48,364 nt of DNA from Desulfobaccales bacterium (GTDB lineage: Bacteria; Desulfobacterota; Desulfobaccia; Desulfobaccales; 0-14-0-80-60-11): contig JBBFLF010000001.1 of assembly GCA_037481655.1 (NCBI GenBank), positions 1-48,364 on the forward strand, given 5' to 3'. Below are positions 1-48,364 of the stretch, piece by piece. Both the position numbers and the translations under genes were made by a program. The notes below the pieces were generated by a model. It made no database searches, was not told where the DNA came from, and saw only the letters and a program-made list of their open reading frames with translations. Position 1 is the stretch's first letter. Every line of letters begins with the position of its first letter.

Positions 1-94
1 CCCTCAGACTCCCCTCCCAACCCCCCATATGGGATTGGGGTGGGGGCTTGGGGGAGGGGGTAAGGGGCCACTGCCCCTTAGCCCCCTCTCCCAC
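1..94. repeat. Dispersed G/C-rich hairpin element, copy 1 (cut by window edge)
   Basis: This is the first of at least ten related intergenic elements. It has a central CCCATATGGG-type motif near 26-33. A long hairpin follows: 50-68 pairs with 73-92 around the loop CACT, with one bulged G. It lies just beyond the stop codon of yjbQ, so it could also act as a transcription terminator. Confidence 0.8.
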
Positions 95-96
95 TC

Positions 97-516
<420 letters not shown>

Positions 517-544
517 CGCCACCTCTTGCATGTATGGAATTGTT

Positions 545-704
545 GAGGGGAGGGCCGGGGGAGCCTGGCTCCCCCGCCCTCCCCTCAAACACCCCTCCCC
601 ACCCATCCCTATATGGGGTTGGGGGAGAGGGTTTGGGAGAGGGGGCAGGGGTCCGCGACCCCTGGCCCCCTCTCCCAATAGGCCTTAGCCCCCTCCCCCA
701 CACT
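545..704. repeat. Dispersed G/C-rich hairpin element, copy 2
   Basis: This is a complete element with two strong hairpins. The left one pairs 545-554 with 577-586, with a second inner stem. The right one runs about 633-676 and reads gggagagggggcagggg against its complement. The centre is CCCTATATGGGG near 608-619. A third fragment (679-704) encodes the last residues of RmlD, so the element touches a coding end. Confidence 0.85.
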
Positions 705-1572
705 CCTTCATCAATTCCGCCCCGGAGAGGCGCACGAATTCCTCCAGGTCTTCCCGCCAGGGCCGCATGAGGTTCAGGCCCAGCTCCCTCAGGCGGCGGT
801 TGTCCAGGATGGAGTTGCTTGGCCGCTTTGCCGGGGTGGGGTATTCGCCGGTGGGGATGGGGACCAGGCGCACCGGCAGGTCCAGAAGCTCAAAGAAAGT
901 TTTGGCCAGCTCATACCAGGTGCAGTGCCCCTCGGCGCTGGCGTGGAAGAGGCCCCGGGCGTCGGCCTCGACGAGCGCCTTGAGCTGCTCCGCCAGGGTT
1001 CTCGCCCAGGTGGGGGAGCCGTGCTGGTCGTCCACCACCCTGAGTGTGCGCCCGGGGTCGGCCAGAGCCAGGCGCAGCATGGTCTTGAGGAAATTGGGGC
1101 CGCCCAGCCCGTAAAGCCAGGCGGTGCGCACAATGACCGCCTCTCCCCTCAACACGCCCCGCACCGCCTCTTCGCCTAACAGCTTGCTGCGGCCGTAGAC
1201 CGAGAGCGGCCCTACCGGGTCCGTCTCCCGGTAGGGCAGGGGCACCGGCCGGTCCCCGGGAAAGACGTAATCAGTGGAGATGTGGAGCAGGCGCACGCCG
1301 TGGCGGGCCGCGGCCCGGGCCAACACCTCGGGGCCGGTGGCGTTCACCCGGAAGGCCAGCTCCGGCTCGCTTTCGCAGGCATCCACCCGGGTGAAGGCCG
1401 CAGCGTTCACCAGCCACTGGGGCCGGTAACGGGCCAGGGCCGCCTCCACCTGCGCCGGGTCGGCGATGTCCAGCTCCTCCCGGCCCAAAGCCGCCACCTC
1501 ATGGGCCGACGACAGGACCTGGACGAGCTCCCGCCCCAACAACCCCTTGGCTCCAGTGATGAGAATCCGCAT
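685..1572 (-). CDS. rmlD: dTDP-4-dehydrorhamnose reductase
   Basis: RmlD reduces dTDP-4-dehydro-L-rhamnose to dTDP-L-rhamnose with NAD(P)H, the last step of rhamnose donor synthesis for surface polysaccharides. The 295-residue protein starts MRILITGAKGLLGREL, which is the Rossmann glycine motif. It carries STDYVFPGD and the YxxxK catalytic pair in VYGRSKLLGEE. I chose the ATG at 1570-1572 rather than the one four codons upstream because the protein then begins at the Rossmann strand. RmlC lies upstream on the same strand with a hairpin repeat between them. The C-terminus ends in ECGGGG, encoded by repeat-type sequence, which suggests the repeat altered or replaced the original end. rmlA and rmlB are not in the window. 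Confidence 0.93.
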   Translation of the reverse strand: MRILITGAKGLLGRELVQVLSSAHEVAALGREELDIADPAQVEAALARYRPQWLVNAAAFTRVDACESEPELAFRVNATGPEVLARAAARHGVRLLHISTDYVFPGDRPVPLPYRETDPVGPLSVYGRSKLLGEEAVRGVLRGEAVIVRTAWLYGLGGPNFLKTMLRLALADPGRTLRVVDDQHGSPTWARTLAEQLKALVEADARGLFHASAEGHCTWYELAKTFFELLDLPVRLVPIPTGEYPTPAKRPSNSILDNRRLRELGLNLMRPWREDLEEFVRLSGAELMKECGGGG

Positions 1573-1595
1573 ACGTGATCGCATCCTGATTTTCC

Positions 1596-1780
1596 GGGGG
1601 AGGGGGCTAAGGGTCGCCGACCCTTACCCCCTCCCCCAAGCCCCCACCCCCAATCCCTTATGGCGTGGGGATGTTCAGGCCATCGAGGCCTTGGCCTCGA
1701 TGGCCTAAATCTGTTAAGGGGTTGGGGGAGAGGGTGCGGGAGAGGGGGCAGGGGCCTGTGGTCCCTGGCCCCCTCTCCCG
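1596..1780. repeat. Dispersed G/C-rich hairpin element, copy 3, with embedded palindrome
   Basis: The left hairpin at 1597-1640 is GGGGGAGGGGG with its complement around GGGTCGCCGACCC. The right hairpin is about 1728-1780. The usual short centre is interrupted by an unrelated, near-perfect palindrome at 1677-1706 (14-bp arms, TT between them). The element lies between the rmlC stop and the rmlD start. Confidence 0.85.
1677..1706. repeat. 28-bp palindrome inside copy 3
   Basis: The arms AGGCCATCGAGGCC (1677-1690) and GGCCTCGATGGCCT (1693-1706) are perfect reverse complements separated by TT. No other copy of the surrounding repeat in this window contains it, so it looks like an insertion into the repeat or an independent cruciform or protein-binding site. 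Confidence 0.75.
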
Positions 1781-1787
1781 CAAGGCC

Positions 1788-2348
1788 TCACCTCTCATGA
1801 TACTCGGGCAGGTGCTCCGGGGGAATGTCTTTCAGTCGGGGCAGATCCCGGTCCTTGTCGGAGAGGATGGCCTCCTGAACCGGCCAGGGGATGCCCAGGT
1901 CCGGGTCGTCGAAGCGCACCCCGTATTCGTCCCCGGGGGCCCAGTAGTCGGTGCATTTATATAGAAAAACGGCCCGCTCGCTCAGCACCTGGAAGCCGTG
2001 GGCGAATCCCGGGGGGATGTAGAGCTGGTGGTGGGAGCCCTCCTCCAGGATGATGCTCAGCCACTGGCCGAAGGTGGGGGAGCCCCGGCGGATGTCCAGG
2101 ACCACGTCGAAGACCCGGCCGGCGGCCACCATGACCAGCTTGCCCTGGGGGTGCCGGAGCTGGTAATGCAGGCCCCGCACCACGCCGTGCACCGAGACGG
2201 ACAGATTGTCCTGGACGAAGACCTCCGGAACCCCGGCCTCGGGATAGCGCCGGGCCTGGAAGGTCTCCAGGAAATACCCCCGCCGGTCGGCAAACACCCG
2301 GGGCTCGATGAGCACCACCTCGAGCAGGCTCTGTGGGGTGAACTTCAT
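1788..2348 (-). CDS. rmlC: dTDP-4-dehydrorhamnose 3,5-epimerase
   Basis: RmlC epimerises dTDP-4-dehydro-6-deoxyglucose at C3 and C5, supplying the RmlD substrate. The 186-residue length is typical. Family signatures are visible: FADRRGYFLETF near the N-terminus, the catalytic histidine region SVHGVVRGLHYQ, GKLVMVAAGRVFDVVLDIR of the jelly-roll core, PPGFAHGF, and CTDYWAPGDEYGVRFDDPDLGIPWP near the C-terminus (key residues Y and D). The ATG at 2346-2348 gives the expected MKFTPQSLLEVVLIEP start. The longer frame continues through the leader and across the predicted promoter, so it is not coding. This is the first gene of the rmlC-rmlD row. Confidence 0.95.
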   Translation of the reverse strand: MKFTPQSLLEVVLIEPRVFADRRGYFLETFQARRYPEAGVPEVFVQDNLSVSVHGVVRGLHYQLRHPQGKLVMVAAGRVFDVVLDIRRGSPTFGQWLSIILEEGSHHQLYIPPGFAHGFQVLSERAVFLYKCTDYWAPGDEYGVRFDDPDLGIPWPVQEAILSDKDRDLPRLKDIPPEHLPEYHER

Positions 2349-2433
2349 GGGACCATGTTCGGGAATCGCTAGGGTTTCGCAGGCGGGGCCGGCCGTTACC
2401 CGGCCCGCCCGTACCCCTGTCCACGCTGCGTCT

Positions 2434-2462
2434 CTTATAGCAAAAAGGCTTCGCCCTGACAA
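2434..2462 (-). promoter_or_regulatory. Sigma-70 promoter for rmlC
   Basis: On the minus strand a TTGTCA -35 (2457-2462) and a TATAAG -10 (2434-2439) are separated by exactly 17 bp, with TGC before the -10 (extended -10). The predicted start near 2427 leaves a leader of about 80 nt before rmlC. Confidence 0.7.
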
Positions 2463-2569
2463 CTGGGATGCCAATGTGAGGAGCCAGGAAAACCCCGGGC
2501 AGCCCCCGTGAGGTGAAGGCAGAGGCAGGCCCGTCTCGGGTCTTTTTGGAGGGGAGTCAGGGGGCGGCG

Positions 2570-2707
2570 TTAGCTCCGCAGGCCCAGTATCAGCCGGCAG
2601 ACAAACAGTTCGGCCAGCATGATGAGGACGGTAACGAGAGTGCTGAAGTGGGAATAGGCCGTGTTATAACCCTGGCGCATTAGGTCATCCCAATAGTATA
2701 TGGACAT
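2570..2707 (-). CDS. Small single-span membrane protein (45 residues)
   Basis: Translation gives a 45-residue peptide beginning MSIYYWDDLMRQGYNTAY, followed by a hydrophobic stretch of about 18 residues (roughly 24-42, VTVLIMLAELFVCRLIL). It ends in GLRS and a TAA stop. AAGGTG lies 4 nt before the ATG, a good ribosome-binding site. It sits downstream of the tadG-like gene on the same strand, after a hairpin at 2876-2905, in a 579-bp stretch (2349-2927) that otherwise holds only the rmlC promoter. I do not recognise the family. A membrane peptide beside a pilus locus may be an accessory component, but that is conjecture. Confidence 0.5.
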   Translation of the reverse strand: MSIYYWDDLMRQGYNTAYSHFSTLVTVLIMLAELFVCRLILGLRS

Positions 2708-2875
2708 AAGCACCTTAACGCTTCCTGCGACTATTCTATAGAGCCCAGTAAAAGAGAGCCCAGTAAAGGGAGAAATCAGGGCATGACCCGCAAACTTTTT
2801 TCAGCCCACCTTATTATATCGAGAAGCCCCAAATAAGGCGCGCAAGATAAGATAGCCAAGGGGAAGTCAACGCGC

Positions 2876-2905
2876 GGAGTCCGGCGTGAGCGGTAGCCGG
2901 ACTCC
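2876..2905 (-). terminator. Hairpin after the tadG-like gene
   Basis: GGAGTCCGGC (2876-2885) and GCCGGACTCC (2896-2905) form a perfect 10-bp stem with a 10-nt loop, starting 23 nt beyond the tadG-like stop. There is no clear T-run, so it may be a transcript-end stabiliser rather than a classical intrinsic terminator. Confidence 0.5.
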
Positions 2906-2927
2906 GGAAGAGGAAGCAAATTACAGG

Positions 2928-4103
2928 CTATTGAACCAGCTTAGGTTCCGTGGAGAGAACGCCGTAATACCTGCCTCCCCCGTAGGTGCCGCCGGCTGCC
3001 GAGGGGGTTCCCACAATCCTGATTTTGATGGCACATTTTGGTTCCTCTTCTATGGTGGATGGATCGTCTTCTGCTGATTCCCCTCTTACCTCAAGAAGTT
3101 CTGCTAACACTGCGCCCCAAACACTTGTCTGATTTAACTTATCTGTGGGAACAACAGGGAAAAGATATTGTTTAATTGTTACTGGCCGGTAAACATCGGT
3201 TTTCTTACCAGTTTCGACAAGTCCAAACCGGTCCCATTCTTTTCCGTATTGTTCATACAATGCTTTGATAGCTGCACAATCAGTGCCATTTTTTAGACCG
3301 ATTTCAGTACCCCGAACTTCTGGGGTTTTAACGGGCCTGCTGTTTTTATCACCTAAATATTTTCTGGGCCAATCCCCCACATTTTTATCCGGTTTAAGAT
3401 TAGTCCATCCACCTTTATCCTCTGGGTCGACATTCAAATCGACATATACGGGTTTGTTTAGATTGTCCAAAACGAATTTTTCCCGGAGGGCCATGGGAAA
3501 TTCTCCATAACCTTCGGGAAAGCCCCCCACTGGGGACAAAGCTGCGATGGCTAAGGCGTTGGCCGGCATTGAATTGATGCTGACGGGGGGGATCTTTCCA
3601 ACTGTCATGGGAACCGGCCCCTGGTTGAGGTTGCCTTCTCGGCGAGTGATTAGTCCGACCCCCGGACCTACATCTTTCCCAAAGAGGTCCTCCGCATTCC
3701 AAACAAAATTCCTTGGATCATCCCAAACCTGACCTTGATACCAAGTACTCGTCGAAAAATCCCAGATGCCTACCAGTACATCATTTCCAGGTAGATCAGT
3801 CAACTGCTGGAAGGAACTAATGTTCCGGGTAATGGTGTCTATGGCCTGGGCTTCGGCACGGAAGGGGTCTGGCGGGATTTCCGCCGAGTGGAAGGGGATC
3901 TGGTCCGGGAGGAAAGCCCTGGCCCCCCTCAGGGCGCAGGCATCTGCAGCCTTTTGGAGTTCGCTCCTCACATTGTGCATGTGCCCCAGGTCCAGGACCA
4001 GGGCCAGGATGCCGACTATAATCCCGAACACCAGGAGGATGGCGAAAAGAGGCGCCACCACTCCCTCCTGCTGTTGCCAGAATTGCTTGACTTTTGCCTT
4101 CAT
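2928..4103 (-). CDS. TadG-like pilus assembly protein (TadE/G N-terminus)
   Basis: The N-terminus (residues about 5-60) is the TadE/TadG-type membrane anchor: EGVVAPLFAILLVFG, a hydrophobic span, then LVLDLGHMHNVRSELQKAADACALRGAR, as in Flp pilus TadG and DUF2134 proteins. The remaining 330 residues are predicted extracytoplasmic and I do not recognise them. The ATG at 4101-4103 follows GAGGAGGCGG, and the longer frame overlaps tadC. At 391 residues it is shorter than TadG proteins that carry a von Willebrand A domain, and no MIDAS motif is visible. The C-terminal two thirds use many A/T-ending codons, unlike the GC-ending codons of tadA-C, which suggests an exchanged surface domain. It is the last clear tad gene of this transcript. 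Confidence 0.8.
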   Translation of the reverse strand: MKAKVKQFWQQQEGVVAPLFAILLVFGIIVGILALVLDLGHMHNVRSELQKAADACALRGARAFLPDQIPFHSAEIPPDPFRAEAQAIDTITRNISSFQQLTDLPGNDVLVGIWDFSTSTWYQGQVWDDPRNFVWNAEDLFGKDVGPGVGLITRREGNLNQGPVPMTVGKIPPVSINSMPANALAIAALSPVGGFPEGYGEFPMALREKFVLDNLNKPVYVDLNVDPEDKGGWTNLKPDKNVGDWPRKYLGDKNSRPVKTPEVRGTEIGLKNGTDCAAIKALYEQYGKEWDRFGLVETGKKTDVYRPVTIKQYLFPVVPTDKLNQTSVWGAVLAELLEVRGESAEDDPSTIEEEPKCAIKIRIVGTPSAAGGTYGGGRYYGVLSTEPKLVQ

Positions 4104-4155
4104 GACCGCCTCCTCATCCGGATGCACTGGTCTTGTAGTGAATGTGAGACTACAA

Positions 4156-5112
4156 TCACATGCCTCCCGCCGACCCACGGGCAATGGGCAAAAAAATCCT
4201 GATAATGTGCAACACCCCTGGCCCCACAGTGACGATGAACATCACCGGCAGCATGCAAAACACCAGGGGGAAAATGAGTTTTAGGGGTAACTTGGCCGCC
4301 TTTTCCTCAGCCTTGAGCATGCGCTGGGTGCGGGTGAAATCTCCGTGGTTGCGCAACGCCTGGGCAATGCTGGCCCCCAGCTTCTCCGACTGAATCATCA
4401 GACCTACCATGGAGCGGATGCTCTGCACCCCAGTTCGCTGCCCCAGATGCTCAAAGGCCTCATCCCAGGGGATGCCGGCCCTGAGTTCCGCTGCGGTGAT
4501 CTGCAGCTCCTGCCAGAATTCCGGATAGACCTCCCGGATCTCCTCCGCCACCTTGTTCATAGCGGCGTTCAGGGCCAGCCCGGCCTCCATGCAGATGACA
4601 AAGAGGTCCAGCACATCCGGCAGGGCCCGGTCCAGGGCGTTCTGCCGGGTGCGCACCCGGACGGACAAAAGATAATTGGGCAGAAGAAAGCCCACACCCG
4701 CCAGGGCAAAGGCCATAAGCAGGGCGGGCAGGGTGAGCCGGCCCTGGATGACCAGTATTATCAGCACCGGCAAGGGCAGAAGCAAGGCCAATACGGCCTT
4801 GAGGCCATAGAAGACCGCTACAGCCTGAGGGTGGCGATAACCGGCCTGAATGAGCTGCTGCCTGATCTCCGACAGCTTGGAGAGATCCTTCAAGGCCCAG
4901 CTTCCGGAAGAGGCCAAAAAGTCCATGACCTTCTGCTGCATCGGGCTCACGGCGGCGGCCGGTTGTTTGAGCACTGTCCCGGCGCCTTCTGTGGCTGCCG
5001 CCAGATCGAAGCGGCTGCGGATGCGCTCCCGCTTAGCCCACAAGGTGAGAACCCCGTAAGTGGCCAGAAAAGTGGCGGCAAAGGCCAGGACCCAGATGAG
5101 GAACAGTTCCAC
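4156..5112 (-). CDS. tadC: Tad pilus inner-membrane platform protein TadC
   Basis: This 318-residue protein is a type II secretion F-domain protein of the TadC kind. It has N-terminal membrane spans (residues about 3-25), two mid spans (about 105-150), the cytoplasmic F domain with FVICMEAGLALNAAMNKVAEE and GLMIQSEKLGASIAQALRNHG, and a C-terminal span ending near the stop. With TadB it should form the membrane platform on which the TadA ATPase works. Start codons fit closely: tadB ends 13 nt upstream. Family assignment is firm from the paired TadB/TadC arrangement next to TadA. Confidence 0.92.
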   Translation of the reverse strand: MELFLIWVLAFAATFLATYGVLTLWAKRERIRSRFDLAAATEGAGTVLKQPAAAVSPMQQKVMDFLASSGSWALKDLSKLSEIRQQLIQAGYRHPQAVAVFYGLKAVLALLLPLPVLIILVIQGRLTLPALLMAFALAGVGFLLPNYLLSVRVRTRQNALDRALPDVLDLFVICMEAGLALNAAMNKVAEEIREVYPEFWQELQITAAELRAGIPWDEAFEHLGQRTGVQSIRSMVGLMIQSEKLGASIAQALRNHGDFTRTQRMLKAEEKAAKLPLKLIFPLVFCMLPVMFIVTVGPGVLHIIRIFLPIARGSAGGM

Positions 5113-5125
5113 GATCGTCCTCAGA

Positions 5126-6118
5126 TTACGCTTCCACCGCCTTCACCAAGCGGCGCATAATGATGGAACCGGTGATGAGGAGTATAAAGGCCATTCCCAG
5201 CATCACCCGGCCCACAGGTTCATAGAAAAGGGCCATTTCATACTCATATTTAATCAAAGTCATGATAATAAAGACAATAATGGGGAGGACCGTAAGCACC
5301 ACTGCGGAAAGGCGCCCTTCCGCCGTCAGGGAGCGCACCTTCACCTTGAAATTCAGCCGGGCCCGGATGAGCTGGGCGATCTTTTCCACGATCTCCACCA
5401 GGTTGCCGCCGGTATCTGTCTGGATAAGCACGGCGGTGACAAAATATTTCAGGTCCCGGCTGTCCACCCGCTCCAGCATGTTGTTCAGGGCTTCCGTCAT
5501 GCTGAGGCCGAAGCGCTGCTCCTCATAGGCGATGCGGAATTCGGTGCCCAGAGGATGGTCCAGCTCCTGGCCCAGAAGCTCCGCCGCCGAGGGCAGGGTA
5601 TGACCGGCCTTGAGCGACCGGGCCAGCATTTCCATGGCATCGGGGAGCTGGGCCTCCACCTTCTGGGCTTTAAGGGCCTTTTTCTGTTTCAGCCACAGGA
5701 AAGGCAAAAAGGCCAAAGGGGCCGCCAGGAGTAGTCCGAAGAGGAAGCTTTTTAAAAACACCAGCCCCAGCATGACGCCTGTGCCGGCCAGGATGGCCAC
5801 CAGCCCCAGGAACTCCCCTGGGCTGCGGTATACATCTGCCTGGAGCATCTCCTTCTGGAGCCGCCGAAGCCGGTCTTTGCCCAGAAGAAGTCTGACCAGG
5901 TTCAGCCCCGGGCTGGTCTGGTCCTCCAACCGGGCCTTGACGATCTGCACCCGGCGCAGGTAGGCCTGGCTGGTTTCCGTCAAGCGCTGGGCCACCCTGC
6001 GCCGCTGGCGCATGGGTTCCCATACCATGGTATAGACGGCCGAGAGCAGGAAAAGCACTGCCACAAACAGGGCAGCCAGTCCCAGCGCGTACCAGAGATC
6101 CCGGGCGGTGATAGGCAT
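5126..6118 (-). CDS. tadB: Tad pilus inner-membrane platform protein TadB
   Basis: This 330-residue F-domain protein has an N-terminal span (ALGLAALFVAVLFLLSAVY), paired spans around residues 100-140 and C-terminal spans after about 275. The cytoplasmic F domain carries LPDAMEMLARSLKAGHTLPSA and ALNNMLERVDSRDLKYFVTAV. The start at 6116-6118 lies 7 nt after the tadA stop, and its ribosome-binding site AAGGAGG is inside the last codons of tadA, so the two are translationally coupled. The longer upstream frame is the shadow of tadA. It partners TadC in the pilus assembly platform. Confidence 0.92.
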   Translation of the reverse strand: MPITARDLWYALGLAALFVAVLFLLSAVYTMVWEPMRQRRRVAQRLTETSQAYLRRVQIVKARLEDQTSPGLNLVRLLLGKDRLRRLQKEMLQADVYRSPGEFLGLVAILAGTGVMLGLVFLKSFLFGLLLAAPLAFLPFLWLKQKKALKAQKVEAQLPDAMEMLARSLKAGHTLPSAAELLGQELDHPLGTEFRIAYEEQRFGLSMTEALNNMLERVDSRDLKYFVTAVLIQTDTGGNLVEIVEKIAQLIRARLNFKVKVRSLTAEGRLSAVVLTVLPIIVFIIMTLIKYEYEMALFYEPVGRVMLGMAFILLITGSIIMRRLVKAVEA

Positions 6119-6125
6119 AACCTGG

Positions 6126-7535
6126 TTATCTCGCCTCCTTGAGGATTCGGGATATCCCCCGGGTGCGGCCGGTTTGGGGCGGCAGGAAGATCTCATCCCG
6201 CAGGGGGAAGCCGAAGAGGCGGCAGCGGTCCGCAAAGCGGGGCCGGATGCCCGTGGCCACATACTGGCCCAGGACCGCGCCGTCCTCCGCCACCCCGTGG
6301 CGGTCGAAGACAAAGATGTCCTGCAGGCTGATGACGTCCCCTTCCATGCCGGTGATCTCGGAGAGGGACACTATCCGGCGCACCCCGTCGCTGTGCCGGG
6401 CCAGATGGATGATGACATCCAGGCTGGAGCTGATGAGGTTGCGCAGGGCCTTCTGGGGGATCTGATAGCCCGCCAGGTTCACCATGGTCTCCAGCCTGAG
6501 GAGCGCATCCCGGGGGCTGTTGGCGTGGATGGTGGTCATGGAGCCCTCATGGCCGGTGTTCATGGCCTGGAACATGTCCATGACCTCCGGCCCCCGCACC
6601 TCGCCCACGATGATGCGGTCCGGCCGCATGCGCAAGGCGTTCCGCACCAGGTCCCGCTGGGTCACCTCGCCCTTGCCTTCGATGTTGGGGGGCCGGGTCT
6701 CCAGGCGGCAGACGTTGCGCTTCTGGATCTGCAGCTCCGCCGCGTCCTCCACCGTGATGATGCGCTCGCCGTCGGGGATGAAGGCGGACATGATGTTGAG
6801 GAGCGTGGTCTTGCCGGTGCCGGTGCCGCCGGAGATGAGGATGTTGAGCTTCGCCTTGACGATCTTCTCCATCACCTCCGCCATCTCGGGGCTGAGGCTC
6901 CCCCGGTGGAGGATCTCCTCCATGGTGGGGCGCATCACCATGAAACGCCGGATGGACAGGAGCGGCCCGTCCAGGGCCAGGGGCGGAATCACCGCATTCA
7001 CCCGGGAGCCGTCCGGCAGGCGGGCGTCCACCATGGGCGAGGACTCATCGATGCGCCGGCCGATATTGCTGACGATCTTGTTGATGATGCGCATCAGATG
7101 GGCATTGTCCCGGAACTTGACGTCGGTGAGCTCCAGCTTGCCGAAGCGCTCGATGTAGACCTCGTTGTAACGGTTCACCATGATGTCGGAGATGGTGTGG
7201 TCCCGCATCAGAGGCTCCAGCGGCCCCAGCCCCAGGATCTCGAACTCCAGCTCCTGGGCCAGCCGACTGCGCTCTTCGGCGGTGAGGGGGAAAGGGTCCT
7301 CCGCCAAGAGCTGCAGGACCGCCCGGCGGATCTCCGCCGCCACCAGGGATTCCTCCATGGTCTCCAGGGTGCCGATGTCCAGGCGCTCCACCAGGGTGCG
7401 GTGCAGCCGCCGCTTGATGTCATTGAGGTGCTTTTCCCGGGTGCCGTCGCTGCGGCTCGCCAGGGCTTCCCCCGTCAGGGGTTCTCCCGTCACCGGCGTC
7501 TTGCGCTCCTGTTTCTCCGTGGGCAGCCAACCCAT
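6126..7535 (-). CDS. tadA: Tad pilus assembly ATPase TadA/CpaF
   Basis: This is a hexameric secretion ATPase of the VirB11/CpaF type that powers Flp pilus assembly at the inner membrane. The 469-residue protein has an N-terminal helical domain (to about residue 100), the CpaF-specific block with LGLGPLEPLM and DARLPDGSRVNAVIPPLAL, the Walker A SGGTGTGKTT (about 235-244), an Asp-rich box DAAELQIQ, a Walker B-like RPDRIIVGEVRG, and a His-box region GHEGSMTTIHANSP. The ATG at 7533-7535 has AGAGGAG 5 nt upstream; a GTG two codons earlier is possible but too close to that site. cpaE precedes it by 15 bp. Confidence 0.96.
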   Translation of the reverse strand: MGWLPTEKQERKTPVTGEPLTGEALASRSDGTREKHLNDIKRRLHRTLVERLDIGTLETMEESLVAAEIRRAVLQLLAEDPFPLTAEERSRLAQELEFEILGLGPLEPLMRDHTISDIMVNRYNEVYIERFGKLELTDVKFRDNAHLMRIINKIVSNIGRRIDESSPMVDARLPDGSRVNAVIPPLALDGPLLSIRRFMVMRPTMEEILHRGSLSPEMAEVMEKIVKAKLNILISGGTGTGKTTLLNIMSAFIPDGERIITVEDAAELQIQKRNVCRLETRPPNIEGKGEVTQRDLVRNALRMRPDRIIVGEVRGPEVMDMFQAMNTGHEGSMTTIHANSPRDALLRLETMVNLAGYQIPQKALRNLISSSLDVIIHLARHSDGVRRIVSLSEITGMEGDVISLQDIFVFDRHGVAEDGAVLGQYVATGIRPRFADRCRLFGFPLRDEIFLPPQTGRTRGISRILKEAR

Positions 7536-7550
7536 GACCACTCCTCTGTC

Positions 7551-8744
7551 TTATGAGCCAAAGAGTCGTTTGAAAAGCCCGCCCTTGGAGGGCTGGGTCT
7601 CCGGAGGCCGCACGACCTCCTCCAGTTTTTCGGCCAGCTCCTTCAGGCGCCGCCACAGCCGGGAACGCCGGGCCACCGTGGCCAGAGGCTCCCCCTGGTT
7701 GATGGCGTCCACCAGGGCGGGAAAATCACTGGGCAGGGTGGCAAACGCCGGCTGGCCGAAGACCTTCTCCAGGTCCTTGAGCCCCAGGGTGTAATCCTTT
7801 TCGTAGCGGTTCACCACCACCCGCACCTTGTCCAGCTCCAGGTCCCAGGCCCGGTACAGGCCCCGGATGCGCCTTAAGTTCTGCAGGTGGGGGACGGTGA
7901 GCTCGGTGAGGAGCAGCACTTGCTCCGCCTCCTGCAGAATCCTCAGGCAGTAACTGTCCAGCCAGGTGCCGGTATCCGCCACCACCCAGGTGTAGAGGCC
8001 CTTCAGAGCCGCCAGCACCTTGGCCAGCTCCCCCGGGGCGGCAAAGACCGGGGTGTCCAGGTCAAAGTCCGGGGTGCTCAGGAGCACGTCCAGCCCGGCA
8101 GGGTGATGCACCACCGTCTTTTCCACAAACAGGGGGTCCAGCTTGTCGGCGGTTTGCGCCAGATCCAGGATGGAATGGGGGCTTTTCAGATCGAGGAACT
8201 GGCCCACCTGGGGGAAGGGCCGGGCCAGGTCCACCAAAAGCACGCTGCCGCTCTGGCGCTCCGCCAGGGCCACCGCCAGGTTGACGGCCACGGTGGTCAC
8301 GCCCACCCCGCCTTTGGCGCCGGTCACCGCCACCAGGTTTCCCCGGGCTCCCGCAGCCCGCTCCTTTTCCCGCTCGGCCAACACCCGGGCCGCCACCTCC
8401 TTGACCTCTTCGGCCTGCAGGGGCAAGGGGAGAAAGCACCCCACCCGAAGTTTCATGATGCGGATGAGGAAGTCGGGATCGCGGCTCTGGGAGCAGACGA
8501 GAAATTCGGCGCGGGGAAAGCGGCTGATGAGCTCCTCCAGCCAGCCGGGCACGCCGGCGTGGCCGTTCAAGTTCACCAGCACCAGGTCTGGGGCCCGTTC
8601 CCGGTGCTGCTCCAGGAAGGTCTGAGGGTCCGTCGCCTCATGAAGGAGCTTCAGCACCGGGACGCGGGGCAGAAGGTCGGCCAGCCCCGGGTCCGGGGAG
8701 TCCGGACTGCTCAGGACCGACACGGTGAGACGGGGCGGGGCCAT
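7551..8744 (-). CDS. cpaE: CpaE/TadZ-like MinD-family ATPase of the Tad locus
   Basis: The N-terminal 125 residues resemble an atypical receiver domain (LVNLNGHAGVPGWLEELI, FLVCSQ). They are followed by a ParA/MinD-type P-loop TGAKGGVGVTT (about 141-151) and a deviant Walker A Lys, as in CpaE/TadZ. The C-terminal part is a typical SIMIBI ATPase core with VVADTGTWLDS. CpaE/TadZ proteins place the Tad machine at the cell pole. At 397 residues the length is normal. It starts a second transcription unit: a hairpin and an extended -10 promoter separate it from cpaB. The ATG at 8742-8744 gives a compact start (MAPPRLTVSVLS). Confidence 0.9.
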   Translation of the reverse strand: MAPPRLTVSVLSSPDSPDPGLADLLPRVPVLKLLHEATDPQTFLEQHRERAPDLVLVNLNGHAGVPGWLEELISRFPRAEFLVCSQSRDPDFLIRIMKLRVGCFLPLPLQAEEVKEVAARVLAEREKERAAGARGNLVAVTGAKGGVGVTTVAVNLAVALAERQSGSVLLVDLARPFPQVGQFLDLKSPHSILDLAQTADKLDPLFVEKTVVHHPAGLDVLLSTPDFDLDTPVFAAPGELAKVLAALKGLYTWVVADTGTWLDSYCLRILQEAEQVLLLTELTVPHLQNLRRIRGLYRAWDLELDKVRVVVNRYEKDYTLGLKDLEKVFGQPAFATLPSDFPALVDAINQGEPLATVARRSRLWRRLKELAEKLEEVVRPPETQPSKGGLFKRLFGS

Positions 8745-8790
8745 GCGGCTATGTCCTCCTGGCTGGGCTGGGTTCCTACTACAAGTAATA

Positions 8791-8799
8791 ATTATACCA
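8791..8799 (-). promoter_or_regulatory. Extended -10 promoter for cpaE
   Basis: On the minus strand TGGTATAAT (8799-8791) is a consensus TATAAT with an extended TGn. No good -35 is visible because a hairpin occupies that region. The predicted start is about 40 nt upstream of cpaE. This would let the ATPase/platform genes be transcribed separately from flp. Confidence 0.55.
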
Positions 8800-8813
8800 T
8801 AATTTCAAAATCA

Positions 8814-8833
8814 GCGCCGCCCGCAGGCGGCGC
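8814..8833 (-). terminator. Hairpin between cpaB and cpaE
   Basis: GCGCCGCC and GGCGGCGC (8814-8821 and 8826-8833) form a perfect 8-bp stem with a tetraloop, followed on the minus strand by TGATTTTG. It lies 45 nt after the cpaB stop and directly before the cpaE promoter. It may terminate or attenuate the flp-tadE-cpaB transcript. Confidence 0.5.
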
Positions 8834-8877
8834 CGTGGCCCCGAGCCACCGGGGAACCGGCCGCACAGCCTCCGCAA

Positions 8878-9708
8878 TTAGAGCTGGGCCGCCTCCCGCT
8901 TCATGCCCTTGATGACCTCAATGCTCACCGCCGCCGGGGCCTGGCGCTCCGGCGGGACGGTCGGCTGGGCAGTGGCCGGCGGAGTGGCCAGGGCCGGGCG
9001 GCTCACCAGCTGCGAGGTCACCACCCCTCTGGTCATGAACTGCGCCTGGTTGAGCTGGTTCCTGAGCGCCAGGCGGATCCTCCCCTGGAAGGTGGCCAGG
9101 TTGAGGGCCTCGGCCTGCTCCGGGGTCACCTCCAGGGTGACGGTGTTCACCACCTGGGGCTTGTCCTTGGGCGCGGTGGGGTCGTAGATCTGCCCCTTGC
9201 TCAACACCTTGATGTTTTGCAGGATGATCTTGGAGATGTGCTCGCCCTGGCCTTCCGGGGCCGGCAGCTCCACCAGCACGTCCACCCGGTCGCCGGGGTT
9301 GATGAAGCCCGCCACTCCGGTGACCTCATCCGTCTTGATGGTCACCGCCAGTTTGTCAGGGGCCAAAAGTCCCCCTAAGCCCGCGGCGGTGCCCTCCGGG
9401 GCCAGCTTGGTGGTGAGGATGGGCTCGCCCTTGGCGATGAAGGTCTGCACCACCCGGCCCTGTACCTCCTGGGGGCTCTGCACCGTCCGGGGCGGGATGA
9501 TGTTCTTGGGCCACTGGTCCACCCGCAAGAGCCGGGGCTCCAGGGCGGTGCCCGGCGCGATGTCCACCTCCGCCACCACCACCGGGTCCTTGGCCACCTG
9601 CACCACCTGGGTGCGGGTGGTGATGTAGCGGTGAATGAGAAAGACGGCCACCAGGCCCACCAGGCCGGCCAGCAGGAAGTATTTCACTCCGGGGGGCAGC
9701 TTGATCAT
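8878..9708 (-). CDS. cpaB: Flp pilus assembly protein CpaB/RcpC
   Basis: The protein has one N-terminal span (YFLLAGLVGLVAVFLIHRYI), an SAF domain (VVAEVDIAPGTALEPRLLRVDQWP, then GRVVQTFIAKGEPILTTKLAP), and the RcpC core LAVTIKTDEVTGVAGFINPGDRVDVLV. CpaB/RcpC is a periplasmic protein thought to interact with the outer-membrane secretin and peptidoglycan. At 276 residues the length is typical. It is 25 bp after the tadE-like gene on the same strand. Its presence implies a secretin, yet no secretin gene is in the window. Confidence 0.93.
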   Translation of the reverse strand: MIKLPPGVKYFLLAGLVGLVAVFLIHRYITTRTQVVQVAKDPVVVAEVDIAPGTALEPRLLRVDQWPKNIIPPRTVQSPQEVQGRVVQTFIAKGEPILTTKLAPEGTAAGLGGLLAPDKLAVTIKTDEVTGVAGFINPGDRVDVLVELPAPEGQGEHISKIILQNIKVLSKGQIYDPTAPKDKPQVVNTVTLEVTPEQAEALNLATFQGRIRLALRNQLNQAQFMTRGVVTSQLVSRPALATPPATAQPTVPPERQAPAAVSIEVIKGMKREAAQL

Positions 9709-9733
9709 AATCCAGGGCTCCTCACAATATTAA

Positions 9734-10243
9734 TCATTCCAGCCGCATGGTGGTGATGGCTTCCACTGTGATGCCTTGGAAGCTGGGATTGAACCATTTG
9801 ATCAGTGCGTCCAGAAGCAGGGTGACGTTCTTTCGCGCCGTGACTCTCACCTCCAGATTGTCACCTGAATTGATTCCTGGCGGTGGTACATCTATAACAC
9901 GGAAAGCAACGTCGACGTCATGATACTCGAAAAATGTACCTTTACCGTCAGGAGCATTAAGAAAGTTTTTGACGGTATATTTTACTAGCGGCAACCCATC
10001 TTCTGTTTGCTGGTAGCCCCAGCTGTCATTGCCGTTGTTGTCCTTTCGGTAGACCACGCCGACCCGGGCACCTTCCCGGGAGGCATTGGTGAGGGCGTGC
10101 TGCAGAAACCAGACGTGCCCGAACTCCACCATGCCCACCAGGAAGGTGACCAGAATGGGGAGGATGATGGCAAATTCCACCACGGCGACACCCCGGCTGC
10201 TCCGCGAAAAGTGTATCAGCCTCCGGTTCCCAATGGTGTTCAT
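9734..10243 (-). CDS. TadE-like minor pilin
   Basis: This 169-residue TadE-family pseudopilin has the motif RGVAVVEFAIILPILVTFLVGMVEFG (about residues 17-42), where the Glu of VEFA corresponds to the +5 Glu processed by TadV-type peptidases. HALTNASREGARVGVV follows, typical of TadE proteins. The rest is a short extracytoplasmic domain. AAGGAGG lies 9 nt before the ATG at 10241-10243. Codon use is more A/T-rich than in cpaB and tadA, as for the other exported pilins here. Confidence 0.9.
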   Translation of the reverse strand: MNTIGNRRLIHFSRSSRGVAVVEFAIILPILVTFLVGMVEFGHVWFLQHALTNASREGARVGVVYRKDNNGNDSWGYQQTEDGLPLVKYTVKNFLNAPDGKGTFFEYHDVDVAFRVIDVPPPGINSGDNLEVRVTARKNVTLLLDALIKWFNPSFQGITVEAITTMRLE

Positions 10244-10272
10244 GCCATCATCCTCCTTAGTCTTTGAAATTA

Positions 10273-10473
10273 TTAGCTGCTAGACGGATATGTCGGTTTT
10301 TGGGCAGCGGCACCTTGAAACCAATTGGCCCAATTTTGGAAAACCGTACTAAGATTTGAAAACAGAAGACCCATGGCCGCTGTCACTACCAAAGCCAGAA
10401 GTCCCAACATAATGCCATACTCCACCGCGGTCAAAGCCTCCTCCTCATACCAGAAACGCTTCAGCAGTTCCAT
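10273..10473 (-). CDS. flp: Flp-family type IVb pilin
   Basis: This 66-residue prepilin has the Flp signature: a short leader rich in Glu (YEEEA), then LTAVEYGIMLGLLALVVTAAMGLLF. Cleavage is expected between Ala13 and Leu14, which puts Glu18 at +5 and Tyr19 at +6, as in Flp pilins, but with Ala instead of Gly at -1. The chosen ATG (10471-10473) follows GGGAGG; a GTG one codon earlier is an alternative. It is first in the tad transcript behind a sigma-54 promoter, as expected for the most abundant subunit. The processing peptidase gene is not in the window. Confidence 0.93.
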   Translation of the reverse strand: MELLKRFWYEEEALTAVEYGIMLGLLALVVTAAMGLLFSNLSTVFQNWANWFQGAAAQKPTYPSSS

Positions 10474-10556
10474 CACTTCTCCCTCCCTTGTGGGGGTGTT
10501 TTATATGTCCCCGCCGGGTGCCCCAAGGGCCCGGGGCGGGGTGTTTCCCAATTCTG

Positions 10557-10573
10557 ATGCAATCCATGTGCCA
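10557..10573 (-). promoter_or_regulatory. Sigma-54 promoter upstream of flp
   Basis: Minus strand: TGGCAC (10573-10568), a 5-nt spacer ATGGA, then TTGCAT (10562-10557). This matches the -24/-12 consensus TGGCAC-N5-TTGCW at every position. The predicted start near 10546 leaves a leader of about 73 nt. A perfect inverted repeat GCCTGG-TT-CCAGGC at 10585-10598 lies just upstream, and ACAAA-G-TTTGT is at 10683-10693. Either may be a regulator site, but both are short. The rest of 10474-10861 (388 bp) shows no gene; a weak hairpin at 10838-10856 follows the stop of the next gene. Confidence 0.75.
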
Positions 10574-10861
10574 GTTTCGAACAAGCCTGGTTCCAGGCCG
10601 GAAAAGCCGCCTTCGCTTTCCCCGCCTTGCGGCCGTGTTTCACTGTCTGAACCCTGACCGTGGCCAACAGCGAGGTTTTTGAACAAAGTTTGTACCTCTC
10701 GCATCCACCGGCTCGCTAGCCGATATCATAAACTTAGATTATTATTCTGATATGAAGATAAAGAAAATTTATCGGATAGTCAAGCTTTCCCCTGCCGCAT
10801 GTAATCATTTTATTTTCTCTTATTTACCTGAGTTAAATATCAGGAAAATGCTGATAATAAG

Positions 10862-12370
10862 CTAAGGATTTATCTGAGAAGGGCCCAGAAGCACCGCCCC
10901 GGGTTCCCGCCTCAGGACCTGCCAGACGCCCTGGCTTTGCAGCAGCTCCACCAGCTTGCCATGATCCTTGATGAGGATAAAGTCCGGCCGATATTTCTCC
11001 AAAAATCGCTCCCACCCTGGTAAGCCAGAGTAGAAGGCAAAATAATCGTTGACGACCTCCGGAGGATAAACCGTCTCAAAGCGCCCGTCCAAAGCGACGG
11101 TGATACGCGGATGGAAACGCCACAGGACATATTCCCCCCAGACGAATTCCACCAGGAGCTTGCCGGAGAGTTGTTCCCGTTCCAGATAATCAAAAATGTC
11201 CAGAGGGTAATACATGCCAGTTTTCCCTTTTTGTGAATACGATGGGAAGGTTAAAGCCCAGGGACCCTGGCGAATAAAAGTTGTGGCCAAAGTCACTGTT
11301 ACAACTAATATCAACGCAAAGCATCCTTGCCGGACCAGGGTCTTGCGCCACAAATCCTGCAATCCTGGCCGGGAGCTCAAGTCCTCCACGTAAGGCTTGA
11401 AACATATAGGCAAATAAGCCAGTATAAAACAGTAAAACAAAATAAAATGCCGAACATGTTTCACTGCCAAAATGAGCCCCACCGCCAAGACAATCGAAGG
11501 GGTGAATTCCCGCCAGCGGCTGCGCCACATGAGAAAGCCGGAAAATGCCATAAGTGCAAAAAATAATATAGGGAAAGATACAGCATGCCACAGCGAAGTT
11601 TCCTTTTTGACGTAGTTGGCATAATGGAACATGGACATCCATTCGGTGATCATGGGGCGCGGCATGGCCAAGGCATCCGCCATATAATGCCAGTATTGCA
11701 GGCCGTAAGGGTTGATCAGGGTGGCCAGAATCCCAGCTCCCAGGGCCAGGACATAAGGCCAGAACACCCGCCGGCTCAGAGCCTCCCCTACTGCATAGAG
11801 GAGGAGCAGCCCCAGCCCGGCCACAAAGCCGCCATGCAGGTTGGCCCACGGCACCATGATGACCGGCACCCATACCAGGGGCCAATATTGTCCCAGGAGC
11901 CGGGCCCGTTCCAGCAGGTAAAGGAAGATGGCCACAAACAGAAAGGTGAAAACCTGAGGCCGCACCGGATTGTAAAAGGCCCTGAACAAAGGCAGGATGG
12001 GCAGGAAGAGCACCACCACCGCCAGGGGGTGGGCGCCTCGGAGTACCGCAGTGCGGTAGAGGAACCAGATGGTGGTCAGGCCCACGGCATATTTGAGGAT
12101 ATGCAGGCCCGCGGCCCCGAAGGCCTGGTAAATGGGGTAGAAAATCACCCCGGAAAGCCATTCGTGATAGACCCAGGGCTTCAAGGTGGGGGTGAAGGAG
12201 AAGACGTCCTCATAAGGGAAAGACGGGCTGTTCCAGAAGAGCCGGCCAAAGGCCAGAAAGCCCCAGAGGTCCGGGTCGGCCACGGTGGCCGCCAGGGAAT
12301 TCAGGGCATAGGCCACCACGAAGGCGCCCAAGATCAGCTTCAGGCCGCGGGAGGAAAGCCAGGTCGTCAT
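10862..12370 (-). CDS. Polytopic membrane protein, GT-C glycosyltransferase-like
   Basis: This 502-residue protein has about ten hydrophobic spans and a soluble C-terminus of about 120 residues. The first large loop carries ATVADPDLWGFLAFGRLFW, resembling the acidic D-x-D-type loop of GT-C/PMT-like polyprenol-linked sugar transferases. The C-terminal part has VALDGRFETVYPPEVVNDY. I recognise the architecture but not a specific family, so the substrate is unknown. The ATG at 12368-12370 has GAGGA 6 nt upstream; earlier in-frame ATGs lack a site. It lies upstream of flp in the same direction, so surface polysaccharide or pilus glycosylation is a possible but unproven role. Codons in the middle third are somewhat A/T-rich. 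Confidence 0.7.
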   Translation of the reverse strand: MTTWLSSRGLKLILGAFVVAYALNSLAATVADPDLWGFLAFGRLFWNSPSFPYEDVFSFTPTLKPWVYHEWLSGVIFYPIYQAFGAAGLHILKYAVGLTTIWFLYRTAVLRGAHPLAVVVLFLPILPLFRAFYNPVRPQVFTFLFVAIFLYLLERARLLGQYWPLVWVPVIMVPWANLHGGFVAGLGLLLLYAVGEALSRRVFWPYVLALGAGILATLINPYGLQYWHYMADALAMPRPMITEWMSMFHYANYVKKETSLWHAVSFPILFFALMAFSGFLMWRSRWREFTPSIVLAVGLILAVKHVRHFILFYCFILAYLPICFKPYVEDLSSRPGLQDLWRKTLVRQGCFALILVVTVTLATTFIRQGPWALTFPSYSQKGKTGMYYPLDIFDYLEREQLSGKLLVEFVWGEYVLWRFHPRITVALDGRFETVYPPEVVNDYFAFYSGLPGWERFLEKYRPDFILIKDHGKLVELLQSQGVWQVLRREPGAVLLGPSQINP

Positions 12371-12698
12371 GCAGTTCCTCATTTTGACAAAGGAAGTAAC
12401 CCGTTCCATTTGTGGGTAATTTTGCAAAGGCTGGGCCAAACCTGTCAGATTGGGCCGCTGCAGAGCGGCGCCAGGGACCGGTGCCGGAGGGCTCTATGTT
12501 CATATTCTGTAACACAGCTTTGTCGCTCCCGGCTTCGCTTTCGGGCAGCGAAAAAATTTTTTGGCCCCTATTGTTCAAATAGCTGAACATTTTCTCCATG
12601 CTTGTGAGCCGGGCTGAAGGCGTGATAGATTAAATTCGGGAGGCCGAAAAACGGGCACATCCTCCCCCGCCCACCACCCCCCATACAAGGAGGCCACC
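12371..12698. other. Divergent intergenic region with several inverted repeats
   Basis: This 328-bp region lies between the GT-C-like gene (minus) and the four-cysteine protein (plus). It holds GCCGCT-GCAG-AGCGGC (12454-12469) and a 9-bp stem with a bulge at 12523-12551 followed by A6T6 (12551-12562). It also holds TGTTCA-N6-TGAACA (12572-12589), which has operator-like symmetry. I see no gene. Either transcript could start here, but no consensus promoter is evident. Confidence 0.4.
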
Positions 12699-12878
12699 AT
12701 GCCGGCCACGCCGGTGGAAGAGCAAAACATCTGCGTCATCTGCGCCTGGCGGCAGGACTGCCAGAAAAAATACTCCCTGGCCCACGGCCAGAAATGCCTG
12801 GAGTTCACCCGGGACCTCACCCTCAAGCCCCGGGAGGAGGCCGAACCGGAGCAGCCCCCGAAAAACGCCGCACCCTGA
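12699..12878 (+). CDS. Small four-cysteine protein (59 residues)
   Basis: The peptide starts MPATPVEEQNICVICAWRQD and has Cys at residues 12, 15, 21 and 33 (CxxC-x5-C-x11-C), followed by EFTRDLTLKPREE and a Pro/Glu-rich tail. AAGGAGG sits 5 nt before the ATG. Codon bias matches the surrounding genes. The ICxxCAWRxxCQKK...C.EFTRDLTL pattern resembles small conserved hypothetical proteins I associate with sulfate-reducing Deltaproteobacteria. This is recollection, not a search result. The four cysteines could bind Zn or an Fe-S cluster. No function is known to me. It is separated from argS by a repeat element. Confidence 0.7.
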   Translation: MPATPVEEQNICVICAWRQDCQKKYSLAHGQKCLEFTRDLTLKPREEAEPEQPPKNAAP

Positions 12879-12950
12879 AGCGAAATTTTCGCCGCTGCCC
12901 TTCCCATTTCCCCATCTTCGGGTAAATTAAAACCTTTGCAATGAGATTGC

Positions 12951-13079
12951 GGGAGGGGGGCCAAGGGATCGGAAACCCCTGCCCCTTCTCCCTGGCCCTT
13001 TCCCTACCCCTTATGAGGGGTGGGGAGGGGGGCTTGAGGGAAGGGCGGCGGGCCCATGGTCCCCCGGCCCTCCCCTCAG
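12951..13079. repeat. Dispersed G/C-rich hairpin element, copy 4
   Basis: The left arm is degenerate (12951-12998). The centre is CCCCTTATGAGGGG near 13006-13019. The right arm GAGGGAAGGGCGGCGGGCC pairs with GGCCCTCCCCTC, ending at 13079. It lies directly upstream of argS, in the position where its promoter would be expected. Confidence 0.75.
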
Positions 13080-13113
13080 CCAGTCCTTGCCAATCCATGT
13101 CTTAGAGCATGCC

Positions 13114-14781
13114 ATGCAGGTGAAAGACATCTTGCGCCGTCTGCTCACCCAGGCGGCGGAGCGGGCCAAGGCCGCGGGGGCCCTGGACTTTCCGGAGCTG
13201 CCGCCCTTTGAACTGGAGACCCCCAAGCTCCCCGAACACGGCGATGTGGCCGCCAACCTGGCCCTGGTGCTGGCCTCCAAGGCCAAAAGGCCTCCCCGGC
13301 AGATCGCCCAGGCGTTGCTGGAACACCTCCAGGCGCCGGAGGGCTTTCTGGCCCGGGTGGAGATCGCCGGCCCGGGGTTCATCAATTTCTTCATCCGGGA
13401 CTCCTGGTGGTTCCAGGTGATTGAGGAGATTAACCGCCGGGGGGAGGCGTATGGCGCTGCGGACCTCGGCAGCGGCCGCCGGGTGCAGGTGGAGTTTGTC
13501 AGCGCCAACCCCACCGGGCCCTTGCACATCGGCCACGGCCGGGGCGCCGCCCTGGGGGATGTGTTGGCCAACTTGCTCGCCGCTGTGGGCTATCAGGTGG
13601 AGCGGGAATACTATATCAATGATGTGGGCAATCAGATCCAGACCCTGGGACGCTCCCTGTATGTGCGCCTCCGGCAGCTTATGGGCGACGAGCTGGAGTT
13701 CCCCGAGGACGGCTACCGGGGGGAGTATATGTTCGACCTGGCCCGGCAATACCGGGAGGCCGGCCATCCCCTCCCCGGCCCGGAACCCGAGGAGGAGGAC
13801 CTCCTGGCCCTGGGGCGCTGGGCCGCGGACGCCATCCTCGCCGGCATCCGCCAGGACCTGGACGACTTCGGGGTGCATTTTGACACCTGGTTCAGCGAGA
13901 CCTCCCTCTATGAGCAGGGTTGGGTGGAGCGGGCCTTTGCCGCGCTCCGGGAAGCGGGCTATCTCTATGAGCAGGACGGCGCCCTGTGGTTTGCCGCCAG
14001 CCGCTTCGGCGACGACAAGGACCGGGTGGTGCGCCGCCGCACCGGAGCCACCACCTACTTCGCCTCGGACATCGCCTATCACCTGCACAAGGCGGCCCGG
14101 GGTTATGATCTCATGGTGGACCTGTGGGGCGCCGACCACCACGGCTATGTGCCCCGCCTTAAGGCCGCGGCGGAGGCTTTGGGCTTCTCTGAGCGCCTGC
14201 GCATCCTCCTGGTGCAGCTGGTGAGTCTCCTGCGGCACGGCGAGCCCGTGGCCATGACCACCCGGGGAGGCACCTTTGTCACCCTGCGGGAGGTGCTGGA
14301 CGAAGTGGGCAAGGACGCGGCCCGGTTTCTCTTCCTCACCCGGCGGGCCGACGCCCACCTGGACTTTGACCTGGAGGTGGCCAAGCAGCAGAACGCCGAA
14401 AACCCGGTGTATTATGTGCAGTATGCCCATGCCCGGCTGGCCAGCGTCTTCCGGCAGCCCGAGGCGCCGGGGCTCATGGGGGCGGAGCCCGACCCGACCC
14501 TGTGGCCGCTCCTCACGGAGCCCGAGGAGCTGGAGCTGGCCAAGAGGCTGGCCGCCTTCCCGGAGACGGTGGAAGCCGCGGCCCGCCTGCTGGAGCCCCA
14601 CCGCCTCACTTATTACTTGACGGAGCTGGCCGGACAGTTGCATAGTTACTACTATAAGCACCGCTTTATTTCCGAGGACCGGGAGCTCTCCCGGGCCCGC
14701 CTGTGGCTGGTGGCGGCGGTCAAAACCGTGCTGGCCCGGGGGCTGGGCCTCTTGGGGGTGACGGCGCCGGAAAGCATGTAG
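13114..14781 (+). CDS. argS: Arginyl-tRNA synthetase
   Basis: This class I synthetase charges tRNA-Arg. At 555 residues its length is typical. Features in order are the N-terminal Add1 domain (LPEHGDVAANLALVLASKAK), VEFVSANPTGPLHIGHGRGAALGD with the HIGH motif, the catalytic core with YYINDVGNQ, VDLWGADHHGYVPRLKAA, the degenerate KMSKS loop region GEPVAMTTRGGTFVTL, and the C-terminal DALR anticodon-binding domain with YYVQYAHARLASVFRQ. The ATG at 13114 gives the family N-terminus; an upstream TTG is unlikely. No strong ribosome-binding site is visible. A SPOR-domain gene follows after 111 bp. Confidence 0.96.
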   Translation: MQVKDILRRLLTQAAERAKAAGALDFPELPPFELETPKLPEHGDVAANLALVLASKAKRPPRQIAQALLEHLQAPEGFLARVEIAGPGFINFFIRDSWWFQVIEEINRRGEAYGAADLGSGRRVQVEFVSANPTGPLHIGHGRGAALGDVLANLLAAVGYQVEREYYINDVGNQIQTLGRSLYVRLRQLMGDELEFPEDGYRGEYMFDLARQYREAGHPLPGPEPEEEDLLALGRWAADAILAGIRQDLDDFGVHFDTWFSETSLYEQGWVERAFAALREAGYLYEQDGALWFAASRFGDDKDRVVRRRTGATTYFASDIAYHLHKAARGYDLMVDLWGADHHGYVPRLKAAAEALGFSERLRILLVQLVSLLRHGEPVAMTTRGGTFVTLREVLDEVGKDAARFLFLTRRADAHLDFDLEVAKQQNAENPVYYVQYAHARLASVFRQPEAPGLMGAEPDPTLWPLLTEPEELELAKRLAAFPETVEAAARLLEPHRLTYYLTELAGQLHSYYYKHRFISEDRELSRARLWLVAAVKTVLARGLGLLGVTAPESM

Positions 14782-14892
14782 CGGGCCGGCAGGGGAGGGG
14801 AGGCTGCTGCCGGATGCCGCACTGAGGTGTCCGGGCCGGGAGCAACAGACTCGGCCTTTCGGTCCCGGTCACCAGCCGCCGGGGGGGTGAAG

Positions 14893-15633
14893 ATGGCGGA
14901 CGCACGGGGGAAACGGGGCAAAAAGACCGCCTGGCAGGTGAGCCTGGGCGTCAAGGAGATCATCTTTGGCGTCCTGGGGATGGCCGGGCTGATGATGATG
15001 AGCTTCGCCCTGGGGGCTTTGGCCGGCCGGGGCGATATTTTTGTCATGGCCCACCGCTGGGGGCTCATGGGGCCGGAGGCGGCCAAGGTGGCCCAGGCGC
15101 CCACGCTGCCGCCGGTGCCGCCTCAGGTGGCGGCCATGACCCCGCCGGCGGCTGCAGCCGCCCCGCCCGCGGGCAATCCCACCCCGGGCACTCCATCCTC
15201 ACCGGCGGCTCCGGCAGCCAAGAAACCCGCCGCCAAAAGTCCCTTGTCCCTTCAGAAGCAGAAGGAGGAGGAGCTCCGCAAGCTGCGGGAGGAGCTGGCC
15301 AAGAAGGCCAGGTTCATCAACAGCCAGGATCAGTCCCGCTCCAGCGCCAAGTCCGGCAAAGGGAAAGGGAAAGACGGGGAGAAGCTTATTCTCCAGAGCG
15401 CCGCGGCTCCGGTGACTGTGGCCCGCTTCCGGGACAAGGCCCAGGCCCAGGCCAAGCTGGCGGAGCTCAAAAAACAAGGTCAGAAAGTGTCCCTCAAGGA
15501 AGGCCGGGACCAGAAGGGCGTCTATTACGCCGTGGTGCGCCACAACCCGGCCAAGGAGACCGCCTCCCAGACGGTGGCCGCCAAAGACAGCAAACCTGCG
15601 CCCACCGGCAAGGCGAAAAAAACCACTCCGTGA
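14893..15633 (+). CDS. SPOR-domain membrane-anchored protein
   Basis: The 246-residue protein has a short cytoplasmic N-terminus and one span (about residues 18-42, IIFGVLGMAGLMMMSFALGALAG). A Pro/Ala-rich linker follows, then a charged coiled-coil segment (KQKEEELRKLREELAKKA), and a SPOR-like domain near 175-225 (VARFRDKAQAQAKLAELKKQGQ, GVYYAVVRH). SPOR domains bind denuded septal peptidoglycan, so a cell-division or envelope role is likely. The ATG at 14893 follows a G-rich stretch ending in TGAAG. The argS-SPOR pairing is common in Deltaproteobacteria from memory. The SPOR assignment rests on the A-x-A-x-A-K-L-x-x-L pattern and is moderately sure. Confidence 0.8.
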   Translation: MADARGKRGKKTAWQVSLGVKEIIFGVLGMAGLMMMSFALGALAGRGDIFVMAHRWGLMGPEAAKVAQAPTLPPVPPQVAAMTPPAAAAAPPAGNPTPGTPSSPAAPAAKKPAAKSPLSLQKQKEEELRKLREELAKKARFINSQDQSRSSAKSGKGKGKDGEKLILQSAAAPVTVARFRDKAQAQAKLAELKKQGQKVSLKEGRDQKGVYYAVVRHNPAKETASQTVAAKDSKPAPTGKAKKTTP

Positions 15634-15661
15634 CGGCTGAGCCAGGGTTCTCTGGCCGTCA
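15631..15661 (+). terminator. Bulged hairpin after the SPOR gene
   Basis: TGACG (15631-15635) with CGTCA (15657-15661), and GCCAG with CTGGC inside, form a two-part stem with a 5-nt bulge. It overlaps the stop codon. There is no T-run, so terminator function is uncertain. The SPOR and regulator genes converge here. Confidence 0.35.
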
Positions 15662-15773
15662 GCCTCACTCCGGTTGACCCTCCCAGAAGTTGGGGGAGAT
15701 TTATTATGATGAAGTTATTCTTATATAGTTAAAGGTGGCGGTTTTAGATTTCAAGTCCTCTCCCGCACCCCCG

Positions 15774-17171
15774 TCAGCTCCGTCCCCTGACCCCGCCCGC
15801 CAGATCGTGTTCCTTCAGCCATTTCCATAAAGTCACCCGGCTGACCCCCAACAGGCGGGCGGCCTCCGCCTTTTTGCCGCCGGCCCGGATGAGGGCCTGG
15901 AGGAGGAGTTCCCGCCGTTCTTCCCGGTTGCGGAGGACCGCCGGGCGCCAGGGCGGGGAGATGGCCCCGGGGCCGCTTCCCAGGTGGGCCGGGAGATGCT
16001 CCGGCTCAATGCCCCCTTCCGGGCAAAGCACAAAGGCGTAGTCGATGACGTTCATCAGCTCCCGCACGTTTCCCGGCCACTCGTAGGCCAAAAGCTTCTC
16101 CAGGGCGGCCTTGCTGATGCCGGTGATGTCCTTGCCGCTCTTCAGGGCGGCCCGCTGGATGAAGGTCTCGGCCAAAAGGGGGATGTCCTCCCGGCGTTCC
16201 CGGAGGGGCGGGAGGTGGATGGGGATGACGCCGATGCGGTAGTAGAGATCCTCCCGGAAGCGTCCCAGGGCCATGAGCCGGGCCAGATCCTGGTTGGTGG
16301 CGGTGATGATGCGCACATCCACCGGGATGGGCTGGTGGTCCCCCACCCGCTCGATGGTCTTTTCCTGCAGCACTCGCAGCAGTTTGGCCTGGGTGGCGGG
16401 GGGCAGGTCCCCGATCTCGTCCAGGAAGATGGAGCCGCCGTGGGCCGCCTCGAAGCGCCCCACCCGGGTGCGGTCGGCGCCGGTGAAGGCCCCCTTGACG
16501 TGCCCGAAGAGCTCGCTCTCCAGCAGGGATTCGGTAAGGGCGGCGCTGTTCACCCGGATGAAAGGCCCTTTGGCCCGGGGGCTCAGGCGGTGCAGGGCGG
16601 CGGCGGCCAGCTCCTTGCCGGTGCCGGACTCTCCGGTGAGGAGCACCGGGGCATCCGAGGCGGCGGCGCTTTTAAGGAGCTGGAAAAGCTGCAGCATCAA
16701 AGGCGAGCGGCCCACCAGCCCGTGGAAGGAGTCCTCCCGGGCCAGCTCCCGGCGCAGCCGGCAGATGACCTCATCCCGGCTGAGGATCTCCGTGAGGTCG
16801 GTGAGGGTCTCCACGCCGCCCAGGACCCGGCCGCCGGCATCTTTCAGCACCGCCGCGTTTTTGAGGAAGATAAGCGGGGTGCCGTCCTTGCGGCGCAGGG
16901 TGCAGCGGATGCGGCTCACCTGCCCCAGGCGGAAGAGGTTGCATTGCCGCGCGGGCGTCTCAGGTCTCATGCCCTTGCAGGCGTCACAATCCAGGATGGC
17001 ACAGGATTGTCCCACCAGCTCCGCCGCCGGATAGCCCGTCAGGGTCTCCATGGCCCGGTTCACCGCCAGGATGATCCCGTGAGGGTCCACAATCATCAGG
17101 CCGTCCGTCATGGTGTTGAGCACGGTGGCCCAGTAATCGTCCAGCTGGGGGAGGGTGAGGGGGGAGTTCAT
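15774..17171 (-). CDS. Sigma-54-dependent transcriptional activator with Cys-rich PAS sensor
   Basis: This 465-residue bacterial enhancer-binding protein has no receiver domain. Residues 11-130 form a PAS domain. It contains a cysteine cluster at 57, 62, 65 and 77 ([11 protein letters not shown], then ARQCNLF), which suggests a metal, heme or Fe-S redox sensor. The AAA+ domain follows, with Walker A GESGTGKE (180-187), the sigma-54 contact loop GAFTGA (227-232) and [21 protein letters not shown] Fis-type helix-turn-helix ends the protein ([20 protein letters not shown]). The ATG at 17169-17171 is preceded by GAGGCAGG; one six codons upstream is possible. It is an obvious candidate to drive the sigma-54 flp promoter, but also other targets. 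Confidence 0.92.
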
Positions 17172-17405
17172 GCACGCCTGCCTCAACATGTTAATCTCGT
17201 TATCTTATTGTTAATCGTTAACGTTAATTCCGGCAATCCTTTTTTCCTTCCTATAATCAAATTATTGAAAATACAGCGATATTTTTGTCGGAGGTCTCGC
17301 CTTCCCCTGGCAGGCTTTTTGCTGGTGAGGCTTTCAAGTCGGGCAAAGAAAGGCGCCGCGGTCTTCCGGAAAATAATTTTGCCCACATCTCCAAAAATGA
17401 ACTTT

Positions 17406-17414
17406 TGCTATAAT
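17406..17414 (+). promoter_or_regulatory. Extended -10 promoter for metV-metF
   Basis: TGCTATAAT is a consensus TATAAT (17409-17414) with TGn extension. The -35 is poor. The predicted start near 17421 gives a leader of about 105 nt containing the hairpin at 17476-17493. Confidence 0.55.
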
Positions 17415-17475
17415 GCGAATACCTGGCAGGCAAAGGGAGAGCCCCTGCGGCTCGCCTGGTAGAAATCCAAACCCC

Positions 17476-17493
17476 CTGACCCGGCAGGGTCAG
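17476..17493 (+). promoter_or_regulatory. Leader hairpin before metV
   Basis: CTGACCC-GGCA-GGGTCAG is a perfect 7-bp stem with a tetraloop, ending 32 nt before the metV start and upstream of its GAGGAG ribosome-binding site. It could stabilise the leader or act in attenuation. There is no T-run. Confidence 0.4.
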
Positions 17494-17525
17494 GCGATCC
17501 ATTTCCATCCCACGAGGAGAACCCC

Positions 17526-18206
17526 ATGATCGGCACGACCAAGAAACCCCTGGAGGAGGTCCTGGCGGCCTTGGCGCCCTACCGCAAGGTGGCGGTGGTG
17601 GGCTGCGACGGCTGCGCCAAGATCTGCCAGACCGGCGGGGTGGACGAAGTGGCCCAGCTGGCCCGCACCCTGGAAGCCCATGGCAAGGAGATCGTCTTTG
17701 AGGCCACCCCGGAACGCACCTGCAACGTGGCCAAATCCGATCCCATCCTCAAGCCCCTCACCGACAAGATTCAGGAAGCCGACGCCCTCCTGGTCCTGGG
17801 CTGCGGCGGCGCCGTCCAGATCACCCGCTACCTCACCGAACAATATGGCCTCACCAAGCCGGTGAAGGTGGGCCTCAACTCCGTGGGCCATCTGGACACG
17901 GTGGTCCCCGGCGCGGTGGCCATGGAGGAGTGCTCCGACTGCGGCGAGTGCGTCCTCAACGACACCGGCGGCATCTGCCCGGTGACCCGCTGCGCCAAGA
18001 GCTTGCTCAACGGCCCCTGCGGCGGCGCCGAAGGCGGCAAGTGCGAGGTGGACCACAACCGGGACTGCGCCTGGATCCTCATCTATGAGCGCCTCAAGGC
18101 CCTGGGGGAGACGGACAAGCTGAAGCGCTTCATGGAACCCAAGGACTTCAGCAAGATGGCCAAACCCCGCACGCTCTACATCAAGGAAGGGAGGGTGGCC
18201 TCATGA
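17526..18206 (+). CDS. metV: MetV, partner subunit of methylenetetrahydrofolate reductase
   Basis: This 226-residue protein of the MTHFR C-terminal (zinc-binding) family pairs with MetF in acetogens and many anaerobes. It probably delivers electrons to MetF. Conserved cysteine groups are visible: VVGCDGCAKICQTGG near residue 27, VLGCGGAVQ near 90, and the dense cluster ECSDCGECVLNDTGGICPV, then CAKSLLNGPCGG and GKCEVD. These could ligate Fe-S or Zn. GAGGAG precedes the ATG. Its stop overlaps the metF start by 4 bp (ATGA), so the two are coupled. In this setting it suggests a Wood-Ljungdahl-type methyl branch. Confidence 0.93.
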   Translation: MIGTTKKPLEEVLAALAPYRKVAVVGCDGCAKICQTGGVDEVAQLARTLEAHGKEIVFEATPERTCNVAKSDPILKPLTDKIQEADALLVLGCGGAVQITRYLTEQYGLTKPVKVGLNSVGHLDTVVPGAVAMEECSDCGECVLNDTGGICPVTRCAKSLLNGPCGGAEGGKCEVDHNRDCAWILIYERLKALGETDKLKRFMEPKDFSKMAKPRTLYIKEGRVAS

Positions 18207-19093
18207 AGCTCACGGAACTCTTTGCCAAAGGCACCTTCGTGTTCACCGGCGAAGTGGGGCCGGTCAAAGGCTGCAGCCGGGTCAACGGCGGCCCGCCCCC
18301 GGAATTTGTTCAGGAGGCTCTAAGCATCAAGGACTACGTCCACGCGGTGAACGTCACCGACAACCAGAGCGCGGTGATGCGTCTGGGGGCCCTGGCCGCC
18401 AGTGTGTTGGTCAAACAGGCCGGGGTGGAGCCCATCTTCCAGATCACCTGCCGGGACCGCAACCGCCTTGCCCTGCAAAGCGAGCTCATGAGCGCCTGCA
18501 CCCTGGGGATCGACAACGTCCTTTGCCTCACCGGCGATCACATCCGCCTGGGCGACCACGTCTCCGCCAAACCCGTCTTTGACGTGGACTCGGTGCAGCT
18601 CCTCAAGATCGCCAAAGGCCTGAACGAAGGCCGGGACATGGTGGGCAATCCCCTCACCCAGCCCACCGATCTGGCCCTGGGCGCGGTGGTCAACCCCGGC
18701 TTCGAGCCCCTGGACCTGCAGCTTTTGAAAATGGAAAAGAAGATCGAGCAGGGGGCCCAGTTCTTCCAGACCCAGGCGGTCTATGACCCCATCATCTTCG
18801 AAACCTTCATCAAGAAGGCCGAGCAGTTCAAAGTCCCCATCATGTACGGCCTGTTGGTGGTCAAATCGCCGAAGATGGCCCAGTTCATCAACGAGAACGT
18901 CTCCGGCATCACGGTGCCCAAGTGGCTCATCCGGGAGCTGGAGAGCGTGGCCCCCCAGGGCCGCAAAGAGAAGGCCCTGGAGATCAGTCTGCGCCTGGCC
19001 AAAGAGATGGCCCCCATGGTCCAGGGCATCCATTTCATGCCTTTGGGCTGGTCGGACCTCATCCCGCCCATTGTCAAAGAGCTGCGGGGATGA
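18203..19093 (+). CDS. metF: Methylenetetrahydrofolate reductase
   Basis: MetF is an FAD enzyme that reduces 5,10-methylene-THF to 5-methyl-THF. The 296-residue TIM-barrel protein shows FTGEVGPVKGC near the start, VNVTDNQSAVMRLGALAAS, QITCRDRNRLALQSELM, DNVLCLTGDH, and AQFFQTQAVYDP of the barrel. It overlaps metV by 4 bp. The short form without an NAD-domain fusion fits a MetV-MetF complex of the anaerobic type. With folD at 45.9 kb it provides consecutive steps of one-carbon metabolism, though the two loci are far apart. Confidence 0.95.
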   Translation: MKLTELFAKGTFVFTGEVGPVKGCSRVNGGPPPEFVQEALSIKDYVHAVNVTDNQSAVMRLGALAASVLVKQAGVEPIFQITCRDRNRLALQSELMSACTLGIDNVLCLTGDHIRLGDHVSAKPVFDVDSVQLLKIAKGLNEGRDMVGNPLTQPTDLALGAVVNPGFEPLDLQLLKMEKKIEQGAQFFQTQAVYDPIIFETFIKKAEQFKVPIMYGLLVVKSPKMAQFINENVSGITVPKWLIRELESVAPQGRKEKALEISLRLAKEMAPMVQGIHFMPLGWSDLIPPIVKELRG

Positions 19094-19225
19094 AAGTTTA
19101 AAGTCCAAAGTCCAAGGTCCAAAGTCCAAAGTCAGGGGTTCAAAGTTCAAGGTTCAAGGTTCAAGGTTCAAAGTTTGAGGGTAAAAGTTCAAAGTCCAAA
19201 CTCAGCGTGTAAGCTTAAAGTTCGA
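19093..19225. repeat. Degenerate 7-bp tandem repeat (AAAGTCC/AAGGTTC)
   Basis: About fifteen tandem heptads follow the metF stop immediately: AAAGTCC, AAGGTCC, AAAGTTC and AAGGTTC variants, grading from one variant to the next, with a few interruptions. Phase-constant heptads resemble the short tandemly repeated heptamers seen in intergenic DNA of several bacterial groups. No ORF uses it; the open frame across it is a byproduct of the repeat. Confidence 0.85.
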
Positions 19226-19295
19226 GATTTTGAGCTTGAGCCCCGTGGGGCGGCCTGGTAAGGTTGACTCTAAAAAATCCCGCGCCCTGACCATC

Positions 19296-19332
19296 CCCTC
19301 CCCGGAAAGGCCCGCCGGCCTGCCGGGGAGGG
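19296..19332 (+). promoter_or_regulatory. Strong hairpin upstream of the cytochrome gene
   Basis: CCCTCCCCGG (19296-19305) pairs with CCGGGGAGGG (19323-19332). Inside it AGGCC (19308-19312) pairs with GGCCT (19317-19321) around the loop CGCC. This is a near-continuous 15-bp stem ending 43 nt before the start codon. It may terminate metVF transcription or regulate the cytochrome leader. There is no T-run. Confidence 0.5.
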
Positions 19333-19375
19333 CCCCAACACCGGACATACCCATCTCCCCAGGAGGCGGTCCGCC

Positions 19376-21955
19376 ATGAAACGACTGTGCGTCATCTTAG
19401 GAGGCGGCCTGGCCGTCGTAGCCGCCTGGCTTTTGCTCTTGCCCCCGGAGCTCCACGCCCGGGAGCGGGCCTGCGTGCCTTTTCACCTCAAAACTGAGGA
19501 CGGCAAGATCATCAACCCCTTGACCGGGGAAAACGCCGATCAGCCCTACAGCCCTCGGCAGACCTGCGGCGCCTGCCACAACTACGACGAAATCACCAAG
19601 GGCTTCCACTTCCAGCAGGGCTGGGACCGCATCCGGGACGACTTCAGCAAGACCAAGCCCTGGGTGCTGTCCGACGGCATGCTGGGGAAGTTCTGACCGC
19701 CCTCTTTTCGCCAGTTGGCGAAAAAGAAAAACGAGCATCCCGACCAGATCGACCTCACCACCTTTGAATGGATCAGTGTGGGCCCCCGGGACCCTCAGGG
19801 GATGAACCAGCCCACCTGCGGCTCCTGCCATCCCGGCGGCGGCGGCCTGGAGTTCGACCGGGACGGCAAGCGCTATGATACCCGCCTCAAGGCGGAGCCC
19901 CAGCTGGCTCAGAGCCTGGACGGCGATTACTACCAGAGCCAGTGGGACAAGACCGGCGTGGTGGAGGCTGACTGCCTGCTGTGCCACCTGCCGGGCTACA
20001 ACTTCAACGAGCGCACCCGCCAGCTCAAGATGCTGAACTACAAATGGGCCGGCACCGCCGCCTCCGGCATCGGCCTGGTGAGCGGCTATGTCCGGGACGG
20101 CCAGCAGCCCAAGGTGACCTACAACCGGCGGCTGTTCAACGAGGACGGCAAGATCGTCCTGGACCTCTCCTACCCGCCTCCGGCGGAGAACTGCGTCTTC
20201 TGCCACGGCATCTCCGACGTCAAGAAGCGGGGCTTCTCCTGGAACGACCGGGTCAACCACGACGTCCACAACGCCCAGGGGATGAACTGCGCCCATTGCC
20301 ACCCCGCCATCGAGGACCCGGCCCGCAAGATCACCAAGCTCCAGCACCAGTTCGCCAAGGGGCATGAAAACGTCTCCACCGTGCGGGACGACCTGGACTA
20401 TGTGGGCTTCAAGACCTGCCAGCAGTGCCACGAGCAGGGCTACATGGGCGCGCCTCGGCCGCAGCACCTCTCCATCCGCCCCAACCACCTGGAGAAGCTG
20501 GCCTGCGAGGTCTGCCACATCCCGGCGGTGCACCGGGCCGGTTTTGAGGGCTTCGACGTCACCACCGGCGCCATGGTGAATTACCCCACCATGCTGCCGC
20601 CGCCCGGGGCCAAAAAGATCGGCGACGAATTCACCTGGCGGCCCTCCTACCAGCGGGATGAGAAGGGCAAGCTTTGGCCGGTGAACCGCTTCAAGAGCGT
20701 CTTTTTCACCAATCAGGACAAGGACGGCATCAACTACCCCCTCTTCGCCCGGGAGCTGAAGAAGGGTTACGACAAGGCCAAAGAGCAGCTCAAGCCCAAA
20801 AACCCGCAGAAACCCGAGCTCCACACCCCGGAGCAAATCAAGATCGCCTTGCTGGCCCTCAAGGAGACCCTGCAAGGGAACAAGCGCTTCCAGCAGATCA
20901 AGCCCTTCTTCCACAAGGGCGGCATGATGTACTACCTGGACGATAAGGGCGAGCTGGTGAGCGGCCCCGACACCACCTGGGCCGGCCACGCCGAGGGCTT
21001 CAACATCAACCACAACGTCGCCCCCGCCAGCCTGGCTTTGGGCGCCCAGGGGTGCGGCGACTGCCACTCCAGCGAGGCCCACATGTTCAAGGGCCAGATC
21101 GTCACCGACATGTTCGGCCCCGACGGCAAGCCCGTGACCATCAGCTCCGGCCGCCTGTTTGGCTGCCGGCCCTGGGCTTTCTATGTCAACCAGTTCCATC
21201 AGACCTATCTCACCCCGTACGTGAGCATCCTGCTGTTGCTCCTGGTCTTCGGCCTCACCCTGCATTACACCGGCCAGGGGCCCAAGGGCGCCGACTTCAC
21301 CTATGAGCCGGCGACCATCGAGCGCTTCAACGTCACCGAGCGCTGGACCCACCTCATCCGCATGCTCTCCTTCCTGGTGCTCACCTTCACGGGCTACATC
21401 TTCTTTTACAACAACGTCACGATGCTGAGGATGTTCTTCAGCACACCCAACGCCGCGGTGGTGGTGCACTGGGTGGCCGGCCTCATCTTTGTGGCCGCCG
21501 GCATCGTGGCGATGGCCCTGTGGGCCAAGGACGCCAAGTTCGCCCCCTATGACCGGGAATGGCTGGCCAAACGGGGCGGCTATCTCGGCGGCAAGGAGGT
21601 GGAGGTGCCCGCCGGACGGCTGAATGCCGGCCAGAAGATCTTCCTCTGGTTCACCGCCGTCCTCACCCTGATCATGGGCGTCACCGGCATTCTCCTCATC
21701 TTCAAGACCAGCCTGCCGCTGACCTGGAGTTGCGTGCTTTCCACCGTCCACGGCCTCTTCGCCGTGGTCTTTGTGGCCGCGGTCATCGCCCACGCTTACT
21801 TGGGCACCATCGCCAACCCCGGCACCTGGCGGGCTTTGGTGGACGGCAAAGTGAGCCGCACCTGGGCCAAGAAACATCACTCCGAGTGGTACAAGGAGAT
21901 CGTCGCCCGGGAGGAAAAGGAAAAGGGCTCACCCCCGCCGGAGGAAAAAGCCTAA
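19376..21955 (+). CDS. Octaheme cytochrome c fused to cytochrome b; candidate selenoprotein (in-frame TGA)
   Basis: Read through one TGA (19694-19696, residue 107) this is an 859-residue protein. It has a signal peptide (about 1-28). Eight CxxCH motifs start near residues 64, 148, 200, 273, 305, 348, 377 and 560. A five-span C-terminal cytochrome b-like domain (from about 614) has histidines in WTHLIRM, VVVHWVAG, STVHGLF and VIAHAY, fit for two b hemes. This suggests a quinone-linked periplasmic electron carrier. Upstream and downstream parts are in the same frame. The second part has no ribosome-binding site (its first possible start is TTG at 19715) and no signal peptide, although its hemes must be attached outside the membrane. 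The TGA sits in LGKF-U-PPSFRQL and is followed by a SECIS-like hairpin. The alternative is a nonsense mutation or sequence error. GGAGG precedes the first ATG. Confidence 0.75.
19694..19726 (+). promoter_or_regulatory. UGA codon with SECIS-like hairpin
   Basis: The TGA at 19694-19696 is followed by 16 nt, then the loop AGUU (19713-19716) closing a perfect 8-bp stem (19705-19712 with 19717-19724). Two more pairs follow beyond a bulged A25. In E. coli fdhF the UGA is followed by 17 nt and the loop AGGUCU; both loops contain GU near the 5' side. The stem codons TCT, TTT, TTG and GCG depart from the C/G-ending bias of the gene, as expected if RNA structure is under selection. Confidence 0.65.
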
Positions 21956-21968
21956 ATATAGTAATGGT

Positions 21969-22096
21969 CGGGGGGAGGGGGCTAAGGGGCGGTGGCCCCT
22001 TACCCCCTCCCCCACCCCCTCCCCCAATCCCTTATAGGGGGATGGGAGGGGAGAGCGAGGGGAGGGAGGGGGAGCCACTGCTCCCCGGCTTTCCTC
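21969..22096. repeat. Dispersed G/C-rich hairpin element, copy 5
   Basis: The left hairpin GGGGGAGGGGGCTAAGGGGC pairs with its complement to about 22013. The centre is CCCTTATAGGGG near 22028-22039. The right arm GGGGAGGGAGGGGGAGC pairs with GCTCCCCGGC, degenerate, ending near 22096. It lies between the cytochrome and dsrE-like genes. Confidence 0.8.
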
Positions 22097-22121
22097 TTGC
22101 CAGGTATGTAAGGAGGACTCC

Positions 22122-22487
22122 ATGGCGCAGAAATTCCTCTTCATCATGTCCAAGGGCTTTGAGAAGGCCGGCGGCGCCGTGCGGGCCATGCAGCTCGCCA
22201 ACCTCATGGCCCAGGCCGGCCATCAGGTGGAGGTCTTCCTCATCGACGACTCCATCCACTGGGCCCAGATCGGGGTGGCCGAAGGCATCCGGGCCGCCAC
22301 CGGCGAGCACATGAAAGAGATGCTGGACGGCCTCCTGGCCGCCAAGACCCCCATCCACGTCTGCAAGGCCTGCGCCGACAAGCGCCTGGTGGGACCCGAC
22401 GACCTCGTCGAGGGCGCGATCATCTCCCCTGCCACCAAGCTGGTGGAGCTCATGGCCGACCCTGCCTACAAAGTCTTCACCTTCTAA
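22122..22487 (+). CDS. DsrE-family protein
   Basis: This 121-residue protein has the DsrE/DsrF-like fold: FLFIMSKGFEKAGGAVRAMQLANLM near the N-terminus, then AGHQVEVFLIDDSIHWA, IHVCKACADKR with two cysteines (CKAC, near residues 86 and 89), and LVEGAIISPATKLVELM. DsrE-type proteins relay sulfane sulfur on cysteines, but many family members have unknown roles. AAGGAGG precedes the ATG. It lies between a multiheme cytochrome and a membrane protein, consistent with sulfur or electron metabolism. The specific reaction is not inferable. Confidence 0.88.
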   Translation: MAQKFLFIMSKGFEKAGGAVRAMQLANLMAQAGHQVEVFLIDDSIHWAQIGVAEGIRAATGEHMKEMLDGLLAAKTPIHVCKACADKRLVGPDDLVEGAIISPATKLVELMADPAYKVFTF

Positions 22488-22495
22488 ACCCTTGG

Positions 22496-22528
22496 GGCCC
22501 CGGTCCACCAGGCAGGCCGGGGCCTCTT
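22496..22528 (+). terminator. Hairpin after the DsrE-like gene
   Basis: GGCCCCGG (22496-22503) pairs with CCGGGGCC (22517-22524), followed by TCTT. It starts 9 nt past the stop. It is a likely, although T-poor, terminator. Confidence 0.55.
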
Positions 22529-22599
22529 AAGAAAAGCGTTGACCCCTCGGGGGCCCTTTGATATTTTGTACCCGGCAGACCTGCCCCCGAGGGAGTCCC

Positions 22600-23340
22600 A
22601 TGTCCAAGCTTGCCTCCTATTTCACCAAGGCCGACCGTAAGAAGCTTTTCTTCGATTATCTCAAGCTCCTGGGCATCCTGGAGATTGTCATTTTCATCGT
22701 GGTGGCCCTGTGGTCCGCGGACGACAAATACCACCGGGTTTACACCCCCTTCCCCTGGAAGGAATACCTCTTTGTGGCCTTCGCCTTCCCCATCGTGCTC
22801 ACCTTCCTCATGGGGGTGATCATCACCGGGTTCAACTACTTTCTTGGCGATGAGCAGCCCGCCACCCTGGAGGGCGAAGCGGAAAACCAGCTGGACGCGG
22901 TGGTGCGCCAGGTGCGCCGGCTCCCCTTCCTGGCCATCCTCTTTCTGCTTTTGGTGACTGTCTTCGCCATCTACCACCTGGACTACATCATGTCCTGGCT
23001 GGCCTCCCTGGGCCACAACACCTTTATTCTGTTGAGCTGGATCCTGGCGGGCCTGGGGGTCATCGTCACCGTTTACATGCTCTTTTTCCTCTTCTTCAAG
23101 TACCGCCTCAACCAGAAACAGATGAAATATCAATACTATACCGAGATTTCGGAGCGGCACGGGCTCATCATCCTGGACGACCGCACCGTCATCCACAAAA
23201 GCGGCAACCTCCTGGTGCAGGGCGCCCGTTTCGGCCGGCCCCGCCAAGTGGGGGAGCCTTTGCCCACTGAGCCGGAGCTGCCGCCGCCCCCGGAGGCCGG
23301 GGGAAACCCGTCTTCCTATCCGGTGCCCAAATCCCGCTGA
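22600..23340 (+). CDS. Four-span membrane protein of unknown function
   Basis: The 246-residue protein has predicted spans near residues 22-40, 55-82, 108-135 and 140-167. A cytoplasmic tail follows (KYRLNQKQMKYQYYTEISERHG, then LIILDDRTVIHKSGNL) and a Pro-rich end. GAGGGAG lies 5 nt before the ATG at 22600. I do not recognise a family. It follows the DsrE-like gene on the same strand after a hairpin. No heme- or metal-ligand pattern is evident. Confidence 0.75.
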   Translation: MSKLASYFTKADRKKLFFDYLKLLGILEIVIFIVVALWSADDKYHRVYTPFPWKEYLFVAFAFPIVLTFLMGVIITGFNYFLGDEQPATLEGEAENQLDAVVRQVRRLPFLAILFLLLVTVFAIYHLDYIMSWLASLGHNTFILLSWILAGLGVIVTVYMLFFLFFKYRLNQKQMKYQYYTEISERHGLIILDDRTVIHKSGNLLVQGARFGRPRQVGEPLPTEPELPPPPEAGGNPSSYPVPKSR

Positions 23341-23510
23341 GCGCCTCCTGCTTCTGAAAGGGGGAGGGGGAGAGCGGAAAAGGCTCAGGCCCGTCGGGGC
23401 AATGCCGGCGCTTCGCTTCCCTTCCCCCTCACCGGCCGGTCCCGCCGTCAAGAAGGGTGGGACAGAGCTTGACCGGATGCCCTGCGCTCCCGGCGGCCCA
23501 CCGTTGTTTT

Positions 23511-24278
23511 ATGCCCCCAAACCAGCAACTCATCGCCCTGATTGCGGCTCTGCCCCAGGAGGTGGGGCCCTTGCTGCGCCGGCTCCGGGCCCGTCACCTC
23601 CAGGGCTTCCCCTTCCCGGCCTGGAAGTTTCATAGCGCCACCAGCCGAGGACTGGTGGCCGTGGCAGGGATGGGAGGGGCAGCAGCCCTGAAGGTGGCGG
23701 AAAAGCTACTGGAGCAGTCTCTCCCCGCCGCCCTTCTTTCCATAGGCTTTGCCGGCGCCCTGACGCCGGACCTCCGAGTGGGGGACCTGGTGGTGGGAGA
23801 GGCATTTTACCGGGTGGAACATTCAGGCAAGCTGGCGGAAGTCCCGGCCCCGCCGGCCTTCCGGGCACTGGAGCCCCTCCTGGCCTCCCTGCACACCGCC
23901 AAACTGACCGCCTGGAAGGGCGCCTGCCTGGCGCCCCCGGCCCTCATGCCCAAACAGCTCCTAAGGACCTGTGCTGCGGCGCTTCCCTGCCCCATCGTGG
24001 ACCTGGAAAGCACCGCCCTGGCGGAGCTGGCCGCCGTCCGTCGCCTCCATTTCCTGGCCCTCCGGGCCATCAGCGACGCCGCCCACCAGGAGATGCCCCC
24101 CTTCATCGCCCAGGCGGTGGCCGCGAGCCGCATCCCCACCTTCCGGGACGCCGCCCGCTGGCTCAGGGAGGATCCCCAGCGCTTGCCCGTGTTGGTGCGT
24201 CTATGGCATCAGAGCTTCCGGGCAGCCCGCAGTTTAGCCCGGGGACTCGCGGTGGTCCTGGAGAAGGCAGGCGCTTGA
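23511..24278 (+). CDS. Nucleoside phosphorylase/nucleosidase-fold protein (HpnG- or MqnB-like)
   Basis: This 255-residue protein has the PNP/UDP phosphorylase fold: IALIAALPQEVGPLLRRL, GLVAVAGMGGAAALKVAEKLL, SIGFAGALTPDLRVGDLVVGE, and a ligand-binding VDLESTALAEL that replaces the usual MES/A block. This shape is shared by MTA/SAH nucleosidase, futalosine hydrolase (MqnB) and hopanoid-associated HpnG. Its isoprenoid neighbours (CruF-like, IspH-UbiA) make HpnG or MqnB attractive, but the sequence does not decide. The ATG at 23511 lacks a good ribosome-binding site, and a start 18 codons upstream is possible. Confidence 0.75.
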   Translation: MPPNQQLIALIAALPQEVGPLLRRLRARHLQGFPFPAWKFHSATSRGLVAVAGMGGAAALKVAEKLLEQSLPAALLSIGFAGALTPDLRVGDLVVGEAFYRVEHSGKLAEVPAPPAFRALEPLLASLHTAKLTAWKGACLAPPALMPKQLLRTCAAALPCPIVDLESTALAELAAVRRLHFLALRAISDAAHQEMPPFIAQAVAASRIPTFRDAARWLREDPQRLPVLVRLWHQSFRAARSLARGLAVVLEKAGA

Positions 24279-24291
24279 AGGCCTCGCCCTG

Positions 24292-25089
24292 TCAATCTGC
24301 CTCTCTCTGTAGTCTCTCGTTTTTTCCTGAAAATTCCCGGATGGTTTTGATCGTCAGCCAGGCGAGGAAGGGGAGGCAGATAAAGACCCCCGTCCAGCCC
24401 AGCAGGGCCTCGCCGATGGCAAAGGTCACTGCGAGGTTGAAGGCCACGATGCCCCCATACAGGCCTGGGCCCAAAAGCGGCTGCCACCAAAAATGCCGCT
24501 GGCCCAGGTTCCAGGGCGGCCGGGAGGGGAGGGAAGCGGCCAGGGTCTGGAGGAGCCGGGTAAGAATTGCGCCCATGAGCCACCAGCCGGCGAAGTTGCT
24601 CAGGGGGATGCCGAAGTAAATTCCAGGTTCCGGGTAGCCGTAGATCTGCCCCAGAAACCAACGATAGCCCCGCAAGGCCACCGGGTCGATGATGATGTCC
24701 AGGGTCATGATGAAGGTGGCGGCAAGGAGCGTAAGGCCCCAGGAGCCCGTGAACTTGGGCGCGGCCTTAAGCCCCCCCAGGGCCAGGCGGGCGATGGCAT
24801 AGCCAGCGTAGGTCAAAAAGACATAGGAGAGAGAATCCATAAAAGGCACGCCCGCCACCCAGAGCTCCCGGTCCACCGTGGCGGGGATGTAGATATACAG
24901 CCCGAAGGGAAAGCCGGTGTGGACGGAGGAGAACTCTGCCGCCCAGGCGATGAGATACCCCAGCCCCAGAAAAACCAACGCCCGGCCGAACCCGAAATCC
25001 AGGGTGGCCATGACCAGATAACAGGCCAGAAAGACAAAGACATACGGCCTCAGAATGAGGGTGCCCCACAGGAGCTGCAGGATTTCCAT
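24292..25089 (-). CDS. CruF-like carotenoid biosynthesis membrane protein
   Basis: The 265-residue protein has about seven spans and the DUF422/CruF pattern: AAEFSSVHTGFPFGLYIYI, then VPFMDSLSYVFLTYAGYAIA, TLDIIIDPVALRG, and GIPLSNFAGWWLMGAI. CruF proteins hydrate carotenoid end groups (1',2'-hydratases). Homologs in non-pigmented bacteria have unclear substrates. AAGGGAAC lies before the ATG at 25087-25089. It is convergent with the nucleosidase-fold gene and divergent from ispH-ubiA, with a repeat between. No phytoene synthase or desaturase is in the window. Confidence 0.85.
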   Translation of the reverse strand: MEILQLLWGTLILRPYVFVFLACYLVMATLDFGFGRALVFLGLGYLIAWAAEFSSVHTGFPFGLYIYIPATVDRELWVAGVPFMDSLSYVFLTYAGYAIARLALGGLKAAPKFTGSWGLTLLAATFIMTLDIIIDPVALRGYRWFLGQIYGYPEPGIYFGIPLSNFAGWWLMGAILTRLLQTLAASLPSRPPWNLGQRHFWWQPLLGPGLYGGIVAFNLAVTFAIGEALLGWTGVFICLPFLAWLTIKTIREFSGKNERLQREAD

Positions 25090-25152
25090 TGAGTTCCCTT
25101 ACCCGGCGGGTTAAGGGTTTCCCTGCCGGGGATTTGAGGGTAAATTGAGTTA

Positions 25153-25281
25153 TGGGAGAGGGGCCAGGGGGTAGTGGCCCATTGCCCCTCTCCCCAACCC
25201 TCCCCCCCACCCTTTATCGGGGGGTTGGGAGGGGAGTGTGAGGGGAGGGTGGGGGAGCCAGGCTCCCCCAGCCCTCCCCTC
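25153..25281. repeat. Dispersed G/C-rich hairpin element, copy 6
   Basis: The left arm is GGGAGAGGGGCC with complement GCCCCTCTCCC. The centre is CCCTTTATCGGGGGG near 25211-25222. The right arm GAGGGGAGGGTGGGGGAGCC pairs with GGCTCCCCCAGCCCTCCCCTC. It fills the divergent space between the cruF-like and ispH-ubiA genes, where promoters should be. Confidence 0.85.
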
Positions 25282-25378
25282 AAAACCAATCTCACATTAA
25301 CAGAAAGAAGGTCGGCTGCCCCGGATATTCCGCCTGCGCTGCCGTGGACATTTTCCGCAGCCGGCCGCCTCCACAGCG

Positions 25379-27109
25379 ATGAAAGTCATCTTAGCCAAGA
25401 CTTCCGGCTTCTGCATGGGGGTGAAAAGGGCCCTGGAGCTGGTGCTTCAGGCCATCAACCAGAACCAGGGCGAAATCTACACCCACGGTCCCTTGATCCA
25501 CAACCCCCAGGTGCTGGAGCTCTTGAGGGAGCGGGGCATCAAGGTCCTGGAGAAGGGCCAGACCCCCCGGGGCCTGGTAGTCATCCGGGCCCACGGCATC
25601 CCGCCCCAGGAGCGCCGGGAGCTGGAGGCCGCCGGGGTGCGCATCATCGACGCCACCTGCCCCCGGGTGGCCAAGGTGCAGGCCATCATTCGCCGCTGGG
25701 CCAAGCAGGACTACGCCACCCTCATCGTGGGGGACGCCGACCACCCCGAGGTGCGGGGGCTGCTGGGCCACACCGAGGGCAAAGGGTATGTGGTCTCCAC
25801 CCCTGAGGACGTGGCCGCTCTGCCGGAGCTGGAGCGCGTCATCGTCGTGGCCCAGACCACCCAGAGCGAAGCCCAGTTCAACCACCTGGTCTCCCTCATC
25901 CGAGCCCGCTTCCCGGCGGCCAAGGTCTTCAACACCATCTGCGACGCCACCGCCAGCCGCCAGGGGGAGATCCAGACCCTGGCCCGCCAAGCGGAGGCCA
26001 TCGTGGTGGTGGGCGGGCGAAACAGCGGCAACACCCAGCGCCTGGTGGAGATCTCCCGGGCCACCGGCGTGCCCACCTACCATGTGGAAACGGAGCAGGA
26101 GCTGGACCTGGCGGAGATGAGCCGCTACCAGGTGGTGGGGGTGACCGCCGGCGCCTCCACCCCCCATTGGCTCATCAGCAACGTGGTGAGCACCCTGAAG
26201 CACGCCTGGGCCTTCCGCCCCGGCTCCCTGGCCAACTACCTCTACCGCGTCTGGCGCTTTTTCCTCAAGTCCAATCTCTATGTGGCCCTGGGGGCCGGCT
26301 GCCTGAGTTACACCTCCTCCCTGCTCCAGCAGGTGCAGCCCCAATGGAAATACTTCTTCGTGGCGTTTTTCTATATCTACGCCATGCACATCCTCAACCA
26401 CTTCACCGACGCCGCGAGCAAACTCAACGACCCGGTGCAGACCATGTTCTACGGCCGGCACCGCACCTTTCTCTGGGTGAGCGGGGCCCTGTCCGCCGGG
26501 GCCGCCCTGGTGCTGGGCCTCGTCCTGGGGCCGGTGCCCTTCGCCTTCATCCTGGCCATGAGCGCCCTTGGGCTCCTCTACAATCTCAAGATCATGCCGG
26601 AGCGCCTGGCCGCCTTGACCCGCATCGCCGCCCTGAAAGAGATCCCCGGCTCCAAGACGGTCTTCACCTCCCTGGCCTGGGGGGTTTTGGCCGCCCTCAT
26701 CCCGGTGGTCGGCTCCGAGCGCCCCCTTACCTGGGCCACGGTGGTGGCCTTCCTCTTCGTCTTCGGGCTGGTCTTCATCCGCTCCGGCCTCTTTGAGATC
26801 CTGGCCATCGAGGGGGACCGAGTGGTGGGCAAGGAGACCCTGGCCATCGCCCTGGGCCGCCGCCGCACGCTGAACCTCCTCTCGGCGGGGAGTCTCCTCT
26901 TTGTCGCCGCCCTGCTCTTAGCCGCCGCCCTCCGGCTGGTGCCGTCTTTGGGCTATGTCCTGAGCCTCTGCGGCCTTTATGCTTTGGCCTACCTCACCCT
27001 CTATCGCCTGGAGGTGATGGAATCCGGCCTCATCCTCGAGTCCCTGGTGGAGGGGAACATGGTGCTGGCAGGGATTTTGGCCTTGCTGTGGGACATCTTC
27101 ACCGGCTGA
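25379..27109 (+). CDS. ispH: IspH-UbiA fusion: HMBPP reductase joined to prenyltransferase
   Basis: Residues 1-275 are a full IspH, the [4Fe-4S] enzyme that makes IPP and DMAPP in the last MEP step. The cluster cysteines are at 12, 94 and 188, with FCMGVKRALE, THGPLIHNPQ, DATCPRVAKVQ, GGRNSGNTQRL and TAGASTPHWLI. Residues about 290-576 are a UbiA-type prenyltransferase with eight or nine spans. Its first Asp-rich motif is NHFTDAASKLND (340-351) and its second EGDRVVGKETLAIALG. No stop or frameshift lies between them. Most IspH proteins end near residue 280-310, so this is a true fusion that might channel isoprenoid precursors to a membrane prenylation step. The acceptor is unknown. The first motif differs from the classical NDxxDxxxD. 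The ribosome-binding site is weak. Confidence 0.92.
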   Translation: MKVILAKTSGFCMGVKRALELVLQAINQNQGEIYTHGPLIHNPQVLELLRERGIKVLEKGQTPRGLVVIRAHGIPPQERRELEAAGVRIIDATCPRVAKVQAIIRRWAKQDYATLIVGDADHPEVRGLLGHTEGKGYVVSTPEDVAALPELERVIVVAQTTQSEAQFNHLVSLIRARFPAAKVFNTICDATASRQGEIQTLARQAEAIVVVGGRNSGNTQRLVEISRATGVPTYHVETEQELDLAEMSRYQVVGVTAGASTPHWLISNVVSTLKHAWAFRPGSLANYLYRVWRFFLKSNLYVALGAGCLSYTSSLLQQVQPQWKYFFVAFFYIYAMHILNHFTDAASKLNDPVQTMFYGRHRTFLWVSGALSAGAALVLGLVLGPVPFAFILAMSALGLLYNLKIMPERLAALTRIAALKEIPGSKTVFTSLAWGVLAALIPVVGSERPLTWATVVAFLFVFGLVFIRSGLFEILAIEGDRVVGKETLAIALGRRRTLNLLSAGSLLFVAALLLAAALRLVPSLGYVLSLCGLYALAYLTLYRLEVMESGLILESLVEGNMVLAGILALLWDIFTG

Positions 27110-27170
27110 GGACCAAAAGGGGGAAACCGCCAGGCGAGCCGGCTGGTTGCGGATACCGCATCGCCCTCCA

Positions 27171-27247
27171 CCCTAAGGGAGGGGGTGAGGGGGCGAGAGA
27201 GGAGGCAGAGGGGGCAGGGGCCTGTAATCCCTGGCCCCCTCTCCCAC
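27171..27247. repeat. Dispersed G/C-rich hairpin element, copy 7 (partial)
   Basis: Only one arm is clear: GAGGGGGCAGGGG (27208-27220) with CCCTGGCCCCCTC (to 27242). It lies downstream of ispH-ubiA. The rest of 27110-27493 (384 bp) holds an AT-rich stretch and the porin promoter. Confidence 0.7.
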
Positions 27248-27352
27248 GGAAGCTGCTATTCTCCATCAACCGCTAAAGTTTTTGCGCCTGCCGCCGACGG
27301 AGAGGGAAGGGGAAAACTCACCGCCGGCGAAGATTTTTTGCAAATTTTTTTA

Positions 27353-27381
27353 TTGACAAACGCCCCGGGCGCCTTTAAGAT
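27353..27381 (+). promoter_or_regulatory. Sigma-70 promoter for the porin gene
   Basis: A consensus TTGACA -35 (27353-27358) and TAAGAT -10 (27376-27381) have 17-bp spacing. An A/T-rich stretch just upstream could be an UP element. The leader is about 105 nt. This looks like a strong constitutive promoter. Confidence 0.8.
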
Positions 27382-27493
27382 GGGCCTGGGTTAAGAAACC
27401 GGGGAAAGGGGGTGAGGAAAGGACAGAGAAAACACAGGCTTAGGCAACACGAAAGGAGAAATGGGTACTATCTCATCACCTAAGGGGGGAAAG

Positions 27494-28888
27494 ATGAAAA
27501 AGCACGCATTTTTCGCGGTGGTCCTGGTGGCTCTCTTGGCCGTGCCCGTGGTGGCGCTGGCCCAGACCGAGTTCACCTTGGGCGGCTACCTGAAGCTGGA
27601 AACCTTCTGGGATTCCACCCAGGCAGCCAAAAACCTGAACACCCCGATCCAGCGGGAAAACAACCGGGCCTTTAATCATGGCCGCTTCATGGCCACGGCC
27701 CAGTCGTCGCGCTTCAACTTCACCATCAAGGGGCCCAAGCTCTGGGGTGCCACCGTCACCGGCTTCCTGGAAGTGGACTTTGACGGCACCAACGAATTTC
27801 TTACCGGCAACAGCGCTTCCAACAACTACACCCCGCGGCTTCGGCACGCCTTCTTCCGCCTGAACTGGCCGGAGACCGAACTGCTGTTCGGCCAGTACTG
27901 GAGCTATTTCTCCGAATTCTATCCTGAATCCATCCAGGATGGTCCGTTCCAGGGCCATGGCTGCGCCACCGCCCGGCTGCCCCAGGTTCGGGTGACCCAG
28001 ACCTTCGGGCTGGGCAACGGCAAGGTGACCCTCTCCGGCCTGATCGGCAAACCCACTGATACCAGCCCGACCTCTGATGCCGGCTTCGGCTATGCCGGCA
28101 GTGTCACCCCTGCCCTCCCGGGCACTGCCAACCGCGACTTGGGTCAGACCGGTACCAGCTCCGAAATGCCCCAGATCCAGGCCAAGGTCGCCTACGAGGC
28201 CGACCTCTGGGGTAAGGCGCCTTTCTATGGCCGGCCTCGGGGTTTTGTGGCTCAGGTGGCCGCCGGCTGGCAGCGCACCCGCTACCCGGCAGGATTTTCC
28301 ACCGGTGCCCGGGTGTTTGATGCTAATGATTACTTTGGGCCTGTTACGGCTATACAGCGCTCCCAGGAATACAAAAACAACTGGATGGTGCAGTTTAATC
28401 TGTTCATCCCGGTGATCCCCACCACCACCGCCAACCTGGCAGGCACTGCCTCCCTGTCCGCTCAATTCTACCTGGGTGATGGCTTGGCGGCCTTCGGCGA
28501 GGCGACTGACACTAACAACAGCTACTTCTCTTTGATTCAGGTTGTCGGACCTCTTACTGGGGTGGTTGATCGTAAGTTGATGAAGCAGTACGGTGGCTAT
28601 CTCCAGGCCCAGTACTACTTTACCAATCAGTGGTACCTCAACGTAGTCTATGGTTTCTCCAAGGTCTACGGCATCGACAGGGCCACCTACGTTACTATCA
28701 ACGACCAGTACAGGACGTGGCAGGAAGCCAATATCACCCTGTACTACCGGCCCGTCACCCCACTGCGGTTCGGTCTGCAGTATGCCTACAGCCGCACCGA
28801 CTGGCTGCAGCGGACCACGGTGGACGGCCAGACCAAGGACACGGGTGATGGCCATCGGGTGAGCTTCGGCGCCTGGTTCTTCTTCTAA
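27494..28888 (+). CDS. Outer-membrane porin, beta-barrel
   Basis: The 464-residue protein has a signal peptide (MKKHAFFAVVLVALLAVPVVALAQ, cleaved after about residue 22). It is followed by TEFTLGGYLKLETFWDS and alternating amphipathic strands rich in Tyr/Trp/Phe, and ends in GAWFFF with terminal Phe, the BAM recognition pattern. RLNWPETELLFGQYWS resembles DcaP-like or similar porins, but I cannot name the family with certainty. AAAGGGGG lies before the ATG at 27494, and an in-frame ATG 11 codons upstream lacks the signal peptide at its start. It has its own strong promoter and a classical terminator, which suggests a major outer-membrane protein. Confidence 0.85.
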   Translation: MKKHAFFAVVLVALLAVPVVALAQTEFTLGGYLKLETFWDSTQAAKNLNTPIQRENNRAFNHGRFMATAQSSRFNFTIKGPKLWGATVTGFLEVDFDGTNEFLTGNSASNNYTPRLRHAFFRLNWPETELLFGQYWSYFSEFYPESIQDGPFQGHGCATARLPQVRVTQTFGLGNGKVTLSGLIGKPTDTSPTSDAGFGYAGSVTPALPGTANRDLGQTGTSSEMPQIQAKVAYEADLWGKAPFYGRPRGFVAQVAAGWQRTRYPAGFSTGARVFDANDYFGPVTAIQRSQEYKNNWMVQFNLFIPVIPTTTANLAGTASLSAQFYLGDGLAAFGEATDTNNSYFSLIQVVGPLTGVVDRKLMKQYGGYLQAQYYFTNQWYLNVVYGFSKVYGIDRATYVTINDQYRTWQEANITLYYRPVTPLRFGLQYAYSRTDWLQRTTVDGQTKDTGDGHRVSFGAWFFF

Positions 28889-28914
28889 ACCGTCAAACCG
28901 GTTGACATGACCGC

Positions 28915-28947
28915 GGCCCACGGGGTATCATCCCCGTGGGCCTTTTT
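28915..28947 (+). terminator. Intrinsic terminator after the porin
   Basis: GGCCCACGGGG and CCCCGTGGGCC form a perfect 11-bp stem with loop TATCAT, followed directly by TTTTT. It is 27 nt past the stop. Confidence 0.92.
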
Positions 28948-29146
28948 CATGGCCGGCGGCCGGGTGTTCCTGACCTGACCGGCTGAGGGTGTGAAAACCT
29001 CAGCAGCTGAAAGGCATCCAAGGACTTTTTCCTGACCAACCGGCCTTGGAACGCCCGAACGGCCCCTTCCCCTGGCGGGAAAATAATACATGGTTTTGTG
29101 GCCCTGATAGATCTCTCCCTTCCACTCACCTGTCCGGGAGCTCCCC

Positions 29147-30289
29147 ATGCAGAAAAACCTGTTCTCCTTGATCACGATGTTCACCATCCTCTCTTTGGCC
29201 GCCTCGGGCTGCGGCACCTGGGAGCGCATGAAGAGCTGGGCCGGCTACGGCAAGGACGAAGACGTGGCCGAGGAGCTCACCCCTCCCGAAGCCCAGCAGG
29301 AAACCGTCATGGTGGACGGCAAGCCCTACGTGCGCAGCAAAAACCCCTACTGGCTCACCTACCCGGACCAGCCCGAATACATCTACGTGGAGAAGGGCCG
29401 GGAGTTCAAGGGCATGCAGGCCTACCTGATGGAATCCCTGGCCAAGCGGGTGGCGGCCCAGCAGCAAAAGGCCGCGGGCAAAACCATCCCGCCGGACAAG
29501 CTCCAGGAGATGGTGCGGGCCGAGGTGGACCGGATCCTCCGGGAGCAGGGCCTGGGCGGCTATGTCTCCCGCACCCGGGACAAAGCCCCGTACACCGGCC
29601 GGGCTGTGGCGGTCATCCCCAATCCGGAGACGCCCGCCTCCTATCAGGGCCTGAACCTCACCCTGGCCACCGCCCTGGCGGATACCTTAAGCCGCACCAA
29701 GGACATCAAGGTGGTGCCCCAGGACCGGGTGCGGGAGGCCCTGGCCAAGGCCGGGATTCACGGCAAGCTCAGCCTGCGCCGCAATATCCAGGCCCTGGGT
29801 GACGCCCTGGGAGTGCAGGCGGTGATCCTGGCCGGGGTGGTGCCGCCGGAGAAGGGCACCACCGGCTTTTATGCCCTGGAGATCTATGACGCCTTCCTGG
29901 GGAACAAGGTGGATTCGGTGGTGGCCCCGTCCGGCAGCGACGGCCTCAAACCCGACGGCGCCGCCAAATTCGTGCGGGACAATGCTCTGCGCACCAGCGC
30001 CAGCCTCATGGACGTGGACTGGTTCGGCCGGGTGGAGTTCCTCAAAGAGGGCAAGGTCTATCTGAACCTGGGCCAGAACGCCGGCCTCAAGGTGGGGGAC
30101 CGCCTGAGGGTGGTGACGCCCGGAAAAGAGGTGGTGAACCCCCAGACCGGCGCGGTTTTGGGCTTTACGGCAGATGAGACCGTGGGCGAGCTCAAGGTGA
30201 CGGAGCTTCTGGGGACCACCGGCGCGGTGGCCACCGCTCTTCGGGGCGGGCCCTTCAAACCCAACGACAAGGTCAAGGCCGCCAACTGA
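29147..30289 (+). CDS. Lipoprotein with FlgT-like C-terminus
   Basis: The 380-residue protein starts with a lipoprotein signal (LSLAASGCGTW; lipid on Cys near residue 23), so it is anchored in a membrane facing the periplasm. Residues about 150-270 contain AVAVIPNPETPASYQGLNLTLATALADTL and a segment like TolB/CsgG-type nucleotide-fold lipoproteins. The end has VYLNLGQNAGLKVGDRLRVV, the repeat-like pattern found in the C-terminus of FlgT-type proteins. No specific function is assignable. A hydrophilic linker separates the signal from the first domain. It faces serS, with a repeat element between. Confidence 0.75.
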   Translation: MQKNLFSLITMFTILSLAASGCGTWERMKSWAGYGKDEDVAEELTPPEAQQETVMVDGKPYVRSKNPYWLTYPDQPEYIYVEKGREFKGMQAYLMESLAKRVAAQQQKAAGKTIPPDKLQEMVRAEVDRILREQGLGGYVSRTRDKAPYTGRAVAVIPNPETPASYQGLNLTLATALADTLSRTKDIKVVPQDRVREALAKAGIHGKLSLRRNIQALGDALGVQAVILAGVVPPEKGTTGFYALEIYDAFLGNKVDSVVAPSGSDGLKPDGAAKFVRDNALRTSASLMDVDWFGRVEFLKEGKVYLNLGQNAGLKVGDRLRVVTPGKEVVNPQTGAVLGFTADETVGELKVTELLGTTGAVATALRGGPFKPNDKVKAAN

Positions 30290-30300
30290 CCATAGGGGCT

Positions 30301-30495
30301 TGGGGGAGAGGGGGCAGGGGTCTTTGACCCCTGGCCCCCTTTTCCACATAATTGAGGATAATAGAGGGGAGGGCTGGGGGAGCCTGGCTCCCCCACCCTC
30401 CCCTCACACTCCCCTCCCAACCCCCCGATAAAGGGTTGGGGGTGAGGGTGTGGGAGAGGGGGTAGGGGTCTGTGACCCCTAGCCCCCTCTCCCAC
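30301..30495. repeat. Dispersed G/C-rich hairpin element, copy 8 (compound)
   Basis: This is the longest copy. It starts with GGGGAGAGGGGGCAGGGGTC and its complement. A second complete element follows, with left arm GAGGGGAGGGCTGGGGGAGCC near 30365, centre CCCCCCGATAAAGGG near 30421-30435, and right arm GGGAGAGGGGGTAGGGGTC with complement. It separates two convergent genes. Confidence 0.85.
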
Positions 30496-30501
30496 AGCTA
30501 C

Positions 30502-31794
<1,293 letters not shown>

Positions 31795-31812
31795 TCAGGG
31801 TGAAAATTCTCC

Positions 31813-31866
31813 CCTGCCCAGATTGCACAACCTGGGCAGGTCAGCCGATTTTGGGACCGTGGTCCC
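31813..31866 (-). promoter_or_regulatory. Paired hairpins between tyrA and serS
   Basis: CCTGCCCAG-N10-CTGGGCAGG (31813-31840) is a perfect 9-bp stem. GGGACC-GT-GGTCCC (31853-31866) is a second inverted repeat. On the minus strand the first is followed by GGGGAGAATTTTC. These may end tyrA transcription or shape the serS leader. Confidence 0.5.
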
Positions 31867-31929
31867 GGCGAATTTTGAATGGCGGGGACCCTTCTCCTGG
31901 TCCCTTCCCCCAAGCTCTCTGCCACCGTT

Positions 31930-32688
31930 TCATTTTATTTCTTCCAGCAGCCGCACCAGCCCGGCCACGTCCTGGCGCTGGATGTAGTAAAGAATGTCCT
32001 CCACCGCTTCGTTGAAGGCCCTCAGGGCTAGGCGGTTGGCCGGGTTCTGCACCTGAATGCAGGCATAGAGCTTGGCGTCCTGGCTCAGGAGCTTGCGGGT
32101 GAGGCCCAAAAGCGTCCCGAAGGTGGGGGTGGCGAAATCGGCCACATCCTCTTCCGTCACCCCCATCTGCCGCAGGGTGGCCCCCAGGGCGATGAGAATG
32201 AAGTGGGCCAGCCCTTGCACCACGCTCATGAGGCGGTCGTGTTCCCGGGCGCTGGTGACCCGCACCCGGGCGCCCGCCTCCTCCAGGAGTTCCTTGAGCC
32301 AGCGGAGCCAGCGTTCGCCCCGGCCGGGGCACAGGACCACGGTGAGCCCCCGGATATCCGGCTCCCCAGGGCCAAACAGGGGGTGGGTGCCCACCACCTC
32401 CCCGGGGAAGGCCTCCAGCATGGCCGTCACGGGGCGCTGCTTCACCGAGGCGATGTCCATGAGCACCGCCTCAGGCTTGAGGTGCGGCCCCACTTCCCGG
32501 GCCACCTCAGACACCACAGGGATGGGGACGCAGAGGATGACCACGTCGGCTTGGGCAGCGGCCTCCGGGGCGCTGAGGCCGGCATCCACATCAGAGATGA
32601 GCACCGGGAAGCCCCGGGCGCTGAAGAAGCGCTCCAGCCAGCGGCCCATCTGGCCGGCGCCGCCGATGAGGGCGATGGTGGGGGTCAT
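31930..32688 (-). CDS. tyrA: Prephenate dehydrogenase (TyrA)
   Basis: The 252-residue protein starts [19 protein letters not shown], an NAD(P)-binding motif. It has [36 protein letters not shown], and [10 protein letters not shown] with the catalytic His. It converts prephenate to 4-hydroxyphenylpyruvate for tyrosine. It is shorter than two-domain TyrA proteins and has no chorismate mutase or ACT fusion. Its ATG overlaps the aroC stop by 4 bp, so the two are coupled. Arogenate specificity cannot be excluded. Confidence 0.92.
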
Positions 32689-33740
32689 GTGATGGCCTTC
32701 TGCCTGAGGAGAAAATCGGCCAGGGTGAGGCGCACCATGGCCAGCAGCACCGGCACGATGCGGGGGATGGCGCTGATGTCATGGCGCCCCCGGACATTAA
32801 GCCGCCGGGGCCGGCCTTCCAGGTCAATGGTCTCCTGCTCCCGGGCGATGGAGGGGATGGGTTTGACCGCCGCCCTCAGCACAATCTCCTGGCCGCTGGA
32901 GATGCCCGCCAGAATGCCTCCGGCATGGTTGCTGGCAAACCGGCCGCCGGGAAGGATGGGGTCATTGTGTTCCGAGCCCAGCATGCGGGCCGCGGCAAAG
33001 CCGGAACCGATCTCCACTCCCTTCACCGCACCCACGCTCATTACTGCCTGGGCGAGGACCGCATCCAGCTTGTCAAAAACCGGCTCCCCCAACCCCGCCG
33101 GACAGCCCCGCACCCGCACTTCCACGATGCCCCCCAGGGAATCCCCCTGCCGGCGCACCTCCTCCACCCGGGCGCTCATGGGGGCCACCGCCTCCGGGTC
33201 GGCGCAGAAAAAGGGATTGTGCCAGATGAAGGCCTCGTCCCGGAAGGCGGCGGGCACACCCCCCAGTTCCACCGTGTAGGCCAGAGCCGTGATGCCTTCC
33301 CGGTCCAGCACCTTTTTCGCCACCGCGCCGGCGGCCACCCGGGCTGCGGTTTCCCGGGCCGAGGCCCGGCCGCCGCCCCGATGGTCCCTTATGCCATACT
33401 TGGCCAGATAGGTGATATCCCCATGCCCGGGCCGGAAGACCTCCGCCAGCTCGTCGTAGTCCCGGCTGCGCACGTCCCGGTTGGCGATGACTAGGCTAAT
33501 GGGAGTGCCGGTGGTGCGACCCTCAAAGACCCCGGAGAGGATCTCCACCCGGTCCGGTTCCCGGCGGGCGCTGGCATGGGCCTGCACACCGGGGCGGCGC
33601 CGGGCCAGCTCCGCCTCGATATCCGACGGGGAGAGCTCCAGGTTCGGGGGGCAGCCGTCAACCACCGCACCGATGGCCGGCCCGTGGGATTCCCCCCAGG
33701 TAGTCACCCGGAACAGCCTGCCGAAGGTATTTCCTGCCAT
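32685..33740 (-). CDS. aroC: Chorismate synthase
   Basis: AroC is an FMN-dependent enzyme that makes chorismate from EPSP. The 351-residue protein has the family start [20 protein letters not shown], the second signature [22 protein letters not shown] and [20 protein letters not shown]. Its stop overlaps the tyrA start. aroK lies upstream across a repeat element. Length and motifs are complete. Confidence 0.96.
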
Positions 33741-33772
33741 GGGCCATTCATCTGAAGAAGTTGGTATTTTTC

Positions 33773-33832
33773 TGGGAGAGGGGGCCAGGGATCGTTCCTG
33801 CCACGCTCCCAGGCCCTCTCCCCTAACCCCTC
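33773..33832. repeat. Dispersed G/C-rich hairpin element, copy 9 (short)
   Basis: One arm remains: TGGGAGAGGGGGCCAGGGATCG with a degenerate complement GGCCCTCTCCCC. It lies between the aroK stop and the aroC start. Confidence 0.65.
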
Positions 33833-33904
33833 AATTTGCACATTCCATAAAGTTACAAGGAAAACCTTGCCCTGTCTTCCTGTTTATCCTGCTGCCACGG
33901 AGCC

Positions 33905-34462
33905 TCAAGCGCCTTGGGCGCTCTTTAGCTCCTCCAGAATCCTGGCCGCCACTTGCTCGGGGGTCAGGTCCGTGGTGTCAATGATGATATCCGCGGCGGC
34001 CCGGTAGAGGGGCTCCCGCTCTTTCAAAATCGCCTCCACTTCCGCCAGGGGATCGCCACCCCTTAACCCGGGGCGGCTCACCGCGGTGCCGGCATCCCGG
34101 GCCAGGCGCTCCCGGATCACCGCGGCCGGCGCCGTGAGCCAGATAAGAATGCCGTTCTCTTTCAGCCGGGCCACATTCTGCGGATCCAGAACCACCCCGC
34201 CACCGGGGGTGAGAACCATTCCACGCTGGCCGGCATACCGCTCGACCAGCTCCTTTTCCCGCCGCCGGAATCCCTCCCAGCCCTCGGCGGCCACGATTTC
34301 GGCGATGGTCTTCCCCGCCTCATGCATGAGCTCGGTATCCAGATCCACCAAGGGCCAGCCTAAAGCCCGGGCCAGCAGCCGGCCCACCGCCGTCTTCCCC
34401 GTGGCCCTGAAGCCGATGAGCACCAGGGAGCGAAGGACCTGGGAGGAGGAGGCGGGGGTCAT
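33905..34462 (-). CDS. aroK: Shikimate kinase
   Basis: AroK phosphorylates shikimate with ATP, two steps before AroC. At about 185 residues the family length fits. It has LVLIGFRATGKTAVGRLLA (Walker A GFRATGKT), DLDTELMHEAGKTIAEIVAAEGWEGFRRRE, TPGGGVVLDP and the lid region RDAGTAVSRPGL. The start is uncertain: ATG at 34460-34462, with a GTG four codons upstream and no clear ribosome-binding site. It heads the aroK-aroC-tyrA group. Confidence 0.93.
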   Translation of the reverse strand: MTPASSSQVLRSLVLIGFRATGKTAVGRLLARALGWPLVDLDTELMHEAGKTIAEIVAAEGWEGFRRREKELVERYAGQRGMVLTPGGGVVLDPQNVARLKENGILIWLTAPAAVIRERLARDAGTAVSRPGLRGGDPLAEVEAILKEREPLYRAAADIIIDTTDLTPEQVAARILEELKSAQGA

Positions 34463-34599
34463 GGACACGGGCACCGGTCACAAAGGGGCAAGGAGGTTAA
34501 CTGCGCCACATTATAACAGAAACCCGTCTTCAGGGAAATGCCGGGGCTGCGCCTCCTGCCGGCCAGGGGTGGTCAGCCCTGTCTGCCAAAAACGGCCCC

Positions 34600-34872
34600 T
34601 CACCAGCGCCCCAGGAGAATCAGCACCCCGATGGCAATGAAAGCCAGACCCGCCGCCTTCTTGATGAGATGCTCGGGAACGTACTGGGTAAGCAGGCTTC
34701 CCACCGACACCCCGATGAGGGTGGCCAGGATCAATGCCGAGCTGGCCCCTAGAAAGACCGCCAGGGGAGCCTTGGTGTCCGCCGTCATGGAGAGGGCCGC
34801 CAACTGGGTTTTGTCCCCGATCTCCGCCAGAAACACCGTGCCGAAAGTGAGCCAGAAAATCTGCCATTTCAT
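34600..34872 (-). CDS. UPF0016/GDT1-family cation transporter, single-repeat form
   Basis: The 90-residue protein has three hydrophobic spans and one AEIGDKTQLAALSM motif (residues 16-29). This is the E-x-G-D-K-T signature of TMEM165/GDT1 Mn2+/Ca2+ transporters. Full-length members contain two such repeats, so this half-size protein probably acts as a homodimer; no second half is in the window. Its upstream region lacks the conserved yybP-ykoY Mn riboswitch core as far as I can see. The ATG at 34870-34872 has no strong ribosome-binding site. It likely exports Mn2+ in this context, but this is inferred from family only. Confidence 0.9.
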   Translation of the reverse strand: MKWQIFWLTFGTVFLAEIGDKTQLAALSMTADTKAPLAVFLGASSALILATLIGVSVGSLLTQYVPEHLIKKAAGLAFIAIGVLILLGRW

Positions 34873-35122
34873 GTTCGGACTCGTGGAAAAGTGACTTGAA
34901 AAATATGTGAAGGGGGACAGGGCCCGGTTGCCTCTCCCTCGCCGCCCTCACCCTCACCCCATGGCCTGATGACCGAGGTCACGACCTCAAATAAGACCGT
35001 GTGCAATGGGTTAAGAAAAGGGCCAGAGCTTTTCAGCCCCTTTGTCTAAGCTCACCAGGATTTCCACCACCAGGATTCCTTGCCCGGTCATGCAAGGATG
35101 ACTTTTTATGAAATCCTGAACC

Positions 35123-35959
35123 TCACACCCCGTACACCGTCCCTTCCCGGGCGGCATCGAGGAGCTCCGGGATGGCGCCCGGGGCCAGCTCCCGGGCCCG
35201 GGCCACCAGCTCCTGCACCTGGGCGTCGCTACGGCCGGGATCGTGGTGGGTGAGCAGAACCTGGCGCACCCCGGCATCCCGGGCCAGCCGCACCACCTCC
35301 GCGAAGGTGGAGTGCCCCCAGCCCCGGTGCTCGTCCATCTCCTCTGGCAGATACTGGGCGTCGTGGATGAGGAGATCCGCGCCCTCCACAAAGTGGACAA
35401 AATCCTGCCAGGGCCGCCCGCCTTTCTGCCCCAGTTCGTTGTCGGTGATGAAGACCAGGGAGCGGCCGTCCTCCCGGAACCGGAAGCCCAGACACCCCTG
35501 GGGGTGATTCAGGGTCAGGGCGTCAATGTGCACCCCATCCAATACCAGGGGCCCCCGGGCCACCCGGTTGATGAAGGTGATGCGGGCCTGGAGCTGATCA
35601 AAGGCCACCGGAAAAAAGCCATCCCCCATGTGATCGTCGAAGACCCGGGTCATGGCCTGAAAGGCCAGGGGCCAGCCGTCCACCAGGATCTCGGTGTCCT
35701 CCCGATACAAAGGCCGGAAAAAGGGAAGCCCCAACAGGTGATCCCAATGGTTATGGGTGAGGAGCAGGTGGAGATGCACCGGCTCACCGGCGGCCATCAG
35801 CGCATTCCCCAGCAGCCGGAGCCCCGTCCCGGCATCGATGATGACCCGGCGGCCCGAGGCCAGCATGACCTCCACGCAGGTGGTGTTGCCGCCGAACTCC
35901 AGCGTCTCGGGCCCCGGGGCCGGGATGGACCCCCGGGTGCCCCAAAAACGGACCTGCAT
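35123..35959 (-). CDS. MBL-fold metallohydrolase
   Basis: The 278-residue protein starts with VRFWGTRGSIPAPGPETLEFGGNTTCVEV and has the metal motif LTHNHWDHLLGLPFF, then ADLLIHDAQYLPEEM and LLTHHDPGRSD. This arrangement matches the MBL group related to RNase Z and cyclic-nucleotide phosphodiesterases. The substrate is unknown. GGGGGCAG precedes the ATG at 35957-35959; the GTG just upstream is an alternative. The 163-nt space to the UPF0016 start holds an imperfect hairpin at 35077-35098 but no gene. Confidence 0.88.
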   Translation of the reverse strand: MQVRFWGTRGSIPAPGPETLEFGGNTTCVEVMLASGRRVIIDAGTGLRLLGNALMAAGEPVHLHLLLTHNHWDHLLGLPFFRPLYREDTEILVDGWPLAFQAMTRVFDDHMGDGFFPVAFDQLQARITFINRVARGPLVLDGVHIDALTLNHPQGCLGFRFREDGRSLVFITDNELGQKGGRPWQDFVHFVEGADLLIHDAQYLPEEMDEHRGWGHSTFAEVVRLARDAGVRQVLLTHHDPGRSDAQVQELVARARELAPGAIPELLDAAREGTVYGV

Positions 35960-36079
35960 CACACTGCCCCCTTTGACGTCGGCTCTTTTCCCTGGGTTCC
36001 TTTTAATGGCCGGAGAAGGAAAAGAATTTCGCTCCCCAGCCGCTGGCCTGGCCGCCTCCGGCTCCCTGACCCCCTCCCC

Positions 36080-37150
36080 TTACCTCGGGCTGAGGCTGTC
36101 CCGGGTCAGGCTCAGGCCCCGGCGCTCCAGAAAGGCCTCGGCCAAGCCGAAGGCGCCGGTGAGCATCATGTCCCCGAAGGGCGCCGCCATCACCCCTTGC
36201 CGCCAGCCCGCAAGCAGCCGTCGCCGGGGGCCGGTGATGACCGTGACGGTGAACTCCCGGCCCGGAGGATAATCCGGGGCATAGGCGCAGCCGTGCCCCT
36301 CGTCCTCAAAGACCTCCTCGTTGGTGAGCTCCCGCCGCTGAAAGCGCCGCAGGTGCTCCAGCAGCTTGTCGGCGGAAAGCAGCCCGGTGTGATGCTCATA
36401 GAGGCCGAAGATGCGCTCCCCCTGGACCAGGGCCGCGAAGGTGTGGGCATTGCCCAGATTGACCACCGTCAGGCCCTCATCCACATGCCCCCGGGCCACC
36501 GGATCCAACAGCGCCCCCCTGACCCCGGCGGCGCAGGTGTCCATGAGGAGCGCCCCCGGGAGCACCTCCGCCACCGTGCGCATGCGGGTGAGGTAGGCCG
36601 GCGGCTCGCTGGTGGCCAGGTCCCTCAGCCGGCCGCCTGACGCCAGAAAGGCCTCCCAGTGCTGGAAGCGGAAGCGGCGGTTGCTGCCCTCCGGGTTGAA
36701 GCCGTGGTCCTGCACCGCCACTGCGAAATGCTTCGGCCAGGGAACGGCAAAGCGCCGGCAGAGCTCCTGCCAGGCCTCCAGGTCCACATCCCCCAAAGTC
36801 AAAGGCACCGCCTCCGGGGGAGGATTCTCGGTGATCTCCACCCCCAACTGGGCCACCCGGGCCAGATTGTCGTGCAGGGTCAAGGCCGCAGCCGGATGCG
36901 CAAAGACCTTCAAGCCCCGGGCCAGATGGCGGCGCACTGCCTGGGTGAGGGGACCGCCCCCCATCTGCCGGCCGGTGAGAAAGACCGCCCGGCCCGCTTC
37001 CGTCAGTTCCGCCAGGCGCCGGGCCGCAATCCGGGTGGGGGAGGGGAGCACCAGCTTGACGGCGTTTTCCACCAGCTCCCCCGGCACCCAAAGAAAGAGG
37101 TCCTGGGTGCCGCCGCCGATATCCAGGGCAAAGAGGCTGCCGTGGAGCAT
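36080..37150 (-). CDS. DUF1786 family protein, ASKHA-like
   Basis: The 356-residue protein begins FALDIGGGTQDLFLW, a phosphate-1-like loop (DxGGGTxD). It has MDTCAAGVRGALLDP and VVNLGNAHTFAALV, a second phosphate motif, as in the actin/ASKHA superfamily. FVEDEGHGCAYAP and the C-terminal GDMMLTGAFGLAEAF are family-like. I recall DUF1786 in methanogens and Deltaproteobacteria, with no known substrate. Its ATG at 37148-37150 directly follows the phosphorylase stop (37151-37153), so the two are translationally linked. Confidence 0.8.
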   Translation of the reverse strand: MLHGSLFALDIGGGTQDLFLWVPGELVENAVKLVLPSPTRIAARRLAELTEAGRAVFLTGRQMGGGPLTQAVRRHLARGLKVFAHPAAALTLHDNLARVAQLGVEITENPPPEAVPLTLGDVDLEAWQELCRRFAVPWPKHFAVAVQDHGFNPEGSNRRFRFQHWEAFLASGGRLRDLATSEPPAYLTRMRTVAEVLPGALLMDTCAAGVRGALLDPVARGHVDEGLTVVNLGNAHTFAALVQGERIFGLYEHHTGLLSADKLLEHLRRFQRRELTNEEVFEDEGHGCAYAPDYPPGREFTVTVITGPRRRLLAGWRQGVMAAPFGDMMLTGAFGLAEAFLERRGLSLTRDSLSPR

Positions 37151-37900
37151 TCAGGGCTCCTCCCCGCCGGTTAGGCAGGCCAGGGCCAGGCGGGCGGCCA
37201 GCTCCCGGGCCCGGCGCACCTCGGGGCTGCGGCTGAGGTTGCGCCAGACCCCGCCGAAGAGCTCATCGCTCACCACCAAAAGCCCGGCGGCGGCGATCCC
37301 TCGGAAGGCGGCCACCGCCAGGACCGCCGCCAGCTCCATCTCCACGGCCACCGCCCCCGCCGCCCGTGCCTTCCCCAGAAGCGCAGGGGTCTCCCGATAG
37401 ACCGCGTCGGTGCTCCACACCGGCCCGGCCTGCCAGATCAGGTCCCCTGGTTCCGCGGCCCGCGCCGACAGCTGCCGCCGGAGCCGGGAGGCCAAGCCAG
37501 GATGGGGTCCAGGAAGTACCCCCGGAGCCAGATAATGGGGGGAGGTGCCGTCTCCGGGATGGGCCAGAGTGGGGAGGAGGAGAGAGCCGGCCGGCAGTTT
37601 CGGGCTGAGGGAGCCGCACCACCCCAGGGCCACCACTTCCCTGGCCCCCAGGGCGATGAGCTTCTCCAGCACCATGGCGGCCTGGGGTCCGCCCAGGACC
37701 GGCCCGGCCAGGAGCAGCTCCCGACCCTGGAAGCTACCGGGGCGCAGGTCACTGAGCCACAGCCGCCTGGCTCCGTCCCTCCCATGCACCAGGGAGCTCA
37801 CAAATTTCATATCCGGGGCGGTGCACACCAGGAGCACCCGGGAAGGCACCGAGGCCTCATGGGGCAGACGCAGCGGCTGGATGAGGGCCGCTTCCGGCAC
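37151..37900 (-). CDS. Nucleoside phosphorylase-family protein (second copy)
   Basis: This protein of about 249 residues has MVLEKLIALGAREVVALGWCGSLSPKLPAGSLLLP, VWSTDAVYRETPALLGKARAAG and AVEMELAAVLAVAAFRG, the VEME ligand motif of uridine phosphorylase-like enzymes. The start is uncertain: GTG at 37898-37900 gives VPEAALIQPLRLPHE, a typical opening, and ATG at 37808-37810 is a fallback. The long frame to 38269 is the dedA shadow. It follows dedA on the same strand and abuts DUF1786. It is related in fold, not closely in sequence, to the nucleosidase-fold gene at 23.5 kb. Confidence 0.8.
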   Translation of the reverse strand: MPEAALIQPLRLPHEASVPSRVLLVCTAPDMKFVSSLVHGRDGARRLWLSDLRPGSFQGRELLLAGPVLGGPQAAMVLEKLIALGAREVVALGWCGSLSPKLPAGSLLLPTLAHPGDGTSPHYLAPGVLPGPHPGLASRLRRQLSARAAEPGDLIWQAGPVWSTDAVYRETPALLGKARAAGAVAVEMELAAVLAVAAFRGIAAAGLLVVSDELFGGVWRNLSRSPEVRRARELAARLALACLTGGEEP

Positions 37901-37956
37901 CGGCGGAAGCGCCGCCGCGGCCCCTTTCCCCTGAAGCGCTCGGGGGCAGGCCTCGC

Positions 37957-38568
37957 TTACGCCGCCGCCCGGGAATTCTTCAGCTTCCACAGAAACCACA
38001 AGGCCCCCAGCGCCAGGGCCGCCACCACCAGGACATCCAGCACGTGGGTGTATTCCTGGATGAGCCGCCAGTTCTCCTTCAGGCGCACCCCGGCATAGGT
38101 GAGGAAGCCGTTCCACATAGTGGCGCCCACCAAGGTGTAGAGAATGAAAGGCGTCAGCGGCATCCGGGCAGTGCCGGCGGGAATGGAGATGAGATGGCGC
38201 ACCACCGGAATGAAGCGGGAGATGAAAATGGTCTTGCCGCCGTGGCGGGCGAAGAAATTCTTGGTCCACTCCAGATGGTGCGGATTGAGGAGCAGGTAGC
38301 GCCCGTAGCGCAGCACCACCGGCTCCCCCAGGGTGCCCATGCCGTAAGAGAGGACTGATCCGGTGATGGACCCCAGGCTGCTGGCCGCCATGACCCAGAA
38401 GGGGTCAAAGTGCCCGGTGTAGATGAGAAAGCCGGCAAAGGGCATCACCAGCTCGCTGGGCACCGGCGCAATCATGCTCTCCAGGGTCATCAGGACAAAC
38501 ACCCCCAGATAGCTGCACTTGTGAATGAGCAGGGTGTTGTAATTGCACAAGGTTTCGGTGAGTCCCAC
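37957..38568 (-). CDS. DedA/VTT-domain membrane protein
   Basis: This 203-residue protein has the DedA (SNARE-associated/VTT) pattern: ESMIAPVPSELVMPFAGFLI, GSITGSVLSYGMGTLGEP, then FFARHGGKTIFISRFIPVVRHLISIPAG. It has about four hydrophobic spans. DedA proteins are inner-membrane lipid scramblases or transporters linked to undecaprenyl phosphate and membrane homeostasis. The GTG start at 38566-38568 begins directly after the pncB stop, with GGGAG about 9 nt upstream. Its stop lies about 60 bp before the likely start of the phosphorylase gene. Confidence 0.92.
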   Translation of the reverse strand: MGLTETLCNYNTLLIHKCSYLGVFVLMTLESMIAPVPSELVMPFAGFLIYTGHFDPFWVMAASSLGSITGSVLSYGMGTLGEPVVLRYGRYLLLNPHHLEWTKNFFARHGGKTIFISRFIPVVRHLISIPAGTARMPLTPFILYTLVGATMWNGFLTYAGVRLKENWRLIQEYTHVLDVLVVAALALGALWFLWKLKNSRAAA

Positions 38569-39972
38569 TCAGGATTCTCCCAATTCGTGATGATGATAGG
38601 CCGCCTCTTCGATCTCCCGGTGGCGCAGCTCCTCCTGCACCTTCGCCTGCAGGGTGGCCAATCCCGGGCTCAGCTCCACCGGATAGCGGGCGGGCGCCAC
38701 AATGGCTTTGTATTCCTCCGGCAGACGGGCCAACTGCTCCCGGCAGTAGTCCCGGCTCTCCGCCAGGCTGGGGAGGGGCGCCGACCGCCGACCGCCGGCC
38801 ATCACCGGCTTAAGCAGCGGTTCGCCCCCGGCCAGCTTTTCCCCCCTCAGGCTGATGACATCGCGGCGCATCCGGCCGTCGCCATCAAAAAAGCGCCACA
38901 CCTGCTTTTTGTCCACCAGCGTCACCTTGCCGGTGGAGAGCTTCATGATGGGGCGCTCCCCATATTTTACCAGTTTGTAGGCAATGTCAAAATACGGGGC
39001 GTCGGCGGACACCCCCATTTTGGTGCCCACCGCAAAGGCATCCACTCGGCCCCCCGCCTCCAGGACCCGGGCAATCTTGAATTCGTCAAAGCCGCCGCTG
39101 GCCAGGATTTTCACCTCCGGGAGGCCCTCCTCATCCAGGATGGCCCGCACCTCCTTGCTGATGGCGGCGATATCGCCGCTGTCCAGCCGCACAAAACGCA
39201 GCCGGTGGCCCGTCGCCGCCAGCTCCCGGGCCACCTGGGCCGCCTTGCGGGCCCCGGCCAGATTGTCGTAGGTATCGATGAGGAGAGTGACAATCCCCGG
39301 AAAGGTGCGGGCAAAGACCCGGAAGGCGTCGATTTCATGAGGGAAGCTGGTGATGTAGGAGTGGGCCATGGTGCCGAAGATGGGGATGCCGTAGAGCTTG
39401 CCCGCCAGCACGTTGCTCGTGCCCATGAAGCCCACCAGATACGAGGCCCGGGCCACCTTCAGACCGGCGTCCGTCCCCTGGGTGCGCCGCAGGGAAAAAT
39501 CAATGACCGGCCTACCCCCGGCCACGTAAATGGAGCGGGCCGCCTTGGAGGCGATGAGGGTCTGCAGACTCACCGCATTGATGATGAAGGTCTCCACCAG
39601 CTGGGCCTGGAGGATGGGCGCGGTCACCTCCAGGATGGGCTCATCCTTGAAAAAGACCGTGCCCTCGGGCAGGGCATGCACCTCCCCGGTGAAGCGCACC
39701 CCCTTGAGATAATGGAGAAAATCCGGGGAGAAGAGGCCGGTGGAGTCCAAATAGGCCAGGTCCGGTTCGGTGAACTCCAGGCTCTCCAGATAGTCCAGGG
39801 CCTCGGCCAGCCCCGCGGCCACAAAATAGCCCCGGTTGTCCGGATATTTGCGGATAAACAGGCTGAAGGTGGCCTCCTCCGCCATGCCCTCGGCGAAATA
39901 ACAGGCCGCCATGGTGAGCTGGTAGAGGTCGGTGAGCAGGGCAAAACGCGCCCCCAAGGGCTGATCCGACAT
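38569..39972 (-). CDS. pncB: Nicotinate phosphoribosyltransferase
   Basis: PncB makes nicotinate mononucleotide from nicotinate and PRPP, for NAD salvage. The 467-residue protein has LLTDLYQLTMAACYFAEGMA, TFSLFIRKYPDNRGYFVAAG, FSLRRTQGTDAGLKVARASY, and LLIDTYDNLAGARKAAQ (PRPP-binding region). The length fits the long bacterial form. The ATG at 39970-39972 is 132 bp after the tsaD stop. dedA starts directly after its stop. Confidence 0.95.
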   Translation of the reverse strand: MSDQPLGARFALLTDLYQLTMAACYFAEGMAEEATFSLFIRKYPDNRGYFVAAGLAEALDYLESLEFTEPDLAYLDSTGLFSPDFLHYLKGVRFTGEVHALPEGTVFFKDEPILEVTAPILQAQLVETFIINAVSLQTLIASKAARSIYVAGGRPVIDFSLRRTQGTDAGLKVARASYLVGFMGTSNVLAGKLYGIPIFGTMAHSYITSFPHEIDAFRVFARTFPGIVTLLIDTYDNLAGARKAAQVARELAATGHRLRFVRLDSGDIAAISKEVRAILDEEGLPEVKILASGGFDEFKIARVLEAGGRVDAFAVGTKMGVSADAPYFDIAYKLVKYGERPIMKLSTGKVTLVDKKQVWRFFDGDGRMRRDVISLRGEKLAGGEPLLKPVMAGGRRSAPLPSLAESRDYCREQLARLPEEYKAIVAPARYPVELSPGLATLQAKVQEELRHREIEEAAYHHHELGES

Positions 39973-40104
39973 GGCCGCCTCCGTCGTGTGCCAGATGTGG
40001 CGTTCAGGAGAGGAGCCCCCTGTCCCGAGTTTGGGGAAGGTTTGCTGGCCTCACCTTACGCTCACATTATGCCCCAAAAAGCGCTTTCTGCCAGCAGGAA
40101 TTGC

Positions 40105-41103
<999 letters not shown>

Positions 41104-41110
41104 ACTCTGC

Positions 41111-41515
41111 CTAATCCTGGCCCACTTCGAAGATCTTTTCCCTGAAAAGAATGTAGCGGAGCATTTCGTTCATATCAAAGACTATATGGGGTTCTTCCAA
41201 ATAAGTTCCTGGCACCCCCACCATCTTTATTTTCCCATTTTTACGAAACATTTTTAAAAATTCATTGTCCTCCATCAAAGACGAAAATGGATAATACTGG
41301 ACTAAAAAGCCTCTGTTCATATCATGATAAAGTAATGGATAATTAATAAATGTTGTATAATGACAGGCAACGCAGTCGAAAATATTGATCTTCCCTTGGA
41401 AGAGTTTCTCCTTCAATTCAGGATCCAGGGTCACGTTAATAGAGTCCCACAAGACCACCTCCTGTTGCTGGCCGCAATCCGGACATTGAACCATCTGGCT
41501 GCTCAATTTGGTCAT
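41111..41515 (-). CDS. CpXC-domain protein
   Basis: This 134-residue protein opens with VQCPDCGQQQEVVLWDSINVTLDPELKEKL and has FDCVACHYTTFINYPLLYHD. These are the CPxCG and CxxC pairs of the CpXC family, presumed to bind zinc. The function of the family is unknown. AAGGAG precedes the ATG at 41513-41515. The gene is markedly richer in A/T (41150-41420) than tsaD and comEA on either side, which suggests recent acquisition or relaxed codon bias. The last 50 residues are hydrophobic and charged, with no recognised motif. Confidence 0.8.
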   Translation of the reverse strand: MTKLSSQMVQCPDCGQQQEVVLWDSINVTLDPELKEKLFQGKINIFDCVACHYTTFINYPLLYHDMNRGFLVQYYPFSSLMEDNEFLKMFRKNGKIKMVGVPGTYLEEPHIVFDMNEMLRYILFREKIFEVGQD

Positions 41516-41557
41516 CGGCAATCTCCTTGGGGTGCCTGACAGGAAAGAGGTCTATGT

Positions 41558-42166
41558 TCACAGCGGCCGCCCCGCCTTCCGGCGGCCGCCCTGCTGCCGG
41601 TCGGGAGGGTGTATGGCTGCGGCTGGGGTGGGGTCCACAGTGAGATACATGGTGAGGCGGGCCAGCTTCTGGGGGCCGATGCCCTTCACCGCCGTCAGGT
41701 CCTCCAGACGCCGGAAGGGCCCGTGCTGTTCCCGGTAAGCCACGATGCGCCGGGCCAGCTCCGGTCCCAGGCCGGGAAGCCGCTCCAGGTCGGCGGCGCT
41801 GGCGGTGTTCAGCTCCACAGGCAGGCCCAGAGTGAGGAGCCGGGCACCCTCCATACGGCCTACCTGCAGTCGGCCGGTGCCGTCCACCTGCACCCGGCTG
41901 CCGGAGGGCAGTGGCCGGTTCTCCCCTTCGGCCGGAGCCGCCGCGCCGGCCCGACCCAGGGCCTCGTTTAAGGCTGGTGCCTGCCCAAAGGCGTAGACCC
42001 CCGGCCGGGGCACGCCTTCCCCTACAATCTCCACGAAGACTGACGACGACACCGGCGGCAGAGGCCTGGAGGGGGGATATTCCCGATAAAGATACAGACC
42101 CAGCAGCGCCCCGGCCAGAAGCACCAGGATGCCCGTCTGCTCCCAGCGGAAGGTCCGCAGCCTCAC
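41558..42166 (-). CDS. ComEA-like helix-hairpin-helix protein
   Basis: The 202-residue protein has one N-terminal span (TGILVLLAGALLGLYLY). A linker domain follows with VFVEIVGEGVPRPGVYAF, similar to the SLBB-type region in ComEA proteins. The helix-hairpin-helix repeat is VELNTASAADLERLPGLGPELARRIVAYREQHGPF and RLEDLTAVKGIGPQKLARL. ComEA binds DNA outside the membrane in natural transformation. Many bacteria carry such a protein without known competence. The last 30 residues are basic (RQQGGRRKAGRP). It is 20 bp after the cimA stop. Confidence 0.9.
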   Translation of the reverse strand: MRLRTFRWEQTGILVLLAGALLGLYLYREYPPSRPLPPVSSSVFVEIVGEGVPRPGVYAFGQAPALNEALGRAGAAAPAEGENRPLPSGSRVQVDGTGRLQVGRMEGARLLTLGLPVELNTASAADLERLPGLGPELARRIVAYREQHGPFRRLEDLTAVKGIGPQKLARLTMYLTVDPTPAAAIHPPDRQQGGRRKAGRPL

Positions 42167-42186
42167 GGGGCGCCTCCCTGCACCCT

Positions 42187-43869
42187 TTAGCCTTTGTGGC
42201 CCTCCGCCGCCGGCCGCCGGGCCCGCTCCTCGTCCTTGAAGAGCTTAAAGGTGATGCTGTCCACCAACGCCTGCCAGGAGGCCTCGATGATGTCATGGGA
42301 CACCCCGATGGTGCTCCACCAGTCGGTGGCGTCCCGGGACTCCACAAAGACCCGCACCTTGGCGCTGGTGCCGTGCATGCCGGGGAGCACCCGCACCTTG
42401 TAGTCCTCCAGGGTGACCTCCATCAGGCGGGGATAGAAGCGCACCAGGGCCTTCAGCAGGGCGTTATACAGGGCGTCCACCGGGCCGTTGCCCACCGCCG
42501 CGGTGTGCACCTCATGCAGGCCCACATGCACCCGGATGGTGGCCTCCGGCAAGGGCGGCTCATCGGCCCCCGCCTTCTGGTCAATCACCCGGTAGCCCTG
42601 GAGGCGGAAGAATTCCTTGTGATGTCCCAGCGCCGCCCGCACCAACAGCTCCAGGGAGGCCTCCGCGGCCTCAAACTGATAGCCCTGGGCCTCCAACTCC
42701 TTCACCCGGTCCAGGATAAACTTCACATTGGTGTCGTGAGGCGGCAGGTCCTTGTCCCCCAGTCCCAGAAGGGGCCTGAGTTTCTGATAGGCCTCCCGCA
42801 CCAGGGCGTCATGGGTGGCCGGCTCCAGCCCCAGCTCCTGGGCTTTAAGCAGGATGTTCCCCCGCCCTGAAAGGTCCGACACCGGAATGCGCCGCACATT
42901 CCCCACCTTTTCGGGGTCAATGTGCTCATAGGCTTTGGGATTGCGCTTCACCGCCGCAGCATGCACTCCGCCTTTGTGGGCGAAGGCACTCCGCCCCACA
43001 AAGGGCTGATAGCGGTTGGGCCGCAGGTTGGCCAGCTCGTAGATGAAGGTGGACACCTCCTTGAGCTTGCGGAGATTCTCATCACTGATGCAATCCACCC
43101 CCATCTTCAGCTTCAGGTTGGCGATGATGGAGATGAGATTGGCATTGCCGCAACGCTCCCCCACGCCGTTGATGGTGCCCTGCACCTGGCTGCAGCCCAG
43201 CTCCACCGCCGCCAGGGAGTTGGCCACCGCCAGCTCCGAGTCATTGTGGGCATGAATCCCCAAGGGCGCCTGGGGCAGGCGCTTCTTCACCGCCTTGATG
43301 ATGCTCACCAGCTCCGAGGTCAGAGTGCCGCCGTTGGTGTCGCACAATACCAGGCAGTCCGCCCCGCCGGCCAAGGCCGCCTCCAGAGTTCGGAGGGCAT
43401 ACTCCTTGTCTTCCTTGAAGCCGTCAAAGAAATGCTCGGCGTCGTAAAAGAGCTCCTCCACCCGGGGCTTAAGATAAGCCAACGAGTTGGTGATCAGCTC
43501 CAGATTGCGCTCCGGGGTGGTCTGCAGGATCTCCCGCACCTGAAAAAGAGAGGACTTGCCAAAGATGGTGACCACCGGCGCCCGGCTCTTCACCAGCTCC
43601 TGCAGATTGAAGTCCTGCTCCGGAGCGCTGTCCTTGTGGTGCGTGGCCCCGAAAGCCGCCACTTTGGTCTGCCCCAGCTCATAGTTGCGGATCTCGGTGA
43701 AGAACTCCTTGTCCTTGGGGTTGGACCCCGGCCAGCCCCCCTCAATATAATGCACCCCCAACTGCGCCAGCTTGCGGGCCACCCTGATCTTGTCCGCCAC
43801 CGACAGGGTGAACTCCTCCGCCTGGGTGCCATCCCGCAACGTCGTATCGTAAATCTTCACCACCCGCAT
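42187..43869 (-). CDS. cimA: (R)-citramalate synthase
   Basis: CimA condenses pyruvate and acetyl-CoA to citramalate, the threonine-independent route to isoleucine. The 560-residue protein has VKIYDTTLRDGTQAEEFTLSV, then LCDTNGGTLTSELVSI, PLGIHAHNDSELAVANSLAAVELG, QGTINGVGERCGNANLISIIANL, SAFAHKGGVHAAAVKR, and a C-terminal regulatory domain with DYKVRVLPGMHGTSAKVRVFVES. It is closer to the CimA/NifV branch than to LeuA by the DTTLRDGTQAEEF and QPFVG pattern. The ATG at 43867-43869 has CAGGG upstream; the longer frame runs into repeat copy 10. Confidence 0.93.
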   Translation of the reverse strand: MRVVKIYDTTLRDGTQAEEFTLSVADKIRVARKLAQLGVHYIEGGWPGSNPKDKEFFTEIRNYELGQTKVAAFGATHHKDSAPEQDFNLQELVKSRAPVVTIFGKSSLFQVREILQTTPERNLELITNSLAYLKPRVEELFYDAEHFFDGFKEDKEYALRTLEAALAGGADCLVLCDTNGGTLTSELVSIIKAVKKRLPQAPLGIHAHNDSELAVANSLAAVELGCSQVQGTINGVGERCGNANLISIIANLKLKMGVDCISDENLRKLKEVSTFIYELANLRPNRYQPFVGRSAFAHKGGVHAAAVKRNPKAYEHIDPEKVGNVRRIPVSDLSGRGNILLKAQELGLEPATHDALVREAYQKLRPLLGLGDKDLPPHDTNVKFILDRVKELEAQGYQFEAAEASLELLVRAALGHHKEFFRLQGYRVIDQKAGADEPPLPEATIRVHVGLHEVHTAAVGNGPVDALYNALLKALVRFYPRLMEVTLEDYKVRVLPGMHGTSAKVRVFVESRDATDWWSTIGVSHDIIEASWQALVDSITFKLFKDEERARRPAAEGHKG

Positions 43870-43894
43870 ATTTTTCCCTGTAATAGGAATGATG

Positions 43895-44018
43895 CTGGGG
43901 GAGGGCCAGGGAACACCGTTCCCTGCCCTCCCCCAGCACCCCCTCCCCACCCTATATGGGGTTGGGGGTGGGGGTGGGGAGGGGGCAGGGGCCCACCGGC
44001 CCCTGGCCCCCTCCCCAC
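43895..44018. repeat. Dispersed G/C-rich hairpin element, copy 10
   Basis: The left hairpin is GGGGGAGGGCCAGGGAAC and its complement (to about 43936). The centre is CCCTATATGGGG near 43950-43961, identical in form to copy 2. The right hairpin is GGGGAGGGGGCAGGGGCC with complement. It lies between the lysC stop and the cimA start. Confidence 0.85.
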
Positions 44019-44027
44019 AACTCATGC

Positions 44028-45248
44028 TCACCGAGGCTGGTCCAGGTGGAAGGCGTCGTGGAGGACGCGCACGGCCAGTTCGGTGAATTTGTCTTCGATG
44101 ACGCAGGAGATTTTGATCTCCGAGGTGCTGATCATGAGGATGTTGATGCCGGCGGAGGCCAGGGCTTCGAACATGCGGGCGGCGATGCCGGCGTTGTTGC
44201 GCATGCCCACGCCGACGATGGACACTTTGGCGATGTTCTCATCGCTGAGGATGTCCCGGGCGCCCACTTCCCGGCCCACCTCCCGGACGATCTCCAGGGT
44301 CTGGCGCAGGTCGCCTTTGGGCACGGTGAAGGTGATGTCGGCCCGGCCGTCCACGCTGGTGTTCTGGATGATGAGGTCCACCACGATGTTGGCGTCGGCC
44401 ACGGGTTTGAAGAATTTCACTGCGACGCCCGGCCGGTCGGGGACCCCCAGGATGCTCACCCGGGCGTCGTTGCGGCTGTAGGCGATCCCGGAGACCGGGA
44501 TGGCTTCCATCTCTTCGTCCTCCTTGCAGACTAAGGTGCCGGGATGGTCGCTGAAGGTGGAGCGCACCCTCAAGGGCACCTGGTATTGTTTGGCAAAGCC
44601 CACCGAGCGGATTTCCAGGACCTTGGCGCCCAGGGAGGCCATCTCCAGCATCTCGTCGTAGGAGATCTTGGGCAGGAGCCGGGCCTTGTGATAGATGCGG
44701 GGGTCGGTGGTATAGACCCCTTCCACGTCGGTGTAGATTTCGCACAGATCGGCTTTGAGGGCCGCGGCCACCGCCACCGCGGTGGTATCCGAGCCGCCCC
44801 GGCCCAGGGTGGTGATGTTGCCCACCTCATCCACCCCTTGGAAGCCCGCCACTGTGACGATGCGGCCTTTTTTGAGTTCCTCCCGGATGCGGGTGGTGTC
44901 GATGCCGATGATGCGGGCCCGGCCGTAGGAGCGGTCGGTGTAGATGCAGGCCTGGTGTCCCAGAAGGGAGGCCGCCGGCACGCCCTGAGCGCGTAAAAAC
45001 ATGCTGAAGAGCGACACGGTGACCTGCTCCCCGGTGGCCAGGAGCACGTCCAGCTCTCGGGGGTCCGGGGGATCGCTCATCTCCTTGGCCAGGCGGATGA
45101 GGCGGTCCGTCTCCCCCGCCATGGCGGAGAGCACCACCACCATGCGGTTGCCGTCGAAATAACTTTTGAGCACCCGGTTGGCCACATTGGCGATGCGGTC
45201 AGGGTCGGCCACCGAGGTGCCCCCGTACTTTTGCACAATCAGGGCCAC
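44028..45248 (-). CDS. lysC: Aspartate kinase
   Basis: LysC phosphorylates aspartate at the entry to the lysine, threonine and methionine pathways. The 406-residue protein starts IVQKYGGTSVADPDRI, has LGRGGSDTTAVAVA and YTDVEGVYTTDPRI, and two C-terminal ACT domains that typically bind lysine or threonine (VSILGVPDRPGVAVKFF, VSIVGVGMRNNAGIAARMF). The start is GTG at 45246-45248 with GGGTGG upstream. It is one gene downstream of the PilZ gene. Feedback regulation is expected from the ACT domains. Confidence 0.96.
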   Translation of the reverse strand: MALIVQKYGGTSVADPDRIANVANRVLKSYFDGNRMVVVLSAMAGETDRLIRLAKEMSDPPDPRELDVLLATGEQVTVSLFSMFLRAQGVPAASLLGHQACIYTDRSYGRARIIGIDTTRIREELKKGRIVTVAGFQGVDEVGNITTLGRGGSDTTAVAVAAALKADLCEIYTDVEGVYTTDPRIYHKARLLPKISYDEMLEMASLGAKVLEIRSVGFAKQYQVPLRVRSTFSDHPGTLVCKEDEEMEAIPVSGIAYSRNDARVSILGVPDRPGVAVKFFKPVADANIVVDLIIQNTSVDGRADITFTVPKGDLRQTLEIVREVGREVGARDILSDENIAKVSIVGVGMRNNAGIAARMFEALASAGINILMISTSEIKISCVIEDKFTELAVRVLHDAFHLDQPR

Positions 45249-45397
45249 AGAAAACCACCCAACAAGTTTTAAATTTCAATCTTATCTGAAAAAAAGAGAA
45301 CTTTCAATGAGTCCGGACATCGGGGGCTGGCCGGGGTTGCCGCACTCAGGGTCTGGGTATTGCGGAGGGGCACAGGAGAGGCAGGGCGGAGGCCTCC

Positions 45398-45733
45398 TCA
45401 ATCAGCGGTCAGCAGGCCTTTCTGGGCCAGTCTGTCGATCTCCCAGCAGGGGGCGAAAAACTGCAATCCCAGGTGAAAGCGGCCCGGGGCATGGAGGAGA
45501 GGCCGCATCCACACCACCGTGCCGGAGAGCTTCATGGGGCCGTTGTGGCCGGGCAGGGTCACCACAAATTCCGCCACATTCCGGGGTGCCAGGGGCGTGG
45601 TGCTCTCCAGCCGGGCGCCCAGGGAGCTCACATCCACCAACAGGGTGTCGGAGACGGGCCGGCCGTTGAGCTCCATCACCGGCAGCCGCACGGGGTAGCG
45701 CTTAGCCCGCCGTGGAATAATTTTCTTTCTCAT
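45398..45733 (-). CDS. PilZ-domain protein, c-di-GMP-binding candidate
   Basis: The 111-residue protein is a single PilZ domain. It has the RxxxR motif in IPRRAKRYPVRLP, then the [D/N]xSxxG motif in LVDVSSLGARLES, and the final strand GRFHLGLQFFAP. These bind c-di-GMP in PilZ proteins. It might act on the Tad pilus or surface polysaccharide, but the genes are 35 kb apart, so there is no direct link. No good ribosome-binding site precedes the ATG. Confidence 0.85.
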   Translation of the reverse strand: MRKKIIPRRAKRYPVRLPVMELNGRPVSDTLLVDVSSLGARLESTTPLAPRNVAEFVVTLPGHNGPMKLSGTVVWMRPLLHAPGRFHLGLQFFAPCWEIDRLAQKGLLTAD

Positions 45734-45830
45734 AATCGCTAATAGTATCGAGCAGAGACCACTTTTTCACATCTCCGGTCTCCCTGTCAAGCAGGGAGAA
45801 GCTTTTTGGCGTCGGCCCTGCTTTTTTCCG

Positions 45831-45860
45831 TTGACCTGCCTCCAATTCTGATGGTAAAAG
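45831..45860 (+). promoter_or_regulatory. Possible sigma-70 promoter for folD
   Basis: TTGACC (45831-45836) and TAAAAG (45855-45860) have an 18-bp spacer, giving a leader of about 35 nt. A stem CTCCCTG-N5-CAGGGAG (45780-45798) followed by a T-run lies upstream and may insulate it. Confidence 0.4.
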
Positions 45861-45899
45861 GGATTACGCGAAAAAAATCACAATCAAGGAGACCCATCC

Positions 45900-46802
45900 A
45901 TGGCCGCCCAACTGATCAAAGGGGCCGAAGTCGCGGCCCAGATCCGTGAAGAGCTGAAGCAGGAAGTCAAGGAGCTCAAGGAAAAGCATGGCGTCACCCC
46001 GGGCTTGGTCACCATCCTGGTGGGCGAGGACCCGGCCTCGGTGAGCTACGTCACCGCCAAGCAGAAGACCGCCCATGAGCTGGACTTTTATTCCATCCAG
46101 GACAATCAGCCCCCGGACATCACTGAGGAAGCCCTGCTCAAGCTCCTAGACAAATACAACAAGGACCCCAAGATCCACGGCATCCTGGTGCAGCTGCCGC
46201 TGCCCAAGCATATCGACACCAACAAGGTGCTTTATGCCATTGACCCCAACAAGGACGTGGACGCCTTCCATCCGGTGAACGTGGGCCGCATCCTCATCGG
46301 CAACTATGCCTTTTTGCCCTGCACCCCGGCGGGCTGCCAGGAGCTCATCGTGCGCTCCTACGGCGATCCCAAGGGCAAGGAGTGCGTGGTGGTGGGCCGC
46401 TCCAACATCGTGGGCAAGCCCATGGTGGCCATCATGATCCAGAAGAAGGCCGGCGCCAATGCCACCGTCACCTGCGTCCACACCGGCACCCCCCAGGACA
46501 AACTCATTGAGCACTGCCGCCGGGCCGACATCCTGGTGGTGGCCGCGGGCGTGCCCAAATACGTCCAGGGTGACTGGGTCAAGGAAGGGGCCTGCGTCAT
46601 CGACGTGGGCGTCAACCGCATCGGCATCAGCGAAAAGACCGGCAAGGCCATCCTCTGCGGCGACGTGGACTTCGACGCGGTGAAGGAAAAGGCCGCCTTT
46701 ATCACCCCGGTGCCCGGCGGGGTGGGCCCCATGACCATCACCATGCTCATGAAGAACACCGTCATGGCCGCCAAGCTGGCCGCCGGCCTCATCAAGATCT
46801 GA
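45900..46802 (+). CDS. folD: Bifunctional methylenetetrahydrofolate dehydrogenase/cyclohydrolase
   Basis: FolD interconverts 5,10-methylene-THF and 10-formyl-THF. The 300-residue protein has GEDPASVSYVTAKQKTAHEL with the catalytic YxxxK (residues about 50-54), ILVQLPLPKHIDTNKVL, DVDAFHPVNVG, VVGRSNIVGKPMVAIM and CGDVDFDAVKEKAAFITPVPGGVGPMT. CAAGGAG precedes the ATG. Together with metV-metF it completes the methyl-branch reactions between formyl- and methyl-THF. A strong terminator follows. Confidence 0.97.
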   Translation: MAAQLIKGAEVAAQIREELKQEVKELKEKHGVTPGLVTILVGEDPASVSYVTAKQKTAHELDFYSIQDNQPPDITEEALLKLLDKYNKDPKIHGILVQLPLPKHIDTNKVLYAIDPNKDVDAFHPVNVGRILIGNYAFLPCTPAGCQELIVRSYGDPKGKECVVVGRSNIVGKPMVAIMIQKKAGANATVTCVHTGTPQDKLIEHCRRADILVVAAGVPKYVQGDWVKEGACVIDVGVNRIGISEKTGKAILCGDVDFDAVKEKAAFITPVPGGVGPMTITMLMKNTVMAAKLAAGLIKI

Positions 46803-46854
46803 CCCTCCCCCGGGGAGGCGCCGGGCCTCCGGCCCTCCCCTCTGTCCCCCCGCG

Positions 46855-46878
46855 CCCGGGCCCCCGCCCGGGTTTTTT
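46855..46878 (+). terminator. Intrinsic terminator after folD
   Basis: CCCGGGC-CCCC-GCCCGGG is a perfect 7-bp GC stem, followed by TTTTTT. It is about 53 nt past the stop. Confidence 0.9.
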
Positions 46879-46953
46879 GTTTCAGCTCCCAGTCATTCCA
46901 CCCCCTTGATGTTTCGTTTTCTGAACAAAAAAGCTGGTCTGAAAATATATATA

Positions 46954-46983
46954 TTGCAGTAATTACAAATAGATACGTAAAAT
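46954..46983 (+). promoter_or_regulatory. Possible sigma-70 promoter for the secreted protein
   Basis: TTGCAG (46954-46959) and TAAAAT (46978-46983) have an 18-bp spacer, just after an ATATATATAT run. Confidence 0.35.
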
Positions 46984-46997
46984 GGCACACCTCTGGC
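46983..46997 (+). promoter_or_regulatory. Sigma-54-like element
   Basis: TGGCAC-ACCTC-TGGC keeps the essential GG and GC at -24 and -12, with one mismatch (TGGC for TTGC). The start would be near 47008, about 30 nt before the ATG. It overlaps the candidate sigma-70 -10. Confidence 0.35.
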
Positions 46998-47037
46998 TCT
47001 TCTCCGGGGTGAGAAACCAGCCATCCCGGAGGGTGCC

Positions 47038-47859
47038 ATGACCAGTGTTGTCCTCCTCATCGCCTTGAGCCTCCTCGCCCCCCGGCCGGCCGGGGCCGGG
47101 GAGCTGCCCCTGGTCGTCCCCACCGTGGCCGGGGTGAGTGTCTCCGCCAACCCCGTGGCCCTGGGCGAGGCCGTCACCCTCACCGCCCATATCCGGGAGC
47201 GGGGCACCGGCGCCCCCGTCACTGCCGGGCTCGTGGCCCTGGAGCGGGCCGAGGCCCCGGAGGGCCCCTGGGTGCTTCTGGCCCAGGACCCCCCCGATGC
47301 CCAGGGTGCCTTTGAGCTGGTGGACCGGGTGAGCCCCCTCACTCCCGGCCTGGTGTGGTTCCGGGCCCGCTACCTGGGCCATGAGGGCGAGGGCCTGAGC
47401 TTCGCCCCGGCCCTGAGCCCGGCCCTGCCTTTGGTGGTCAAGGACTATGCCGGGCCGCCGGTGGAGCTGGGGGTGATCCACGCCGCCGGCGACGGCGAGG
47501 TGGGGGCCCACGGCCTGGGGGCCTGGGAGCTGACCGTGGCCCTGAAGGCCGGAGCGGAGCTCACGGAGGCGGTGGTCAGAACCGCGGCCGCGGCCGAAGC
47601 CTTGGCCGCCCCCCGGCGCTGGCGGCTGCCGCCCCTGGCCGCCGGGGAAGTACACCATCTGACCATCGGCCTCTCTGACCTTGCCCTCGGCCGCTCCCTG
47701 GCCCCGGGCTGGGCCGCCCTCACCGGGGAGTTCCAGGCCTGGGCCCTCCTGGCCGCCGGGGCGCGGGTCCTGAGTGACCCCGCCCCGGCCGTGAGTCTCT
47801 CCCTCCCCGAGGGCCTGGAGGCGCCGCCCGCCCCGCCGGAGCCCGAGGGGGAACCATGA
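47038..47859 (+). CDS. Secreted protein with Ig-like fold, unknown function
   Basis: The 273-residue protein has a signal peptide (TSVVLLIALSLLAPRPAGAG, cleaved near residue 21). It is followed by an Ig/bacterial-type beta-rich domain (VAGVSVSANPVALGEAVTLTAHI), then GPWVLLAQDPPDAQGAFELVD and LTPGLVWFRARYLG. The second half contains LGVIHAAGDGEVGAHGLGAWELTVALKAG and has no motif I recognise. CGGAGGGTG precedes the ATG. Composition is extremely GC-rich. It stands alone between folD and the right edge, possibly with sigma-54 control. Confidence 0.7.
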   Translation: MTSVVLLIALSLLAPRPAGAGELPLVVPTVAGVSVSANPVALGEAVTLTAHIRERGTGAPVTAGLVALERAEAPEGPWVLLAQDPPDAQGAFELVDRVSPLTPGLVWFRARYLGHEGEGLSFAPALSPALPLVVKDYAGPPVELGVIHAAGDGEVGAHGLGAWELTVALKAGAELTEAVVRTAAAAEALAAPRRWRLPPLAAGEVHHLTIGLSDLALGRSLAPGWAALTGEFQAWALLAAGARVLSDPAPAVSLSLPEGLEAPPAPPEPEGEP

Positions 47860-48265
47860 CTTTGGCCGGGAAAGGGATACCGGCGGGAGGGATCCATGAC
47901 ACTTTCACCGTGGGGTCGCCGGGGATACTCACGGCGAGGGGAATTAATTGCTTGAGCTCAGCACGATGGATTCGAATCATAAGCCCCGCCTGCGTTCAGA
48001 CATGTCGTCCAGTTTCACCCCTGTGTCGGTGGCCTTTGCGGCCATGGACCCACCAATTCCACTCTGGGAAGAAAAACAAAGAAGCCGAAACCTGAGAGGC
48101 TCCGGCTTCCATATGCAGATGCGCATGCGTGAGGGAAGGTCAAGGGCTTAGACCTCCCTGGCCCCTCGCCCCTGTCATCCTCTCCAATCGCTCACCCGGG
48201 CCACCACCTCCGCCGCCCGCACACTCTCCCGGCCCTGGCAGCAGTAGAGATGCAGGAAAGGCACC
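47860..48265. other. Gene-poor stretch with minus-strand terminator
   Basis: I see no convincing gene over about 400 bp. The composition is lower in GC than the neighbours in the middle. It contains the terminator at 48071-48109. A TTCGAATC motif near 47970 does not fold into a tRNA T-arm because the G53-C61 pair is missing. Confidence 0.5.
48071..48109 (-). terminator. Intrinsic terminator, minus strand
   Basis: On the minus strand GAAGCCG (48109-48103) pairs with CGGCTTC (48087-48081), with an inner CCT/AGG pair, followed by TTTGTTTTTC. It probably ends the transcript of the gene entering from the right edge. Confidence 0.75.
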
Positions 48266-48364
48266 TCAGCCCAGGTTGATCTCCTGGCCCCGGCCCAGCT
48301 CTTCATTGATCACCAGCAGTTTCCCCTGGTCTGCGGCAAAAAGCTGGACCGGGGCATTTAGGAG
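48266..48364 (-). CDS. C-terminal end of an unidentified protein (partial)
   Basis: The last 32 codons of an open frame run in from the window edge, ending NEELGRGQEINLG and TGA. The codon bias is like real genes here, and the terminator at 48071-48109 lies downstream. Too little is present to identify it. Confidence 0.4.
   Translation of the reverse strand, partial: LLNAPVQLFAADQGKLLVINEELGRGQEINLG

Follow-up and report, generated by a model that had tools for sequence, protein, structure and literature searches.

A very probable selenocysteine codon in a gene for an octaheme cytochrome fused to a cytochrome b domain

Layout of the gene and its surroundings

The gene described here lies on the forward strand of the window, the whole 48,364-nucleotide stretch of Desulfobaccales DNA that was analysed. 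As an earlier, sequence-only reading had claimed, a single TGA (19694-19696), placed between heme motifs 1 and 2, interrupts a frame that is otherwise open from an ATG at 19376 to a TAA at 21953-21955. With the UGA read as selenocysteine (Sec, U107), a reading suggested by the conservation of TGA at this site in relatives, the joined coding sequence (19376-21955) would specify a protein of 859 residues. The ATG is preceded by a Shine-Dalgarno (SD) sequence, AGGAGG (19361-19366), and is followed by a predicted signal peptide at residues 1-28 (19376-19459), for which the structure model has a helix at residues 2-21 and the cleavage site is putative. The second half of the gene has neither an SD sequence nor a signal peptide, as that reading had also stated. 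Its listed start codon, a TTG at 19715, falls inside the hairpin that follows the TGA, where it consists of loop and the first stem base.

Eight CxxCH motifs begin at residues 64, 148, 200, 273, 305, 348, 377, and 560, one of them before the TGA and seven after it. The heme 1 motif is CGACH (residues 64-68; 19565-19579), and the heme 2 motif, which starts at residue 148, is CGSCH (19817-19831); motifs 3 to 8 extend from 19973 to 21067. Two close relatives (L009 and L013) have a heme 1 motif of the CX4CH type (CGTSNCH) rather than CxxCH. At L040 / G026:C234 the gene is split near residue 385 by a frame change in the assembly.

Downstream, on the same strand, lies a gene for a DsrE/DsrF-like protein (22122-22487), a possible partner. 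A gene of this kind adjoins the cytochrome gene, either upstream or downstream, in at least nine of the closest loci, a link seen in the closest group only; its presence is a hint that favours sulfur chemistry. Upstream in the window are methylenetetrahydrofolate reductase genes, and such neighbours were not found outside the genus in the loci searched.

The in-frame UGA and its hairpin

A search with the joined protein in 59 related genomes recovered this gene from close relatives, at 69-94% identity; all of them that reach codon 107 have TGA there. More distant relatives have Cys at the site (GGNWCSPAPLYRQLAPK), within a single open frame that runs through it. Thus, the residue aligned to position 107, which the sequence-only reading had proposed as a check, is Sec (TGA plus hairpin) or Cys in these relatives. 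That reading had also held that relatives encoded as two separate proteins would speak against selenocysteine, and no relative turned up as a pair of genes each with a start of its own. When 395 genomes of the phylum were searched with a profile of the region from heme 1 to heme 3, 87 gave a match, and the interrupting stops listed in this search were TGA in every case. The results of this profile search and of a pattern search (below) were pooled to give 101 distinct sequences across the phylum; 65 have TGA at the site, 15 have Cys, 21 have another residue (mostly Ser, with Val and Gln also represented), and none has TAA or TAG, although these are counts of distinct sequences rather than of independent events and most of the genomes are drafts. 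Since 21 relatives have neither Sec nor Cys, the residue is dispensable in some lineages, and on a quick tree Sec and non-Sec must have interchanged eight times or more. The three codons 3' of the TGA vary almost only in their third positions among 48 Sec forms with 16-nt spacing, so this stretch is translated.

The gene is related to a group of larger multiheme proteins (L097, L103, L101, L064, and their relatives), with frames of up to ~1400 aa. They share a module composed of heme 1 and the sequence W-U-P-P-S-x-R-Q-L-A together with its SECIS. No cytochrome b domain was found in the members of this group that were scanned, and the giant relatives have weak matches to outer-membrane cytochrome domains.

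The arms TTTTCGCC and GGCGAAAA form, around the loop AGTT, a hairpin of 8 bp (19705-19724) whose loop lies 16 nt past the TGA, exactly as had been claimed. A G is present within the first two loop positions, and the element lies directly 3' of the UGA, as looked for in a SECIS. When the next 19 codons were synonymously recoded according to local codon usage, a stem of at least 8 bp arose in 0.036% of 50,000 draws; no other 8-bp stem of the same kind was found in a scan of the gene. The further claim that the stem contains codons odd for this gene holds for TCT (4%) and TTG (11%), which are uncommon, but not for GCG (17%) and TTT (26%), which are not really so.

The pattern TGA-N12-CGCCAGTTGGCG, which fixes the inner four pairs and so biases the search towards them, found matches in 38 of 395 genomes, while the reversed control found 0. 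Nearly all matches are multiheme cytochromes with one heme motif ahead of the TGA; three (L082, L088, and L105) are not cytochromes and were counted as chance. The same stem is present in sequences retrieved by protein similarity alone, and here compensatory changes are included: C-G, U-A, and G-C all occur at the fifth pair and C-G, A-U, and G-C at the fourth, while L198 has A-U at the second. Sec forms have a loop that starts with AG, 16 or 22 nt past the TGA, atop a GC-rich stem. A Watson-Crick stem of at least 4 bp can be formed by 62 of 64 Sec forms (the other two need G-U) versus 2 of 15 Cys forms, and in several Cys members the R-Q-L-A peptide is unchanged but written in other codons, and the hairpin is absent. 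In the covariation analysis, 98.9% of the cells are paired, and double changes occupy 23 cells versus 5.9 after shuffling, a value of 23 being reached in 0 of 500 shuffles; slid controls were far lower. The hairpin is thus both conserved and covarying, as expected of the SECIS that had been proposed, and no result of the kind named as counting against the proposal came up. Two members with Ser (TCA) at the site (L171 and L210) still have an intact 8-bp AGTT hairpin, an apparent relic SECIS after recent loss of Sec.

All four of selA, selB, selC, and selD, for which the sequence-only reading had suggested looking, are present in the genome; the tRNA-Sec has the anticodon UCA, and selD has an in-frame TGA of its own. 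SelB scores over the cut-off in 77 of the 79 genomes with the family. Both remaining genomes are drafts; in one, G060, the site encodes Ser. The presence of SelB was rejected as a discriminator between Sec and non-Sec forms, given that 77 of 79 genomes have it.

Together, the TGA-or-Cys site, the covarying hairpin, and the complete machinery uphold the proposal that UGA encodes Sec, and the TGA in this large electron-transfer protein, which belongs to uncultured relatives of sulfate reducers, is very probably read in this way. SelB and tRNA-Sec would decode the UGA at the hairpin just 3' of it, and the product would be one periplasm-exported, membrane-anchored enzyme. Automatic gene calling would instead show two proteins from a conserved operon, a short monoheme protein terminated by the UGA and, downstream, a cytochrome c/b with seven hemes, and the same alternative was proposed for ExtK/ExtL (PMC1914089). 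Such an arrangement is highly improbable here: the frame of the Cys relatives is open over the site, the peptide after the TGA is conserved while its third positions drift, neither TAA nor TAG occurs in any member read at the site, and the downstream TTG, within the hairpin, has no SD sequence or signal peptide, while hemes 2-8 need export. A draft genome of 50 contigs could harbour a pseudogene or an assembly error that merely resembles a recoded gene; however, 65 distinct sequences belonging to many genera share the TGA, and the hairpin that follows it covaries, which leaves this with a negligible probability. The evidence is robust for readthrough as such, which ordinary suppression or a genome-wide changed code (UGA as Trp or Gly) could also account for. 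Yet the exchange is with Cys, the hairpin tracks the TGA, the Sec machinery is complete, and UGA terminates normal genes here, for example that at 17526-18206 (Pfam MTHFR C-terminal domain); consequently, readthrough of a kind other than Sec insertion deserves very little credence.

The octaheme part and the membrane domain

Against the curated model of octaheme tetrathionate reductase (OTR; TIGR04315), the protein scores 22.7 bits, far below the cut-off of 375, and against TIGR04314 (MmcA) it scores 41.8 bits versus a cut-off of 250, with eight hemes rather than seven. Profile-profile comparison (HHalign) with OTR family sequences gives an E value of 8e-21. AlphaFold gave a poor model of the full-length protein (pTM 0.37); its model of the octaheme part, made with 38 sequences, reached a pTM of 0.83. 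Foldseek alone found no significant match to the octaheme model, and a second look with VIA-align matched it over 328 residues to 1SP3, the OTR of S. oneidensis, at a Z of 10.7; the runner-up had a Z of 4.2. Judged by fold and sequence profile, the octaheme part is a divergent member of the OTR superfamily that lies far outside the curated OTR family.

The distal heme ligands of OTR are seven His plus one Lys, and it is the catalytic second heme that is ligated by a highly conserved lysine (PMC11024163). Profile comparison and motif reading mark heme 2 of the present protein as the likely equivalent of this catalytic heme. Lys284 (20225-20227) is present in all 21 of the 21 family members compared, and the profile alignment places it on Lys153 of OTR, which there is the distal heme 2 ligand (PMC11024163); thus, heme 2 is probably ligated by Lys284 as in OTR. 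Only six invariant His lie outside the CxxCH motifs of the octaheme part (residues 78, 298, 324, 364, 371, and 546), compared with the seven distal His of OTR, and one heme has no obvious distal ligand.

Many canonical OTR family proteins of the phylum also have one TGA; among those read, it stands in place of the Cys matching 1SP3 Cys64, likewise between hemes 1 and 2. In six of them (L108, L116, L118, L120, L124, and L125) a hairpin with an AGGT loop coincides with the coding sequence of heme motif 2 itself, and in two (L111 and L112) the hairpin is located at or just before the start of this motif. A column alignment of Sec107 to OTR Cys64 failed, the N-terminal profile comparison being reliable only at heme 2; Sec107 lies 41 residues before heme 2, versus 10 for the OTR site. 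A second OTR homologue in the genome of the window (G000:C15:17216-18403) has an in-frame TAG and is either a broken gene or an assembly error.

The fusion of cytochromes c and b that the sequence-only reading described is borne out by the C-terminal region, which scores 136.3 bits against TIGR01583 (FdnI type; cut-off 115.85). A predicted membrane helix (residues 599-634; 21170-21277) links the periplasmic and membrane domains in the structure model. The diheme cytochrome b domain that follows (residues 648-844; 21317-21907) contains the conserved heme-b His: H659, H792, and H806 are present in 15 of 15 rows, and H698 in 14 of 15. The FdnI-type score and these four His therefore point to quinone coupling. 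No formate dehydrogenase gene was found among the neighbours scanned. At the Sec-OTR locus L108, a reading by eye runs past the octaheme gene into what appears to be a separate cytochrome b gene. If this reading is right, the window protein may represent a natural fusion of an L108-like octaheme/cytochrome b pair.

Possible role of Sec107 and relation to known systems

Computation, on which the evidence rests throughout, shows the Sec coding, the SECIS, the machinery, the OTR fold, the b domain, and the conserved lysine. The best overall explanation, and one that we consider likely, is that the gene encodes a UGA-Sec, OTR-like, quinone-coupled oxidoreductase with its Sec near the active heme. 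Sec107, located between hemes 1 and 2 as is OTR Cys64/Sec, would most likely lie in the heme 2 active-site pocket and act as a selenolate nucleophile or redox residue; the substrate would probably be polysulfide or a small oxyanion of sulfur (or selenium). The chain of hemes, together with the fused diheme b domain of the FdnI type, would carry electrons between the active site and the quinone pool. The protein could thus be a self-contained quinone-coupled reductase or, with electrons flowing in reverse, a dehydrogenase.

Alternatively, Sec107 could be an axial ligand of a c-type heme instead of a catalytic residue, a role that the sequence-only reading had raised as a possibility, and the six invariant non-CxxCH His, against the seven His plus Lys of OTR (PMC11024163), do leave one distal ligand unaccounted for. 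However, the position is Ser, Val, Gln, or another residue in 21 relatives of the family, and the Sec and Cys forms of the OTR family have a common overall motif set. Ligation by Sec is therefore improbable, and a Sec near a lysine-ligated active heme appears to be better supported. Somewhat more weight, though still that of an unlikely reading, can be given to an electron conduit (extracellular or quinone-linked) that has no substrate site and in which Sec only tunes or protects a heme. The related clade MmcA functions as a conduit (PMC11024163), and the giant relatives weakly match outer-membrane cytochrome domains; yet MmcA has lost heme 2 and the lysine (PMC11024163), both of which are retained here. 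Returning to the preferred oxidoreductase, the more specific idea that its Sec takes part in the work of a c-type heme site, as ligand or catalyst at an otherwise lysine-ligated heme, is offered tentatively and is somewhat less likely than not. If true, it would mean heme-selenium enzymes, self-contained and quinone-linked, in an octaheme family spread over many Desulfobacterota. To our knowledge, heme-selenium chemistry is uncharacterised in any natural heme protein.

Sec multiheme cytochromes are already known (ExtKL as a prediction, OTR as a GenBank annotation), but this octaheme family is apparently undescribed: literature searches found no published description, and no NCBIfam model scores over its cut-off for the octaheme part, only the b domain being covered. 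This selenium octaheme cytochrome family is widespread, with some members, as here, having their own quinone-linked membrane domain, and it adds a large selenoprotein family with a clear, covarying SECIS. Under standard annotation, such genes would end prematurely at the UGA, and what follows could be labelled a formate dehydrogenase subunit; the respiratory pathways of sulfate reducers and of uncultured bacteria related to them are therefore probably being misread. Between hemes 1 and 2, the OTR superfamily may use either Sec or Cys, which makes it testable what Cys64 does in OTR and which substrate the "cryptic" octaheme enzymes truly act on.

Among characterised or predicted systems, FdnI, the formate dehydrogenase gamma subunit (TIGR01583; 1KQF chain C), is of the same family as the C-terminal domain and has the four b-heme His, but here the domain is fused to an octaheme protein. 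MmcA of Methanosarcina (TIGR04314), for which we know of no Sec, is likewise an OTR-superfamily electron-transfer cytochrome. Unlike the present protein, it has seven hemes and lacks heme 2 and the lysine ligand (PMC11024163). ExtKL of Geobacter (NF040886) was predicted in 2007 to be a Sec multiheme c-type cytochrome, annotated as two genes (PMC1914089), and is tied to selenite reduction through its gene cluster (PMC1914089, PMC5877670); that study found no SECIS. ExtKL has five hemes in its N-terminal part, whereas this protein has one heme before Sec. The gene was rejected as a member of that family: it has no NF040886 match, the only one in the genome lying elsewhere (20.8 bits). The Sec form of TIGR04315 is listed as "GenBank annotated" in a 2026 inventory (PMC13188914). 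These Sec OTR proteins are also octaheme, and those read here also have their TGA between hemes 1 and 2; however, it lies 10 residues before heme 2, the hairpin overlaps or is close to the heme 2 codons, and there is no fused b domain in those read. With OTR in general (TIGR04315; S. oneidensis, 1SP3), the protein shares eight c hemes, the overall fold, a conserved lysine aligned with the heme 2 ligand, and a Cys or Sec between hemes 1 and 2. It differs in its ~21% identity, its SECIS, its fused cytochrome b, the motif G-K-F-U-P-P-S-F-R-Q-L-A, and a long insert before heme 2.
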